Below, piece by piece: positions 1 through 64,000 of a stretch of 64,000 bases of DNA; position 1 is the first letter of the stretch, and the number at the start of each line of letters is the position of its first letter. The notes beneath the pieces were generated by a model that was not told the origin of the DNA, made no database searches, and was given only the letters and a program-made list of their open reading frames with translations. Origin of the DNA: Salinimonas marina (lineage in GTDB: Bacteria > Pseudomonadota > Gammaproteobacteria > Enterobacterales > Alteromonadaceae); contig NZ_CP064795.1 in the NCBI RefSeq assembly GCF_015644725.1, positions 335,501 through 399,500 of the forward strand. Direction: 5' to 3'. The position numbers and the translations under genes were made by a program.

Positions 1-736
1 GTTTATTGATGGTGGGGTTGTTGATAAAACGCAGTAATAGATAGCTCAGGGCAGCATCGCGTTCAATAATCTGATTGATCCGGTTGATATCAAAATCTTC
101 TGCCGAGCTTTCGCCCATCAAGTCCACCAGGTTCATTTTCGAGGCCGGCAGCTGCCGGGCTATCCTGGCCTCAGGCTGAGCAAAAAAATAGCCCTGGAAC
201 AAGTCAAATCCCAGCTCCCGACACTGGGTAAACGCATCATGGGTACCGACATTTTCGGCAATGAGCTTAACATTGGCATCGGCAAAACGGGGCAAGCGGC
301 GAGTCACATAGTCCGCCCGAATTTTGCCAATATCAACTTTGACGATATCCAAAAGCGGTAGGATGGCGCTTTGGCTACTCAGCATCATGGGATCATCCAA
401 CGCAATCTGATAGCCTAATTGTTTAATATGTTTGCAAGCTTCAATGAGCCCGGAGCCATGGTCCGGACTTTCAGATAATTCCACCACTACTCTTTGAGGA
501 TCTAAATTGGTGGGGAACCGGCTGATCAGCGTCTCGGCTCTAAAATTGATGAATGACATCTTTTGAGCACTCATATCGTCCAGACCCAGGGGATTGAAAC
601 GCTCGGCGATAGCCGCGACTTTCTCTGACGTGGCATCAGGAAAGCAGCCACCCTTACCATCTCGAAACAACAGTTCGTAGGCAAATACATCCTTTTGGCA
701 GTCCAGAATGGGCTGGCGAGCGATAAACGCAAACAT
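1..736 (-). CDS. EAL-HDOD (YuxH/CdgJ-like) signalling protein, N-terminal part
   Basis: The gene starts with ATG at 736 and runs off the left edge; about 245 residues are visible. The start FIARQPILDCQKDVFAYELLFR is typical of YuxH/CdgJ proteins, which join an EAL-type domain to an HDOD domain. EAL landmarks are present but altered: ELL for EAL, LDDPM where active enzymes have DDFG, KVDIGK for the KID motif, and AENVGT for the EGVE region, followed by QGYFFAQP. Catalytic c-di-GMP hydrolysis is therefore unlikely (inference); a regulatory role, as for CdgJ in Vibrio motility, is more plausible. The last visible residues begin the HDOD domain. The product should be cytoplasmic. Confidence 0.85.
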   Translation of the reverse strand, partial: MFAFIARQPILDCQKDVFAYELLFRDGKGGCFPDATSEKVAAIAERFNPLGLDDMSAQKMSFINFRAETLISRFPTNLDPQRVVVELSESPDHGSGLIEACKHIKQLGYQIALDDPMMLSSQSAILPLLDIVKVDIGKIRADYVTRRLPRFADANVKLIAENVGTHDAFTQCRELGFDLFQGYFFAQPEARIARQLPASKMNLVDLMGESSAEDFDINRINQIIERDAALSYLLLRFINNPTINK

Positions 737-1720
737 TCCTATATTTCTTCCTACAGGGACAACGGCGCAGATGCGCATTGCATTTTATTTTAAAGTATAG
801 ATGCACTGTACCCTAGCGACCCGACGCAATCCAGCGTAAAAATTCACCGGCTAACATTGTCTAAAAATGAACATCATTCATAGCAAGCACCGGTTACTAC
901 TAGGGTGCGCGCAACAAATCTGCCGCGCTAACCGCATCAAACTCAGACAATGAAGACTGATGTAAGTATAGCGAGTTTAACCCAAAGCGCCTTATTAACC
1001 ATTTGTAATACCCGTCGTGCCAATCGCATCGGTCTGGCAGGCCCGAGACCGCGGCGTGTGTAATTTTGCCAGAGCCAGGCAAATGCGCCGAACGGGGGCA
1101 GTCCACGTGGCCGGGCCGGCGCCACCGCAAGGTCACTAGAATACGTGTTATGGGATTTTGAGCCAGACTACATAAGTTTAATGTTTGCAGGTATTTTCAC
1201 CACTGGTCAGTATTTTATCGTTACGACATTGGGGTTATTAACGCCTGGCGAAAAACAAGCTGGAAGGTGCGCCGTGAGAACGGCACGAAACCTGCGCCTA
1301 AGCCGCACAGTGACGCCTTTTTTCCACACTCGCCGGTGGTGGAGCCTGCCTCTGTGAATAGATTACAAGTGTAGCGCAAGCCTGACTGTGGCGGTTTATC
1401 CGCATGGATATCGACCTTAAACGACAACCGGCCATGGCGGCCACTGGTACGGGTCAGATTACCTGTGGGCCGCTGACACCAAGGGGGTGGGCGGTTGAAG
1501 CAATGTCCTCAAAGTGGCTGGTCGGCTACGGTGGTAACCATAAAAACATTCGGCCCTGGTGGTTCATGGCATGTGACTTGCTGCGCTAGGGATGCACAAT
1601 CGAAAGTAGACCAGTATCGATGCCTGCGCCGATCTTAATGGTTTGGGGCAGGCTGCGTTGCCACTTTATTTATGTTGGTCTACCTTGCATATGGATTACT
1701 TTAAAAGGCTTTTTCTTTTT
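737..1720. other. gene-free stretch of about 1 kb
   Basis: Both strands hold only short overlapping open frames (60-78 codons) without convincing ribosome-binding sites, family motifs or consistent codon use. I recognise no RNA gene, transposase remnant or repeat. It separates the divergently transcribed EAL-HDOD gene and rpoH. The right-hand end grades into the rpoH promoter region. Confidence 0.5.
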
Positions 1721-1749
1721 GGAACTTTTTTGGTAATTTTCGGGTCTTG
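1721..1749 (+). promoter_or_regulatory. putative sigma-E-type promoter of rpoH
   Basis: GGAACTT at 1721-1727 and TCTTG at 1745-1749 are 17 bases apart. This closely resembles the sigma-E consensus (GGAACTT, about 16 bases, TCTGA) and the arrangement of the E. coli rpoH P3 promoter. It lies about 110 bases before the rpoH start codon. The -10 element deviates at one position, so the call is an inference. Confidence 0.5.
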
Positions 1750-1753
1750 GTAG

Positions 1754-1768
1754 TTGTCAATTTGACAA
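1754..1768. promoter_or_regulatory. palindrome over a -35-like TTGACA box upstream of rpoH
   Basis: TTGTCAATTTGACAA is a perfect 7+1+7 palindrome. Its right arm contains a perfect sigma-70 -35 hexamer TTGACA (1762-1767). A weak -10 (AATACG, 1785-1790) follows at 17 bases. It may be an operator placed on a housekeeping promoter of rpoH; no regulator is identified. Confidence 0.4.
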
Positions 1769-1859
1769 TAAGCCCCTACATTGCAATACGGCGAATGTCT
1801 ATGTTCGCAAAGTGGCATTGGAGTTGGTACAATGGTGTGCTTAACTAACTGAGGTGATT

Positions 1860-2714
1860 ATGAGCAAAACAATGCAATCAATGGCCCTTTCCGTTCCGCA
1901 TAACGGTAGCATCGAAGGCTACATGCAGGCAGTCAGCTCGATAGACATGCTGTCGGCTGAAGAGGAACGTTCTCTGGCGTTGAAACTTCGTGAAGATGAA
2001 GATCTGGAATCAGCACGTAAGCTGGTTATGTCTCATCTGCGCTTTGTTGTGCATATCGCTAAATCCTATTCAGGTTATGGATTACCTCAGGCTGATCTTA
2101 TTCAGGAAGGTAACATTGGCCTGATGAAAGCCGTTAAGCGTTTCGACCCGTCGGTTGGCGTGCGGTTGGTTTCATTTGCCGTTCACTGGATTAAAGCCGA
2201 GATTCACGAGTTTGTACTGAAAAACTGGCGCATCGTTAAAGTAGCCACTACCAAAGCCCAGCGTAAATTATTCTTTAATCTGCGTAAGGCGAAAAAACGG
2301 TTAGGTTGGTTTACCCATGACGAAGTGCAAAAAGTAGCTGATGAGCTGGGTGTAAGCACCAAAGAGGTGCTGCAAATGGAAGCTCGTATGAGTAGTCAGG
2401 ATCAGGCATTTGACTTAAGTGCTGATGATGATGAAAACGGCAGCTTTGCCCCGGTCCAGTTTTTAGAAGACAAAACCACGGATGTGGAAACTGATGTGAT
2501 TAATCAGGACTGGGACTCAAATGCCAACCGGCGTTTGCATTCAGCAATTAAAACGCTGGATGCCCGTAGTCAGGATATCATCGAAACACGCTGGTTAGCG
2601 GACAATAAAATTACGTTGCAGGATTTGGCTGATAAGTATCAGGTTTCTGCTGAGCGGGTCCGTCAGATTGAAAAAAATGCAATGAAAAAATTGCAGTCGG
2701 CGATGGTGGTCTGA
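1860..2714 (+). CDS. rpoH: RNA polymerase sigma-32 (heat-shock) factor RpoH
   Basis: RpoH is the alternative sigma factor that directs RNA polymerase to heat-shock promoters. The protein has 284 residues, the usual family length. Region 1.2 is near the start ([14 protein letters not shown]), region 2 contains [32 protein letters not shown] in two recognisable blocks, and the RpoH-box area [15 protein letters not shown] is present. Region 4 ends in a helix-turn-helix ([15 protein letters not shown]). The ATG at 1860 is preferred over a GTG six bases earlier because GAGG (1851-1854) is well spaced for it. Upstream signals suggest sigma-E control, and a terminator follows. hslVU in this window carries a matching sigma-32 promoter. 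Confidence 0.97.
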
Positions 2715-2729
2715 TAATCCATTAGCCCT

Positions 2730-2758
2730 AAAAAAAGCGCCCACCGGCGCTTTTTTTT
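2730..2758 (+). terminator. rho-independent terminator after rpoH (probably bidirectional)
   Basis: A GCGCC stem with loop CACC pairs with GGCGC and is flanked by A6 on the left and T8 on the right. It can stop transcription of rpoH and of the minus-strand fabY/purT-remnant unit. Confidence 0.85.
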
Positions 2759-2806
2759 GTGCGTAAAATTCAGGCTAAATAGCGCCCAATCTTAGACGTA
2801 CGGCGA

Positions 2807-2938
2807 TCATAGACGCACGCCGACCACGATGACTACTTTTCGGGCCTTTTCTATGGCCACTTTCTTGCCCGGTTCGCCACCGCCTAACAGCATGATGCGG
2901 GTGGCGCCAGCCGTGAAAGGGGTGCCGATGGTGGTCAT
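2807..2938 (-). pseudogene. purT: purT remnant (N-terminal 43 codons of formate-dependent GAR transformylase)
   Basis: ATG at 2938 overlaps the fabY stop in an ATGA arrangement. The 43-residue frame starts [20 protein letters not shown] and continues [13 protein letters not shown], clearly the PurT N-terminus (family consensus IGTP, ATRVMLLGSGELGKEVAIE). A stop follows, and the remaining roughly 350 codons of the ATP-grasp enzyme are absent: the rpoH terminator lies less than 60 bases beyond. The key ELGKE motif is already altered to EPGKK. I infer a deletion remnant rather than a functional small gene; the upstream coupling to fabY suggests that the complete gene was once the last gene of this unit. 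Confidence 0.75.
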
Positions 2939-3855
2939 GACACAGCGTCACCGGGGGCGGTTGCCGGTAGCACCCAGTACACGCCTTTAAACTCAGCCAC
3001 CGGACTTTCATCATCCAAAATATCCACCTGAATGGTGAACCGACTTTTTTTATCCTTCTCCACCAGACTGAACTTGCCCTGCAACGACTCAATATTGCAG
3101 ATGGCCCGGGGTTTCATGGTAACCGGTTTATGATAATGGATATCCCCGTCGCCCAGCACAATGTCACCCTGCAGCTGGCGTTCTTTTAACTGTAAAAACA
3201 ACAGCCCCCAACCGGTGAGCGTGGCCAGCGAAAAAATACTGCCAGCGAACATGGTGCCGTGCACATTGATGTTTTTGTTCAGTGAAGCCCGGGTTTCGAG
3301 GGTCTTGCCGCTATACTGATGCAGCTTGATGCCCATATGTTCGGTAATGGGGATAGTATCGGTCCAGGTGTTCTGCAGCTCCTGACACCATTTTGGATGC
3401 AGGATCAGTGAGCTGAAGTCAGTGAGCTTTTTAACCATCTGCTGGCGCTTTAACATACCCAGCTCATTGGGCGCTTCCCGTTCGACCACAAAGCCACAGG
3501 CCGAAAAAAAGTCGATAGAGGTTTCACGGCTGTTGGTCACGGCCCGCACTGCGCCTAAATCCCGGGCCACATTTTCCAGTGCCCCCAGAATCATTTGTCC
3601 CAGGCCGCGCCGGTGATAATCGGCATGGACCGCAATATGACGAATTTGTGCTTCTTCGGCCGTGTTCATATGGACCCGGCCACACGCCACGATCTTTCCA
3701 GCGCCGTCAACAAGCATGCGGTGTTCGGCGACTTGCTCGTATTCGTCTTTTTCTGAGCCGGGGGGGAAATTCCAGGGCTGGCGCAGGTAAGTCCAGCGAA
3801 AGGTAAAATAAGCCTGTAACTGTTCTTCTGTTTGTGGTGTCACGACTCTAAACAC
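2935..3855 (-). CDS. fabY: GNAT acetyltransferase-thioesterase fusion, FabY (YiiD) family
   Basis: 306 residues with two domains. An N-terminal GNAT fold covers about residues 1-145, with the acetyl-CoA loop [12 protein letters not shown]-terminal YiiD-type hotdog (thioesterase-like) domain covers about 155-300 and includes the block [20 protein letters not shown]. In E. coli the same fusion (YiiD, renamed FabY) provides an alternative way to start fatty acid synthesis. As in E. coli it sits beside dtd and near yihY. It is probably the last intact gene of a minus-strand unit pip-dtd-fabY, followed by the purT remnant. The ATG at 3855 matches the family N-terminus. Confidence 0.88.
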
Positions 3856-3920
3856 ATCAACCCCAAATTATTATCATTATACGGATCCCATTTAACCCTA
3901 TGGAATTGGTCCCCACAAGC

Positions 3921-4358
3921 TTAAAATTGAAACTGAAAGGTGACCGGTCCATCGTTGATCAGGGAAACCTGCATATCGGCCCCAAATTCGCCGGTACTAA
4001 AGGGCAGGCCACTGCGGGTCAGGGCCTCAATGGTTTGTTGATATATAGCTTCGCCATGGGCCGGACTGGCGCCACGGGAAAACCCCGGCCGATTGCCTTT
4101 TTGCGTATCCGCCACCAGCGTAAATTGTGACACCAGCAAAATTTCGCCTTCAGCCTGGCGCACATTCAGGTTCATCTTGCCCTCCTGGTCGCTAAACAGT
4201 CGGTAGTTACTGAGTTTATTGACCAGCTTATCTATCTGAGCCTGACTATCCTCCTGTTCCACCCCTAACAGCACCAGCATCCCGTGACCGATGCTGCCCA
4301 CGGTACGTGATTCGACCTCGACACTGGCTTTGGTAACACGTTGTATAAGTGCGATCAT
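3921..4358 (-). CDS. dtd: D-aminoacyl-tRNA deacylase Dtd
   Basis: Dtd removes D-amino acids mischarged on tRNA and is a cytoplasmic homodimer. The 145 residues match the family length exactly. Visible motifs are the start [13 protein letters not shown], the SQFTL block with catalytic-site residues, and near the end the cross-subunit proline motif (NDGPVTF). The ATG at 4358 is preceded by AGGAG and overlaps the upstream pip stop as ATGA, which indicates translational coupling. A longer frame to 4403 would only extend into pip. fabY follows after 65 bases. Confidence 0.95.
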
Positions 4359-5328
4359 CCTAAGGCTCCTAAATATCTGGACATATCCCGGGTGGCCTGA
4401 CACAGACGCAGCGCGACCCCGGCCTCACTGGTGGTGTGACCGGCATCGGCGACCACATGCAAATCGCTGCCTTTCCAGGCTTTATGTAATTGCCAGGCGC
4501 CGCGGGTACGGCAAATGACATCATAGCGGCCATGAATGATGGTGCCAGGCAAGTGGCTAATTTTATGCAGGTTATCGAGAATGTAATTTTCAGTAAGAAA
4601 GCAGTTGTTCAGCAGATAATGGCATTCGAGTTTTGCCAGACAGGTAACCAGGGGTAACGGATAATGGGTGGTGATATCCCCGGTCCCCGGTGGCAATGAC
4701 ATCCGTGATAATCGTTCTTCCCAGATATACCAGCGTTTGAGCGCGCTTAACCGCTGGTTTTCATCCGGACTTTCAAACTGACTGTGATACCACTGGCAAA
4801 TTCGGGTCGGCGTCAGGGGCGGCGGAATATCATCAACAAAAATCTCGTAATGCTCAGGAAACAGCTGTGCGCCCCGCCGGTAGGACCTAAAAACCAATCC
4901 CGATCTTCCTGACGAGCCAGAAAAACCCCGCGAAGAATCAGTCCTGAAACAGTGTCTGGGGCATCAATGGCCGCCAGCAAAGCTAGCGTGGCGCCCCATG
5001 AACCGCCAAACAATACCCATTTGTCCACCTGCAGATGCTCACGCAACGCACGGATGTCCTGCAGGGTATGGGCCGTGGTGTTATTCTGGGTGCACCCAAA
5101 CGGTTTGGAGCGACCGCACCCACGCTGCTCAAACGCGATGATGCGATAGCGGTTCCCATCAAAAAAACGCCGATAGTTAGGCGCCAGGCCGGCACCGGGG
5201 CCGCCATGCAGATACAACACCGGAATGCCATCCGGGTTGCCGCTTAACTCATAATACAAGTTGATGTCATCCTGGGTGTGCAGATAGCCGCTGGCGTAAC
5301 ATCCTATGTCGGGATAAAGTCGTTTCAT
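4355..5328 (-). pseudogene. pip: proline iminopeptidase (alpha/beta hydrolase), frameshifted
   Basis: The enzyme cleaves N-terminal proline from peptides. The first frame (5328 down to about 4875) holds the oxyanion HGGPGAG and nucleophile elbow GGSWGATL. The second (about 4880 to 4355) holds the catalytic Asp (IHGRYDV) and His (DAGHTTSE). The frames join only if one base is added to the C4 run at 4872-4875 (minus-strand G run): the protein then reads WFLGPTGGAQLFPEHYEIF without a gap. All catalytic residues and codon quality are preserved, so a sequencing error or very recent mutation is likely. Corrected length is about 324 residues, normal for the family. The end overlaps dtd. Confidence 0.88.
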
Positions 5329-5474
5329 TTTATTTCAGCACATTGTTTAGCCGGAGTTTTTGGTTTAGCTTAGGGTTATTCTGTTCTGTCTGGATTCAGC
5401 GAACCGGCATCACAGTTTTTTTATACTTTTACGCTACTAAAACACATTTTTATAAAATATTCGAGGATGTCACC

Positions 5475-5708
5475 ATGGCCGGACAAGGTTCAGGCGGAAA
5501 TGTTATCGCTGCACTGTGCAATTTTTTTATCCCAGGGTTGGGCCAATTGGTCCAGGGCAGGGTACTTAAAGCCATCATGTTTTTTTTAGTCGTAAGTGCC
5601 TGTTATGCCATGGCTGCGACAGTCATTCTGTTTTTGTTGTGGCCGGTAGGCGCAATCTTTCATCTGTGGTCGATAATTGATGCGGCCACCTACAAAGGGG
5701 GAAATTAA
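5475..5708 (+). CDS. small TM2-like membrane protein
   Basis: 77 residues, ATG at 5475 with GAGGA eight bases before. The sequence has the short motif NFFIPGLGQLVQGR followed by two hydrophobic segments (about residues 34-52 and 54-70), resembling small TM2-type or DUF5683-like membrane proteins. Function is unknown. It ends four bases before the DUF2959 lipoprotein gene, so the two probably form one transcription unit. A longer reading from 5343 lacks a better ribosome-binding site. Confidence 0.65.
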   Translation: MAGQGSGGNVIAALCNFFIPGLGQLVQGRVLKAIMFFLVVSACYAMAATVILFLLWPVGAIFHLWSIIDAATYKGGN

Positions 5709-5712
5709 CCTC

Positions 5713-6360
5713 ATGAGATTAAAATCGTTATTACTGGGGGCCGCGCTGTCCTCTACTCTGGTGTTAACCGGGTGTCAGTCCGCCTACTACTCTGCCTGGG
5801 AAAAACTGGGTGTTGAAAAACGTGACATCATGGTAGACCGGGTTGAAAATGCCAAAGAGTCTCAGGAAGATGCCCAGGAGCAATTCAGCTCTGCGCTGGA
5901 AGAATTCAGTGCCCTGATTAACTTTGACGGCGGCGAATTAGAAGATGTTTATAATGATCTGAACGATGAATATCAGGCCAGCCAGGCAGCCGCCGAAGAG
6001 GTGTCCTCGCGGATCAATAATGTAGAGAGCGTCGCGGACGATTTGTTTGACGAGTGGGAAGATGAGCTGGAGCAGTATCAAAGCACTTCACTGCGCCGCG
6101 AAAGTGAAAACAAATTGCGCGAAACCCGTCGTCGCTACGACAGCATGCTCAAAGCCATGCGCCGTGCCGAGTCAAAAATGGATCCGGTGTTGCAGGCCTT
6201 GGAAGACAATGTGCTGTATTTAAAGCATAACCTCAATGCCAGTGCTATCGGTGCCTTGCAAGGCGAATTATCCCAGATGAAAGGTGACATCAGCTCGCTG
6301 ATTGAAGACATGAACTCGGCCATCGCCGAGTCAGATGCCTTTATTAAATCAATGAAGTAA
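5713..6360 (+). CDS. DUF2959-family lipoprotein
   Basis: 215 residues starting at ATG 5713, with a purine-rich GGGGGAAAT upstream. The signal sequence ends in a lipobox LTGC (Cys at residue 21), so the protein should be lipid-anchored in the envelope. The rest is acidic and strongly helical, with long coiled-coil stretches rich in Glu, Asp, Arg and Gln, typical of DUF2959. The function of this family is not established. It is co-oriented with and directly follows the small membrane protein, and converges on yihY. Confidence 0.8.
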   Translation: MRLKSLLLGAALSSTLVLTGCQSAYYSAWEKLGVEKRDIMVDRVENAKESQEDAQEQFSSALEEFSALINFDGGELEDVYNDLNDEYQASQAAAEEVSSRINNVESVADDLFDEWEDELEQYQSTSLRRESENKLRETRRRYDSMLKAMRRAESKMDPVLQALEDNVLYLKHNLNASAIGALQGELSQMKGDISSLIEDMNSAIAESDAFIKSMK

Positions 6361-6382
6361 GTTTTATCTACGCCTGCCCCTG

Positions 6383-7267
6383 TTATTCCAGGGGCAGCTT
6401 GCGCGGTTCCTGCTCGGCTTTTTTAGCTTCCAGGGTGTCCGTTAAACTGCAGGTGAATTCGGCGCCCAACAACACCACCACCCACGACACATACACCCAT
6501 AAAAACAAAATGGGTAATACCGCCAGTGCCCCGTAAATGACCTGATAAGCTGCAAAGTTGGTCACATAAAACGCAAATCCCTTCTTGGTAATTTCAAAGC
6601 ATAAGGTGGCCACAATGGCACCTGGCACTGCGTACCGTGCTTTTACCTGCCGGTTAGGCACCAGCATATATAAAATGATGAAGGTCAGCAGAGTCGCAAT
6701 GCTGGGCACCAGGTTGAGCATAAAGGTGCCCAGGCCAGGGGTGTATTCTTCGGCAAACGCGGCAATTCCCGTCAGATAGGAGCTGACCACCACACTGGTG
6801 CCAATGAGCATAGGACCTAAGGTGATCACCATCCAGTAGATGGCAAAGGTGTAGATAATGGGCCTGTCGCTGGGGGTTTTCCAAATGCGGTTCAGCGTTT
6901 TATCGACATTGGATATCAGCAGCAGGGCCACCACCAGCAACGATAATATTCCCACGGCCCCCATTTCAGAGGCGTTGTTAACAAAGTCGCTCATGTACTG
7001 GTACACCACATCGCTGGCGGTGGGGACAAAGTTGGAAAACACAAACTGTTCAAGTTTACTGCGCACCGATTTGAACGCCGGAAACGCACTCATGACCGTG
7101 AAGGTCACCATAATAAACGGTACCAGCGACAACAAGGTGACATACGTCAGGTGCCCGGCCGAGATGGTAATATTGTCGGCCTTACAGCGCGCAGTAAAAA
7201 TACCGGCAAATTCTTTACCGTGTTCGGCAGCTAAGCGCCACATTTCAGAAGGGGTTCGCGTACCCAC
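6383..7267 (-). CDS. yihY: YihY/virulence factor BrkB family inner membrane protein
   Basis: 294 residues if translated from GTG at 7267, which has AAGGAG six bases upstream; a longer frame (from 7384) would overlap metF and is less likely. The protein has about six membrane segments. Family landmarks include the early block GHLTYVTLLSLVPFIMV, FANFVPT-like SNFVPTASDV, YWMVITLGPMLIGTS and the last-helix block VSWVVVLLGAEF. It was historically called RNase BN by mistake; its true role is unresolved. Neighbourhood with dtd and fabY is shared with E. coli. Confidence 0.88.
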   Translation of the reverse strand: MGTRTPSEMWRLAAEHGKEFAGIFTARCKADNITISAGHLTYVTLLSLVPFIMVTFTVMSAFPAFKSVRSKLEQFVFSNFVPTASDVVYQYMSDFVNNASEMGAVGILSLLVVALLLISNVDKTLNRIWKTPSDRPIIYTFAIYWMVITLGPMLIGTSVVVSSYLTGIAAFAEEYTPGLGTFMLNLVPSIATLLTFIILYMLVPNRQVKARYAVPGAIVATLCFEITKKGFAFYVTNFAAYQVIYGALAVLPILFLWVYVSWVVVLLGAEFTCSLTDTLEAKKAEQEPRKLPLE

Positions 7268-7359
7268 AGTGTACTCCTTACACCAAAAAACTGACTCCAG
7301 TGTAGCGTGACTTGTAACAGGCTTACAGTGTTTATCCGGTGACCCGCTATTGCCTGGGC

Positions 7360-8297
<938 letters not shown>

Positions 8298-8384
8298 AGC
8301 GGTTTACACTGCTCAATTGACCTTTTCTGTACAAAGTTTAGAATTTACCTTCATATATAATAACGAGCAGTCTGAGAGCTTTGA

Positions 8385-8705
8385 ATGGCACAATGGAACG
8401 GAAAGTATATTCACCCCTACGCAGAACATGGCAAAAAGAGCGAACAGGTAAAAAAAGTCACGGTATCGATCCCCATCAATGTGCTCAAAGAGCTGACTGA
8501 TGAACGGACCCGCCGGCAGATAAATAATTTACGTCACGCCACCAATTCAGAATTGTTGTGCGAGGCATTTTTGCATGCCTTTACCGGTCAGCCGTTGCCC
8601 AATGATGATGATCTTCGTAAAGATAATCCGAATCGGGTCCCGGCCGAAGCCCGCCGGATCATGGAAGCCATGGGCATTGACTCTTCAATTGAGAATGATG
8701 CTTAA
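8385..8705 (+). CDS. metJ: methionine repressor MetJ
   Basis: MetJ is a ribbon-helix-helix repressor that uses S-adenosylmethionine as corepressor. The 106 residues match the family closely: start [20 protein letters not shown], beta-ribbon [20 protein letters not shown], and the helix [29 protein letters not shown] in adjacent blocks. It is divergent from metF. It stands alone here: metB and metL, its neighbours in enteric bacteria, are not adjacent. Confidence 0.97.
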
Positions 8706-8716
8706 GAGATGATTGT

Positions 8717-8744
8717 AACGGCGCCTCAGATCTGAGGCGCCGTT
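8717..8744. terminator. perfect 28-base palindrome between metJ and maeB
   Basis: AACGGCGCCTCAGA is followed immediately by its exact reverse complement. It sits between convergent genes metJ and maeB, the place of a bidirectional terminator, but lacks a clear T run on either side. Confidence 0.6.
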
Positions 8745-8772
8745 GCTACAAGTGAACGGACCCGACGCGGGT

Positions 8773-10020
8773 TCAGTCGTCGTTGTAGTGAGAGGGTAAG
8801 GTTTCCAGCCGGGCAACCCCCGAAGCAATGGCGGCTTTAGCCACTGCGGTGGCAATCCGGGAACACAGTCGCGGGTCCATCGGCTTTGGAATAATATAGT
8901 CTTTGCCGAAGGTCAGCGAGGCTGAATTACTGGCTTTTAGCACTTCCGGTGGCACCTCTTCTTTGGTGATACCACGAATGGCTTCCACCGCTGCTACTTT
9001 CATTTCATCATTAATGGCACTGGCCCGAACATCCAGCGCGCCCCTGAAAATAAAGGGGAAACACAGTACATTGTTCACCTGATTGGGGTAGTCAGAACGG
9101 CCTGTGGCCATAATCAGATCGTCTCTTACTTCCCGGGCCAGTTCTGGTTTAATCTCAGGATCCGGGTTTGAGCAGGCAAACACCACCGGGTTTGGTGCCA
9201 TCAGTTTTAAGGCTTCAGGAGGCAACAAGTCAGGACCAGACACCCCCACAAAAATATCCGCCCCGTCCATTACATCTTCCAGGGTGCGTTTATCCGTGTT
9301 GTTGGCAAACAGCTGTTTATGTTCGGTTAAGTCATCCCGGCGGGTATGAATCACGCCTTTGCGATCGAGCATATAGATGCGTTCGCGCTGGGCACCACAT
9401 TTAATCAGCAATTCCATACAGGCGACGGCAGCGGCGCCGGCCCCCAGACACACAATTTTGGCATCTTCGATATTTTTGTCCTGAATTTCTAATGCATTCA
9501 GCATCCCGGCGGCGGTGACAATCGCGGTACCATGCTGGTCATCATGAAACACCGGGATCTTGCAGCGTTTAATCAGCTCCTGCTCAATTTCGAAACATTC
9601 CGGCGCTTTGATATCTTCTAAATTAATGCCGCCAAAGGTGTCAGCAATATTGGCCACCGTATTAATGAACTCTTCGGTGGTGCGGTGTTTAACCTCTATA
9701 TCAATGGCATCAAGACCGGCAAAACGTTTAAACAGCAAGGCTTTGCCTTCCATTACCGGCTTTGAAGCCAGGGGGCCCAGATTGCCAAGCCCCAGTATCG
9801 CGGTGCCATTGCTGATGACTGCCACCATATTGCCTTTGCCGGTATACCGATAAGCTTCTTCGGGATCATTCGCAATCTCGCGTACAGGTTCAGCCACGCC
9901 CGGACTGTAAGCCAGCGCCAGGTCATCCACGGTTTCGGCGGGTTTTGATAATTCGACCCGAATTTTGCCCGGGGTAGGTTTTGCATGATAATCAAGCGCA
10001 CGTTGTCTGAAATCTGACAT
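8773..10020 (-). CDS. malic enzyme, short form without phosphotransacetylase domain
   Basis: Catalyses oxidative decarboxylation of malate to pyruvate with NAD(P). The 415 residues contain the N-terminal malic domain (AYSPGVAEPV, FNDDQ-like VFHDDQHGTAIV, EDIKAPECFEIE) and the Rossmann dinucleotide fold CLGAGAAAVACMELL. E. coli MaeB is nearly twice as long because of a C-terminal PTA-like domain, which is absent here. Cofactor choice cannot be read safely from the sequence. It is monocistronic, convergent with metJ. Confidence 0.92.
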   Translation of the reverse strand: MSDFRQRALDYHAKPTPGKIRVELSKPAETVDDLALAYSPGVAEPVREIANDPEEAYRYTGKGNMVAVISNGTAILGLGNLGPLASKPVMEGKALLFKRFAGLDAIDIEVKHRTTEEFINTVANIADTFGGINLEDIKAPECFEIEQELIKRCKIPVFHDDQHGTAIVTAAGMLNALEIQDKNIEDAKIVCLGAGAAAVACMELLIKCGAQRERIYMLDRKGVIHTRRDDLTEHKQLFANNTDKRTLEDVMDGADIFVGVSGPDLLPPEALKLMAPNPVVFACSNPDPEIKPELAREVRDDLIMATGRSDYPNQVNNVLCFPFIFRGALDVRASAINDEMKVAAVEAIRGITKEEVPPEVLKASNSASLTFGKDYIIPKPMDPRLCSRIATAVAKAAIASGVARLETLPSHYNDD

Positions 10021-10415
10021 TTATCGATGTCCTTTATGGTCTCTGGTGTAGGGTTGTACTGTCGACAGCCCGGCCGGGGCTGGCGTGCTGCTGTTATTAG
10101 ACAGGGCCGGTTTTGCTGGGTGGTCTGTCTATTTATTTTTTGAGGTTACTTTAGCACAGCCTCACCGGGCGAACATATCTGATGACGTTCTGGTTCAATC
10201 TAATGGATTCGCGCCGCGGCGGCTAGACACATCGCCGCATAATCTCTATTTTTGCTGTTTATACTGCTTTAGCCCCTATAGGTTGCAGTATGCGCAGGGC
10301 GGGCAATAGATCAAAAGCCATGACTGCAGAAAAGCACAGAACCGAGGTTACAGCACGAAGACGATGACGAAGAGGGGCGCGGCTTTACCCTTTTTAAGGG
10401 CGAAGCAACAGACAT
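10021..10415. other. gene-free stretch between maeB and rpmE terminator
   Basis: About 400 bases with no credible gene on either strand. It must hold the maeB promoter (minus strand, near 10021-10100), but I see no element strong enough to name. The short open frames here lack ribosome-binding sites. Confidence 0.45.
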
Positions 10416-10443
10416 AAAAAAAGCGCCATAAGGCGCTTTTTTT
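10416..10443 (-). terminator. rho-independent terminator after rpmE
   Basis: AAAAAAAGCGCC, loop ATAA, GGCGCTTTTTTT. The stem with T run reads as a terminator for rpmE on the minus strand and works in both directions. Confidence 0.88.
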
Positions 10444-10461
10444 GGAATCTGTGACCCGGGC

Positions 10462-10674
10462 TTACTTTTTGCCCAGTGCACCGAAACGTTTCTTGAAGCG
10501 GTCAACACGACCACCGGTGTCAACGTTACGCTGCTTACCAGTATAGAAAGGGTGACAGTTTGAACATACGTCCAGGTTCAGGTCCTTACCTACGGTAGAG
10601 CGAACTTTGATTTCGTTACCACAAGAACAGCTTGCAGTAATTTCAGCATACTTTGGATGAATATCTTGTTTCAT
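10462..10674 (-). CDS. rpmE: 50S ribosomal protein L31, zinc-binding type
   Basis: 70 residues with the four-cysteine zinc ribbon of the C+ type: CSCG near residue 16 and [12 protein letters not shown] near residue 37. Such L31 proteins store zinc and are replaced by a cysteine-free paralogue when zinc is scarce (known for the family). It is divergent from priA, a common arrangement in gammaproteobacteria, and has its own terminator. Confidence 0.97.
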
Positions 10675-10881
10675 GGGTTACCTCAACACTAAGGCCGTAT
10701 CGCTATTTAACCCGAAGCTAAACACCATACGTTACTTAAATAATAACAAAGCCAACATGGGCCTTGCTGTAAAGAGCCGCGCATATTAATGTATGCCGCA
10801 ATACTATTCAAGTGGCAGCCTGCAAAAAGGCGCGTCTAAAACCAACCACTCAAGCACAAATTGCTGCGTATTACCAACTTT

Positions 10882-13062
10882 ATGACCATCGTTTATCTTG
10901 ATGTTGCTGTACCGGTGCCGTTGCGCCAGACATTTACCTATACCCACAATGAAGCACTAAGCCCTGGTGTGCGCGTGAGTGTGCCCTTTGGAAAACGACA
11001 TCTGGTGGGGGTGGTGGTAGGTCAGCACAATTCGGTAGAGCAGACCGCCCGTTTAAAGGCAGTGGATAAGGTGCTGGACACGACCCCGGTACTTGATGAT
11101 GTGTCTATGAGTTTGGGCCGCTGGTTGTGGCAATATTACCATCATGCACCCGGGGAAGTGCTGCACACGGCATTGCCGGTTAAACTTCGCAAAGGCGAGC
11201 CTGCCGAACCGCCCCCCCAAAACTGGTATCGGGTAAGTGCAAACGGCGCCCAGACCGATGCCGGGGAGCTGGCCCGTGCTCCCCGGCAACAGGCCTGTTT
11301 GGCACACCTGCAGGAAGCGCCACTACCGGCGGGTGAGTTAAAACAAAGGTATTCACCGGCAATTTTGAAAGCGCTTGACGAACGGGGGTTGATAGAAGCC
11401 TTCGAACAGGCTTATCAGCCGAAGCCCCGGGTCTGGCTGCAGACATTAAAACTCAGCGAAAAACCCCGTCCTGATCCCCAGCAGGCGGTCGCGATTGCGG
11501 CCATTAATCAGCGCGCCGGCGAATTTGCCCCGTTTTTGTTAGAAGGGGTCACCGGCAGCGGCAAAACCGAAGTCTATTTACAGGCCATCGAAACGACCCT
11601 AAGTGCCGGACGCCAGGTGTTAATTCTGGTGCCCGAAATCGGACTGACCCCGCAAACCGTCAGTCGGTTTGAACAGCGCTTTGGCATTGAGGTGGCGGTA
11701 CTGCACTCGCAGATCACCGATACCGCCCGGCTTACCATCTGGCAACAAGCCCGCGCAGGGGAGCTGGGGATTATCATTGGTACCCGGTCGGCAATTTTTA
11801 CCCCGCTGAAATTCCCCGGGATGCTGATTGTAGATGAAGAGCACGATGAGTCATTCAAACAACAGGATGGCTTGCGATACCACGCTCGCGATTTAGCGGT
11901 GATGCGCGCCAGAAAGGAAAATATTCCGCTGGTACTGGGCAGCGCCACCCCCTCGCTGGAAACACTGAATAATGCCTTAAGCAAACGCTATCAGCATCTG
12001 CACCTGACCCAGCGCGCTGCCGGCGCGGTTGCTACCATGCAGCATCTACTGGATGTGCGCGATCAACCCATTCGCTTTGGGCTGGCAGAAGGCACCCTGG
12101 CATTAATGCGCCAGCATTTGAGTCAGGGTAATCAGGTGCTGGTGTTTGTAAACCGCCGGGGGTATGCCCCGGCGCTGCTGTGCCATCATTGCGGCCATAC
12201 CGAAACCTGTCAGCGGTGTGAACGGCCCTATACTGTTCACCGCACGCATCAGCGCCTGCAATGTCACCACTGCGCCAGTACCCGTCCTGTACCGTCTAAA
12301 TGCCAGAGCTGCGGGGCCGGTGAACTGGTCACAGCCGGGGTGGGTACCGAACAGTTAGAGCAGGGATTGAGCCAGTTGTTTCCGGATGCCGCCCAGGTGC
12401 GCATTGACAGCGACTCGGTCCGTGGCAAAGACAAACTGCAGACCATGCTTAATAAAATAAATCATCAGCAGTATCAGTTGCTCATCGGTACGCAGATTCT
12501 ATCCAAAGGGCACCATTTCCCCCACGTGACGCTGGTGGTGGTGCTGGACTGCGATGGGGCTTTATTCAGCGCCGATTTTCGGGCGCCGGAAAAACTGGCG
12601 CAACTGGTTACCCAACTGGCCGGCCGCGCCGGGCGCGCCAGTAAGCCAGGGGAGATGTGGCTGCAAACTCACAACCCCGGTCATCCACTATTGCAGGATT
12701 TGGTTAATAATGGCTATGCGCACTTTGCCCGGCATGCGCTGCTTGAGCGCAAAATGGCGCAGCTACCGCCCTTTTGTGCCCAGGTGGTGATCAGGGCCGA
12801 GGCCATTGAAGGGGATCTGGCCTGGCGTTTTCTGAACCAGACGCAGGCAATTTTACAAATAGATGGCCTGCAACTGATTGGCCCCATGCCAGGACTCATT
12901 GAAAAGCGCCAGGGCCGATTTCGGTTTATGCTGGTCCTGCAGTCACCCCAGCGCCAGCATTTACATCAACAGCTTCGCCTGGCGCTGCCACATATCAGTG
13001 CACTGCCGGATGCGGCCCGGGTCCGCTGGTCATGTGATATCGATCCCACCGACTTTAGTTAG
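10882..13062 (+). CDS. priA: primosomal replication restart helicase PriA
   Basis: PriA recognises stalled forks and reloads the replisome; it is a 3'-5' DEAH-type helicase. 726 residues from ATG 10882 (MTIVYLDVAVPVPLRQTF, the family start; a TTG 21 bases earlier is less likely). Motifs: Walker A GVTGSGKTEVY, DEEH box (VDEEHDESFKQQDGLRYHARD), GSATPS, and a zinc-binding region with paired cysteines CHHCGH, CQRC, CHHC and CQSC. The motif GTQILSKGHHFP and the QLAGRAGRA block close the helicase core. Confidence 0.96.
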   Translation: MTIVYLDVAVPVPLRQTFTYTHNEALSPGVRVSVPFGKRHLVGVVVGQHNSVEQTARLKAVDKVLDTTPVLDDVSMSLGRWLWQYYHHAPGEVLHTALPVKLRKGEPAEPPPQNWYRVSANGAQTDAGELARAPRQQACLAHLQEAPLPAGELKQRYSPAILKALDERGLIEAFEQAYQPKPRVWLQTLKLSEKPRPDPQQAVAIAAINQRAGEFAPFLLEGVTGSGKTEVYLQAIETTLSAGRQVLILVPEIGLTPQTVSRFEQRFGIEVAVLHSQITDTARLTIWQQARAGELGIIIGTRSAIFTPLKFPGMLIVDEEHDESFKQQDGLRYHARDLAVMRARKENIPLVLGSATPSLETLNNALSKRYQHLHLTQRAAGAVATMQHLLDVRDQPIRFGLAEGTLALMRQHLSQGNQVLVFVNRRGYAPALLCHHCGHTETCQRCERPYTVHRTHQRLQCHHCASTRPVPSKCQSCGAGELVTAGVGTEQLEQGLSQLFPDAAQVRIDSDSVRGKDKLQTMLNKINHQQYQLLIGTQILSKGHHFPHVTLVVVLDCDGALFSADFRAPEKLAQLVTQLAGRAGRASKPGEMWLQTHNPGHPLLQDLVNNGYAHFARHALLERKMAQLPPFCAQVVIRAEAIEGDLAWRFLNQTQAILQIDGLQLIGPMPGLIEKRQGRFRFMLVLQSPQRQHLHQQLRLALPHISALPDAARVRWSCDIDPTDFS

Positions 13063-13204
13063 CCATTTCATCATAAAATGGGTACCTTACCACTAACCGT
13101 CTAATTTACAGGCAGCAATTGGTTTCGGTTTTAGGTTACACTTAAGCTTTCGTGCGCAGTAACCTGTTGTTGTTGCATTAACCAAGGGATATGAGTGCCG
13201 GTTT

Positions 13205-13783
13205 ATGGCTCAACGTGATTATGTTTCTCGCGGTCGTGGTTCCCAGGGCCCAAACAAAAAAAACAATAAAAAACCCAGACGAGGTAAACAAACCAAAGAG
13301 ACAGGGACGCCCAAAGTTTCGCGGCTAATCGCCGGCGTAGTGGTGTTTCTGGTATTGGGCTTTATCTGGTTTTTATGGTCAATCAAAGACAGCGCCAAAG
13401 ACAATATTGATGGTCCGGTCGCGCCACCGGCTTCAGTGAGTCAGGAAGAAGAGCTACCCGAGATGCCCGAGGAGGAATGGGAATACATTAAGTCGCTGCC
13501 CGGCTATGAAGTGGAAGTAGAAGTCGCGCGCCAGGAAAAAACCGACAAGCTGTATCTGTTGCAATGTGGGTCGTTCCGCACCCGGCCGCAGGCAGAAGAA
13601 ATGAAAGCCCAGATTGCCTTTCAGGGCCTGGAAGCCCAGATTCGTGATAGCAGCGGTTCCAATGGCAACTGGTTCCGGGTAATTTTAGGACCTCTGCAGA
13701 CTAAGCGTGACGCCGAGCGGGCCAAACATACTTTACGCAAAATCAATATCACCACCTGCATCATTCTGACCTGGTCGGTATAA
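13205..13783 (+). CDS. ftsN: cell division protein FtsN (SPOR domain)
   Basis: 192 residues. A basic cytoplasmic tail (about 1-38) is followed by one membrane helix (about 39-62), a periplasmic linker rich in Glu and Pro, and a C-terminal SPOR domain (about 115-190; [17 protein letters not shown] and [18 protein letters not shown]) that binds denuded septal peptidoglycan. FtsN activates septal wall synthesis. The order priA-ftsN-hslV-hslU is the common gammaproteobacterial one, which supports the identification. Confidence 0.92.
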
Positions 13784-13852
13784 GCTCCCGCTTAATTTTG
13801 CCTGCACAATAGCCATCTGGTGTGCTATTGGCAGGCAATGCCTGGTTCAAGC

Positions 13853-13880
13853 CTTGAAATTTATAGGCCATCCCCCACTT
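13853..13880 (+). promoter_or_regulatory. sigma-32 heat-shock promoter of hslVU
   Basis: CTTGAAA at 13853-13859 and CCCCACTT at 13873-13880 are separated by 13 bases, nearly the sigma-32 consensus (CTTGAAA, 11-16 bases, CCCCATNT). It lies about 65 bases before hslV. Transcription would start inside the longer open frame that begins at 13854, which argues for the shorter hslV. Confidence 0.88.
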
Positions 13881-13946
13881 AGTTATCATCAAGTTAAATT
13901 GCGTTGCCCACTTTGTGGCAAACTCGCCCAACCAACGGGGATAACA

Positions 13947-14471
13947 GTGACAACAATCGTATCAGTAAGACGAAATAATCAGGTAGTTATGGCCGGTGAC
14001 GGTCAGGTTTCTTTGGGCAATACCGTAATGAAAGGCAATGCCCGTAAAGTTCGTCGGCTTTATAACGACAAAGTACTGGCCGGCTTTGCTGGTGGTACCG
14101 CCGATGCGTTTACCTTGTTTGAGCGATTTGAATCCAAATTAGAAACGCACCAGGGGCATCTGACCCGGGCGGCGGTGGAACTGGCCAAAGACTGGCGTAC
14201 CGATCGGGCCTTGCGCCGGCTGGAAGCCTTGTTGGCAGTAGCGGATGAAACCGCCTCATTCATTATCACCGGTAACGGGGACGTGGTGCAGCCGGAACAG
14301 GATTTGATTGCGATTGGCTCAGGCGGTCCTTACGCCCAGTCGGCCGCGACCGCTTTGCTGGGTAACAGCGATCTCAGCGCCAAGGAAATTGCAGAAAAAA
14401 GCCTGACCATTGCCGGTGATATCTGCGTATACACCAATCATAATCAGGCTATTGAAGTTCTGGATTACTAA
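13947..14471 (+). CDS. hslV: ATP-dependent protease subunit HslV (ClpQ)
   Basis: The proteolytic subunit of the HslUV two-ring protease. 174 residues from GTG 13947, with GGGG at 13936-13939 as ribosome-binding site. Removal of the start residue exposes the catalytic N-terminal threonine (TTIVSVRRN). Other family blocks: [32 protein letters not shown] in part, and [19 protein letters not shown]. An in-frame upstream extension to 13854 would bury the Thr and is rejected. It forms an operon with hslU, driven by the sigma-32 promoter just upstream. Confidence 0.96.
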
Positions 14472-14539
14472 GTCCGCTAACTCTAGGTATTTATACTGGC
14501 TTGTGCACACAGGCCAGCTTTTTTAAGAAGGTTTTATTC

Positions 14540-15871
14540 ATGTCTGAGATGACTCCCAGAGAAATCGTTCACGAGCTGGACAATCATATTATTGGTCAGC
14601 AGGACGCAAAACGCGCGGTGTCAATTGCACTGCGTAACCGCTGGCGCCGTATGCAATTACCTGATGAGCTGCGTCAGGAAGTAACTCCTAAGAACATTCT
14701 GATGATTGGTCCCACCGGGGTCGGTAAAACAGAAATTGCCCGGCGGCTGGCAAAACTGGCCAATGCCCCGTTTATCAAGGTGGAAGCCACAAAGTTCACC
14801 GAAGTGGGCTATGTAGGCAAGGAAGTGGAAACCATTATCCGTGATTTGGTCGATATTGCGGTAAAAATGACCAAAGAACAGGAAATGACCAAGGTGCGTT
14901 ATCGCGCCGAGGAAGCCGCTGAAGATCGGATTCTGGATGTGTTGCTACCGCCGCCGGAAGATAAGTGGGGCAAAAAAGAAGATGTGGAAGATCGCGGCAC
15001 CCGTCAGACTTTCCGTAAAAAGCTGCGTGAAGGCGAGCTGGACGATAAAGAGATTGAGATCGATCTGGCCCAGTCGCAAATGGGCGTAGAAATTATGGCC
15101 CCGCCGGGCATGGAAGAGATGACCAACCAGCTGCAGGGCATGTTCCAGAACCTGTCTGGCTCTCAGACCACCAAAAAGAAAAAAATGAAAATTAAGGATG
15201 CGTTCAAGGCGCTGGTGGAAGAAGAAGCCGCCCGCCTGGTCAATCAGGAAGATTTGAAAGAAAAAGCCATCGAGGCAGTGGAACAACACGGCATCGTGTT
15301 TGTGGATGAAATCGACAAAATCTGTAAGCGCGAAGGCAATAACTCCGGCGATGTGTCTCGTGAAGGGGTGCAGCGTGATCTTCTGCCATTGGTAGAAGGC
15401 TCGACGGTGTCGACCAAACACGGCATGGTGCGTACCGACCATATGCTGTTTATTGCCTCTGGGGCATTCCAGATGAGCAAACCTTCGGATCTTATCCCGG
15501 AATTGCAGGGCCGTTTGCCGATTCGGGTTGAACTGTCGGCATTAAAAGTTGAAGACTTCAAACGCATCCTGACCGAGCCAAATGCCTCGTTGTGTGAACA
15601 ATATCAGGCGTTGATGCAAACCGAAGGGGTGACCATCGATTTTGTTGAGTCGGGCATTCAGCGCATTGCTGAAGCTGCGTGGCAAGTGAATGAGCGTCTC
15701 GAAAACATCGGTGCCCGTCGTCTGCATACGGTGCTGGAGCGTCTGATGGAAGATATCTCTTATGATGCTTCTGAAAAAAGCGGTGAATCATTCACTATTG
15801 ATGCTGCCTATGTTGATGAGCATCTTGAGACATTGGTGGACAATGAAGATTTGAGCCGCTTCATCTTGTAA
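14540..15871 (+). CDS. hslU: ATP-dependent protease ATPase subunit HslU (ClpY)
   Basis: AAA+ unfoldase that feeds substrates to HslV. 443 residues from ATG 14540 with AAGAAGG nine bases before. Motifs: [17 protein letters not shown] at the start, Walker [14 protein letters not shown], pore loop GYVG, Walker [10 protein letters not shown], sensor region and the C-terminal tail DLSRFIL, whose last residues insert into HslV. The intermediate domain lies at about residues 110-240. It ends at a strong terminator. Confidence 0.97.
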
Positions 15872-15905
15872 GTGACTCGCCAAACACATGGTTGATGAAT
15901 AATTG

Positions 15906-15934
15906 AAAAGCCGCTGCCTGTCAGCGGCTTTTTT
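15906..15934 (+). terminator. rho-independent terminator after hslU
   Basis: AAAAGCCGCTG, loop CCTGT, CAGCGGCTTTTTT. It serves hslVU and, from the other side, may end the ATP-grasp operon, whose last stop is at 15938. Confidence 0.9.
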
Positions 15935-15937
15935 GTT

Positions 15938-16876
15938 TCAGAAGGACACACCAGCCTTGGCACACAGACAACGGGCCAGGGTCGCAGCAATAGGCAGCTG
16001 GCTGATGGTCTCAAAATGTGCAAATCGCGGCGCCGGATTTATCTCCAGAAAGTAATAGTGACCCTGCTCATCCAGACGCCAGTCTATAGCGCCCCAGTGC
16101 ATGCCTAGCCTGAGCATCAACGCGCGGCCCTGACGCACCAGTTCGTCGGGCAGGGTGTGCGGCCGATAACGGGTATGGCTATCTTCTCGAAAATCGACGT
16201 ACGAAGACTGTAATTCGCCGCAAAAACAATAATCATCAATCAGGTAACTGCGAATATTGGTGCCGCCGATGTATTGCTGCAAGGTTGCCGGCTCCTGGCC
16301 TGCTGCCTGAGCTGATGCCTGGCCGGTATGGTGGGGAGCCTGATCCTGATCCTTCCTGAACCGATAGGTAAAGCGGCCCCCGTGGACCGGTTTTATAATA
16401 ATATCCGGGTGCTTATTCAAAAACAGCCGCACGCGGTCCGGATGATTACCGATACAGGTGGCAGGCAGTCGTAAATCACCCTGAGCAGCCAGAGTCAGCT
16501 GCCAGGGTTTGCATTTGTGTGAACGCATCACCGTCACACTATTAAACCACCGGATATGCGGTTGCTGGAACAGCACCTCCAGCAGACTGTATTTATCGTG
16601 TGGGTTGTTCCCATGGATACCGGGTTGGTCATTATTAGTGTTAAACGGATAAAACTGGTCCCAAAAGACACTGTGTATCTGCTTGAAAGCCACTTCCTCA
16701 TGGTTCACCCGCAACCAGCCGGAGGCCCTTTCAGGCTCGTAGCTGATAAAACTGTCACTGCCGAACCGGCTGGTGTCGAGCACCAGGATCCGATAGGAAT
16801 GCCTGGTCAGCTGCTGCATAAGGTGCCGGACTTCTGGGGTCTCGACCTTACCAATAATTAATACTGTCTGGCGCAT
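15938..16876 (-). CDS. ATP-grasp ligase, RimK/MvdD-like, probable peptide-modifying enzyme
   Basis: 312 residues from ATG 16876 (GGAG nine bases before; an upstream TTG is less likely). Features of the ATP-grasp fold: the N-lobe block FNSVTVMRSHKCKPWQL (about 111-127), the ATP-binding lysine in IIKPVHGGRFTYRF (Lys162), the hinge region LQQYIGGTNIRSYLI (199-213), and the metal-binding IDWRLDE (264-270) and FLEINPAPRF (276-285). This is the layout of MvdD/RimK ligases that join carboxylates to hydroxyls or amines through acyl phosphate. It is the last gene of an operon with a double-glycine-leader peptide and a C39 exporter, so I infer that it crosslinks that peptide (graspetide-like) or adds residues to it. 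The family is recognised; the substrate is inferred. Confidence 0.8.
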   Translation of the reverse strand: MRQTVLIIGKVETPEVRHLMQQLTRHSYRILVLDTSRFGSDSFISYEPERASGWLRVNHEEVAFKQIHSVFWDQFYPFNTNNDQPGIHGNNPHDKYSLLEVLFQQPHIRWFNSVTVMRSHKCKPWQLTLAAQGDLRLPATCIGNHPDRVRLFLNKHPDIIIKPVHGGRFTYRFRKDQDQAPHHTGQASAQAAGQEPATLQQYIGGTNIRSYLIDDYCFCGELQSSYVDFREDSHTRYRPHTLPDELVRQGRALMLRLGMHWGAIDWRLDEQGHYYFLEINPAPRFAHFETISQLPIAATLARCLCAKAGVSF

Positions 16877-16946
16877 AAAAGGGCGCTCCAACCGTTGACC
16901 GGAAATGGCGGCGCTACACTAAGCGCCGCCCCATCTGCAGACAGTG

Positions 16947-17144
16947 TTACCACAAACTCGGATCGGGCAGGGTGCCGCCGTCTTCGCCTAATGCCTGGGT
17001 AAACTGAGGCTGGGGTTTAAGTTGCGGCTTAGGGTCGGGGGCCATAAGATGTGGGCCGGCACCGGCGATCTGGTCGAGGCAGGTATCAGACAACTCGCGG
17101 GGTGTCGTACGGATATAACGGGGGGCATTGCTTGGTTTCATCAT
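16947..17144 (-). CDS. candidate RiPP precursor peptide with double-glycine-type leader
   Basis: 65 residues from ATG 17144 (AAGGA six bases before; a second ATG follows directly at 17141). Residues 16-29 read PRELSDTCLDQIAGA: Leu-12, Ser-11, Leu-7, Ile-4 and Gly-2 all match the double-glycine leader consensus if cleavage follows Ala29. That gives a 36-residue core, residues 30-65: GPHLMAPDP, then KPQLKPQPQ, then FTQALGEDGG, then TLPDPSLW. The core has candidate nucleophiles (Thr49, Thr58, Ser63, Lys39, Lys43) and acids (Asp37, Glu54, Asp55, Asp61) for ATP-grasp crosslinks. The microviridin leader motif PFFARFL is absent. The single leader Cys22 lies outside the core. No homologue is recognised by eye. 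Confidence 0.75.
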   Translation of the reverse strand: MMKPSNAPRYIRTTPRELSDTCLDQIAGAGPHLMAPDPKPQLKPQPQFTQALGEDGGTLPDPSLW

Positions 17145-17197
17145 TATCTTTCCTTGATAGTATAAAACAGGCCGCCAGCGCGGCCCAGGGGTGGTCA

Positions 17198-17455
17198 TCA
17201 GCTTTTTGCTACAGTGGTTTCAGGCTGATACAGGTAACGAAAATAGCTGGCCATTAATGCTGACCGGTTGCGTATTTCCAGTTTTCGATAAATATTCGCG
17301 CAGTGAAATTTGACGGTACGCTCGCTGATAAAAAGCTGTGCAGCGATACTCTTATTGGGCAGTCCTTCAAGAATCTTGTGGGCTACCTGCCGCTCCCGGT
17401 TGGATAGGCTGGATAGGCGAAGGTGATAGATGCTGGTGTCATTAATGCTGGTCAT
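17198..17455 (-). CDS. stand-alone LuxR-type helix-turn-helix protein
   Basis: 85 residues consisting almost only of a GerE/LuxR DNA-binding domain (about 13-77): LSNRERQVAHKILEGLPNKSIA, then LFISERTVKFHCANIYRKLEI. There is no receiver or ligand-binding domain, as in GerE itself. ATG 17455 overlaps the end of the exporter gene by 14 bases, so it is translationally coupled within the peptide operon. It is likely a local regulator of the operon (inference); its signal is unknown. Confidence 0.85.
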   Translation of the reverse strand: MTSINDTSIYHLRLSSLSNRERQVAHKILEGLPNKSIAAQLFISERTVKFHCANIYRKLEIRNRSALMASYFRYLYQPETTVAKS

Positions 17456-19613
17456 TAGGCTCTCCTTGAGCAGGGTTTAGGGGTACACATATATCCTGCT
17501 GAGCATTCGACACACGGGTCAGACTGCCGTTTTCCAGGATAAAAACGTCATCGGCCAGCGCTATAGTGTGCGGCCGGTGAGCAACAATAATTCGGGTAAT
17601 AGACATGGCTTTAAGGTGCGCATTGATGCGAGCTTCGTTGGCCACATCAAGGTGACTACTGGCTTCATCCAAAAACAACACCGCTGGCTGTCGATATAGC
17701 GCCCGGGCCAGAAACAGACGCTGGAGCTGGCCACCACTTAAGGTGCTGCCCATATCGCCGACCAGGGTCTGGTATTGCATTGGCATGCGGGCGATATCCT
17801 GTTCCAGACAGGCCATGCGGGTGGCCTGTTGTAGCCGGTCCATGTCGGGGGTGTCATCAAAGCCGGTTATGTTGTCCAGTACGGTGCCGTTTAGACAGGT
17901 ATCATCCTGCAATACCGCCGCGCTTAGTCGGCGAAAGTGGACACTGCTGTGCACCTCCTGTCCGGCGTATTGCACGCTGCCGCTATCTGGCTTTATCAAT
18001 CCCATCAGACATTTCAAAAAGGTACTTTTGCCGGCGCCGCTGGGGCCAATAATGGCTATGGTCTGGCCCGGGGCCACCGTCAGATTCAGGTTCTCAAACA
18101 GCGGGACGCTCAGGGCACCAAAACGATACGACAGGTTGTTCACGTGCAGCGCCGAGGACGGCGCGCGGGTGCCAGAGTGGTCGTAATTAAGCTGTTCCGG
18201 AGTGCTGAAAACAATATCGGCTAACCGGTCCAGGTGAACTCGCAGTAATTTCAGCTGAATCAGCTGGTGGATTAAATTGTCGCAGGCAGTGGTAAACTGG
18301 CTTTTGTAGCTGATAAAGGCATACAGCATGCCCACGGTGAATAGATTACCCATGACCGCCTGCGCGCCCAGAAAAATCACCAGCAGATTCTGCACTCCAA
18401 AGATGAGCTGATTAGCCGCGGCCAGCACAATGTCGGTTTTACCCAGGCGGATATCGGTGTTGATAACTTTGACCAGCAAATTTTGCCATTGATTATGACG
18501 CAGCGCCTGATAATTGAATTGCTTGACTGCCTGAATCGAGCGCACGGTCTCAAGAAAATGCCCCTGCTCGGTGGCGCTGTGGTGCAACCGTTCGGCGCTG
18601 ATGTTTCTGATATGTCCGAAGGTGGCCCAGCGCAGGGCGATATACAGCACAATACTGCTGGCGACTACCACACTAAGCAGCGGTGAGTACAGCCACATGA
18701 CCACCAGCATCACCAATGTCATCAGGCCATCCAGCAAGGCGGTCACCAGCCCCGTGGTCAGCTGTTCTCGCACCTCAGCCAGACAGCCAAACCGGGACAC
18801 CACATCGCCCAGGTGACGCCGGGCAAAAAAGTCTGCCGGCAGATGCAGTAAGTGATGAAACAGATTGGCGGACATCTGGCCCTGTAAACGGCTGGATAAC
18901 GACAAAATCAACCATTTTCGTACCCCGGTGGTGGCACATTCAATCAGCAGCAGTAAGCCAAATCCCAGTGCCAATACGCTAAGCAGATGATCAGAATGGC
19001 GCAATAGCACATCATCTACCACCGTCTGCATGTAGTAGGGGCTGGCAAGGGCAAAAAGCTGGAGCAGTACCGACAATACAAACAACAGAGTCAGACTGCG
19101 TTTAAGCCCGCGAGCCCGTTGCCAGAAGTGTCCCAGAGTCAGTCTAGGCGCGGCGTCCGGACACTGATAGAGGCCGGCGCAGGTGAGCTCCAGCGCCACC
19201 CCGGTGAGCTGCTCATCGGCCTCAGCAAAGCGTAAAAAGCGCTGTCCGGTGGCCGGGTCGTTGATAAAGATACCCTGGCGGCTGACGCTGGTGAGCACCA
19301 CAAAGTGTTGCATGTTCCAGTGTAAAATCGCGGGCAGGCTGAGTTGTGCCAGGTCTCCGGGTTCAACTTTTAACGCCCGCGCCGATAAATTAATCTGGGC
19401 TGCCACGGCCATAAGATCTTTTAAGGTAAGCCCACGGCCTGAGACCCCAAAGCGCTGTCTCAACGCCGATAATTCCAGTTCGTTGCCGAAATGCTGACTG
19501 ACCATACACAGACACGCCAGTCCACACTCAGCCATTTCGGCCTGAAAGACTTGTGGTACGCGGGCCCGGGGCGTCCATCGAAACTGTAACGGGGCGGCGA
19601 ATAATGTGTTCAT
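17442..19613 (-). CDS. peptidase-containing ABC exporter (C39 domain), CvaB-like
   Basis: 723 residues from ATG 19613, which overlaps the adaptor stop as ATGA. The N-terminal C39 peptidase has Gln24, catalytic Cys30 (AEMAECGLACLCMV), His103 (HWNMQHFVVL) and Asp119 (NDPATG), all intact. A six-helix transmembrane domain spans about 155-440. The nucleotide-binding domain has Walker A GPSGAGKS (523-530), signature LSGGQ (about 625-629), Walker B AVLFLDEASSHLD and the His switch VAHRPH. Such transporters cut double-glycine leaders and export the core across both membranes with an HlyD-type adaptor and TolC. The clear substrate is the peptide encoded two genes downstream. Confidence 0.93.
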   Translation of the reverse strand: MNTLFAAPLQFRWTPRARVPQVFQAEMAECGLACLCMVSQHFGNELELSALRQRFGVSGRGLTLKDLMAVAAQINLSARALKVEPGDLAQLSLPAILHWNMQHFVVLTSVSRQGIFINDPATGQRFLRFAEADEQLTGVALELTCAGLYQCPDAAPRLTLGHFWQRARGLKRSLTLLFVLSVLLQLFALASPYYMQTVVDDVLLRHSDHLLSVLALGFGLLLLIECATTGVRKWLILSLSSRLQGQMSANLFHHLLHLPADFFARRHLGDVVSRFGCLAEVREQLTTGLVTALLDGLMTLVMLVVMWLYSPLLSVVVASSIVLYIALRWATFGHIRNISAERLHHSATEQGHFLETVRSIQAVKQFNYQALRHNQWQNLLVKVINTDIRLGKTDIVLAAANQLIFGVQNLLVIFLGAQAVMGNLFTVGMLYAFISYKSQFTTACDNLIHQLIQLKLLRVHLDRLADIVFSTPEQLNYDHSGTRAPSSALHVNNLSYRFGALSVPLFENLNLTVAPGQTIAIIGPSGAGKSTFLKCLMGLIKPDSGSVQYAGQEVHSSVHFRRLSAAVLQDDTCLNGTVLDNITGFDDTPDMDRLQQATRMACLEQDIARMPMQYQTLVGDMGSTLSGGQLQRLFLARALYRQPAVLFLDEASSHLDVANEARINAHLKAMSITRIIVAHRPHTIALADDVFILENGSLTRVSNAQQDICVPLNPAQGEPNDQH

Positions 19614-20866
19614 ACAGCAAGCCTGCCCGATAATGTTAGCAGCGGCTCGAGCAGCCATTCCAGTAATGAGCGCTCGCCCAGGGCAATGTCGGCAGTAAAG
19701 GTCATGCCCGATTTAAGGGTGACAGGTTGTCCGTAAGCCTGCAGCTGTTGAGCCTCAAGACGCGCCTCGGCTAAATACACCGGCTCCTTAAAATTTATCA
19801 GATTAGGCCCCACCTCGCTGGGTAACATCGCAGCGCTGGATAACGTGGTGATCACCGCCCCATGCAAGCCGAACTTCTGATAGGGGTAGGCGTCATAGCG
19901 CAGGGCCAGCTGCTGGCCTTGTGTAACAAAGCCCGCGGCGCGGACCGGAATGGCGAAGCGGGCGCGCACCTGCTGATCCGGCGGAGTCAGCGTCAGCAAT
20001 GGCGTATTGGCTGGTTGTGAATGCCCCGCAAAAGCCACCAGATTGCTTACTACCCCATCGCGGCTGGCACGCAGGATCCGTTGGCTTTGAGATTGTAACT
20101 GTACAAGCTGCTGACGAATTTCACTGCTTTTATGCCCAAAGGCTGCCAGCGCATTGTGCTGCTCCAAAGGCAAAGCCTCCAGAGCCTGTCGGGTTTGTGC
20201 CAGCGAGCGGGTCAGGGCGGCCAGCGCCTGCTGCTTATCTCCCAGTGACTGCTCGGCACTAAGCTTGGCGGCGTAGGCGGCATCCACTTCGCGTGAAGCC
20301 ACATGAATACCGCTTAACGGCGCCAGACGTTGGTAATGCCGTTGGGCCAGAAGCAACTGTGACTGCGCCAGATCTTTTAAACGGGCCAACGCCTCATGCT
20401 CGTTGTTCAGCGCGGCGAGGTCCCGGGTCAGTCCGTCATGTTTGTGCTGATACAGGGTTCCGGTATAGGCAATTTGTTGGTCCAGTCCCAGCAGCTGTTG
20501 CTGATATTCGTGTTGCAGCGACTGCTGGGCGACCCGGCCGTCTGCCAAGTTATGATGGACTGTAAGGGCAATCAGCGGCTCGCCCCGACGTACCTGTTGG
20601 CCTTCGGTTACCAATACCGCCTGGATAATGCTGCCGGGCTGATCAGCATAGACCTTTACAATCCCGGCGGGGGGCTCTAACCAGCCACTGACCGTTGCCT
20701 GGCGGCTATATTGGGCCTGACTCAGGTAGGTGATCGTGGCGGCGCTCCATAGTACGATGGCGCTGGCGATAACCCCCAGCCGCATTGATGGCTGAATAAA
20801 AACACTGCCGTGTAATCGGGGGCCCTGGGCGGCGAGGGCCTGGGGCCTGAACAGTCCGTTTCTCAT
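19610..20866 (-). CDS. HlyD/CvaA-family membrane fusion protein
   Basis: About 418 residues from ATG 20866 with AAGGA upstream (ATG 20878 in the same frame is an alternative). A single membrane helix near residues 35-55 follows a short cytoplasmic tail. Then come a split biotinyl-lipoyl-like domain (VYADQPGSIIQAVLVTEGQQVRRGEPL), a long alpha-helical coiled hairpin rich in Gln, Leu and Ala (about 115-260), and the C-terminal beta-barrel region. It is the periplasmic adaptor of type I secretion, as CvaA is for colicin V. It is the first gene of the peptide operon. No TolC-like channel is present nearby, so a chromosomal TolC is assumed. Confidence 0.9.
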   Translation of the reverse strand: MRNGLFRPQALAAQGPRLHGSVFIQPSMRLGVIASAIVLWSAATITYLSQAQYSRQATVSGWLEPPAGIVKVYADQPGSIIQAVLVTEGQQVRRGEPLIALTVHHNLADGRVAQQSLQHEYQQQLLGLDQQIAYTGTLYQHKHDGLTRDLAALNNEHEALARLKDLAQSQLLLAQRHYQRLAPLSGIHVASREVDAAYAAKLSAEQSLGDKQQALAALTRSLAQTRQALEALPLEQHNALAAFGHKSSEIRQQLVQLQSQSQRILRASRDGVVSNLVAFAGHSQPANTPLLTLTPPDQQVRARFAIPVRAAGFVTQGQQLALRYDAYPYQKFGLHGAVITTLSSAAMLPSEVGPNLINFKEPVYLAEARLEAQQLQAYGQPVTLKSGMTFTADIALGERSLLEWLLEPLLTLSGRLAV

Positions 20867-21313
20867 GATTTTTAGCATCCTTGATAATGGGCATAGCATC
20901 TGACGGTGTTGTCAGATAACACAGCGTCATCTTCCCTATGACGTGTTGGTCTCCCTGGCATCCTGTTTCCCTGACACCTGCCTGACCTGAACTGTGTTAT
21001 CTGCAAACCGGCGACGTGTTCCTGCTGCGTATCATTTCCGTGAACTAAACACGTCACTTTCCTGGGGTGTCGGGGGTGTTAACCGACGCTATTGAGATTA
21101 GGCAAAGGCGGCGGTGAATGCTTATGGGAGGCGGACGAGTTTTCCCTGCGGCCCTCTGGCAGCAACGAATGTCCTGATTGTGATAAGAATGGCCGGATTT
21201 TGCTACTGACTACCTACGGTCGTACAGGTGGGGGCGGGCCGGGCCTGGATAGACTTTAAGAAAATCGTGGTGAATAGGGCAAACGAAAATGATGGAATGG
21301 GACTGATGAAGAT
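20867..21313 (-). promoter_or_regulatory. upstream region of the peptide operon with nested inverted repeats
   Basis: About 450 bases without a credible gene. CAGATAACACAG (20913-20924) is the exact reverse complement of CTGTGTTATCTG (20992-21003). TGACGTGTT (20939-20947) is the exact reverse complement of AACACGTCA (21048-21056), and ACGTGTT recurs at 21014-21020. The pairs interlock over about 145 bases directly upstream of the adaptor gene. They could be binding sites, for example for the operon's own HTH protein, but this is inference. No clear -35/-10 pair was identified. Confidence 0.45.
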
Positions 21314-21344
21314 AAAAAAGCGGCAGTCACAGAATGACTGCCGC
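21314..21344 (-). terminator. rho-independent terminator after the amidohydrolase gene
   Basis: Read on the minus strand: GCGGCAGTCA, loop TTCTG, TGACTGCCGC, then T6. It lies 50 bases beyond the amidohydrolase stop codon. Confidence 0.88.
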
Positions 21345-21395
21345 GATAGGTTTAGTTACTTTCTTTATTACTTTGATTACACGTTACCAGGGCGG

Positions 21396-24300
21396 TTACT
21401 TATGTTGCCAGTGGTATTTGTGTGACTTTTGCTCGATGGCCTGGCTGGTGGCTTCGGGCATAAAGGTTTTGTTGTCACTTTCAAAGAAGAACGGCTTACG
21501 GGTTTTGTCATCGCCTAATTCATTCATGGTAGCGGCTTCATAAATGCGCCCGTTCAGCACCGTGTATTCAACATACTCACTGCGTTGCAGGTTGTTCAGC
21601 ACATCACCATCGATGACCACCAGGTCGGCCAGTTTGCCGGCTTCGATACTACCAATATCGGCCGCCATCCCCAGATGACGGGCACCATCGATGGTCGCGG
21701 CCCGTAAGGCTTCAAACGGGGTAAAGCCGCCTTGCTCCATTAACCACATTTCCCAGTGCGCGGCTAAGCCTTCGCGCTGACCATGGGCGCCAATGTGGAC
21801 ACTCACGCCGTTGTCCCGCAGGGTTTTCGCATATTCGGCCACCGCCTGATGATTGTATTCGCTATCCGGAGCCGTGGGACGACGGATGGCCCGGGAGTCG
21901 AGCAAAAACGACGGCGTATAGCGTAACAACCGCGGATTTTTCCAGACCTCGGTGCGATCGTACATATACTCTTCACCCATCATGCCGCCATAAGACACCA
22001 CAAAGGTTGGGGTATAACCAAACTCGGTGGCACTCCACAGCTGTGTGACATCGCTGTAACCACGCTCAATGGGCAGGCTGTGCTCAAGCCCGGTATGCCC
22101 GTCTACCAGCATGGTAAGATTCTGCTGCAGCTTGCCGCCGCCTTCTGGCACCACCATCATGTCCTGTTTACGCGCGGCCCAGACCACCTGCTGGCGTTGA
22201 CTGCGGGCGGGTTGGTTGTAACTTTTCACCGAAATGGCTCCGGCTTCTTTTAACCGCTGAACATGAAAATAGGCATCGTCGTAATCGTTAATAATGGCCT
22301 TGTAACCTAATGCTTCAGCACCGTACAAAATGGCGCCGGTAGAATAGATGCGCGGGGCCACAATATCGCCGGTGCGTTGTAGCTCTGAGGCGGCAAATAT
22401 TTCGGTGGTGTCATTGGACGGATCATGGATGGTGGTGACCCCAAAGGCCACATTCGAATACTGGCTCCAATTCTGCTGAGGAATAATTTCATTACGTCCC
22501 TGCGAACCGTGGGCATGGGCATCGATGAGACCCGGCACAATAGTTTTGCCGGTGGTATCCACCCGCATGGCATCTTCGGGGATGGCCACTTCGCCTTTTT
22601 TGCCTACTTCGACAATCCGGTTTTCTTTGATAATGACCACGCCATTTTCAATTACTTCCTGAGTATTGTCGGCATTGCGCATGGTGACTATGTTACCGCC
22701 CACCAACGCCTTGTAACCTGAAGGTTTGTCAGCTTTGGTGGTAAACGACAGGTTGGTCACTGAATTTTCGGCCAGTTGCGCTGCGTTATTGTCGTCGGCA
22801 TTTAATGCCGCCTGAATATTCTGCTCGTAATAGTTCGGACCATGGAACCAGCCTACCGCGCTGCTGTCTGCTTTCCAGGTGAAGTATTCGCCGGCACGAT
22901 CAGATAACTGGGTCACGGGCAGCGAGGTCATTTTTGGTCCCAGCGTGATTTTTTTACCATTATCCACAAACGGGGCGATATAGGTTTTGAACTGATGAAC
23001 AAACGCCACCCACTGCTTATCAGGAGACAGGCGGTATTCGCTGACCTTATCGGCGCCATACAAATGCACCCGTTTGTCGTTCCCCGCCAGATTCACACTG
23101 CTTAGCTGGGTTTCCGGGTAAGGGGTACCGCCCACCGATTCGGTGAAATATACCCGCTGGTTGTCACCGGCAAAGTGCGCATTGGTGCCCGACGCCGCAA
23201 CCTTGGTATGTTCGCCGGTGGCCAGTTTGGTGACGTACAGCCCCGGGTCCAGTGAGTACTTAGGATCTAACAGGTAGCCGCCGGAGAACTTACGATAGAC
23301 CACCTGTTGGTCATCACCGGAAAAGGCGGGTTCTACATAATGCCCGGGGTATTGGTAATCACCTGGCTGTTGCTGCCATCGGCATTAATAATGCGCACTT
23401 CGCCCAGCTGCTGGTCATGCCAGGTGGTATAAACAATCTTGCTACCGTCGTTAGAGTAACGCGGATAATATTCGTCGTGATCGTCCTGTTGCGTTAAACG
23501 CGTAACCTTACCGGATTGCTTGTTTTTGGTGTATAGCTTACCCAGCGCCTGAAACAGCATCGTCTGGCCATCAGGGGAATGCTGTGACCAGCGAATCATT
23601 TTTACATCAAATTCGTCCGGCGCCACATCCACATCAAAGCGCAGGGCGTTGGCATATTGTTTGGTTGCATTGACCGAAATATCAATGTCTTCAACGGTTT
23701 TGGTGGCCACATCAATTTTATGGAAGGTCCCGCCGGTCCAGTACACCAGCGCGCTTGAGTCTGGCAGCCAGTCAAAATAGGCATAGTAGCCTTCAGAGCC
23801 AAAGCCTTCCTGCATATCGCGTTCAAGATCCAGGGTCAGCGGGGTTTCCTCGCCGGTTTTCAGATCTTTAATAAACAGGGCCGTATTGCTTTTTACCCGG
23901 CGTACAAAGGCCAGGTAATTGCCGTCCGGAGACGGAGTGGGGACAATAGCGCCACCGGTGCCGCTGATAAAACGGGTTTCTTCACCGGTGGAACGGTCAA
24001 AGCGGGTAATCGCAAAAATGCCTTCCAGGGGGTTGCGGTTGTATTCAAACTGGGCGCCAGGCACGGTGTTTTCGGTGTAATAGATGTAGTTGCCATCATG
24101 AGAAAATACCGGGTCAGCAATATTCTGCTGGTCCGCATCGCCGTGAACCCGCGCTTTTATCTGCAGACCATCGCCGCCATCAATGTGATACATCCAGATT
24201 TCACCGGCAGGGATACTGCGGCTCGACATAATTCCCTTAGTGGCCACCAGATACTGGCCGTCGGGGCTCCATTTGGGCGAGTGCACCAGGTTATTTTTTT

Positions 24301-24699
24301 CTTGGGAAACCTGGCGTAAATTACTGCCATCGGCATCCATTACCCAGATATTGGAAATCCCGCCACGATCGGAAATAAAGGCAATTTTACTGCCATCGGG
24401 GGAAATAGAGGGTTCAATATTCCAGCCAAAATCGGCGGTCAGGGCTTTGGCCTTGCCACCGGTCAGCGGCACCTGATAAATATCCCCCAGCATATCAAAG
24501 ACCATATACTGGCCATCGGGAGACACCGACAGGCTCGACCAGGTTGTCTGATTGGTAGAGATAGTGACTTCATTTAAGTCAAAGGGGGATCCATTATATC
24601 CCAGCTGGGTTGGTCAGAATCGGTGGCTGCCTGAGCAGTTCCACTGATCAGTAAGCCGAGTGCGGAGGCCAGCAGAGTGCGGCGAAGGGGCATGGTCAT
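21396..24699 (-). pseudogene. secreted PD40 beta-propeller/amidohydrolase protein, two frameshifts
   Basis: About 1,100 residues if repaired. The start ATG 24699 opens a signal peptide (RRTLLASALGLLISGTAQA). A TolB-like propeller with repeated SPDG motifs follows, and then an amidohydrolase domain with the metal-binding GLIDAHAHG and a second-half HIGAHGQ block. The frame breaks at the G5 run 24584-24588 (one base missing) and again at CCC 23343-23345 (one base missing). Adding one base at each site restores continuous family sequence (DPPFDLNEVTIST; NTPGHYVEPAFSGDD). Apart from the two indels there are no internal stops. A signal peptide points to periplasmic or outer-envelope location; the substrate is unknown. 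A terminator follows. Confidence 0.85.
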
Positions 24700-24847
24700 G
24701 TGTGTTAACCCTGTAGTGTTATTATTGTCAAAAACAGTTAACTTATCTGCTATCTGTTGATATTGCAAAAGACAACACTATCAGGGTGTAAAGCCTGGCT
24801 ACCAGCCCGCTACGATGAATGGCGCATAATAACGGGCTGAAATTTCA

Positions 24848-26194
24848 TCAGGTCATGGTGACAAATTCTTCGGCGCTGGTGGGGTGAATGGCCACACAGG
24901 CGTCAAAGTCAGCTTTTGTGGCGCCCATTTTCATAGCCACCGCAAAGCCCTGCAGAATTTCGTCCATGCCATGGCCAATACCATGCAGACCCACAACTTT
25001 TTCGTCTTCACCCACACAGACCAACTTCATTTTAGTGGGCTGACGGTGGCGGGTGACGGCGGTGAACATGGCCGAGAACGACGAGGTATAAACCTTTACG
25101 TCTTGCTGGTACTGCTCGCGCGCCTCGGCTTCGGTGAGCCCGATAGTTCCAATGGCAGGGTGTGAAAACACCACGGTAGGAATCAGATTATAATCCAGGT
25201 GCGCTTCGCTCTGGCCATTGAACAACCGTTCGCTAAGCAGGCGGCCAGCCTTGATGGCCACTGGGGTCAGCTCTACCTGACCGGTAATATCGCCAATGGC
25301 ATAAATGCCCTCTGCGCGAGTGTTCTGATATTTATCGACACTGATAAAGCCCCGGTCATCCAGCGCCACTGAGGTGTTCTCCAGTGCCAGTTTATCGGAA
25401 CTGGGTTGCCGGCCAATGGCCCAGATAAGACAATCTGCTGTCAGGGTTTCACCACTGGTCAGCTCAATACGCAGTTCGCCATTATCCAGTTTTTCTACCT
25501 TTTCGACACCTGACTGCTTGTGCAGTTTCGGACCTTCATTTTCAATCACCTCCACCAGGGTTTCATGAATGATAGGATCGAAGTGCCGTAACGGCGCATC
25601 ATGGCGAATAACTAAATCGGTTTTTGAACCTAATGAATGCAGCACACCTGCCAGTTCCACCGCAATATAACCGGCGCCCACTACCACGGCCCGCTGGGGT
25701 TGTTCTTCCAGGTCAAAAAAACCATCCGAGTCGATGCCATGCTCCGCGCCGGGGATATCCGGCAGACGCGGGTGGCCACCTACTGCCACCGTAATATGGG
25801 GGGCCGTGTAGTGTTCACCATTTACCTCAATGGTGTGGTCATCAACAAACCTGGCGTAACCATGAATCAGGGTAATCTCGTTGGCTGCAAGCACTTTATC
25901 GTATGAGGCATGGATGCGCTGAATGTAAGCACGACGGTTGGCCACCATTACCGGCCAGTTAAATTTGTTTAATGTGACGTCAAAGCCATAGTCTTCGGCA
26001 TAACGATTAATCGATTCAGCCACATTGGCGCCGAACCACATTGCTTTTTTGGGTACACAGCCCACATTCACGCAAGTGCCACCAATAAGGTTGCCTTCAA
26101 TTATGGCCACCTTTTTACCATGTTTGGCAGCCCGGTTTGCCGAGGCGATACCGCCACTGCCGCCGCCAATACAGATGTAGTCAAATTCTTTCAT
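24848..26194 (-). CDS. gor: glutathione-disulfide reductase
   Basis: NADPH-dependent flavoenzyme that reduces oxidised glutathione. 448 residues. The FAD motif [16 protein letters not shown] is at the start, the redox pair is in [13 protein letters not shown], the NADPH-binding fold follows [14 protein letters not shown], and the C-terminus has the catalytic His-Glu pair in [13 protein letters not shown]. The choice of glutathione over other disulfides rests on overall resemblance to Gor, including the [11 protein letters not shown] block near the NADPH site. It appears monocistronic. Confidence 0.95.
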
Positions 26195-26260
26195 AGGGTT
26201 CCCGTTCTACTCAGGGTGGGTAAGACAAATAGTCTGGCACGATTGGTGTGCTTACTCAAA

Positions 26261-26308
26261 ATAGATAGTTTCAAAAATAGAAAGTTTCAAAGATAGAGCG
26301 TCCCAACA
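26261..26308. repeat. 16-base imperfect tandem repeat upstream of opdA
   Basis: Three adjacent 16-base units: ATAGATAGTTTCAAAA, ATAGAAAGTTTCAAAG and ATAGAGCGTCCCAACA. A weaker fourth unit starts ATAGCAATT at 26309. TTACTCAA also occurs on both sides (26252 and 26315). They lie in the 317-base space between gor and opdA, which holds no gene. They may be a phased regulatory array or a slippage product. Confidence 0.5.
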
Positions 26309-26511
26309 ATAGCAATTACTCAACTATCAAAGGAACGACCATTTGCGTCATCTATCGGATGCTTACGAAAAAGGCAGCCCAATGGGTCGTTCAGGAGCGT
26401 TGGCAGACTATGCCCGGCAAACAATCACACCGGTTTTAGCTTCATGCCTTGTTTTTGCCCTTCGCCAGCCCTACATTCTTGTTATACCTACGAATAAAAA
26501 GTGAGAGCCTA

Positions 26512-28551
26512 ATGACACAACCTGCAATTGAGCAAGTCGATGGATTACCTGTTTTTTCTCAGATTTCGCCAGAACAAATAAAGCCCGCTATTGAGCAAGC
26601 GATTGCTCACTGCAAGCAAACCATTGAAGAAGTGGTGGCCTCTGCAGATGACAGCTACGCTAATGTGGTGCTGCGTGTGGAAGAAGCCGATGATCGGCTA
26701 AGCAAAATGTGGTCACCCGTGTCTCATATGAATTCGGTGGTCAGCAGTGATGCCCTGCGCGAAGCTCACGACAGCTGTTTACCCTTACTGTCTGAATACG
26801 GTACCTGGGTGGGCCAGCACGAAGGCCTGTACAATGCCTATACCCGTCTGCGCAACAGCGAAGAATTTGGTGAGCTGGACGAACAGCGTCAGAAATACAT
26901 CGACAATACCATCCGTGACTTTACCTTGTCGGGCGTGGCCCTGCCGGCAGAACAAAAGCAACGTTATGCTCAAATCAGCGCCCGTTTGTCAGAGCTGTCC
27001 TCAACATTCAGTAATAATGTGATGGATGCCACCATGGGGTGGACGCGGCATGTTACCGATCAAAACGAGCTGGCCGGGATGCCTGAATCGGCCCTGGCGG
27101 CAGCGGCTCAGGCAGCGCAGCAAAAAGATTTAGATGGCTGGTTATTTACCCTGGATATCCCGTCTTATTTACCGGTGATGCTGTACGCCGATAACCGGGC
27201 GTTGCGCGAGCAAATGTATCGGGCGTTTGCCACTCGTGCGTCTGACCAGGGGCCAAATGCAGGCAAGTGGGATAACACCGACATTATTCAGGAAATTCTG
27301 GCACTGCGCACCGAGTCCGCCAAAATGCTGGGCTTTAACAATTATGCAGAAAGCTCTCTGGCGACCAAAATGGCCAACTCTACCGACCAGGTCACCGGCT
27401 TTTTAGAAGATCTGGCCAAGCGTTCTTTACCTCAGGCTCAGGCCGATTTGGATGAGGTAAAACACTATGCTCAACAACAGCATCAGGTAGATAGCCTGGA
27501 AGCCTGGGATGTACCGTATTACAGCGAAAAGCTGAAACAGGAAAAGTACACCATCTCTGATGAAATGCTGCGTCCCTATTTTCCGGAAGAAAAAGTCTTA
27601 CATGGCCTGTTTGAAACTGTTCAGCGTTTGTATGGCCTGAAGATTGTGGAGCAGCCGGGCGTCGATACCTGGCATGATGACGTTCGCTATTTCACCATCA
27701 CCGATAATGCGGATGCACTGCGCGGCAGTTTTTATCTTGATTTGTATGCCCGGGCCAATAAGCGTGGTGGTGCGTGGATGGATGAATGCCGTGTGCGCCG
27801 TGAACAGGAAAACGGGAAGATACAATTACCGGTGGCCTATCTGACCTGTAATTTCAATGGTCCGGTAGGAGATACACCTGCTTTATTCACCCACGATGAG
27901 GTAGTGACCCTGTTCCATGAGTTTGGTCATGGCCTGCATCATATGCTTACGAAAATGAGTGTGGCTGGTGTGTCGGGTGTAAACGGGGTGCCCTGGGATG
28001 CGGTGGAGCTACCCAGTCAGTTTTTAGAAAACTGGTGCTGGGAAGAAGAAGCGCTGAATTATATCTCGGGGCATTATGAAACCGGTGAACCGCTGCCTAA
28101 AGAATTGCTGGATCGCATGCTGTCGGCCCGTGATTTCCAGTCGGCGATGCAAATGGTCAGGCAGTTGGAGTTCAGCCTGTTCGACTTTAATCTGCACCAG
28201 CAAGAAGGGGATCAGGTAGATGTGCAGGCCGAGCTGGACAAAGTGCGTCAGCAGGTGGCTGTGATTGTACCGCCAGAATTCAACCGCTTCCAAAACAGCT
28301 TTGGTCATATCTTTGCCGGCGGTTATGCCGCCGGTTATTACAGCTACAAATGGGCAGAGGTTCTGTCAGCAGATGCCTTTAGCAAATTTGAAGAAGATGG
28401 CATCTTTAATCGGGACACCGGCAAAGCGTTTTTACACAACATTCTGGAAATGGGCGGTAGCCGCGAACCAATGGATTTATTTGTGGCGTTTCGTGGCCGA
28501 GAACCCAATGTCGAAGCCCTGCTGCGTCATAGTGGTATTAAAGCGGCATGA
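26512..28551 (+). CDS. prlC: oligopeptidase A (M3 metallopeptidase)
   Basis: Zinc endopeptidase that degrades short peptides, including cleaved signal peptides, in the cytoplasm. 679 residues from ATG 26512 (GTGAGAG upstream; an earlier in-frame start at 26449 lacks support). The zinc motif HEFGHGLHHML, with the following Glu in the downstream helix (ENWCWEEEALN), identifies family M3. Closing blocks FAGGYAAGYYSYKWAEVLSAD and LEMGGSREPMDLF are typical of OpdA/PrlC. The next gene overlaps by four bases. Confidence 0.96.
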   Translation: MTQPAIEQVDGLPVFSQISPEQIKPAIEQAIAHCKQTIEEVVASADDSYANVVLRVEEADDRLSKMWSPVSHMNSVVSSDALREAHDSCLPLLSEYGTWVGQHEGLYNAYTRLRNSEEFGELDEQRQKYIDNTIRDFTLSGVALPAEQKQRYAQISARLSELSSTFSNNVMDATMGWTRHVTDQNELAGMPESALAAAAQAAQQKDLDGWLFTLDIPSYLPVMLYADNRALREQMYRAFATRASDQGPNAGKWDNTDIIQEILALRTESAKMLGFNNYAESSLATKMANSTDQVTGFLEDLAKRSLPQAQADLDEVKHYAQQQHQVDSLEAWDVPYYSEKLKQEKYTISDEMLRPYFPEEKVLHGLFETVQRLYGLKIVEQPGVDTWHDDVRYFTITDNADALRGSFYLDLYARANKRGGAWMDECRVRREQENGKIQLPVAYLTCNFNGPVGDTPALFTHDEVVTLFHEFGHGLHHMLTKMSVAGVSGVNGVPWDAVELPSQFLENWCWEEEALNYISGHYETGEPLPKELLDRMLSARDFQSAMQMVRQLEFSLFDFNLHQQEGDQVDVQAELDKVRQQVAVIVPPEFNRFQNSFGHIFAGGYAAGYYSYKWAEVLSADAFSKFEEDGIFNRDTGKAFLHNILEMGGSREPMDLFVAFRGREPNVEALLRHSGIKAA

Positions 28552-29240
28552 GTGCGGAGTCATTTGAGGTAATTTACCGGCGCGCCTGCGAACGCAAGGG
28601 TGGTAAAGCCGGGCTGGAACGGTTGCTAAGCCAGCCGTTGTCAGCAACTCAGGTGGCCCGTATTCCAGATGACCGGTTTTTAGCCGCGATGACCAAAAAG
28701 GTATTTCAGTCGGGGTTTGTATGGCGGGTTATTGAGCAGAAGTGGCCTGCTTTTGAAGAGGTCTTTTTTAACTTTGATGTCGAAAAAGTGCTGCTGATGC
28801 CCGACGAAATGCTGGAAAAAAAGGCCACCGATAAGCGTATTGTCAGAAATTATAAGAAGGTTATGACGGTACGCGCCAATGCTTTGATGATTGCCGATAT
28901 CCGCCATGATTACCGCAGCTTTGGCGAATTTGTGGCTAGCTTTGGCGCGGCGGAGGTCACCCAATTGTGGCTGCGCCTGAAACAACATGGTGCCCGTCTT
29001 GGCGGCAACACGGGGCCGTATATGCTGCGCTCGTTAGGCGTGGATACCTTTTTGTTATCTCAGGATAACGAAGATTATCTGCGTAAACATGAAGTGTTTG
29101 ATGGCGGTGTTACCAGTAAGCGGAGTTTAGCGGCCATTAATCAACAGTTTGCCGACTGGCAGGCACAAAGTGGCCGGCCCCTGACCCAGCTAAGTCAGAT
29201 CCTCTCGTATAGCTGGGGGAGCAACCGCGCGAATAGCTGA
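28548..29240 (+). CDS. DNA-3-methyladenine glycosylase I (Tag-like)
   Basis: 230 residues. ATG 28548 overlaps the opdA stop as ATGA, indicating coupling. The block MTKKVFQSGFVWRVIEQKWPAFEEVF in two parts and the helix-hairpin-helix-like region ARLGGNTGPYMLRSLGVDTF resemble the adenine glycosylase (Tag, COG2818) family, which removes 3-methyladenine from DNA. The zinc-binding cysteine set of E. coli Tag is not evident, so this is a divergent member. The role in alkylation repair is inferred from the family. Confidence 0.72.
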   Translation: MSAESFEVIYRRACERKGGKAGLERLLSQPLSATQVARIPDDRFLAAMTKKVFQSGFVWRVIEQKWPAFEEVFFNFDVEKVLLMPDEMLEKKATDKRIVRNYKKVMTVRANALMIADIRHDYRSFGEFVASFGAAEVTQLWLRLKQHGARLGGNTGPYMLRSLGVDTFLLSQDNEDYLRKHEVFDGGVTSKRSLAAINQQFADWQAQSGRPLTQLSQILSYSWGSNRANS

Positions 29241-29243
29241 TTA

Positions 29244-29274
29244 AATATGGCAGAGATACGCACTCTGCCATATT
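29244..29274 (+). terminator. stem-loop after the glycosylase gene
   Basis: AATATGGCAGAG, seven-base loop, CTCTGCCATATT: a perfect 12-base stem directly after the stop at 29240. There is no T run, so it may be a processing or rho-dependent end rather than an intrinsic terminator. Confidence 0.55.
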
Positions 29275-29390
29275 CCTGCCTTTACCTTACAATCAGGTCA
29301 GTTAGCACGAATTTAACCGTAAATGGCTGTTGCTCACGGCCTTTATTGGGTACACTTCGAACCATTATTGAATACGTCAACAGGAATGGT

Positions 29391-30185
29391 ATGAGCGACT
29401 CAGATACGACATCAGGGACTGCCCCGGCGTCTGAAAATCCATCCGGTCAACAAACCCACTTTGGTTTCAAACAGGTTGAAAAATCACAAAAAGCCTCCAT
29501 GGTGGCCAATGTGTTTGATTCGGTTGCTGCCAAATACGATGTGATGAATGATCTTATGTCACTGGGCGTACACCGCTTATGGAAACGCTATACCATTGAT
29601 TGTTCAGGAGTCAGAGCCGGGCACAAGGTGCTGGATATTGCGGGTGGAACCGGTGATCTGACGGCAAAATTCTCTCGCATGGTGGGCCCCACTGGCTCAG
29701 TGACCCTGGCCGACATCAACCTGTCGATGCTTAAAGTGGGCCGCGATAAGCTGCGTGACAAAGGACTGGTCAGCAACATTGATTATGTTCAGGCCGATGC
29801 CGAAAGCCTGCCCTTTCCTGACAACACCTTTGATGTGGTCACCATGGCGTTTGGTTTGCGCAATGTCACCGAAAAACAAAATGCCCTGAACTCCATTTAC
29901 CGGGTGTTAAAGCCTGGTGGGCGGCTGTTGGTACTGGAGTTTTCAAAACCAGCCTCCGAGCATCTTTCTAAGCTCTATGATGTGTATTCATTTCATATCT
30001 TGCCCCGTATGGGGCAGGTGGTGGCCAACGATGAAGAAAGCTATCGTTACCTGGCCGAAAGTATTCGTATGCACCCGGATCAGGAGACCCTCAAAGGCAT
30101 GTTTGAACAGGCCGGATTTGAGCAATGCGACTACAGCAACCTGACCGGTGGTATCGTGGCGCTGCATCGAGGGTATAAGTTTTAA
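29391..30185 (+). CDS. ubiE: ubiquinone/menaquinone C-methyltransferase UbiE
   Basis: SAM-dependent methyltransferase acting on benzoquinol intermediates of ubiquinone synthesis. 264 residues from ATG 29391 with AGGA nine bases before. Motifs: [24 protein letters not shown]-binding [15 protein letters not shown], and [13 protein letters not shown]. It begins the ubiE-ubiJ-ubiB operon, with a stop/start overlap of one base with ubiJ. A longer frame from 29247 runs through the intergenic stem-loop and is rejected. Confidence 0.97.
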
Positions 30186-30817
30186 TGCCAGTCAGCGCCT
30201 TGTTTACCGCCACCGCCGAAACCGCTGTGAATCAGATTCTGGCTCTGGATGAAGACAGCGCCGGGCGGCTGGCGGCGTTGGAAGGACAGCGACTGGTCTT
30301 GTTCCTGGAAGAGCTTCCGGCCGGCCTTACGTTGATTTTTTCACAGCGGGTGGACATTCATACCGAGCCACGTTCCCACGCCGAGGTGGTGGCCGATATA
30401 GACTCTCAAACCTGTTGTATCCGTACCTCGTTACCGGTGCTGCCAAAGCTGACACAAACCAGCCAGCTGACCCAGCTTATTCGTCAACAGGCATTGGATC
30501 TGGATGGCGAGCTGAGTATTGCCCAAAAGGTGGCTGCCTTATTCGGTCAGCTGGATATTGATCCCGAAGAGTGGTTGTCTGCCTACACCGGCGATATCGC
30601 CGCGCATCAGACGTTTAGCGCCGCCGGTAAATTGAAGCAGCGTTTGTTACAGGCTATGGCGCGAACACGTGCCGGGTTAAGCAATACCCTGACCGAAGAA
30701 AAGCCCATCGGGGTAGGCAAGTTAGCGATGCTGCACTTTAGTGATGAAGTCAGCATGCTACGCGATGATATTCAGCGTTTTGAGGCCCGCCTCAACGCCC
30801 TAGACAACGAGCATTGA
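30185..30817 (+). CDS. ubiJ: ubiquinone biosynthesis accessory factor UbiJ
   Basis: 210 residues. UbiJ carries an N-terminal SCP2-like lipid-binding fold (about 15-115) and a C-terminal coiled region ending LRDDIQRFEARLNAL, and works with UbiK as scaffold for the soluble Ubi complex (known from E. coli). Its sequence is less conserved than its neighbours, but the position between ubiE and ubiB, the length and the C-terminal DDIQRFEAR block are diagnostic. The start codon overlaps the ubiE stop (TAATG). Confidence 0.92.
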   Translation: MPVSALFTATAETAVNQILALDEDSAGRLAALEGQRLVLFLEELPAGLTLIFSQRVDIHTEPRSHAEVVADIDSQTCCIRTSLPVLPKLTQTSQLTQLIRQQALDLDGELSIAQKVAALFGQLDIDPEEWLSAYTGDIAAHQTFSAAGKLKQRLLQAMARTRAGLSNTLTEEKPIGVGKLAMLHFSDEVSMLRDDIQRFEARLNALDNEH

Positions 30818-30829
30818 TTTTATTTGGTT

Positions 30830-32470
30830 ATGCGAATTTTCCGGTTGTACCAAATCAACAAAGTGCTACTGCAGCACGGTTTAGATGAACTTATCCCTGA
30901 TCGCTGGATGCCCTGGTACGCCAGAGTCATGCGTAAATGTGTGTTTTGGATAAGGAATCAGTATAAGCACGAAACGGCCGGCGAGCGTATTACGCTGGCG
31001 CTCCAGTCGCTGGGCCCGGTGTTTATCAAGTTTGGGCAAATGCTCTCAACCCGTCGTGACTTGCTGCATCCGGCCATTGCCAATGAGCTGGCGCGATTGC
31101 AGGACAAGGTGGCGCCCTTTCCCTCAGAACAGGCGCAGGTCATCATTCGTCAGGCGCTGGGGCTGAGTAACCTCAACGAGCTGTTCAGTGAGTTTCAGGT
31201 GGACCCTTTAGCGTCTGCGTCTATTGCCCAGGTGCATGCCGCCAAACTTCGCAGCAGCGGTACCGATGTGGTGGTGAAAGTACTGCGCCCGGATATTCGC
31301 AAAACCATAGAAGCGGATATGGATCTGCTGTTTACCTTAGCTCAGGTCCTGCAGAAATGGCTGCCGGACGGCAAACGTCTGCGCCCGGTGGAAGTGGTCA
31401 CTGAGTATCAGAAAACCCTGGTGGATGAGCTTGATCTGATGCGCGAGTCCGCCAATGGTATCCAGCTGCGCCGAAACTTTGAAGACTCCGATGCGCTGTA
31501 TATTCCAAAGATTTACAGCGAACTGTGCCGGCACAATGTGTTGGTGATGGAGCGTATCTACGGCATCCCCGTGTCCAATGTCGATGCCTTGCTGGCGCAA
31601 AATACCAATATGAAAATGCTGGCTGAACGCGGGGTCGAAGTATTTTTTACACAGGTATTCCGGGACAGCTTTTTTCATGCCGATATGCATCCGGGCAATA
31701 TTTTTGTATCGACGGAAACGCCCAGCGAACCCAAATATATCGCCATCGATTTTGGGATTGTCGGCACCCTGAACAAAGAAGATAAGCGCTATCTGGCTGA
31801 AAACTTTGTGGCATTTTTTAATCGCGACTATCGTAAGGTGGCGCAGCTGCATGCCGACTCAGGCTGGGTGCCGCCCGACACCAATATTGACGAATTTGAA
31901 ATGGCGATCCGCACGGTGTGCGAACCAATTTTTCAAAAGCCCCTGGCTGAAATATCTTTTGGCAATGTGTTGCTGCAACTGTTTAACACGGCCCGGCGCT
32001 TTAATATGGTGGTGCAGCCACAGTTGGTGTTGCTGCAAAAAACCCTGCTTTATATTGAGGGGCTGGGACGCCAGCTTTACCCGCAACTGGACTTATGGAA
32101 AACCGCGAAGCCGTTTTTAGAAAACTGGATGCAGGAGCAGATTGGCGTTAAGGCGATGCTTAAAAAGGTCAAAGCCAATTTACCGTACTGGTCAGAAAAA
32201 ATGCCGGATATGCCCGATCTGTTGCACGACAGTCTGGTGCAACTAAAGGCATTACCGGTGCAGCAACAACGTGAGCACCAGCATCTTATTCAGATGCAGA
32301 TCCATGCCACCCGGGCGGCGCACTATGGCATTGTGGGGGCGACCTTTATTATTGTGGCAGCAATTTTACCGGTTTACGATCTGCATTGGGCCTTTGTGGC
32401 TCTGAGTGCCGGTACCGGGGTAGGGTGCTGGCTGCAGTCATGGCGCAAAGGCCATCGGGAACTACAATAA
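30830..32470 (+). CDS. ubiB: UbiB, ABC1/ADCK-type kinase-like ubiquinone biosynthesis protein
   Basis: 546 residues from ATG 30830, the same length as E. coli UbiB. Protein-kinase-like fold with the diagnostic KxGQ motif ([18 protein letters not shown]), an Ala-rich nucleotide loop [13 protein letters not shown], catalytic [12 protein letters not shown] and the metal-binding IAIDFGIVG. Two membrane helices lie at the C-terminus (about 495-540). UbiB is an ATPase that helps extract or handle membrane ubiquinone intermediates. It closes the ubiE-ubiJ-ubiB operon; the ribosome-binding site is weak, consistent with coupling. Confidence 0.97.
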
Positions 32471-32549
32471 CAGGTATATGGGTAAGAGATTAAACTTGTG
32501 CAAATTTTGACTTTTTAGACGCTATTTATCTATCAATTCTGAAAATACC

Positions 32550-32558
32550 TGTTATAGT
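32550..32558 (+). promoter_or_regulatory. extended -10 promoter of the cold-shock gene with a long leader
   Basis: TGTTATAGT is an extended -10 element (TGN plus TATAGT). From it the leader before the start codon at 32760 would be nearly 200 bases, AT-rich and gene-free. Long structured leaders are characteristic of cspA-type cold-shock mRNAs. A -35 TTGACT at 32507-32512 belongs to another, poorly spaced candidate. Confidence 0.5.
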
Positions 32559-32759
32559 GTTATTGGCTGTTTTAGCCAAAGTCTTTAACAAGACGTGATT
32601 ATATTTGTTTCTGCGTTGATGTATAAATACTCAAGTTACACCTGTGATTTGCTGTTAGTGGTTTGTTCATTCTAAAGTAAGACCCAAATAAACTCGTTAG
32701 GTTTAAAGACAGTTTGTTATACGCGAAAGCGATGTTTATAGAGATATTTTGAGGTCGAC

Positions 32760-32969
32760 ATGTCAAAAGTTACAGGTACCGTTAAGTGGTTTAACGCTGA
32801 TAAAGGTTATGGTTTTCTAACTCAGGATAGCGGTGATAAGGACGTTTTCGTTCATTTCCGTGCTATCGTTTCAGAAGGCTACAAGACTCTTAACGAAGGT
32901 CAACGCGTTGAGTTTGAAGTTGAGCAAGGTCAGAAAGGTCTGCAAGCTGCCAACGTGAATGCTATCTAA
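32760..32969 (+). CDS. CspA-family cold-shock protein
   Basis: 69 residues forming a single OB-fold. RNA-binding motifs RNP1 (KGYGFLTQ) and RNP2 (VFVHF) are present. Such proteins act as RNA chaperones that melt secondary structures, often after cold shock. GAGG precedes the start ATG 32760, a long leader lies upstream, and a strong terminator follows, so it is a single-gene unit. Which of the several Csp paralogues it is cannot be decided from sequence alone. Confidence 0.95.
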
Positions 32970-32977
32970 GTATTCCT

Positions 32978-33008
32978 AAAAACAGCAGCCGTCTGGCTGC
33001 TGTTTTTT
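32978..33008 (+). terminator. rho-independent terminator after the cold-shock gene
   Basis: AAAAACAGCAGCC, loop GTCT, GGCTGCTG and T6. It overlaps the stop codon of the convergent kinase gene. Confidence 0.92.
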
Positions 33009-33504
33009 ATGTGTCACAGTTTACCGCAATGTGTCGGCACTGTGGCATTGCTTTAAAATAAGTCTGGTACGCTTCCCATCCCGCCAGCTTATCCCAATCT
33101 CTTTTATTTCCTCTTTTTTGCATCCGCATTTTTATAGTGGCAATACTGGCATATAACCAGTAAATGGTTACCGGACATTGCATGTTCTGCTGTATTTGTT
33201 GCTGCCAGTCTGGCTGCCTGAGCTCTCGGGTAAAAGGCCCGCACATCACTACCGGTACCTGGGGAAGATTCTGCCTGGCGGTTTGCCACATTGCATCATA
33301 TACCGGCTCCCGAAATGCCTGTTTGTAGGTCTGGCTATCACGATCATCCACCGGCATTCCTGCCAGACTCAGCCCGGCCTGTACTATCGGCTCGCTTATC
33401 GTATCAATATCAATCAAACAGGCATGCTTTGATTGGGCCAGCTTTTGCGCATAAGTGGTTTTACCTACGGCCGGTTGGCCAGTCACCAGATATAATGGAT
33501 GCAT
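33007..33504 (-). CDS. P-loop kinase-like ATP-binding protein
   Basis: 165 residues from ATG 33504. Walker A GQPAVGKTTYAQKL is at residues 8-21, and an Asp-rich strand LIDIDTISEP follows, as in zeta-toxin or gluconate-kinase-like small kinases (AAA_33). A lid-like stretch KMRMQKRGNKRDWDKL is near the end. The substrate is unknown. The ribosome-binding site is weak; the start was chosen because the P-loop fold begins here, whereas a longer frame to 33633 would overlap the start of the divergent gene. Confidence 0.7.
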   Translation of the reverse strand: MHPLYLVTGQPAVGKTTYAQKLAQSKHACLIDIDTISEPIVQAGLSLAGMPVDDRDSQTYKQAFREPVYDAMWQTARQNLPQVPVVMCGPFTRELRQPDWQQQIQQNMQCPVTIYWLYASIATIKMRMQKRGNKRDWDKLAGWEAYQTYFKAMPQCRHIAVNCDT

Positions 33505-33595
33505 AGATGCTTTTTTAGTCGGCTTCGGGTTATGATAACAGTATGCACCGGCTTGAACAGTAAGGCCAGCAGCCCCGGCCAAGGAGAACACACCA

Positions 33596-34246
33596 ATGCG
33601 CATGCAGCAGCTCAAACTGATCATTATGACCATGTGGCTGGGATTATGGATTCAGCCGGCGGTGGTTTATGCCAATCAGGCGCCGGCCCAGGTTGTCGCT
33701 ACGGTACTGGATGAACAAATTACGCTGGCCCACATCAGCCCTGATAAAAAGACCCTTGCCGAGATGGCCCGTGGTAACAGCGTCACCAAAGAAATGGCCC
33801 TGGCCAGTTACCGGCAACATCAGCTTACGCAAAAAATTGTGGATACCGTGTTAAAGGATTATGCCAAAGCACAACACATCACCACCAACCCGCAGCTGGT
33901 GAGCCAGTTCGTTAAACGCTTTGCCGCGAGTGACACCCGCAAACCCCGAACCGCGGATATTAAAAAAATGGCCCGGGAACAGGTAAACACCTGGCTGATA
34001 GACAAAGCCTTGTATCAGCAGCACGGCGGGGTGGTGGTATTTACCCCCCGCAAACCCTTGTTTCCGGTAGAGGCCTACCAAATAGAATTTCGCCGCTACC
34101 AACAACAGGGCCAGCTGACTATTCACGATGCGGGGCTGAAAGCAGGCTTCTGGCAAACCTTCGAAAAAAACTATGATTTTGAAATTCCGCCGTCGCAGGT
34201 TTCTTTTGCTAAGCCCTGGTGGCTGACCACCGATATTATGCCCTGA
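33596..34246 (+). CDS. exported protein of unknown function
   Basis: 216 residues from ATG 33596 with AAGGAG well spaced. An N-terminal signal peptide (about 1-26, ending VVYA/N) implies export to the periplasm. The mature start QVVATVLDEQITLAHISPDKK resembles the N-terminal region of SurA-like chaperone/isomerases, but no PPIase domain is visible. The rest is helical with many Gln and Lys and ends in a Trp-containing tail (KPWWLTTDIMP). Function is unknown. Confidence 0.6.
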   Translation: MRMQQLKLIIMTMWLGLWIQPAVVYANQAPAQVVATVLDEQITLAHISPDKKTLAEMARGNSVTKEMALASYRQHQLTQKIVDTVLKDYAKAQHITTNPQLVSQFVKRFAASDTRKPRTADIKKMAREQVNTWLIDKALYQQHGGVVVFTPRKPLFPVEAYQIEFRRYQQQGQLTIHDAGLKAGFWQTFEKNYDFEIPPSQVSFAKPWWLTTDIMP

Positions 34247-34257
34247 TTTTACTGCGG

Positions 34258-35244
34258 CTACTCTGCCGGATGATTATCTGTCGGAAAATCGGCAAATAAC
34301 TCAGTAGAGAAGTAGCGCTCGGCGCCATCCGCAAAGATAGTAACGATGTGCTGATGGCGATATTCAGGCATACTACATAACCGGGCTGTGGCGTGCATGG
34401 CTGCGCCGGATGAAATTCCCACTGCCATTCCTTCGCAGGTCGCCAGTTGACGGGCAAATAATATAGCGTCCTCGTCCTCTACCGTAATGATTTCATCAAT
34501 ACACTGGGTATCGAGGATGTCTGGTATGTGCCCGGAGCTTAAGCCCTGAATATTGTGTACGCCACTACGCTTTTCACTTAATACCGGACACCGCGCGGGT
34601 TCTACCGCAATAACTTTTAAACCAGAACAATGCTGTTTCAATGTGTGGGCAACCCCGGTCAGGGTGCCCCCGGTGCCTATCCCGGCCACCAGCACATCAA
34701 TGCGGCCGCCGGTATCATGCAAAAGCTCCTGGGCCGTGGTATGGGCATGGGCCTGTACGTTGGCCGGATTGGCAAACTGGTCCAGCGCGACCGCCCCGGG
34801 AGTGGCAGCTACCAGTTCGCGGGCTTTATCGATGGCACCTTTGGTGCCGTACTGTCTGGGGGTGGTGATGACCGCGGCGCCATAATGTCGAATCAGGCGC
34901 TGTCGTTCTACCGACATATGCTCCGGAATAACAATCGTTACCCTGATATTAAAAAGCGCCCCCAGCCATGCACAGGCGACCCCGTTATTTCCCGAAGAGG
35001 CTTCAATGATCTGGGTGTGGGGACCAAATTCAGGCGTGCTCATGATTTGTTGCAGCATCGCCAGGGCAGGGCGATCTTTTATCGACCCGGCAGGGTTAAA
35101 ATATTCCACCTTGGCCATCGGCGTGGTTACCCAGTTATGCTGGCGAGCAAGTCGATTCAGACGGATGAGAGGCGTATGCCCGATAGTCTGGGTAATATCG
35201 TCAAAAATCCGGGGCTGGCGTAGTGACTCGGGACAGGCGTTCAT
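34258..35244 (-). CDS. cysteine synthase family PLP enzyme
   Basis: 328 residues of the fold-type II PLP family. The PLP lysine lies in FNPAGSIKDRPAL, the substrate loop is EASSGNNGVACAW, and the phosphate-binding loop is GIGTGGTLTG; the closing block GISSGAA is also present. These match O-acetylserine sulfhydrylase (CysK/CysM), but cystathionine beta-synthase-like activity cannot be excluded. It is divergent from an Lrp-type regulator gene 122 bases away, which probably controls it. Confidence 0.85.
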   Translation of the reverse strand: MNACPESLRQPRIFDDITQTIGHTPLIRLNRLARQHNWVTTPMAKVEYFNPAGSIKDRPALAMLQQIMSTPEFGPHTQIIEASSGNNGVACAWLGALFNIRVTIVIPEHMSVERQRLIRHYGAAVITTPRQYGTKGAIDKARELVAATPGAVALDQFANPANVQAHAHTTAQELLHDTGGRIDVLVAGIGTGGTLTGVAHTLKQHCSGLKVIAVEPARCPVLSEKRSGVHNIQGLSSGHIPDILDTQCIDEIITVEDEDAILFARQLATCEGMAVGISSGAAMHATARLCSMPEYRHQHIVTIFADGAERYFSTELFADFPTDNHPAE

Positions 35245-35366
35245 ATCGGTATTCCGGCTTGGTGATGAAGTATAGGTAGTCTGGCATGAATAAACGGCAA
35301 AATTTGCTTATATCCGCGGTGCAATTTATGCTAATAAGCAATGAAATTGCTGGTAAGCCGTATTTT

Positions 35367-35840
35367 ATGAAAGAAATTGCTATTGATAAGATCGATCGCG
35401 CGATTTTGAGTTTGCTGCAAACCAATGCGGATTGGTCGGCTACTGACATTGCTCAGCAGGTCGGTCTGACCACTACGCCCTGCTGGCGGCGCATACAGCG
35501 GCTTCAGCAAAATGGCCTGGTGACCAAAAAAGTCGCGTTGCTGGATGCTACCCGGCTGGGCTTAACGACCACGGTGTTTGTGCAGGTAAAAGCAGCCCGA
35601 CACGATGGCCAGTGGTTGCAGCAGTTTGCCCGCCATGTGGAAAGCTTTGATGAGGTCGTGGAGTTTTACCGTATGAGTGGTGAATACGATTACCTATTGA
35701 AGGTGCTGGTAACGGATATGGCCAGCTTCGATCATTTTTATAAACGGCTGGTTAACGGCATCGATTTAAATGATGTGACCTCCAGCTTTGCCATGGAACA
35801 AATTAAGTATTCTACCGCCATGCCATTACATCACTTGTGA
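35367..35840 (+). CDS. Lrp/AsnC-family transcriptional regulator
   Basis: 157 residues from ATG 35367. A winged helix at about 5-55 (IDRAILSLLQTNADWSATDIA, then TTTPCWRRIQRLQ) is followed by a RAM ligand-binding domain (about 65-150; VVEFYRMSGEYDYLLKV). Lrp proteins sense amino acids. Its position divergent to a cysteine-synthase-family gene suggests control of that gene in response to an amino acid such as cysteine, comparable to DecR/YbaO systems (inference). An earlier start at 35286 lacks support. Confidence 0.88.
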   Translation: MKEIAIDKIDRAILSLLQTNADWSATDIAQQVGLTTTPCWRRIQRLQQNGLVTKKVALLDATRLGLTTTVFVQVKAARHDGQWLQQFARHVESFDEVVEFYRMSGEYDYLLKVLVTDMASFDHFYKRLVNGIDLNDVTSSFAMEQIKYSTAMPLHHL

Positions 35841-35894
35841 CTAACCGATATACCCGATACCGCCCACCCTCAGCACTGATATTAAGGAGGTCTT

Positions 35895-37079
35895 ATGCGT
35901 AATCAACCCGCATCCTGCTGGGATGACATTCTGATGCTGGATGCCCAGCTTGGTGATGAAGAGCGAATGGTCACCAGCACCGCCCGGGATTTTTGCCAGA
36001 GCCAGTTACAGCCGCGTATTCTTACGGCCAACCGTGATGCCTGTTTTGATCCGGCTATTATGCTTGAATTCGGTGAATTGGGCTTATTGGGAGCTACTAT
36101 TGAGGGCTACGGCTGCGCCGGGGTTAACTATGTCACCTACGGCCTGATTGCCCGGGAAGTAGAGCGGGTCGACAGTGGCTATCGAAGTGCCATGAGCGTG
36201 CAATCCTCGCTGGTGATGCACCCGATACATGCGTTTGGTAGTGAGGCCCAGAAGCAGCAATATTTACCCAAATTAGCCAGTGGGGAATGGATCGGTTGCT
36301 TTGGCCTGACCGAACCGGATGCCGGGTCAGATCCGGCGGCGATGCGTACCCGGGCGACAAAAACTGACGGTGGCTACCTGCTTACCGGCACCAAAACCTG
36401 GATTACCAATGCGCCCATTGCCGATGTCGCCATTGTGTGGGCAAAAGTCAGTGACGAAGACGATGCCATTCGCGGTTTCATTGTAAAGTCAGACAGCAAG
36501 GGCTTAACCACCCCGGAGATCAAACATAAGCTTTCTTTAAAAGCATCCATAACCGGGCAACTGATAATGGATGGGGTGTTTGTAAGCGATGAAGATATGC
36601 TACCTGATGTAAGCGGTTTAAAAGGGCCGTTTAGTTGTCTGAATCGGGCCCGCTATGGGATTGCCTGGGGCAGTATGGGAGCGGCGGAATTCTGCTGGCA
36701 TGCAGCCCGGCAGTATGGGTTGGAGCGCAAACAATTTAACCGGCCGCTGGCACAAACCCAGTTGTATCAAACCAAACTGGCCAATATGCAAACCGAGATA
36801 GCATTAGGATTGCAGGGCGCATTGCGGGTGGGGCGTCTGATTGACAGTAACCAGTTTGAGCCGGCTATGATCTCCCTTATCAAGCGCAATAATTGTGCAA
36901 AGGCGTTAGATATTGCCCGTCAGGCCAGAGACATGCACGGCGGTAACGGCATCAGTGATGAATACCATGTGATGCGGCATATGCTGAACCTGGAAACCGT
37001 TAATACCTATGAAGGTACCTACGATGTGCATGGTCTGATTCTGGGCCGCGCCCAGACCGGTTTGCAGGCATTTTTCTGA
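35895..37079 (+). CDS. gcdH: glutaryl-CoA dehydrogenase-like acyl-CoA dehydrogenase
   Basis: 394 residues with AAGGAGG just before the ATG. FAD-dependent acyl-CoA dehydrogenase fold: [17 protein letters not shown] (substrate/FAD contact), [26 protein letters not shown], and catalytic Glu in [15 protein letters not shown]. The [10 protein letters not shown] motif and the Arg in IEGYGC-region pattern are those of glutaryl-CoA dehydrogenase, which converts glutaryl-CoA to crotonyl-CoA in lysine/tryptophan catabolism. It follows the Lrp gene on the same strand by 54 bases. Confidence 0.9.
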
Positions 37080-37103
37080 TTTTTTACACAGCCAGCTTTA
37101 ACA

Positions 37104-37158
37104 CAGAGCCAGCTAAGGGCGAAGCGACACATACCTGCATCGCCTATCGCTGGCTCTG
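37104..37158. terminator. stem-loop between convergent gcdH and cydB-like gene
   Basis: CAGAGCCAGC (37104-37113) pairs exactly with GCTGGCTCTG (37149-37158), with further partial pairing inside. It lies in the 86-base space between the two stops, so a bidirectional end signal is plausible, though no T run is seen. Confidence 0.5.
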
Positions 37159-37165
37159 ATTGGTC

Positions 37166-38176
37166 TTAGTAATAGCTAAGTTTCTCGGCTTTTCCGGAGA
37201 AAATCCGATACACCATAAAGGTGTAAGCCAGAATACACGGCACCACGATTGACGCACCCACCAGTAAAAAGCGCAATGAACTGGCATCAGCTATGGCATC
37301 GATAATGGTTAGCCGCCCGGGGACCACATATGGATAATAGCTTATCGCAAAGGCCGCGAAACACAGCGCGAACACCAGCAGGGCGATGGCAAAGGGCAGC
37401 CATTCGCCATGGCCGTTCGCCTTTGGCAGCCGCTTCAGGACTACCGCGCAAAGACACAGCAGACCAAAACAGGTGATCGGAATGGCCATCAGCGCATAGC
37501 CCCAGGGTGCAGCCAGCCACAGCTGGCGAACACTTTCATGCAGGGTCAGGTTTAACACACTCACAACCGCAATACCGAGACCCAATACGATCAGCCCGCG
37601 TTTGGCCCAGTAAAAGGCTTTTTGCTGCAGTTCGCCTTCTGTTTTCAGAATAAGCCAGCACGACCCGATAAAAGCATAGGCCGCGGAGACCCCGAAGGCG
37701 GCCAGCAGCGCAAACCCCTGGGCCATCCAGTCGGTGCGCAGACCGGTTACCCAGATCCCCAACATATAGCCCTGAGCCAGCGTGGTCAGTAACGAGCCAT
37801 ATTTAAATGACAGATCCCACTTACGCTTTTTCGACTGTACCACCTTGGCGCGAAAGTCAAACGACACCCCACGTAAAATCAAGCCCAGCAACATCAGGGT
37901 GGCAGGCAGATATAAGGTTTGCAGAATCTGACTGTGGGCTTGCGGAAAGGCAAACAACAGCAGACCCACCGCCAGCACCAGCCAGGTTTCATTGGCATCC
38001 CAGTAGGGGCCGATAGAAGCAATCATATCATCGCGAAACGCTTCGTTACGGGGCGGAATCAGCACCCCGACCCCTAAATCGTAGCCGTCTAAAACCGCAT
38101 ATAAAAACACGGCCAGGGCCAGCAGCCCAATATAAATATCGGCCAGTGTGGTTAAGGTTAAGCTTTCAAATGGCAT
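37166..38176 (-). CDS. cioB: cytochrome bd-type quinol oxidase subunit II (CydB/CioB)
   Basis: 336 residues with eight or nine hydrophobic helices; the first contains LYAVLDGYDLGVGVL, and WDANETWLVLAVGLLLFAFP is the signature of subunit II. With CydA/CioA it reduces oxygen to water using quinol. The length fits the cyanide-insensitive (Cio) type. It starts nine bases after the subunit I stop. No small CydX-like gene is visible downstream. Confidence 0.92.
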   Translation of the reverse strand: MPFESLTLTTLADIYIGLLALAVFLYAVLDGYDLGVGVLIPPRNEAFRDDMIASIGPYWDANETWLVLAVGLLLFAFPQAHSQILQTLYLPATLMLLGLILRGVSFDFRAKVVQSKKRKWDLSFKYGSLLTTLAQGYMLGIWVTGLRTDWMAQGFALLAAFGVSAAYAFIGSCWLILKTEGELQQKAFYWAKRGLIVLGLGIAVVSVLNLTLHESVRQLWLAAPWGYALMAIPITCFGLLCLCAVVLKRLPKANGHGEWLPFAIALLVFALCFAAFAISYYPYVVPGRLTIIDAIADASSLRFLLVGASIVVPCILAYTFMVYRIFSGKAEKLSYY

Positions 38177-38185
38177 ACTGACCTC

Positions 38186-39547
38186 CTAGGCACCAATGGG
38201 AGAAAAGCTGGCAGCACGCGCTTTTTCCCGTTCTTCACTGGAAATTTCTTCAATTTCAATCGAGCGGCGGCACATCAGGGTTAAGGTGCCCATATAAGCC
38301 ACCAGTAACACAGCATAGACCACGGCATACATTAAAAATGAGAACCAGACATTGCCGGCGGGTAACGTGGTAACCGCTTCGCTGGTTTTCATCACGTCAC
38401 TGATGAGATAGGGCTGCCGGCCAACTTCGGTGACATACCAGCCCGCCAGGGTGGCCACCCAGCCACTAAAGCTCATACCCATAAAAATCCGGGTCAACCA
38501 GCCTGGTAGGTGATTACGCCGATACAGATAGTAGCTTCCCAGCCAGGCGCACAGCAGCATCAACACACCCATCCCCACCATCACCCGAAAGGCATAAAAC
38601 ACCGGTTTCACTGGCGGGTGTTCCCCTTTAAACTCATTCAGCCCCTGGATTTCGCCCTCGGCAGAATGGGTCAGAATCAGGCTCGCCAGCCGTGGAATGC
38701 CAATTTCAAAATGATTGGTACGTGCTGCTTCATCGGGTATTGCGAAAAGCAGCAAGGGCACCTGGGTATCGGTTTCCCAGACCCCTTCCATTGCCGCTAC
38801 TTTTTGCGGCTGATACTCAAGGGTATTGAGCCCATGCAGGTCACCGGCAAAAATCTGAATCGGGATCAGAACTGCTGCAGTATAGGTGGCCGTTTTAAGC
38901 GCAATTTTGGGGGCAATTTTGTTATCACCTTTGAAAATCCGGTAGGCAGACAGTCCGGCAATCAAAAAGCTCGCCGTCAGGCCCGATGCCAGTAGCATGT
39001 GCGCCAGCCGATACGGAAACGACGGATTAAAAATAATCGCAGACCAGTCTTTGGCATACAGTACGCCATCGATCATTTCATGGCCCTGAGGCGTGTGCAT
39101 CCAGCTATTAAGCGAAATAATCCAAAAGGCCGAAATCGTGGTGCCTATCGCGACCACCAGGGTTGAGAGCGTATGCAGCCATCCCGGCACGCGGCGGATC
39201 CCAAACAGCATAATGCCTAAAAAGGTCGCCTCCAGGAAAAAGGCCGTAAGCACTTCGTAACCCAGCAATGGTCCGGCAATATTTCCGGCTTTTTCCATAT
39301 ACCCTGGCCAGTTGGTGCCAAACTGGAATGACATGGTGACCCCGCTGACCACCCCTAAGGCAAAGGTTAACGCGAACACCCGAACCCAGAACCGGTAAAT
39401 ACGCATCCACACCGGATGACCGGAAATATCTGCGCGAATTTTGAAGTAAAATAAAAACCATCCCAACGCGATGGTGATGGTTGGGAACAGAATGTGAAAA
39501 CTAATGTTCAGTGCAAACTGAAGCCGGGAAAGAATCAGTGCGTCCAC
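38186..39547 (-). CDS. cioA: cytochrome bd-type quinol oxidase subunit I, short Q-loop (CioA-like)
   Basis: 453 residues, clearly shorter than E. coli CydA (522), which points to the short-Q-loop or Cio type. Visible features: the N-terminal LSRLQFALNISFHILFP with haem-ligand His, GRQPYLISDVMKTSEAV near the C-terminal helix, and the Q-loop area GLNEFKGEHPPVK. Such oxidases often tolerate cyanide and work at low oxygen or under respiratory stress (family knowledge). It lies between a GbsR-type regulator (11 bases upstream) and cioB in one operon. Confidence 0.93.
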   Translation of the reverse strand: MDALILSRLQFALNISFHILFPTITIALGWFLFYFKIRADISGHPVWMRIYRFWVRVFALTFALGVVSGVTMSFQFGTNWPGYMEKAGNIAGPLLGYEVLTAFFLEATFLGIMLFGIRRVPGWLHTLSTLVVAIGTTISAFWIISLNSWMHTPQGHEMIDGVLYAKDWSAIIFNPSFPYRLAHMLLASGLTASFLIAGLSAYRIFKGDNKIAPKIALKTATYTAAVLIPIQIFAGDLHGLNTLEYQPQKVAAMEGVWETDTQVPLLLFAIPDEAARTNHFEIGIPRLASLILTHSAEGEIQGLNEFKGEHPPVKPVFYAFRVMVGMGVLMLLCAWLGSYYLYRRNHLPGWLTRIFMGMSFSGWVATLAGWYVTEVGRQPYLISDVMKTSEAVTTLPAGNVWFSFLMYAVVYAVLLVAYMGTLTLMCRRSIEIEEISSEEREKARAASFSPIGA

Positions 39548-39558
39548 AACAACCTCCG

Positions 39559-40115
39559 TTACTGCGCAGGCGATTTGCCCATAAGCAGTTTATCTTTAAA
39601 ATCAAGCATACGGCCCACCCCAGAGCCCAGTCGCATCAGGGTGTGTAGTTTTTCCGGTCCTAAATTTTGTAGCTCCTGAGACCATGCTGTGACCGACTCC
39701 AGCAAGTCATGGATCTCGTTAAGGCGGTTTTGTACAGCTTGTTCTTCTTTGTCGACAGGGGCTTCCATCATTAAGTCACGTAACAACGACAAAGTAGGAT
39801 CAATTTCACGTTTACGCCGTTCTTCAAACACCCGGTTGGCCAGCACCCAGATTGAGCCCGCCGGGATAAAGTACTCTTTACGTTCGCCCGCCACATGGTG
39901 CTGTTTCACCAGCCGCCAGGATTGCAGTTCCTTGAGGGCCATACTGGTATTGCCCCGGGAAATATTCAGCGCATCCGCAATTTGCTGGGCTGCCAAAGGC
40001 GTTTCAGTTAGTACAATCAAAGCCAGTATCTGGCCAACGGTGCGGTTGAACCCCAGCGACTGCCCATTTCGCCAAAATGCATAACCGAGGACTTTACTGT
40101 TGGTGACATTTCCAT
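39559..40115 (-). pseudogene. GbsR/MarR-family regulator, single frameshift
   Basis: The long frame (ending 39559) starts within the protein at IVLTETPLAAQQIADALNIS, lacking the family N-terminus. That N-terminus is present just upstream in another frame: ATG 40115, then SPTVKSSVMHFGEMGSRWG. One base is missing at AA 40049-40050 (GGGGTT on the minus strand). Adding it gives SRWGFNRTVGQILALIVLTE, the standard GbsR winged-helix start, and a protein of about 185 residues. The gene leads the cioAB operon, so it is probably its regulator. The break may be a sequencing error; otherwise cioAB control is lost. Confidence 0.82.
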
Positions 40116-40135
40116 AATGCTAGCTTCTTTTAAAG

Positions 40136-40153
40136 TTTCAGAAATTACTGAAA
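40136..40153. promoter_or_regulatory. palindromic operator candidate upstream of gbsR-cioAB
   Basis: TTTCAGAAATTACTGAAA has 6-base perfect arms (TTTCAG and CTGAAA) and an AT-rich centre. It lies 20 bases before the regulator start codon, next to a minus-strand -10-like CATTATAAAC. Binding by the GbsR-type regulator (autoregulation) is inferred. Confidence 0.5.
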
Positions 40154-40159
40154 GTTTAT

Positions 40160-40760
40160 AATGTTTTTGGTTTTACAGCAAGTCTGGATGAGCTTGGAAA
40201 CATTAAAAGCTAGTAAGGCAGAGTCGGGAGAGGGTTATGCCAGAGCCTGAAGAACCTAGAGATAAAACCGCACACAGCCAGATGCCCTGCAGCTACCCTA
40301 AAGGCCTCTCGGTCAGCTCTGCGAGCATGAAATGATAAGTTGTGTTTCAATGGCCTCATCGCGGGCGTGGGATTGGAGCCTGATGACCACCGCATTTAGT
40401 TGGAGATTGAACCTGAGAGAGAGCCTGAGAGAGTATGCGCCTGAAAGAGTGTGAGTCTAAGGAAGAGTATGTGGATGCCCCCTACGAATAAGCAATGGTG
40501 GCTATCTGTAACTACAGGGCGTTGCGCTACGTCCGCGCTGCAGAATAAGCGTATCGGCAGGTACCGGTTAAGTTTAGTATTGCGAAGCAATCGTACTGTG
40601 ACCAGTCATATTGCCAGACGCAGGCATATAAATAATAATCATCACCGATGATCAGGCCGCAAAGAGGACAGGGTCGTCCGAACTGCTCAGCGCAGCGGCG
40701 TAACGCGATCATGTTACTACGCCACCAGGCTCTTTGCTTATTCGTTACCCCGGGGCGAGA
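40160..40760. other. gene-free stretch between the cio operon and the SBP-like gene
   Basis: About 600 bases with only short frames on both strands. One minus-strand frame (40712-40527) contains GRPCPLCGL, a zinc-ribbon-like fragment, but has no start signal or recognisable family. GAGAGAGCCTGAGAGAG near 40420 is a low-complexity patch. The origin of the sequence is unknown. Confidence 0.45.
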
Positions 40761-41768
40761 TCACCAGCGCTGTAAAATACGCTCGTAGATATCGGTATCC
40801 AGCAAGCTTGGCCGTGCGCCCACGGTGGCACTTTGTAATGCCTCAAATGCGGCTTCAATCGTGGTGTAGGTGGTACCATCAATCACATATACCGAGCTGT
40901 TGTCGGCACTGGTCGTATCCAGCGCCAGAGCATGCTCCAATACCCTGGGCGCCAGCGCCTGATGCATTACCTGAGCACTGCTGATGTAGTCGGCGCTGCC
41001 ATCGCCATTAATATCTTTGGTCAGCCAGGTCATGCCCAGCAAACGGTTGTAGCTGCCATCCTGCTGCATGATTTCGATGGTTTGATTAAATTGCTGCAAA
41101 CGACTGTCGACGTTATCAACATCCTCGCGCAGCGCCAGCCGAAACCCCGCGGTGACCAGGGGGCGAGCCGACAGATACACCATCTCTTCGTTTTCGTTAC
41201 GCAGCAGCCGGTTAAACTCATCTATCAGCAGACGGCTGGTGACCAGATAATAGGCCCGGTTGTCGGCAAGTTGCTTGAACGCATCATAGGTGGAAGGGTT
41301 ACGACCCCATTTCACATCTTTGATCAAACGAATGGTGTCGGTATTGGCAAAACGGTTATCAATGGCCACCCGGCGGTCTTGCAAATGCGGTATTAAAGCC
41401 ACCTCTTTAACCGAATCATTTTTGCTCACTGCATACAAATACAGCGGCAAGTACGGTTTGGAATAACGCATATTGCTTTTTTGGGTGTTCAGGTCAATAG
41501 ATGCATAATCACCATCAAGCTTGCCGCTTAAAATGGCACTGCCTAAAAAGGCCGGACGCATCATTTCCAGAGTTAACGGTTCACCCATACGCTTAAAGGC
41601 CTCGAGTACCAGATTGTTCAGCCGTGCCGGTTCACCTTCGTCATCCACATACGTAGGCAACTGGCTGGCGCCCAGCCTGGACTCCGCCAGGGTTGGCGCT
41701 GGACTCAGCACTAATAAAATAACCGCAACAAAAGATAAAACGCGCAAAGGCAATTCCTTGATAAACAA
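40761..41768 (-). CDS. exported periplasmic binding protein-like protein
   Basis: 335 residues with a signal peptide (LSFVAVILLVLSPAPTLA, cleavage near residue 28). The mature part resembles SBP family 3 domains (LPTYVDDEGEPARLNNLVLEAF; GDYASIDLNTQ; RRVAIDNRF), as found in free-standing binding proteins that sense amino acids or act with signalling proteins. Near residue 250 a Ca-binding-type loop DINGDGSADY interrupts the pattern, and the C-terminal 80 residues have no family I recognise. No transporter genes adjoin it, so a scavenging role is not supported. Confidence 0.7.
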   Translation of the reverse strand: MFIKELPLRVLSFVAVILLVLSPAPTLAESRLGASQLPTYVDDEGEPARLNNLVLEAFKRMGEPLTLEMMRPAFLGSAILSGKLDGDYASIDLNTQKSNMRYSKPYLPLYLYAVSKNDSVKEVALIPHLQDRRVAIDNRFANTDTIRLIKDVKWGRNPSTYDAFKQLADNRAYYLVTSRLLIDEFNRLLRNENEEMVYLSARPLVTAGFRLALREDVDNVDSRLQQFNQTIEIMQQDGSYNRLLGMTWLTKDINGDGSADYISSAQVMHQALAPRVLEHALALDTTSADNSSVYVIDGTTYTTIEAAFEALQSATVGARPSLLDTDIYERILQRW

Positions 41769-41949
41769 ATGGACAGGTGTATTTTTATTCTATTGTTCAG
41801 TGTAGCGGCTTTTAAGGGCAAATAGCAAAGGTCTGCAACAGACCGGTTCATGGCACGGCGGTATAATAATAGCGGGACATCGGGCCCAGGAAGCGAACAG
41901 CTAAAGGGGGGCGAAAGACGGAGCATGCATGGGGGGCAGTAAATCTCAC

Positions 41950-41985
41950 CCGTGACCGCTTGCCGCTATGGGCAGGCGGTCACGG
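41950..41985. repeat. intergenic stem-loop
   Basis: CCGTGACCGC (41950-41959) and GCGGTCACGG (41976-41985) are exact reverse complements, with extra pairing inside (TTGCC/GGCAG). It lies just after the M28 peptidase stop on the minus strand and probably ends its transcript, although the T run is on the wrong side for a classical terminator. Confidence 0.5.
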
Positions 41986-42013
41986 TAATAAAAAAGCATA
42001 TTACATGAGAGGG

Positions 42014-43372
42014 TTACTCACCAAAGCTACCGGCAGCGCCAGGAAAGACCACCGGGCTTTCAAAGCCCTCTTTACTAACACTGGCTACTCCGAAAAAGTA
42101 GTTATCAATAACCACATTTTCCAATGTGGCGCTAGTCACATTACCTACAAATTTGCTGTATTGCCATTGCGGGGCATCGGTATAACGCCAGTAAATTTTA
42201 TACCCTGCCAGGTTCGGATTTTGCTGTTTATCGGCCTGCGCCCAGCTTAAGGTGGTATCCGGTGAAACGGCACCTTTTATAGTGACATCAGCCGGTGGCG
42301 CCGGCGCCCAGGCCATCGCTGCCAGACTCACCGCATTGAGTGACGTCAGTTTCGCTGCATAATCAAAGTCCACGCCCTCGATGGTATCGCCATATTCGAC
42401 CCCATCTTCGGTACGTAAGTCCTGATGCTGGCGGACATAATTTTCGTTGGTTTCCATAATGCGGATCCCAGGATAGCCTAAGTCATTTAACGGGCGGTGA
42501 TGGCCGCCCCGACCAAAGCGATCAAGCCGGTATATCACCATGGTATCCAGATTAGGAATATACTCGTCGGCAAGTTTATCAATATAACGCGCTAAATTCC
42601 GGGAGGGCGAGTCAACTTCACCCCCGGTAAAACGGCGGGTGCGGGCTTCGTCCGCGGTTTCGGTGACCCGCGTGCCTTCGGCAAACAAACGGGCCGTGGT
42701 GTTGTTGATGACCCCGTTCACCCCCTCGATATTGCCAATCATGTCATTGTTCAGCACCGCTTTTAAACGCCAGCCTTCGTCTTTGGCTTTGGCAGCCAGA
42801 ATCTTGCCACCAAATAACCCCTGTTCTTCACCGGCCAGCGCGGCGTACACAATGCTGCCATTAAACTGATACTGAGATAATACCCGGGCGGCTTCCAGGG
42901 TGCCGGCGACCCCAGAGGCATTGTCATTCGCCCCGGGAGCGTCGGAGGTGGCGTCCATCACATCCGAGACCCGGGAGTCGATATCTCCGGACATCAGCAC
43001 ATAACGGTTGGGATCGGTGGAGCCACGCTGAATGGCCACCACGCTGATGACATCCGTTGGCTCGGGAATACGCTTTTCACCACTCACAGTATCGCCGACA
43101 AACATCACTTCCAGACACCCGCCACACTGCGCCGAAATAGCTTCAAATTCTTGTTTTATCCAGCGCCGGGCGGCGCCAATACCACGGGTATCCGATTCGG
43201 TTTCAGATAAGGTATGGCGGGTTCCAAAGCTCACTAGTTTCCGAATGTCCTGCTCAATTCGATCAGCAGACACGGCTTTGGGGATGGCATGTAATTCGTT
43301 GGTGTCGGGGGCGGCAAGGCTTCCTGCAGAAGCGGTGGCAAGGGCTGTTAAAACAGCAAGGCGTGCAAACAT
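42014..43372 (-). CDS. secreted M28-family aminopeptidase with C-terminal FN3-like domain
   Basis: 452 residues. A signal peptide (VLTALATASAGSLAA) implies export. The zinc peptidase domain (about 35-350) shows MSGDIDSRVSD, the bridging Asp in PGANDNASGVAGTLEAA, the catalytic Glu pair in AALAGEEQGLFGG, and later metal site residues near GRGGHHRPLND. A C-terminal fibronectin-III-like module (about 355-440; LAGYKIYWRYTDAPQW) probably aids attachment or stability. It likely liberates amino acids from peptides outside the cytoplasm. It is monocistronic. Confidence 0.88.
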   Translation of the reverse strand: MFARLAVLTALATASAGSLAAPDTNELHAIPKAVSADRIEQDIRKLVSFGTRHTLSETESDTRGIGAARRWIKQEFEAISAQCGGCLEVMFVGDTVSGEKRIPEPTDVISVVAIQRGSTDPNRYVLMSGDIDSRVSDVMDATSDAPGANDNASGVAGTLEAARVLSQYQFNGSIVYAALAGEEQGLFGGKILAAKAKDEGWRLKAVLNNDMIGNIEGVNGVINNTTARLFAEGTRVTETADEARTRRFTGGEVDSPSRNLARYIDKLADEYIPNLDTMVIYRLDRFGRGGHHRPLNDLGYPGIRIMETNENYVRQHQDLRTEDGVEYGDTIEGVDFDYAAKLTSLNAVSLAAMAWAPAPPADVTIKGAVSPDTTLSWAQADKQQNPNLAGYKIYWRYTDAPQWQYSKFVGNVTSATLENVVIDNYFFGVASVSKEGFESPVVFPGAAGSFGE

Positions 43373-43432
43373 AAAAGCTCCTTCTCAGCTTGTGGTTGTC
43401 ACGCCTTAATGATTATTTTGTACTGGCGTGAC

Positions 43433-44128
43433 CTAAATAAACGCGTAGGCATCACCAAACAACTGAGTCTGGGGAAGCGCCCGGGCGCTAAAATCGTCTC
43501 TGGCTGCTTTCGCCATTTCAAACCGGCCGGCAATATACACCTGCACATCGCTAAGCGAAGGGTAGTCGGCAACGACGGCGTGGTGCACCCAGCCGGTTCT
43601 GCCAGACCAGTCATCTTCGGCAAATTCTACCACAGGGATGAAGTTAAACTGGTCGTGCTCATCGGCTAGTTTGCTAAGCTCATCGTACAAATATAAATCA
43701 TTTGTGTTTTTGCCACCCCAGTACAAGCTTACCGGGGTATGCGGATGATCTTTTAACGCCTGCTGTAAAATAGACCAGGTGTAGGAGAACCCGGTACCGC
43801 CGGCAATTAGAATAATAGGCTGGCCATTGGATTGCAGGTACGCCTCGCCGTGGCCACCGCTTATCGCGATACTGCCGTCATGGCGCATCCGCTCCAGCAC
43901 TTCAGTGGCATAAGCGTTATTTTCATCTGCGCCGATATGCAGCTCAATTTTATGGTTATCAAACGCGGCATTGGCGATGGAAAAAGGTCGCTTATCATTT
44001 TCACCCATATGCACCAGAATATACTGACCGGCATAAAAGGACACAGGCTGCGCCGGGGTAAGAATAACCTGGTATACAGCACCGGCCAGCGGCGTGATGG
44101 AGTCGACCTGACATTGAATTTGTGACAT
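43433..44128 (-). CDS. fre: NAD(P)H-flavin reductase Fre
   Basis: 231 residues of the ferredoxin reductase fold. The flavin motif RPFSIANA, the NAD(P)H-binding loop LIAGGTGFSYTWSILQQA and the C-terminal GRFEMAKAARDDF match Fre/LuxG. It reduces free flavins. It lies 39 bases downstream of ubiD on the same strand, the arrangement of E. coli. The partnership makes sense because UbiD needs a prenylated reduced flavin cofactor. Confidence 0.94.
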   Translation of the reverse strand: MSQIQCQVDSITPLAGAVYQVILTPAQPVSFYAGQYILVHMGENDKRPFSIANAAFDNHKIELHIGADENNAYATEVLERMRHDGSIAISGGHGEAYLQSNGQPIILIAGGTGFSYTWSILQQALKDHPHTPVSLYWGGKNTNDLYLYDELSKLADEHDQFNFIPVVEFAEDDWSGRTGWVHHAVVADYPSLSDVQVYIAGRFEMAKAARDDFSARALPQTQLFGDAYAFI

Positions 44129-44167
44129 TGATTCTCTTCTTTACATTAAATCGCTAAAAACGGAGCG

Positions 44168-45637
44168 CTAGTCCATGATACCAAGCTCATCCCAGATGTC
44201 ATCCACACGCTGTTTCACGGCTTCATCCATCACAATGGGCGTGCCCCATTCCCGATCGGTTTCACCGGGCATTTTGTTGGTGGCATCCATCCCCATTTTT
44301 GATCCTAGCCCCGACACGGGCGAAGCAAAATCCAGATAATCTATCGGGGTGTTTTTTACCAGGACGGTGTCGCGCGCCGGATCCATCCTTGTGGTGATGG
44401 CCCAGATAACATCATTCCAGTCACGTGCATCGACATCATCGTCACACACAATGACAAATTTGGTATACATAAACTGGCGCAAAAATGACCACACGCCCAT
44501 CATCACGCGTTTAGCGTGCCCCGGATACTGCTTCTTCATGGTGACTACGGCCATCCGGTACGAGCAGCCTTCCGGGGGCAGATAAAAATCAACAATTTCG
44601 GGAAACTGCTTTTGCAGAATAGGCACAAAAACCTCATTTAAAGCTACCCCTAAAATCGCGGGTTCATCAGGCGGCCGACCGGTATAGGTGGAATGATAAA
44701 TGGGATTTTTGCGGTGGGTGATATGAGTCACGGTCATCACCGGGAAGGTATCCACCTCATTGTAATAACCGGTATGATCGCCATAGGGCCCTTCGGGGGC
44801 GGTTTCATCCTGAGCAATATAGCCTTCCAGTACAATCTCGGCGCTGGCAGGTACCTGCAAATCATTACTTAATGACTGGGTCACCTCAGTTTTATCGCCC
44901 CGCAGCAAACCGGCAAAGGCATATTCGCTTAAGGTATCGGGCACCGGAGTTACCGCACCTAATATGGTGGCCGGGTCCGCGCCCAGCGCCACCGACACCG
45001 GGTAGGGTTCGCCAGGGTGGGTTTCACACCATTCGCGAAAATCCAGGGCGCCGCCACGATGGGATAACCAGCGCATGATCAGTTTATTTTTGCCAATAAG
45101 CTGTTGCCGGTAAATCCCCAGGTTCTGGCGTTTTTTATGAGGCCCCCGGGTAATGGTCAGGCCCCAGGTTACCAGTGGCGCCGCATCCCCTGGCCAGCAA
45201 CGCTGGATGGGCAGGGTGGTCAGATCGACCTCATCGCCCTGTAAAACCACTTCCTGACAGGGTGCCCTGCGCACTTCTTTAACCGGCATATTAAGCACCT
45301 GCCGAAATACCGGGAGTTTTTGCCACAGGTCTTTGAGGCCTTTGGGTGGTTCAGGCTCTTTCAGATAGGCCAGTAATTTGCCCACTTCTCGCAATGCCTG
45401 CATGCTGTCCTGGCCCATGCCCAGCGCCACTCGTTCAGGGGTACCGAACAAATTAGCCAGTACCGGAATCGTGCTGCCTTTAGGGTTTTCGAACAACAAC
45501 GCCGGGCCTTTTGCCCGCAATGTCCGATCCGCAATCTCCGTCATTTCCAGGTCCGTATCAATCTCGCGGGTGATACGCTTTAATTCACCACGCGCCTCAA
45601 GCTTGTCGATGAAATCGCGTAAGTCTTTATACTTCAT
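44168..45637 (-). CDS. ubiD: 4-hydroxy-3-polyprenylbenzoate decarboxylase UbiD
   Basis: 489 residues. UbiD decarboxylates the prenylated hydroxybenzoate intermediate of ubiquinone synthesis with prenylated FMN. Visible: start [22 protein letters not shown], the flavin/metal region [20 protein letters not shown] in blocks, catalytic Glu in the [12 protein letters not shown] loop, and the C-terminal [15 protein letters not shown]. It precedes fre in a two-gene unit. The ubiE-ubiJ-ubiB operon of the same pathway lies 12 kb away. Confidence 0.97.
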
Positions 45638-45845
45638 AGGTAACCTGTGAACTCTGTCATCAATAATTATGGCGCCAGTATAGCATTAAGCCGGGTAAGC
45701 ACAGCAATGACAGCCCGGGCACGCCTTCATCAGGTCGACCACAAAGTTTTTTCTGGACAGCAGCAAAGATAGCGTGTCATATAGACACAACGTGACAAAA
45801 AAATGTTGCTTACCCCACTTTGTTTTCCCGTAACAGGAGCGCGCC

Positions 45846-46091
45846 ATGGGTACATTTGATAAATCGATGACCGAAGAGCTGAATCTATTGCTTAAGTTTC
45901 CTTCCGACAGCCTGATGCAGGGCCTCAAAATCCACCATGATGCCAGTCAGTCGGTGGTGCAGGCAGCGCAAAATCTACATACCAAAGGTTTGATTACCCA
46001 GTCTGATGGGGGGTATCTGACCGATTTAGGTATTGATGTGGCGGATCACGCCCGCAAGGTATATAGCGCCTTGTTGCGAACGCTGAATTGA
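45846..46091 (+). CDS. TIGR02647-family small protein
   Basis: 81 residues from ATG 45846 with AGGAG nearby. It resembles the short TIGR02647 proteins of gammaproteobacteria: ELNLLLKFPSDSLMQGLKIHHDA, then LHTKGLITQSDGGYLTDLG, a winged-helix-like arrangement. Function unknown, perhaps DNA-binding (inference). It stands alone. Confidence 0.78.
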   Translation: MGTFDKSMTEELNLLLKFPSDSLMQGLKIHHDASQSVVQAAQNLHTKGLITQSDGGYLTDLGIDVADHARKVYSALLRTLN

Positions 46092-46212
46092 GGTATTCCC
46101 GGTAGCCATAGACAAATCACAGCAAACCATAGCTTTGCTGCTATAGTTTTTCATCGCCCGGCCGATAATTTGAGGGTAATGTATTAATGTATCAATAGCA
46201 GGAAACACAACG

Positions 46213-46827
46213 ATGAAGCGTCTGTGGTTATTTTTGAGTCTATGCTTATTACCGGCGGTCAACGCCCAGGCTGAACAGCTTAAAGCGGTACAGTTGTATA
46301 CGCAGGATCAGCTTATCGGCTTAATCAACACCAATACTCACCTGGATAAAGTGGTCGCGGACCGGTGTCAGCTGGTCCAGGACATCGAAGCGCACGCAGA
46401 GGTGCTCCAGGAACCCGCTTTTCAGTTTTTGTGGGGCGATATGCTGGCCTGGGGGGTATGTATAGACGCTGATCCGACCCGCGGCATCCGCTTAATGCGC
46501 GAAGCGGCCCAACAAGGGTTGCCGGCAGCGCTGGAACAACTGGGACGCTATTATAAAAATGCCACCCTGGTCCAGCAGGATAAGGCCCGTGCGGTAGTGT
46601 ATTTGCGTGAGGCCTCGGCCCTGGGCAATCTGCGGGCCCAAATGCAGCTGGCCGAGTTGTTTATTGACGGACATGGCAGCCCGTATGACTACGAAGATGC
46701 CTATCGCTGGTTATACCATGCGATTACGGCCGATAAGTCCACCCACCGAAAAATTGCCGGATATCTGCAGGCCCTTGAATCGCTAATGCATCCCAAAGCA
46801 GTGCGTAGCGCCCGCCAGCCACTTTAA
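46213..46827 (+). CDS. motX: sodium-driven polar flagellar motor protein MotX
   Basis: 204 residues with signal peptide (about 1-20, ending NAQA). It contains Sel1-like repeats (about 70-180) and strongly resembles Vibrio MotX, including YTQDQLIGLINTNTHLDKV, AFQFLWGDMLAWGVC and QGLPAALEQLGRYYKNATL. MotX forms the periplasmic T ring with MotY and recruits the PomAB stator of the Na+-driven motor. No other flagellar gene is present in the window, so it is an outlying member of the motility regulon. It precedes rnr. Confidence 0.9.
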   Translation: MKRLWLFLSLCLLPAVNAQAEQLKAVQLYTQDQLIGLINTNTHLDKVVADRCQLVQDIEAHAEVLQEPAFQFLWGDMLAWGVCIDADPTRGIRLMREAAQQGLPAALEQLGRYYKNATLVQQDKARAVVYLREASALGNLRAQMQLAELFIDGHGSPYDYEDAYRWLYHAITADKSTHRKIAGYLQALESLMHPKAVRSARQPL

Positions 46828-47016
46828 GCGCCGGGGTTTTTACCTGAAAAAACCGATCTAAGCATTTTTCTGTGCAGTAAAAACCAGCAATATGAAAATT
46901 ACTTAGACGCACAAATGTTGTCTGCTGTTAATATAACCATATTTTACAGTTAGTAGCTGTTATACTGGCGTTATGAAACATTTGTATAAATTAACCACAG
47001 GTAAAAGACCAACTGC

Positions 47017-49341
47017 ATGAGTGACGATCCCCATTACAAGCGCGAACAGGAAAAATACGAAAACCCGGTAGCCAGCCGTGAATATCTGTTATCGATAATA
47101 CAGGCCCATGGTAAACCAATGTCTTTTCTGGAAGTATGCGCAGCAGTGGACGCCACGGAAGAAGATAACCGTATCGGCATCCAGCGCCGTTTACGAGCCA
47201 TGGAGCGTGAAGGTCAACTGCAATTTACCAAAAATAAGCGCTACGCCATCATGGATAAGGCAGACCTTATCCGTGGTAAAATCATTGGCCACCGGGATGG
47301 CTTTGGTTTTTTCCGGCCTGAAGATCGCAGTGGCGATATGTATATCAGTGGCGGCCAGATGCAATTATTTTTGCATGATGACGTTGTCGATGCCCGGGTC
47401 AGTGGTACCGATCGTAAAGGTCGCAAAGAAGCCTACATAGTCGCGGTGGTTGAGCCGCGCTCGGAGCCCATTGTCGGGCGCTTTTTCACCGAACAGAATA
47501 TGGCTGTAGTGGTGCCGGATGACAGCCGCATCAATCATGAAATTGTGATTCCGCCAGAGCAGGTTAATGGTGCCCGGATGGGGCAGGTGGTAGTGGTTGA
47601 ACTCACCCAACGCCCCCGTCGCCGGGTAAGTCCGGTAGGCAAAATCACCGAAATTCTGGGCGAGCATATGGCCCCGGGCATGGAAATTGAAATGGCGCTG
47701 CGCTCGTTCGATATTCCCCACCAGTGGCCTGAAGGGGTCGATCGCTCCATTAGCCGGTTAACCGAAGCGGTGCCCGAAGACGCCAAGCACGATCGCATAG
47801 ATTTACGTCAGCTGCCGCTGGTAACCATCGATGGTGAAGATGCCCGTGATTTTGATGATGCGGTATTCTGTGAACCGCTCGAAGAGGGTGGTTTTCAGTT
47901 GTGGGTCGCCATTGCCGATGTCAGTCATTATGTCCGTCCGGGTACGGCCCTGGACAGCGAAGCGATAAACCGGGGCAACTCAGTATATTTCCCTGAACAG
48001 GTTATCCCGATGCTTCCCGAAGCGCTATCCAATGGCCTGTGCTCGCTGAATCCGCAGGTTGATCGGCTGTGCATGGTGTGTGAGATGACTATCACGGCAG
48101 AAGGTAAACTGGATAGCTTTCAGTTTTACGAAGCGGTGATGAATTCCCATGCCCGTCTGACCTACAACAAGGTTTGGAAAATTCTTCAGGGTGATAAAGA
48201 TCTGAATCAGCGCTATGAAGAGCAGGTTCCGCATCTGCGCAATCTACATGCCCTGTACCGGACACTGAAAAAAGCCCGGGCCGGACGCGGCGCCATTGAG
48301 TTTGAAACTCAGGAAAGCAAATTTGTTTTCAATGCCCAGCGCAAAATTGAAAATATTGTGCCGGTGGTGCGTAATGATGCCCACAAAATGATCGAAGAGT
48401 GCATGATCATGGCCAACGTCAGTGCTGCCCAGATGCTCGAAGAGCATGATGCGTCTACCTTATTCAGGGTACATGATAAGCCTGATGCCGACCGCCTTAC
48501 CTCCTTTACCTCTTACCTGAGCGAAGTGGGTGTGCCCCATCGCATTACCGAAGATGCCACCCCGGCTGACTTTACCGATGTGGTATTAAAAACCCGCAAT
48601 CGGCCCGACCAGGAACTGATTCAGACCATGTTGCTGCGCTCGATGAAGCAGGCAATTTACGATGGCGAAAATATCGGCCACTTTGGTCTGGCCTTGGGGC
48701 AGTATGCGCATTTCACCTCGCCCATTCGTCGCTATCCAGACTTAGTCGTGCATCGCGCGATTAAAGGTATTCTGGCCAAAGCGCCGTACCGCGAAAAAGT
48801 GTCGGGGGCAAAAAGCTACACCGAAGAAGAGGTGTCGCAGCTGGGTGAGCAGTGTTCCATGACGGAACGCCGCGCCGATGATGCCACCCGGGATGTGGCC
48901 GACTGGTTAAAATGTGAGTTTATGCAGGATCATGTCGGCGATACGTTCGAAGGTGTGGTGAGCTCTGTCACCAACTTTGGCTTGTTTGTGCGCCTGACCG
49001 AATACCACATCGATGGCCTGGTGCACATTACCTCGCTTGAAGACGACTACTATCGCTATGATGATGTCAAACAAATGCTGATTGGCGAAACCGGCGCTCG
49101 TCAGTTCCGTTTGGGCGATACCATAATGGTAAAAGTCGCGGCGGTTAATCTGGATGAGCGTAAAATTGATTTGGTACTGGATGCTGCCATGCTGCGTAAT
49201 CGTAGCGGTAAAAAGGTAAAGGTTCGGGAATCCGGCCGTGGGTCACGCAAAGACAAGCCAAAAGACAAGCCCAAAGGCAGGTCACGAACAGATAGTAAAA
49301 AAACCGGTAAACCGGCACCAGCAAGAGGTAAGAAAAAATAA
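47017..49341 (+). CDS. rnr: ribonuclease R
   Basis: 3'-5' exoribonuclease that degrades structured RNA and works in ribosome and tmRNA quality control. 774 residues: N-terminal helix-turn-helix, cold-shock domains (GKIIGHRDGFGFFRPED), RNB catalytic domain with the four-Asp site (IDGEDARDFDDAVFCE), S1 domain (GDTFEGVVSSVTNFGLFVRL), and a long Lys-rich tail (from about 735) that aids RNA binding. It forms an operon with rlmB, which starts on the next base after the stop, as in E. coli. Confidence 0.97.
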   Translation: MSDDPHYKREQEKYENPVASREYLLSIIQAHGKPMSFLEVCAAVDATEEDNRIGIQRRLRAMEREGQLQFTKNKRYAIMDKADLIRGKIIGHRDGFGFFRPEDRSGDMYISGGQMQLFLHDDVVDARVSGTDRKGRKEAYIVAVVEPRSEPIVGRFFTEQNMAVVVPDDSRINHEIVIPPEQVNGARMGQVVVVELTQRPRRRVSPVGKITEILGEHMAPGMEIEMALRSFDIPHQWPEGVDRSISRLTEAVPEDAKHDRIDLRQLPLVTIDGEDARDFDDAVFCEPLEEGGFQLWVAIADVSHYVRPGTALDSEAINRGNSVYFPEQVIPMLPEALSNGLCSLNPQVDRLCMVCEMTITAEGKLDSFQFYEAVMNSHARLTYNKVWKILQGDKDLNQRYEEQVPHLRNLHALYRTLKKARAGRGAIEFETQESKFVFNAQRKIENIVPVVRNDAHKMIEECMIMANVSAAQMLEEHDASTLFRVHDKPDADRLTSFTSYLSEVGVPHRITEDATPADFTDVVLKTRNRPDQELIQTMLLRSMKQAIYDGENIGHFGLALGQYAHFTSPIRRYPDLVVHRAIKGILAKAPYREKVSGAKSYTEEEVSQLGEQCSMTERRADDATRDVADWLKCEFMQDHVGDTFEGVVSSVTNFGLFVRLTEYHIDGLVHITSLEDDYYRYDDVKQMLIGETGARQFRLGDTIMVKVAAVNLDERKIDLVLDAAMLRNRSGKKVKVRESGRGSRKDKPKDKPKGRSRTDSKKTGKPAPARGKKK

Positions 49342-50082
49342 ATGGCCCAGCAAGAATGGTTATTTGGCCTGCATGCCTTGCAGGCGGTATTAGAACGTGA
49401 ACCAGAACGCATACTGGAACTGATGGTGTTAAAGGGCCGGACCGATGAGCGGCTCGGCGAGATTATTAATCAGGCGCGTCGCTTTGGTGTCAGCGTTCAG
49501 TTTTGTCATCGTAAAGTTCTGGACGAAAAAGTGGGCGGCAGTCAGCATCAGGGTGTGGTAGCCAGGGCGAAACCGGCCCGCGCGCTGGACGAAAATGATC
49601 TGGCGGTAATCGTGGAACGCGCCGATAAGCCGTTTTTGCTGGTGCTGGATGGCGTTACCGATCCGCACAATCTTGGTGCGTGTTTGCGTACGGCCGATGC
49701 GGCCGGGGTGGATGCGGTAATAGTACCCAAAGACAAATCTGCCAGCTTAAGTGGCACGGTCAGCAAGGTTGCCTGTGGCGCTGCCGAAACCATGCCGTTG
49801 GTACAGGTCACCAATCTGGCCAGAACCTTAAAAACATTGCAGGAAGCCGGCGTGTGGATTATCGGCACGGCCGGGGAAACGACCCAAACCTTGTATGATA
49901 CCCGCCTGGATGGTCCTATGGCACTGGTAATGGGGGCTGAAGGCAAGGGTATGCGTCGCCTCACCCGGGAAACCTGCGATGAGCTGGTTAAATTACCCAT
50001 GGCCGGCTCTGTTTCCAGCCTGAATGTTTCTGTGGCGACGGGCGTTTGTTTATACGAAGTGGTCCGTCAACGCCAGCAATAA
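49342..50082 (+). CDS. rlmB: 23S rRNA (guanosine-2'-O-)-methyltransferase RlmB
   Basis: SPOUT methyltransferase that methylates the ribose of G2251 in the 23S rRNA peptidyl site. 246 residues: N-terminal substrate-binding domain ([19 protein letters not shown]), then knot motifs [36 protein letters not shown] and [20 protein letters not shown]. The start follows the rnr stop directly, so the two are coupled. Confidence 0.97.
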
Positions 50083-50567
50083 TCTGCTATTGCCTCTGTT
50101 AGTGAACAAATGTTGACAGAGGCCTCCTATCTTAATCTTTTCAAATTGTTTTATTTCTGTACAAATCTCATTAGGTTAGTACAACGCTGATATTTTGATG
50201 TGAGTGACAATTCAATAATTCAGCGTGAGTTGATAAGCGTGTTATCTAGTTAGGTGCCGGAAATAGTTGATGAACCCTGGCTCATCCAGTTATTTTAGGT
50301 ATCAATTTAGATAACATGGAATAGCAACTCATACAGACTCATGTAAGTGAGTTTGTAGTATGAGGCATTCGGGTTTTTTGCCCGTATCAGATATTCAGTA
50401 GATGGTTTTTAGTCTCGCGGGTAGAGGATAAGGAAAGCGCCTCTTTTCCCGAATAACGAAAAACAAACTGCGCTGCTTATCTTAATAGTAACCCCGACAG
50501 TAACGCTACAATGAAGAGCGAGGGAGAAAGGAAGCCGATAAAACACAACGAAGACAGGAAATAACAA
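50083..50567 (+). promoter_or_regulatory. 485-base leader region with a stem-loop upstream of the secreted protease
   Basis: No gene is seen. A stem-loop at 50328-50364 has outer arms CTCATAC/GTATGAG and inner arms ACTCA/TGAGT. Six to twelve bases later a T6 run occurs inside CGGGTTTTTTGCCCG (50368-50382). This may be an attenuator, a small-RNA end or part of a long protease leader. The rlmB terminator could not be identified. Confidence 0.4.
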
Positions 50568-52229
50568 ATGTTGAAGAAACAACGCACATTTTGCGGTAAA
50601 GCAGCACTATTAGCATCAATAACAACACTAAGCATGTCAGTAAGTGCCGCAATGACAAATGGCCCGGTAGAGGTCACCAAGGAAACACAACAGTCGGCTC
50701 CGGCCGGACTGCTAAAAAATGTATTAAGCGATCGCCTGGTACTGGCAAATGATGAAGACCGTTACATCGTTACCTTCAAAAACACCGGTCCTGCGGCCTT
50801 AAAAGGCCAGCAAAAGCAAAATAAGGGTCCCAATGGTAATGCTGCGGACCAGGCTTTTGATGCTATTGCTGCAAAAAACATCCTTCGCTCAGTGGGTGCC
50901 AAAACTCATAAAGTTTTAGGTAAGCACAAAATGGTGGCCGCTTCCATGAACAAGGGGCAGCTTAATAAGCTGCGTAAAAACCCTAACATCGCGAGCATCT
51001 CTGCCGATCCACGTCGCCGTCTGATGGCCCAAACGACGCCATACGGTATTGATATGGTTCAGGCCAGTCAGTTTGCCCAAAGTGATACCGGTGCCCGCAC
51101 CGTTTGTATTATTGATACTGGTTACAATCTTGGACATCCGGACTTGCCCGACAGCAATGGCGGTGTGTCTGGCGTAGCGAATAATGGCTCAGTAGGAAAC
51201 TGGTATAACGATGGTAACGGCCACGGCACCCACGTTGCAGGTACGATTGCAGCCTACGATAATACCCAGGGTGTAGTTGGGGTTTATCCTGGCGTAGATA
51301 TGCACATTGTGAAAATCTTTGACGACAATGGTAACTGGACCTATGCCTCTGACATCATTGATGGCATTCAGCAGTGTAAAGATGCGGGTTCAAATGTTGT
51401 GAATATGAGCCTGGGTGGCGGTGGCTCTTCGTCCGCAGAAGCAGCTGCTATGCAGGGCTTCGAAGATGATGGAATCTTACTGGTGGCCGCTGCCGGTAAC
51501 GACGGCAATAGTGTGAAATCCTATCCGGCTTCGTATGATGCCGTGGTATCGGTGGCAGCGGTTGACTCCAATTCAAACCATGCCAGCTATTCACAATATA
51601 ACTCTCAGGTAGAAATTGCGGCCCCTGGCTCGTCAGTTTACTCTACCTACCCAACCAATACTTATGCGACGTTGAGCGGCACGTCAATGGCCACTCCCCA
51701 TGTGGCAGGTGCAGCCGCGCTGGTGTGGAGTTATTTCCCGCAATGTAGCAATACAGAGATTCGTTCAGCGCTAAATGCGACAGCACAGGATCGGGGTGCT
51801 GCGGGCCGTGATAACTATTACGGACACGGTATTGTTAAGGTATCGGATGCGGTAGATTACCTGAATGCTAATGGCTGTAGTGGCGGTACACCACCACCAC
51901 CACCACCACCACCTCCAGGCGGTGTGGATCCGGTATCCGGTGAAGTGAACAACATTTCTGCCACCACCGGTAACTGGAAACGGTACACCTGGGATATCCC
52001 AGCCGGGGTCAGTTCTATGACAATTGAGACCTCAGGTGGATCTGGCGATGCTGATTTGTATGTTCGCTTTGGCGCTCAGCCTTCAACCTTTAGCTACGAC
52101 TGTCGCCCCTATAAAAATGGGAACAGCGAGATTTGTACGTTTACCAATCCTTCTGAAGGAACCTGGCATATCGGCATTCGTGCTTACAGCACCTATTCTG
52201 GTGTGACCATGAATTACTCGTACGAGTAA
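50568..52229 (+). CDS. secreted subtilisin-like serine protease (S8) with PPC domain
   Basis: 553 residues: signal peptide (1-28), inhibitor-type propeptide (about 60-150, DRYIVTFKNTG), S8 catalytic domain with Asp183 (IIDTGYN), His222 (NGHGTHVAG), oxyanion Asn311 and Ser373 (GTSMATPHVAG), a nine-proline linker (about residues 443-451), and a C-terminal PPC domain (about 460-550). PPC domains are common in secreted proteases of marine bacteria and are usually trimmed. Paired cysteines suggest disulfides. It is a single-gene unit with its own terminator and a long leader. Confidence 0.95.
   Translation: MLKKQRTFCGKAALLASITTLSMSVSAAMTNGPVEVTKETQQSAPAGLLKNVLSDRLVLANDEDRYIVTFKNTGPAALKGQQKQNKGPNGNAADQAFDAIAAKNILRSVGAKTHKVLGKHKMVAASMNKGQLNKLRKNPNIASISADPRRRLMAQTTPYGIDMVQASQFAQSDTGARTVCIIDTGYNLGHPDLPDSNGGVSGVANNGSVGNWYNDGNGHGTHVAGTIAAYDNTQGVVGVYPGVDMHIVKIFDDNGNWTYASDIIDGIQQCKDAGSNVVNMSLGGGGSSSAEAAAMQGFEDDGILLVAAAGNDGNSVKSYPASYDAVVSVAAVDSNSNHASYSQYNSQVEIAAPGSSVYSTYPTNTYATLSGTSMATPHVAGAAALVWSYFPQCSNTEIRSALNATAQDRGAAGRDNYYGHGIVKVSDAVDYLNANGCSGGTPPPPPPPPPGGVDPVSGEVNNISATTGNWKRYTWDIPAGVSSMTIETSGGSGDADLYVRFGAQPSTFSYDCRPYKNGNSEICTFTNPSEGTWHIGIRAYSTYSGVTMNYSYE
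51891..51917 (+). repeat. CCA trinucleotide repeat coding for the proline linker
   Basis: Seven perfect CCA units (51891-51911) followed by CCT and CCA encode nine prolines between the catalytic and PPC domains. Length changes by slippage would alter the linker in steps of one residue without a frameshift. Confidence 0.9.
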
Positions 52230-52248
52230 GATCAATCGCTAAACCTGT

Positions 52249-52273
52249 AAGGCCGCTTTATGCGGCCTTTTTT
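52249..52273 (+). terminator. rho-independent terminator after the protease gene
   Basis: AAGGCCGC, loop TTTAT, GCGGCC and T6. Confidence 0.92.
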
Positions 52274-52508
52274 GTGGGGAAACCGCAAGCAGTACTGCAT
52301 AAAATAATAAATGCAGAAACACAGAGTTTGGTAGCGAAGCCGCTAAAAAAGCAATAGAGTAATGACAGCGGTCAGTAGCGCGCCTTCATTATGCTATTGC
52401 TTTTCAACACCGTGTTATGCAAAGTACCATTTTGAGATGGCAAACTATTTACTACACTCAGGACTGGTTTGCCAGTTCAGACAAAGGGCCTTTAGTACGC
52501 CCCGACTG

Positions 52509-54626
52509 ATGTCACTATACAGAGACGCCATGGATATCTTAAAAAAATTAAACGAAGTATCTTCTGATGTCTTACAGTCGTTTGACGAAAAAATAGACCG
52601 GTTGTTAGAAATAGGCTGTGACGCACTGGATATGGATCTGGGGGTTATCACCCGCAAACATATCGACGCTTTTGAGGTGCTGGCGGTGTTTTCCCCGCGA
52701 GGCCCGTTTACCAAAGGTGATTTACTGCCCTTAGAACAAAGCTATTGTCTGGAGACCATCAACCGGCGCGAAGTGGTGGCCTACCACAATACCCAGGAGT
52801 ACCCGGGTCCGCAGCATCCTTGTTTTAAGCAGCTGGGGTTTGGGCGATATATCGCGGTTCCTTTGATGGTGGATGCCCGGCAATACGGCACCATTGCATT
52901 TTTTGGTCACACACCCACCCAGCCATTTTCCCTTTTAGCTCAGGATGAGATGATGCTGCTGGCCGAGTGGGTTGGCGCCGAATTTTCTCGCAAACAGTTT
53001 ATTGATGGCTTGCAGGTACAGCAGCAACAACTGGCGCATCAGAGTCAGTTATTTGACCAGATGGCGCAACTGGCGGGGGTGGGGTCCTGGGAATATGACG
53101 TGGTTCAGGATGAGATGTTCTGGTCAGAGCCTTTGCGCCAGATGTACGACTTACCACCAGGTTATAAGGTTTCCACCGATCAGGCGTTTAAATTTATTGT
53201 CGATGACCACAAACGTGAAGAAGCCAGAGAACGCTTTTTCAAGATGATGGAAACCGGCGAAGAATTTTCGCTTGAAATAGAGGTCGAGAGTTTTACCGGC
53301 CGCCGGTTCTGGGTCCAGGCCCAAAGTAAAGCAACTTATCGCAACGGCCAGGCCGATAAAGTCATCGGCGCCACCCAGGATATTACCAATCGGGTCATTG
53401 CCGCCAAAGAGCTGGAACAAAAAAAACGGGTGGCCGAGCAGGCACTGCAGTCGCGCAGTATATTTCTGGCAAACATGAGCCATGAGATCCGCACCCCCAT
53501 TAACGGGGTGATGGGAATGCTGGATGCCTTGTCTAAAACCACCATGGATACCCAGCAGCAGGAATATTGCAAGGTAGCGCGCAGCAGTGCCAATACCTTG
53601 TTAGGGCTTATTAACGATATTCTGGATTTCTCAAAAATCGATTCGGGCCAAATCAGTCTGGAACAGGTTCCGGTGGATATCAGCGCCCTGATCCATGAAC
53701 AGCAACGGGTGTTTGAGCATATTGCCCTGGATAAAGGCATAGAGCTGATGGTAGACACCCAGGCCACCGACGAACACTTGTTTATGGCCGATCCGGTCAG
53801 GGTGAAACAGATTCTGACCAACCTGATTAATAACGCGGTAAAATTCACGGCCCAGGGCCAGGTGAGTGTGAAAACCCGTGCGCTGGAGCAAAGCAATGGT
53901 AAATTTCTGGTGCAGCTGATTGTGCAGGACTCCGGCATAGGCATCGAACCAGAACGTCAGGCCGCCATATTTTCGCCGTTTCAGCAAGGCGACAGCGCCA
54001 CCACCCGTCGTTTTGGGGGCACTGGTTTAGGGTTGTCGATTGTGGCGCAGATTGCCGAGCACATGGGCGGCGGCATTCGGGTGAAAAGCAAGCCGGGGGA
54101 GGGCGCGACCTTTATCGTGGCCTTACAGCTGCAGCAAGCCTCTCAAGATATCACCCCGGCCACTCAGGATGGTTATTTTGATGATGCTAATCAGTTAACC
54201 GCCGAAATGGTGGCTGGACGACGCCTATTGGTTGTAGAGGATAACGAGATAAATCAACTAGTTATCTCAGAACAGCTGAAAGAGCTTGGCATTGGCGCCG
54301 ATCTTGTTCAAAATGGCAGCGAAGCCGTGGAGCAATTTATCCGCAGCCAGGCCTCAGAACAAGTGTATGATCTTATTCTGATGGACTGTCAGATGCCCAT
54401 TATGGACGGCTACGAAGCAACTGCTGCTATTCGCAAACTGGGCGGAGATGCGCTGACGGTGCCGATTATTGCACTGACAGCCAATGCTTTAGCCGGCGAG
54501 CGGGAAAAATGTGTACTGGCCGGGATGAACGACTATCTGACCAAACCGGTGAGTGTAGAACAGCTTGGAAAATGTATCAGACGTTATCTTATCGGCGCCT
54601 ATCAGGCTGAAGATAACGGAGTTTAA
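52509..54626 (+). CDS. hybrid sensor histidine kinase (GAF-PAS-HisKA-HATPase-REC)
   Basis: About 705 residues from ATG 52509; ATG 52530 in the same frame is equally possible. Domains: GAF (about 20-160), PAS/PAC (about 180-300, GSWEYDVVQDEMFWSE and VIGATQDITNR), dimerisation domain with phospho-His325 (MSHEIRTPINGVMG), ATPase domain (NAVKFTAQG; DSGIGIEPE; FGGTGLGLSI), and a receiver with phospho-Asp626 (LILMDCQMPIMDG) and Lys679. There is no transmembrane segment, so it should sense a cytoplasmic signal. No cognate regulator or Hpt gene adjoins it. It sits immediately before the spc operon, where the S10 operon would be expected. Confidence 0.93.
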   Translation: MSLYRDAMDILKKLNEVSSDVLQSFDEKIDRLLEIGCDALDMDLGVITRKHIDAFEVLAVFSPRGPFTKGDLLPLEQSYCLETINRREVVAYHNTQEYPGPQHPCFKQLGFGRYIAVPLMVDARQYGTIAFFGHTPTQPFSLLAQDEMMLLAEWVGAEFSRKQFIDGLQVQQQQLAHQSQLFDQMAQLAGVGSWEYDVVQDEMFWSEPLRQMYDLPPGYKVSTDQAFKFIVDDHKREEARERFFKMMETGEEFSLEIEVESFTGRRFWVQAQSKATYRNGQADKVIGATQDITNRVIAAKELEQKKRVAEQALQSRSIFLANMSHEIRTPINGVMGMLDALSKTTMDTQQQEYCKVARSSANTLLGLINDILDFSKIDSGQISLEQVPVDISALIHEQQRVFEHIALDKGIELMVDTQATDEHLFMADPVRVKQILTNLINNAVKFTAQGQVSVKTRALEQSNGKFLVQLIVQDSGIGIEPERQAAIFSPFQQGDSATTRRFGGTGLGLSIVAQIAEHMGGGIRVKSKPGEGATFIVALQLQQASQDITPATQDGYFDDANQLTAEMVAGRRLLVVEDNEINQLVISEQLKELGIGADLVQNGSEAVEQFIRSQASEQVYDLILMDCQMPIMDGYEATAAIRKLGGDALTVPIIALTANALAGEREKCVLAGMNDYLTKPVSVEQLGKCIRRYLIGAYQAEDNGV

Positions 54627-54745
54627 TGCCCTTTAACGCCATTAAGGGCGGCATCCACGATCGTCTAAAAATAATTCAAATTTAGCCTATCGCTGACCTA
54701 TCTTATCTGTTATCATTTCGCGCCCTTTTTATGGGGGTATGTACA

Positions 54746-54772
54746 TAAAAACAACAAAGTTTGTTGTTTTTA
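54746..54772 (+). promoter_or_regulatory. perfect palindrome in the leader of the spc operon
   Basis: TAAAAACAACAAA, centre G, TTTGTTGTTTTTA: a perfect 27-base inverted repeat about 50 bases before rplN. The T-rich right arm could act as an attenuator, or the site could be an operator. The promoter is probably just upstream (TTATCAT near 54715), but no clean consensus was seen. Confidence 0.45.
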
Positions 54773-54821
54773 GCAGCGTAATCGACTCGAAAGAGTTTTC
54801 ATTTATTAGCGGAGCACTAAC

Positions 54822-55190
54822 ATGATCCAAATGCAAACTAACCTGGACGTTGCAGATAACAGCGGCGCTCGCAGGGTTCAGTGTATTAAGGTTCTTGGTG
54901 GCTCGCATCGCCGTTATGCAGGTATCGGTGACATCATCAAAGTTACCGTCAAGGAAGCAATTCCTCGCGGTAAAGTAAAAAAAGGTGACGTACTGAACGC
55001 AGTGGTGGTGCGTACTAGAAAAGGCGTTCGTCGTGCAGATGGTTCTACCATCCGTTTCGATAATAACGCGGCTGTATTGTTGAATACCAACAAGCAACCA
55101 ATTGGTACGCGTATCTTTGGACCGGTAACCCGTGAGTTGAGAAGTGATAACTTCATGAAAATCATCTCATTGGCCCCAGAGGTACTATAA
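54822..55190 (+). CDS. rplN: 50S ribosomal protein L14
   Basis: 122 residues, canonical length, start [21 protein letters not shown] and the block [16 protein letters not shown] [17 protein letters not shown] precedes the start. L14 contacts 16S rRNA helix 14 in the subunit interface. It is the first gene of the spc operon, and here also the first ribosomal gene of the cluster. Confidence 0.98.
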
Positions 55191-55202
55191 GGAGTCACGA
55201 TA

Positions 55203-55517
55203 ATGGCTAACAAAATTCGTCGTGATGATGAAGTAGTCGTATTAGCGGGTAAAGACAAAGGCAAAACAGGCAAAGTCCTGAAAGTGCTTATTGCTGATAA
55301 CCGTTTAGTTGTAGAAGGTGTAAACCTGACCAAGAAACACCAAAAGCCTAACCCTCAAGCGGGTCAGCCTGGCGGTATTATTGAAAAGGAAGCATCTATT
55401 CACGTTTCTAATGTAGCGATTGTTAACCCGGCAACGGGCAAAGCAGATCGCGTTGGTTTCCGTTTTGAAGATGAGAAGAAAGTTCGTTTCTTCAAGTCTA
55501 ACGGCGAACTTGTTTAA
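55203..55517 (+). CDS. rplX: 50S ribosomal protein L24
   Basis: 104 residues with the KOW motif near the start ([18 protein letters not shown]). An assembly initiator protein binding the 5' end of 23S rRNA. It follows rplN by 12 bases, with AAGGAG as ribosome-binding site. Confidence 0.98.
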
Positions 55518-55533
55518 TTAATTGGAGAGTACG

Positions 55534-56073
55534 ATGGCGAAACTGCATGATTTCTATAAAGAAACAGTAGTAGCTGAACTTGCTAAGCAGTTCGGATACA
55601 AAAGCGTCATGCAAGTCCCTCGGATTGAAAAAATCACCTTGAACATGGGTCTTGGTGAAGCAGTTGCTGACAAAAAGGTACTTGAGAATGCTCAGTCTGA
55701 CATGGCGTCTATCGCTGGTCAGAAGCCTATTGTCACAGTTGCCAGAAAATCAGTAGCGGGCTTCAAAATCCGTGAAGGTTATCCGATTGGCTGTAAAGTA
55801 ACCCTACGTGGCGAGCGTATGTGGGAATTCTTAGAGCGTTTGATTTCAATCGCTATCCCGCGTATCCGCGACTTCCGTGGTCTGAATCCTAAATCATTCG
55901 ACGGTCGTGGTAACTACAGCATGGGCGTGCGTGAACAAATTATTTTCCCTGAAATCGACTTTGATAAAGTTGATAAGGTACGTGGTATGGACATTACTAT
56001 CACTACCAGTGCGGAATCTAATGAAGAAGCACGTGCTCTGCTGGACGCGTTCAACTTCCCATTCAAAAAGTAA
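55534..56073 (+). CDS. rplE: 50S ribosomal protein L5
   Basis: 179 residues from ATG 55534 ([16 protein letters not shown]) with GGAGAG upstream; an in-frame TTG 12 bases earlier is rejected. L5 binds 5S rRNA. Blocks [12 protein letters not shown] and [19 protein letters not shown] are typical. Confidence 0.98.
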
Positions 56074-56086
56074 GGGGTGTAGGGTT

Positions 56087-56392
56087 ATGGCAAAAGAATC
56101 AATGAAGGCTCGTGAAGCAAAGCGCGCTAAGCTTGTAGCTAAGTACGCTGAAAAACGTGCCGCACTTAAAGCAACTATCAGCGATGTTAACGCTTCTGAA
56201 GAAGAGCGCTGGGACGCTGTTCTGAAGCTACAACAACTGCCACGTGATTCAGCCAAAGTACGTCAACATAACCGTTGTCGTATCACTGGTCGTCCACATG
56301 GTTACCTACGCAAATTCGGTCTTAGCCGTATCAAGCTGCGTGAAGCAGCGATGCGCGGTGAAGTCCCTGGCTTGAAAAAAGCCAGCTGGTAA
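56087..56392 (+). CDS. rpsN: 30S ribosomal protein S14 (zinc-independent type)
   Basis: 101 residues from ATG 56087 ([17 protein letters not shown]), with AGGG as ribosome-binding site. It ends [23 protein letters not shown] and GLKKASW. Only one cysteine is left of the zinc ribbon, so it is the long, zinc-free form. A much longer in-frame upstream reading overlaps rplE and is not real. Confidence 0.97.
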
Positions 56393-56405
56393 GGAGTAGC
56401 TGATA

Positions 56406-56798
56406 ATGAGCATGCAAGATCCTATCGCGGATATGTTTACCCGCATCCGTAACGGCCAAATGGCACAGAAAGTTTCTGTGACTATGCCTTCTTCAAAAGT
56501 ACGCGTTGCTATTTGTGGCGTGTTGAAAGCTGAAGGTTATATCACTGACTTCGCTGCATCTGGTGACGTTAAGCCTGTTTTGGAAGTAACTTTAAAGTAC
56601 TTCGAAGGCAAGCAAGTAATTGACACAATTGAACGTGTTAGCCGTCCTGGTCTGCGCATCTATAAGAAAAAAGATGAGCTGCCAAAGGTAATGGGTGGTC
56701 TAGGCGTAGCTATCGTGTCGACTTCTAAAGGTGTGATGACTGATCGTGCTGCGCGTAAAGCAGGCATGGGCGGTGAGATCATCGGTTATGTTGCGTAA
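56406..56798 (+). CDS. rpsH: 30S ribosomal protein S8
   Basis: 130 residues, canonical length ([18 protein letters not shown]-terminal [15 protein letters not shown]). S8 organises the central domain of 16S rRNA, and in E. coli it represses the spc operon by binding its mRNA near rplE. GGAG precedes the start. Confidence 0.98.
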
Positions 56799-56812
56799 TC
56801 GGAGGAGTTGAT

Positions 56813-57346
56813 ATGTCACGAGTAGCAAAAGCCCCGGTCGACGTTGTATCAGGTGTAGAAGTATCTATCTCTGGTCAGGACGTTACCATTAAAGGTAAGA
56901 ATGGCACTTTGGTAAATAGCTTCAACAATGCTGTTGAAGTTGTTCAGGAAGACAACCAGTTGAAAGCACTACCTCGCGAAGGTTTTGCTAACGCCTGGGC
57001 ACAAGCAGGTACTGTACGTGCGCTTCTGAACACTATGATTCAAGGTGTTACACAAGGTTTTGAGAAAAAACTACAGTTAAATGGTGTTGGTTACCGTGCG
57101 CAGGCACAAGGTAGCAAACTCAACCTGACTCTGGGTTTCTCTCACCCTGTTGTATACGAAATGCCTGAAGGCATTACGGTTGAAACTCCTAGCCAAACTG
57201 AAATCGTCGTCAAAGGCGCCGATAAGCAGCAGGTAGGACAGGTTGCGGCGAACATTCGCGCGTATCGTCCACCAGAGCCTTATAAAGGTAAAGGTGTTCG
57301 CTATGCAGACGAACATGTACGTCGTAAAGAAGCTAAGAAAAAGTAG
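56813..57346 (+). CDS. rplF: 50S ribosomal protein L6
   Basis: 177 residues with the duplicated L6 fold and the C-terminal signature [14 protein letters not shown]. It sits near the factor-binding site of the 50S subunit. GGAGGAG lies before the start. Confidence 0.98.
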
Positions 57347-57358
57347 GTGGGTGATACG

Positions 57359-57712
57359 ATGGATAAAAGAGCAGCTCGCTCGCGTCGCGCTACTCGCGCA
57401 CGCGCAAAAATTCGTGAACTGGCCGCGCATCGCTTGGTTGTAAACCGTACACCTCGCCACATTTATGCTCAGCTAATCGCACCTAGCGGTTCTGAAGTAT
57501 TGGCGGCAGCTTCTACTGTTGAACAAGATCTTGCAAAAGATCTGAAATCAACTGGCAATGCTGAAGCAGCGGCCATTGTGGGTAAGGTCATCGCAGAGCG
57601 CGCACTTGAGAAAGGCATTAAAGAAGTGGCTTTCGATCGCAGCGGTTTCCAGTACCACGGTCGTGTTAAAGCATTAGCTGATGCAGCTCGCGAAGCTGGC
57701 CTTCAGTTCTAG
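57359..57712 (+). CDS. rplR: 50S ribosomal protein L18
   Basis: 117 residues from ATG 57359 ([18 protein letters not shown]) with AGGTGGG upstream; an in-frame start 12 bases earlier would cover the ribosome-binding site. It binds 5S rRNA with L5. The C-terminus [21 protein letters not shown] is typical. Confidence 0.98.
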
Positions 57713-57721
57713 GAGTTTATA

Positions 57722-58222
57722 ATGGCTAAACAAGATGTTCAAAATGGTGAACTGTTAGAAAAATTGATTGCCGTAAACCGCGTATCTAAAGTGGTTAAAG
57801 GTGGTCGAATCTTCAGTTTCACTGCATTGACGGTAGTGGGTGACGGCAATGGCCGCGTTGGTTTTGGTTACGGTAAAGCACGTGAAGTGCCAGCCGCTAT
57901 CCAAAAAGCAATGGAAAAGGCTCGCCGTAACATGGTGACTGTTGACCTTAAAGGTCACACGTTGCAACACCCTATTAAAGGTCGTCACTCTGGCTCGAAA
58001 GTTTACATGCAGCCAGCATCTGAAGGTACCGGTATCATTGCCGGTGGTGCGATGCGTGCAGTACTTGAAGTAGCTGGTGTACAAAACGTACTTTCAAAAT
58101 GTTACGGCTCGACTAACCCAATGAACGTTGTTCGCGCAACGATCAACGCACTGACAGAGATGAACTCTCCGGCAGGCGTCGCTGCCAAGCGTGGGTTGTC
58201 AGTAGAAGAGATTTTGGGGTAA
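57722..58222 (+). CDS. rpsE: 30S ribosomal protein S5
   Basis: 166 residues with the S5 double-stranded RNA-binding fold ([21 protein letters not shown]) and the later block [19 protein letters not shown]5 affects translational accuracy. AGGAG precedes the start. Confidence 0.98.
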
Positions 58223-58228
58223 GCAGAC

Positions 58229-58408
58229 ATGGCAACGATTAAAGTAAAGCAAACTAAAAGTGCGATTGGCCGCTTGCCAAAGCACCGAGCTACGCTGAAA
58301 GGCCTAGGTCTTCGTAAAATCAACCATGTTCGCGAGTTGGAAGACACCCCAGCTGTTCGTGGCATGATCAACCGTGTACATTACATGGTTGAGGTTGTGG
58401 AGGAGTAA
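58229..58408 (+). CDS. rpmD: 50S ribosomal protein L30
   Basis: 59 residues: start [19 protein letters not shown] and [20 protein letters not shown]. Short but unmistakable, in its usual place between rpsE and rplO. It is preceded closely by the rpsE stop, and TAAGCAGAC gives only a weak ribosome-binding site, consistent with coupled translation. Confidence 0.97.
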
Positions 58409-58411
58409 GAC

Positions 58412-58846
58412 ATGCGTTTGAATGAAATTTCTCCTGCACCTGGAGCGAAAAACACAGCTAAGCGTGTTGGCCGTGGTATCGGTTCAGGTCTTGGTAAAAC
58501 TGGTGGCCGTGGTCACAAAGGACAGAAGAGCCGTTCAGGTGGTTCTGTGAAGCCAGGATTTGAAGGTGGTCAGATGCCAATTCAGCGCCGTCTGCCTAAA
58601 TTTGGTTTCACGTCCCGTAAGGGCATGGTTACTGATCAAGTAACTTTGAATGAAATCGCCAAGGTAGAAGGTGATACTGCTTCTGTTGAGACATTAAAAG
58701 CTGCTGGGCTTATTAAAAAGCACATCCAGTTTGTTAAAGTCGTCAAGAGCGGTGAAGTATCACGTGCTGTCACGGTTAGCGGGTTGAAGGTTACTAAAGG
58801 CGCGCGTGAAGCGATTGAAACTGCCGGCGGTAAAGTAGAGGAATAA
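58412..58846 (+). CDS. rplO: 50S ribosomal protein L15
   Basis: 144 residues, start [20 protein letters not shown] and the Gly-rich RNA-binding extension [20 protein letters not shown] late assembly protein of the 50S subunit. GGAGGAG lies before the start, inside the end of rpmD. Confidence 0.98.
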
Positions 58847-58851
58847 GCTAG

Positions 58852-60171
58852 ATGGCTAAACCAGGATTGGATTCGGGCGCTAAAAGCGGCTTAAGTGAGC
58901 TTAAGGCAAGATTGCTGTTCGTACTCGGTGCGATCGTAGTATTCCGGTTAGGGTCTTATGTCCCTATTCCGGGAATAGATCCTGCGGTTCTGGCTGACCT
59001 TTTTGAGCAGCAAAAAGGTACCATCGTTGAAATGTTCAACATGTTCTCCGGTGGTGCTCTTGAGCGTGCATCCGTTCTGGCTTTGGGCATTATGCCATAC
59101 ATTACTGCATCCATTATTATGCAGTTGCTCACGGTGGTTCATCCACCGATGATGGAGCTTAAAAAAGAAGGCGAGGCGGGTCGTCGTAAAATTAGTCAGT
59201 ATACGCGTTATCTAACGCTGATCCTGGCTACCTTCCAATCTATTGGAATAGCGACCAACCTGCCAAACCTGATTAATGGATTGGTGATAAGTCCTGGCTT
59301 CGGATTCTACTTTACAGCGGTAGTGAGCTTGGTCACAGGAACTATGTTTCTGATGTGGCTGGGTGAGCAAATTACTGAACGAGGTATCGGTAACGGTATT
59401 TCAATATTGATATTTGCTGGTATTGTTGCCGGTCTGCCAACAGCGATAGGTCAGACTGCGGAACAAGCAAGACAGGGTGACATTAATCTGTTGTTCCTGT
59501 TATTGATTGGCGCCATTGTTATTGGCTTGATTTATCTGGTGGTGTTCGTGGAACGCGCACAGCGTCGGATTGTGGTAAACTATGCGAAACGTCAGCAAGG
59601 CCGTAAGGTATTTGCTGCACAAAGTACCCATTTACCACTGAAGGTTAATATGGCTGGGGTTATCCCACCAATCTTTGCTTCCAGTATTATTCTGTTTCCA
59701 GGAACTATCGCAGGATGGTTTGGTCAGAATGAATCAACTGCCTGGCTTCAGGACGTAGCATTAATGCTTTCGCCTGGTCAGCCGTTGTATGTGATGTTGT
59801 ATGCAGCAGCAATTATCTTCTTCTGCTTCTTCTATACCGCGTTGGTGTTTAACCCTCGCGATACAGCAGAAAACCTGAAGAAGTCTGGTGCGTTTATCCC
59901 CGGCATTCGCCCTGGGGAACAAACATCACGTTATATCGATAAGGTAATGACTCGCCTGACACTGGCTGGCGCACTGTACATAACCTTTATTTGTTTAGTG
60001 CCTGAATTTATGTTGATTGCCTGGAATGTGCCGTTCTACTTCGGTGGGACGTCGCTTCTGATTATTGTGGTAGTCATCATGGACTTTATGGCGCAGGTGC
60101 AGACCCATTTGATGTCAAGTCAGTATGAGTCTGTTCTGAAGAAAGCTAATCTGAAAGGCTACGGCCGCTAA
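58852..60171 (+). CDS. secY: protein translocase subunit SecY
   Basis: 439 residues with ten membrane helices; the channel subunit of the Sec translocon with SecE and SecG. Landmarks: plug-region and helix 2 block [25 protein letters not shown] in two parts, cytosolic loop [16 protein letters not shown], and the C-terminal loop [14 protein letters not shown] that contacts SecA and ribosome. It lies in the usual place between rplO and rpmJ. Confidence 0.98.
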
Positions 60172-60196
60172 GATTAGTGAACTACGGAGTGATGTA

Positions 60197-60310
60197 ATGA
60201 AAGTTCGTGCATCAGTAAAGAAGATTTGCCGTAACTGTAAAGTCATCAAGCGCAACAGTGTTGTGCGGGTGATTTGTACAGAGCCTAAGCATAAGCAAAG
60301 GCAGGGTTAA
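60197..60310 (+). CDS. rpmJ: 50S ribosomal protein L36, zinc-binding type
   Basis: 37 residues: [19 protein letters not shown], then [13 protein letters not shown]. Three cysteines and one histidine make the zinc ribbon of the C+ form. Last gene of the spc operon; GGAG is seven bases before the start. Confidence 0.97.
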
Positions 60311-60342
60311 TCAAATACGCGGTACATTTGACCCATTGATTT

Positions 60343-60369
60343 TAAGCTGAACCAATCTGGTTCAGCTTA
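60343..60369 (+). terminator. stem-loop between spc and alpha operons
   Basis: TAAGCTGAACC, loop AATCT, GGTTCAGCTTA: a perfect 11-base stem 33 bases after rpmJ. Only a weak T-rich tail follows, so termination may be partial and allow read-through into the alpha operon. Confidence 0.6.
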
Positions 60370-60396
60370 GTCTATTGCGGTTAAATGAACCTTATG

Positions 60397-60425
60397 TTGC
60401 AATTTTGTCGATGGATAAGTATCCT
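60397..60425 (+). promoter_or_regulatory. putative alpha operon promoter and leader
   Basis: TTGCAA (60397-60402) and TATCCT (60420-60425) are 17 bases apart. About 40 bases of leader follow, containing GTCGAC-flanked sequence before AGAGGAG of rpsM. In E. coli the alpha leader folds into a pseudoknot bound by S4 for autoregulation; whether this leader does so cannot be judged by eye. Confidence 0.5.
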
Positions 60426-60473
60426 ATCGGGCTTTTTAGGCTGTCGACATAAAATACTAGAGGAGTGCTGTTA

Positions 60474-60830
60474 ATGGCCCGTATCGCTGGCATTAACATT
60501 CCTGAGCACAAGCATACTGTAATCGCGCTTCAAGCGATTTACGGTGTTGGATCAACTCGCGCTAAAGCGATTTGTGAAAATGCTGGTGTTGCAGAATCAA
60601 CAAAGATTAAAGAACTAGACGAAGCGACTGTAGAGAAGCTTCGTGAAGAAGTGGCAAAGTTCACCGTTGAAGGTGATCTGCGTCGTGAAGTATCGATGAG
60701 CATCAAACGTCTGATGGACCTGGGTTGCTTCCGTGGTATTCGCCACCGTCGTAGCTTGCCTCTACGTGGTCAGCGCACTAAAACTAATGCGCGCACCCGT
60801 AAAGGTCCTCGTAAGCCAATCAAGAAGTAA
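60474..60830 (+). CDS. rpsM: 30S ribosomal protein S13
   Basis: 118 residues from ATG 60474 ([19 protein letters not shown]), with AGAGGAG upstream. It lies in the head of the 30S subunit and contacts the 50S subunit and P-site tRNA. The C-terminal tail [21 protein letters not shown] is typical. First gene of the alpha operon. Confidence 0.98.
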
Positions 60831-60846
60831 GCGGGGAGTATAAGTT

Positions 60847-61239
60847 ATGGCAAAAGCACCAAATCGTACAACGCGTAAGCGCGCTAAACGTCAGGTTGCA
60901 GACGGTATGGCTCATATCCATGCGTCTTTCAACAACACAATTGTGACTATTACTGACCGTTCTGGTAATGCACTATCTTGGGCAACATCAGGTGGTTCTG
61001 GTTTCCGTGGTTCACGTAAATCAACACCATTTGCTGCACAGGTAGCGGCAGAGCGTGCTGGAGTTGCAGCACAAGAATACGGTCTGAAAAACCTAGAAGT
61101 ATTCGTTAAAGGTCCAGGTCCAGGCCGTGAGTCTGCCATCCGTGCCCTTAACGCAACAGGTTACAAGATCACAAACATTACCGATGTGACCCCTATTCCT
61201 CACAACGGTTGTCGTCCACCGAAAAAACGTCGCGTTTAA
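60847..61239 (+). CDS. rpsK: 30S ribosomal protein S11
   Basis: 130 residues with [20 protein letters not shown] and the C-terminal [13 protein letters not shown] and [12 protein letters not shown]. It forms the 30S platform near the E site. The IGNV/DG-type isoaspartate position is not assessed. Confidence 0.98.
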
Positions 61240-61263
61240 TCGACGGACAGTTGGAGAAAGAAC

Positions 61264-61884
61264 ATGGCAAGATATTTGGGTCCAAAACTCAAACTTAGCC
61301 GTCGCGAAGGAACTGACCTGTTCCTGAAGAGCGGCGTTCGCGCAATCGATTCTAAGTGTAAGATCGATACTGCGCCTGGTCAGCACGGTGCCCGTCGTGG
61401 CCGTTTGTCTGACTACGGTGTACAGCTGCGTGAAAAGCAAAAAGTTCGTCGTATGTATGGCGTTCTGGAAAAACAATTCCGCAACTACTACAAAGATGCT
61501 GCGCGGATCAAAGGCAACACCGGTGAAAACCTGTTGCAACTTCTTGAGCAGCGTCTGGATAACGTAGTATACCGGATGGGATTCGCCAGTACTCGTGCTG
61601 AAGCACGTCAGCTGGTTAGCCACAAAGCAATCATGGTAAATGGTCGTTGCGTGAACATTCCATCATATAACGTTTCTGCCGAAGACGTGGTTTCTGTTCG
61701 TGAAAAAGCTAAAAAGCAAGCACGTATCGTGGCTGCTTTGGAACTGGCTGACCAACGTGAGAAGCCAACCTGGATTGAAGTAGACAGCACCAAAATGGAA
61801 GGCACGTTTAAACGCGTTCCTGAAAGAACTGACCTGTCTGCTGAAATTAACGAACAGTTGATCGTCGAACTTTACTCTAAGTAA
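61264..61884 (+). CDS. rpsD: 30S ribosomal protein S4
   Basis: 206 residues. 16S rRNA assembly initiator with the S4 RNA-binding domain (about 95-155; [21 protein letters not shown]) and start [20 protein letters not shown]. In E. coli it is the translational repressor of the alpha operon. No N-terminal zinc cysteines are present beyond Cys31-like KCKID. Confidence 0.98.
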
Positions 61885-61906
61885 AGCTAACTAAAGAGGA
61901 AGCATT

Positions 61907-62893
61907 GTGGGTTCTGTGACTGAATTCCTAAAACCGAGATTAGTTGAGATCGAAAACGTTTCATCTACTCGTGCCAAAGTAACTTTGGAACCGCTGGAGC
62001 GCGGCTTTGGCCACACTCTGGGTAACGCCCTGCGTCGTATCCTGTTGTCATCCATGCCAGGGTGCGCGGTTACCGAGGTAGAAATCGATGGCGTTTTACA
62101 CGAGTACAGCACCAAAGAAGGTGTTCAAGAAGACGTTATCGAAATCCTGCTAAATCTGAAGGGTTTAGCGGTTCGTCTTGAAGGTAAAGACGAAGCTACG
62201 CTGACCATAGTGAAGTCTGGCGCTGGCCCTGTTGTTGCTGGTGATATTCAGCATGATGGTGATGTAGAAATTACGAATCCTGATCACCTCATTTGTACCT
62301 TGACTGGCGAAGCTGAAATCAGCATGCGCATCAAAGTAGAAATGGGCCGTGGTTATGTTCCGGCTTCTACCCGTCGCTCCTCAGAAGATGATGATCGTCC
62401 AATTGGTCGTTTGTTAGTCGATGCTTCATTCAGCCCAGTTGAACGTATTGCATACACTGTAGAGTCTGCCCGTGTTGAACAACGCACAGACTTAGACAAG
62501 CTAATCATTGACATGGAAACCAACGGTACCCTGGATCCTGAAGAAGCGATCCGCCGTTCTGCCACTATTCTGGCTGAACAACTGGATGCCTTTGTTGACC
62601 TGCGTGATGTATCAGAGCCTGTACAGAAAGAAGAGAAGCCGGAGTTCGATCCGATTCTACTTCGTCCTGTAGATGACCTGGAGCTGACAGTACGTTCTGC
62701 AAACTGTTTGAAAGCGGAAGCTATCCAGTATATTGGTGACCTGGTTCAGCGTACTGAGGTTGAGCTTCTGAAAACGCCAAACCTTGGTAAGAAATCGCTA
62801 ACTGAAATCAAAGACGTGTTAGCCTCTCGTGGTCTATCTCTGGGCATGCGCCTTGAAAACTGGCCACCAGAGAGCATCGCTGACAAAGATTAA
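61907..62893 (+). CDS. rpoA: DNA-directed RNA polymerase subunit alpha
   Basis: 328 residues starting with GTG 61907 (AGAGGA upstream; an overlapping TTG one base earlier is out of frame). The N-terminal assembly domain has [22 protein letters not shown], and the C-terminal domain, which binds UP elements and activators, has [26 protein letters not shown] in two blocks and [13 protein letters not shown]. Usual position between rpsD and rplQ. Confidence 0.98.
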
Positions 62894-62934
62894 TCAGGTT
62901 TTTATCAAACTGATTTGTAGAGAAGGATAAAACT

Positions 62935-63333
62935 ATGCGCCATCGTAAGAGTGGTCGTCAGTTGAATCGCAACAGCAGCCATCGTCAAGCCATGTTCAAA
63001 AACATGGCCGGCTCTTTGGTCAAGCACGAAGTGATCAAAACGACGTTACCCAAAGCGAAAGAATTACGTCGCGTAATTGAGCCACTAATCACACTTGCTA
63101 AGCAAGACAGTGTAGCAAACCGCCGTCTGGCCTTTGCACGCACTGGTGATAAAGAAGTGGTAGGTAAACTGTTCAATGACTTAGGTCCTCGTTATGAGGC
63201 CCGCCCAGGCGGTTACACACGCATTCTTAAATGTGGTTACCGTGCAGGCGACAGCGCCCCAATGGCGTTTGTTGAGCTAGTAGACCGCCCTGTTGAAGAA
63301 GTTTCTGAAGAAGCAGACGCGACAGAAGAATAA
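62935..63333 (+). CDS. rplQ: 50S ribosomal protein L17
   Basis: 132 residues: [20 protein letters not shown], then [20 protein letters not shown], and an acidic C-terminal tail ([12 protein letters not shown]). It lies near the exit tunnel on the 50S subunit. Last gene of the alpha operon, followed by a strong terminator. Confidence 0.98.
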
Positions 63334-63357
63334 GCTTAATTAAGCAAATTCTTATAA

Positions 63358-63384
63358 GAAACCCGGCTTCGGCCGGGTTTTTTT
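63358..63384 (+). terminator. rho-independent terminator of the alpha operon
   Basis: GAAACCCGGC, tetraloop TTCG, GCCGGGTTTTTTT. A strong stem with the stable UUCG loop and T7; it may also serve the convergent gene at the right edge. Confidence 0.95.
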
Positions 63385-63397
63385 GTTTTGTAGAATA

Positions 63398-64000
63398 TTA
63401 ATTCAGGTTCCGTTCGATTATTTTTATCGCCAACTGAAGAGTTTCGTATTCGGTATTTTCGGTTGTTTGGAAAAGATCGAGTACGCTGCTTACATTCTCA
63501 AAATTATATTTGGGTTTTGCTGTTACAGGTTCAAAATTTTTGAATAACTGGTTTCCCAGCATTTCACGAAGTCTGGTAACTTCACCAGTTGTTTGGTAGC
63601 GGATCACCTCAGCAACTTCATCCTTTAATACGGCAGGAGTCAATGATTCATCTCCCATTGTATGGAAGTTGCGCATAAGCGCACCTGAAGATGCCATAAA
63701 GACATCTTCTTTGTCTGACAATAGGGTCTTCCTAAATTGTTGGAGAAGATACATCTGTTCTAAAGAATAAGATTCATTGGTCGACTTACTTTTTTTAATA
63801 TTAGCAAGTGTTGGCTGCTCGAAGAAGCGAGCGCTTATCTGAAGAAAGTCATCCATTACATCCTGGTTAAAAAGTTCACCCCGATCAAACTCCCTCACCT
63901 CTACATCTTCAAAACTATTCATCCAGCGTTCTATTACTGCAGAGAATCGATATTTCCATTTACCGGGAGTGATAGTCTGCGATGAGGCTTTAAGTTTTTG
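63398..64000 (-). CDS. unidentified protein, C-terminal part (sulfotransferase-like pattern)
   Basis: The open frame continues to the right edge without a stop, so the ATG at 63922 is internal; about 200 C-terminal residues are visible. KWKYRFSAVIERWMNSFEDVEVREFDRGELFNQDVMDDFLQI has, in blocks, the pattern of sulfotransferase-like or polysaccharide-associated proteins (a segment predicting where a substrate is handled, then an Asp-rich helix). This is a weak resemblance. The base composition is clearly more AT-rich than the neighbouring genes, suggesting horizontal acquisition. It is convergent with the alpha operon. Confidence 0.55.
   Translation of the reverse strand, partial: QKLKASSQTITPGKWKYRFSAVIERWMNSFEDVEVREFDRGELFNQDVMDDFLQISARFFEQPTLANIKKSKSTNESYSLEQMYLLQQFRKTLLSDKEDVFMASSGALMRNFHTMGDESLTPAVLKDEVAEVIRYQTTGEVTRLREMLGNQLFKNFEPVTAKPKYNFENVSSVLDLFQTTENTEYETLQLAIKIIERNLN

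Follow-up and report, generated by a model that had tools for sequence, protein, structure and literature searches.

The operon of five minus-strand genes in the window (the whole 64,000-nucleotide stretch of DNA analysed here) is likely, with a probability of about 0.8, to make an exported graspetide with a single omega-ester ring between Thr49 and Glu54, trimmed by a C39 peptidase. This graspetide operon is ordinary in its parts and informative in its natural history: judging from the genomes compared, what is new here is that the peptide occupies one chromosomal place in most of the sampled genomes of the genus, that its core and the ligase have been lost jointly, and that two core positions covary as an outer ring would lead one to expect. 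In the proposed mechanism, the ATP-grasp ligase would phosphorylate the side chain of Glu54, and the hydroxyl group of Thr49 would then attack to close the ring (T-Q-A-L-G-E). In a plesiocin-like unit, this would be the inner ring; an outer pair occurs in some relatives but is missing from this peptide, which has Phe48 and Asp55 at the two positions. The C39 domain would cut after ...IAGA, and the product, predicted to consist of the 36 residues 30-65 that follow Ala29, would be exported by the ABC unit and the HlyD-like protein through a presumed outer-membrane channel encoded elsewhere. The calculated neutral monoisotopic mass of this product is 3862.94 Da in linear form and 3844.92 Da with one ring. 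Regulation of the operon probably falls to the HTH protein. Judged by its class alone, the secreted peptide would most likely inhibit proteases or act within a narrow spectrum; every graspetide characterised to date is described as a protease inhibitor (PMC8939145).

Table 1. Features of the predicted graspetide operon and its surroundings, with positions in the window
Feature	Position	Strand	Basis
HlyD/CvaA-type periplasmic adaptor, 418 aa	19610..20866	minus	PF13437 (1.6e-10), TIGR01843
C39 peptidase-ABC exporter, NHLM-type, 723 aa	17442..19613	minus	PF03412 (3.3e-31), PF00664, PF00005
LuxR/GerE-type HTH regulator, stand-alone, 85 aa	17198..17455	minus	PF00196 3.1e-22
Graspetide precursor, 65 aa	16947..17144	minus	profile matches, invariant core residues
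9-bp hairpin between precursor and ligase genes	16907..16930	minus	stem test over 43 loci
Graspetide-type ATP-grasp ligase, 312 aa (317 from TTG 16891)	15938..16876	minus	TIGR04187 2.6e-38
Terminator-like inverted repeat between convergent hslU and ligase genes	15911..15929	.	scan

The five frames lie where the original prediction had placed them on the minus strand, and domain searches agree with the domains that it had named. The genes are tightly packed, with an ATGA overlap between the HlyD and C39 genes, a 14-bp overlap between the C39 and HTH genes and a 53-bp gap between the HTH and precursor genes. The HlyD start at 20866 is consistent with a relative that begins MRKGLFREE, and for the ligase the most probable start is ATG 16876, giving 312 aa as in P0001, rather than TTG 16891; this ATG is preceded by GGAG and agrees with the relatives that start just before TVLIxG. 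In line with the prediction, the ORF list and the domain search contain no acetyltransferase among the operon genes, and the operon has no obvious immunity gene. A small ORF (72-102 aa, membrane-like by eye), a candidate immunity or accessory protein, lies between the HTH and precursor genes in 6 of the 11 relative loci listed (L039, L041, L082, L068, L070 and L074), with none in the window operon. The operon, located in a genome of 3.77 Mb on one contig, is flanked by genes that we take, from their sequences, to be hslU (convergent) and an amidohydrolase gene. The latter, a PD40/amidohydrolase gene at 21396-24768 (minus strand), is broken into three reading frames, the pieces being 82-88% identical to a single 1101-aa frame of Alteromonas lipotrueiana, and is either a pseudogene or the product of a sequence error.

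The RNA feature that recurs among relatives is the hairpin after the precursor gene. A test for stems of at least 7 bp (G-T allowed) within 60 nt of a gene stop used a Markov null and its 95th percentile as reference. For the precursor, such a stem is present in 35 of 43 loci and exceeds the null in 20; for HTH, the counts are 14 of 43 with 6 over the null, for the ligase 21 of 43 with 14, and for C39 2 of 40 with none. This hairpin probably raises the precursor over the ligase in mRNA and output. A hairpin between the HTH and precursor genes, seen in the window, is not general (over the null 95th percentile in 6 of 43 loci). Between the hslU and ligase genes, the scan finds a plus-strand repeat at 15913-15928 followed by a T run, and a minus-strand T run can be read from the sequence; the region as a whole shows no excess of terminator-like sites over chance (7 compared with 4.8 +/- 2.2), and the scan for sigma-70 promoters gives 3 sites where 4.2 are expected.

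Core and ligase are present in 42 of the 59 Alteromonas genomes (own genome counted), and all five genes lie at one place in 38 of these. The carriers include G005, in which the cluster is spread across two contigs (ligase on L048), and G030, in which an insertion in the HTH gene splits it; G011 and G014 have core and ligase, with a different exporter elsewhere. The break in G030 lies inside the HTH gene across two contigs (L033, L131) and is adjoined by unrelated 417- and 587-aa ORFs; the own genome and 57 of 58 relatives have an HTH gene at this locus, the one in G030 being broken. Convergent hslU is located near the ligase in 40 of the 42 carriers, namely, the own genome, at a distance of 66 bp, and 39 relatives (up to 5.5 kb, 26 of the 39 within 300 bp); of the remaining two, G062 has no hslU in its 16-kb stretch and G005 is not scorable. 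The distances of the cluster genes correlate with one another and with those of HslU (r 0.73-0.98, 37 loci), as expected under mainly vertical descent.

Among the 17 genomes without the core, 16 also lack the ligase and one, G028, has a decayed ligase without the DxR motif and without two letters of the metal-binding end. In G034, the leader is kept without the core and there is no notable ligase match (the exporter entered for this genome in the presence count is of a second type). Within the stretches compared, 13 of the 59 genomes keep HlyD-C39-HTH without precursor or ligase, G006 has HTH only and G019 has no cluster gene. The exporter-HTH module often outlasts the peptide.

The exporter itself has the features of a C39 double-glycine export system, namely, a C39-ABC protein with Cys-His-Asp and a double-glycine-type leader in the cargo. 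Each residue of the triad, which the original prediction had called intact, matches in type the residue aligned to it in 4ry2, a peptidase-exporter of solved structure; the best NCBIfam model of the protein is TIGR03796, with a score under the cut-off. Class II microcins and colicin V are exported through a double-glycine leader, a C39-ABC exporter and an HlyD-like adaptor, and the window operon combines the same leader, exporter and adaptor but with a cargo that adjoins a modifying ligase. It is possible, at odds somewhat short of even, that the exporter and HTH represent a general double-glycine exporter of the genus for which the graspetide is one cargo, with the HTH protein answering to something else; this is compatible with the graspetide reading. 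The 13 exporter-only genomes point in this direction, the locus C39 (hslU side) being the sole C39 match in 9 of them (the own genome has a single other C39 match, within a 227-aa frame), as do orphan double-glycine peptides that score over the cut-off of the bacteriocin-leader model elsewhere in 4 of the 13 (G081, G075, G063 and G016) and in the own genome. Conversely, the same model finds no orphan over its cut-off in the other 9 of the 13, and the C39 of one exporter-only genome (G001) forms a long branch, possibly a sign of decay. The orphans are no more than a lead, because the model is short (15 residues) and matches control genomes, 6 of 14 at the same E-value, 1 of these over the cut-off.

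In the own genome, two orphan double-glycine peptides are located far from the operon (L118:1465-1623 and L102:1361-1581), the second with leader and tail apparently in different frames, and in other genomes of the genus, microcin-like orphans combine double-glycine leaders with Gly/Ala-rich tails (L103, L105, L106, L107, L108 and L119). A pattern search for extra double-glycine peptides inside a subset of loci gave three chance-looking frames. If the exporter is indeed of such general use, the way in which the cargo of C39 exporters is sought would change. A composite scenario appears rather doubtful as a whole: a genus-wide, vertically inherited one-ring graspetide would have a conserved role, for example as a signal or in the control of proteases, and not as a species-specific weapon, and the general exporter with its HTH protein would persist when the peptide is lost and then serve scattered microcin-like peptides.

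The 65-aa precursor matches no Pfam or NCBIfam family. As a direct query against the protein collection, it returned itself as the sole match, and in the PDB one form of the peptide had no match and another matched two kinase fragments (E 0.6 and 1.2), none relevant. A profile, in contrast to the single sequence, finds the precursor in 43 of the 59 genus genomes (own genome counted), including the leader-only relic in G034 (E 0.003). The leader, LSDTCLDQIAGA, spans residues 18-29 and fits the canonical double-glycine pattern, with GG at the leader end in most relatives, and the core is F48-T49-Q-A-L-G-E54-D55. In all 28 aligned precursors, near relatives included, Thr49, Ala51, Gly53, Glu54, Gly56, Gly57 and Pro60 are invariant within the core. 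A broader set of 45 precursors (42 from Alteromonas genomes, 2 from a second locus of G027 and 1 from a genome outside that genus, G324; the peptides of G028 and G034, whose core is lost, were left out both here and in the covariation set below) shares the invariant unit T-x-A-[IL]-G-E-x-G-G, T49 to G57 in the window, so that the donor Thr and the acceptor Glu are present in 45 of 45; the precursor gene adjoins the ligase gene. The peptide frame is conserved in related genomes, the point on which the prediction could have failed, and the genus-wide profile matches together with the invariant core residues rule out a chance ORF.

A Phhx(1,2)h motif in the leader occurs in 10 of the 45 precursors (shuffled mean 3.8, maximum 9), the window precursor not among them; this motif is present in about half of graspetide precursors (PMC8939145) and, on that account, is not obligatory. 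The HPF motif is found in 5 of the 45, the window precursor again not included, and in 27 of 29 peptides from other genera.

These other genera provide the comparison that bears on the number of rings. A profile search through 345 sampled genomes of the family (E <= 1e-30, at most six candidates scored per genome) detected relatives of the ligase in 62 of them and in 19 of 52 genera, 19 of the 62 genomes being Alteromonas. Of the 46 places outside Alteromonas, 41 lie within 40 further stretches, G324 was already included, and G450, G564, G395 and G641 were left out. The ligase exceeds 200 bits in 27 of the 40 stretches, with the order HlyD-C39-HTH-precursor-ligase in 16 of the 27, hslU in 9 and the amidohydrolase gene in 10 (a weak HTH match at the edge of L169 was not counted); the 13 loci with weaker ligases contain no precursor of the same type at 20 bits or more.

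Many of the precursors from other genera read TTMAIGEE or STMAIGEE. The invariance of Thr and Glu in these peptides is by construction, because they were chosen via the core pattern, although among those picked on profile score alone 23 of 25 have that pattern. Across 66 distinct units (the L172 peptide left out), Glu at +6 occurs in 15 of the 16 with Ser/Thr at -1, 12 of these 16 coming from other-genera loci, compared with 0 of the 50 without (Fisher 6e-14, uncorrected for ancestry), and the pair ranks third of 153 column pairs by mutual information; on the ligase tree, this covariation rests on a few separate switches, the direction of which the tree does not fix. The appearance of Glu +6 with Ser/Thr -1 is as predicted by an outer ring, and we read the -1/+6 pair as an outer ring around an inner ring between 0 and +5, the window peptide having the inner one only. 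The covariation may also stem from packing without a bond.

A peptide of the same class with at least two rings, in which Lys43, Thr58 or Ser63 would pair with Asp55 or Asp61 in addition to Thr49-Glu54, is fairly unlikely. Lys at -6 in 32 of the 45 precursors and Asp/Glu at +12 in 38 of the 45 would provide the partners, but no second donor is invariant, these two positions are only loosely linked (21 units with both, 8 with Lys only, 14 with the acid only and 23 with neither, among the 66), and Glu +6 is seen only where there is a donor at -1. A published peptide, Gra-5 of Glaciecola sp. KUL10, whose host belongs to the same family, Alteromonadaceae, and whose likeness to the window peptide is by published description, not by sequence, is a group 2 graspetide that lacks one donor/acceptor set of plesiocin and shows one dehydration in E. 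coli; the relatives of Gra-5 conserve two acceptors and at least two donors, and its authors judged it to be inefficiently modified (PMC9576775), which is in favour of additional rings. With these observations taken together, we still prefer one ring at Thr49-Glu54.

The ligase supports the assignment to graspetides. It scores 132 bits on the graspetide maturase model compared with 32 on RimK, and in a structure search the first 32 matches are all graspetide synthetases (PruB, AMdnB, MdnB, MdnC and PsnB among the matches); in PDB matching, PsnB is among the best, with PruB and MdnB slightly higher. The DxR motif, D270, E283 and N285 are conserved, and the ligase of Alteromonas lipotrueiana (L031) is 63% identical. 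The claim of a graspetide-type ligase accordingly stands, because both the maturase models and the solved graspetide synthetases outscore RimK and glutathione synthetase enzymes, and the enzyme does not group with those housekeeping ligases. The scores on the NCBIfam graspetide models are under the curated cut-offs, the top Pfam match is PF14398 (YheCD ATP-grasp family), and all 33 ligases of alignment A2 (L040 left out) also match the RimK model; nevertheless, a RimK/LysX/GshB-like activity, by which the peptide would gain an amino acid or amine without ring closure, is highly improbable, given that full-length graspetide maturase models and solved synthetases score higher and that such an activity has no need for an invariant hydroxyl-carboxyl pair with a covarying outer pair. 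The identity as RimK or glutathione synthetase is, on the ranking of models and folds, likewise disfavoured.

The combination of genes had been thought to match no nameable system, a view that finds no support: graspetide loci often contain C39 exporters and HlyD (PMC8939145), and the core can be read as plesiocin-like. In the survey's account of genes beside graspetide-type ligases, C39-ABC is the top family by weighted frequency, with 433 occurrences, and HlyD has 191 (PMC8939145). The LuxR HTH is the less usual part of the operon because it is absent from the 18 families in Table 1 of that survey, the main text of which does not mention Alteromonas (PMC8939145). In the open-licence literature, we found no paper on a graspetide or ATP-grasp RiPP in Alteromonas or on an ATP-grasp peptide in Alteromonadaceae. 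The prediction that the operon makes, crosslinks, trims and secretes a peptide was right in kind, as the ligase, leader, C39 triad and conserved frame indicate, whereas the microviridin/marinostatin-like chemistry that it invoked gives way to a plesiocin-like one.

In plesiocin, the hairpin unit has the pattern TTxxxxEE, with two Thr residues ahead of two Glu residues. Like plesiocin and group 2 (PsnB), the window operon has a single ATP-grasp ligase, and some relatives of its peptide read TTMAIGEE. The differences are that the window core (FTQALGED), in which TTxxxxEE is not found, has the inner Thr-Glu pair only and one unit instead of four repeats, and that the operon has a LuxR HTH and a fixed place in the genus; among the 45 peptides, the exact motif occurs in 2 and [ST]T....E[DE] in 4. 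Graspetides comprise 43 groups, and the NHLM-type exporter, present in the window operon, is reported to be frequent in group 2 (plesiocin), among others (PMC13097080). Microviridin and marinostatin share an MvdD-type ATP-grasp ligase with the window operon and are described as protease inhibitors with ester rings (PMC7823629, PMC8939145). Their core motif is given as TxKxPSD (PMC7823629), and a microviridin/marinostatin reading of the window core fails, as neither PSD nor T-x-[KR]-x-PSD occurs in any of the 45 precursors; window-type leaders, moreover, mostly lack a PFFARFL-like motif, and the operon has no acetyltransferase.

What microviridins and plesiocin target in nature, and which ecological roles they play, is described as still elusive (PMC9826346). 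The fixed chromosomal place and the natural joint losses of ligase and core offer a genetic handle on the role of the peptide at home, and the natural series of two-ring, one-ring and lost forms would allow a test of how the number of rings depends on two residue positions.

Further clusters of this kind show additional variation. The second cluster of G027 (L049:4824-10890) has HlyD-C39-ligase and two precursors (TTMALGEE/TTMAIGEE), with no HTH detected, and contains a 44-aa double-glycine-like peptide at 8423-8557; in two loci from other genera (L175 and L182), rows of short MHPFSL precursors with T-x-A-x-P-E-D-G cores adjoin the ligase.
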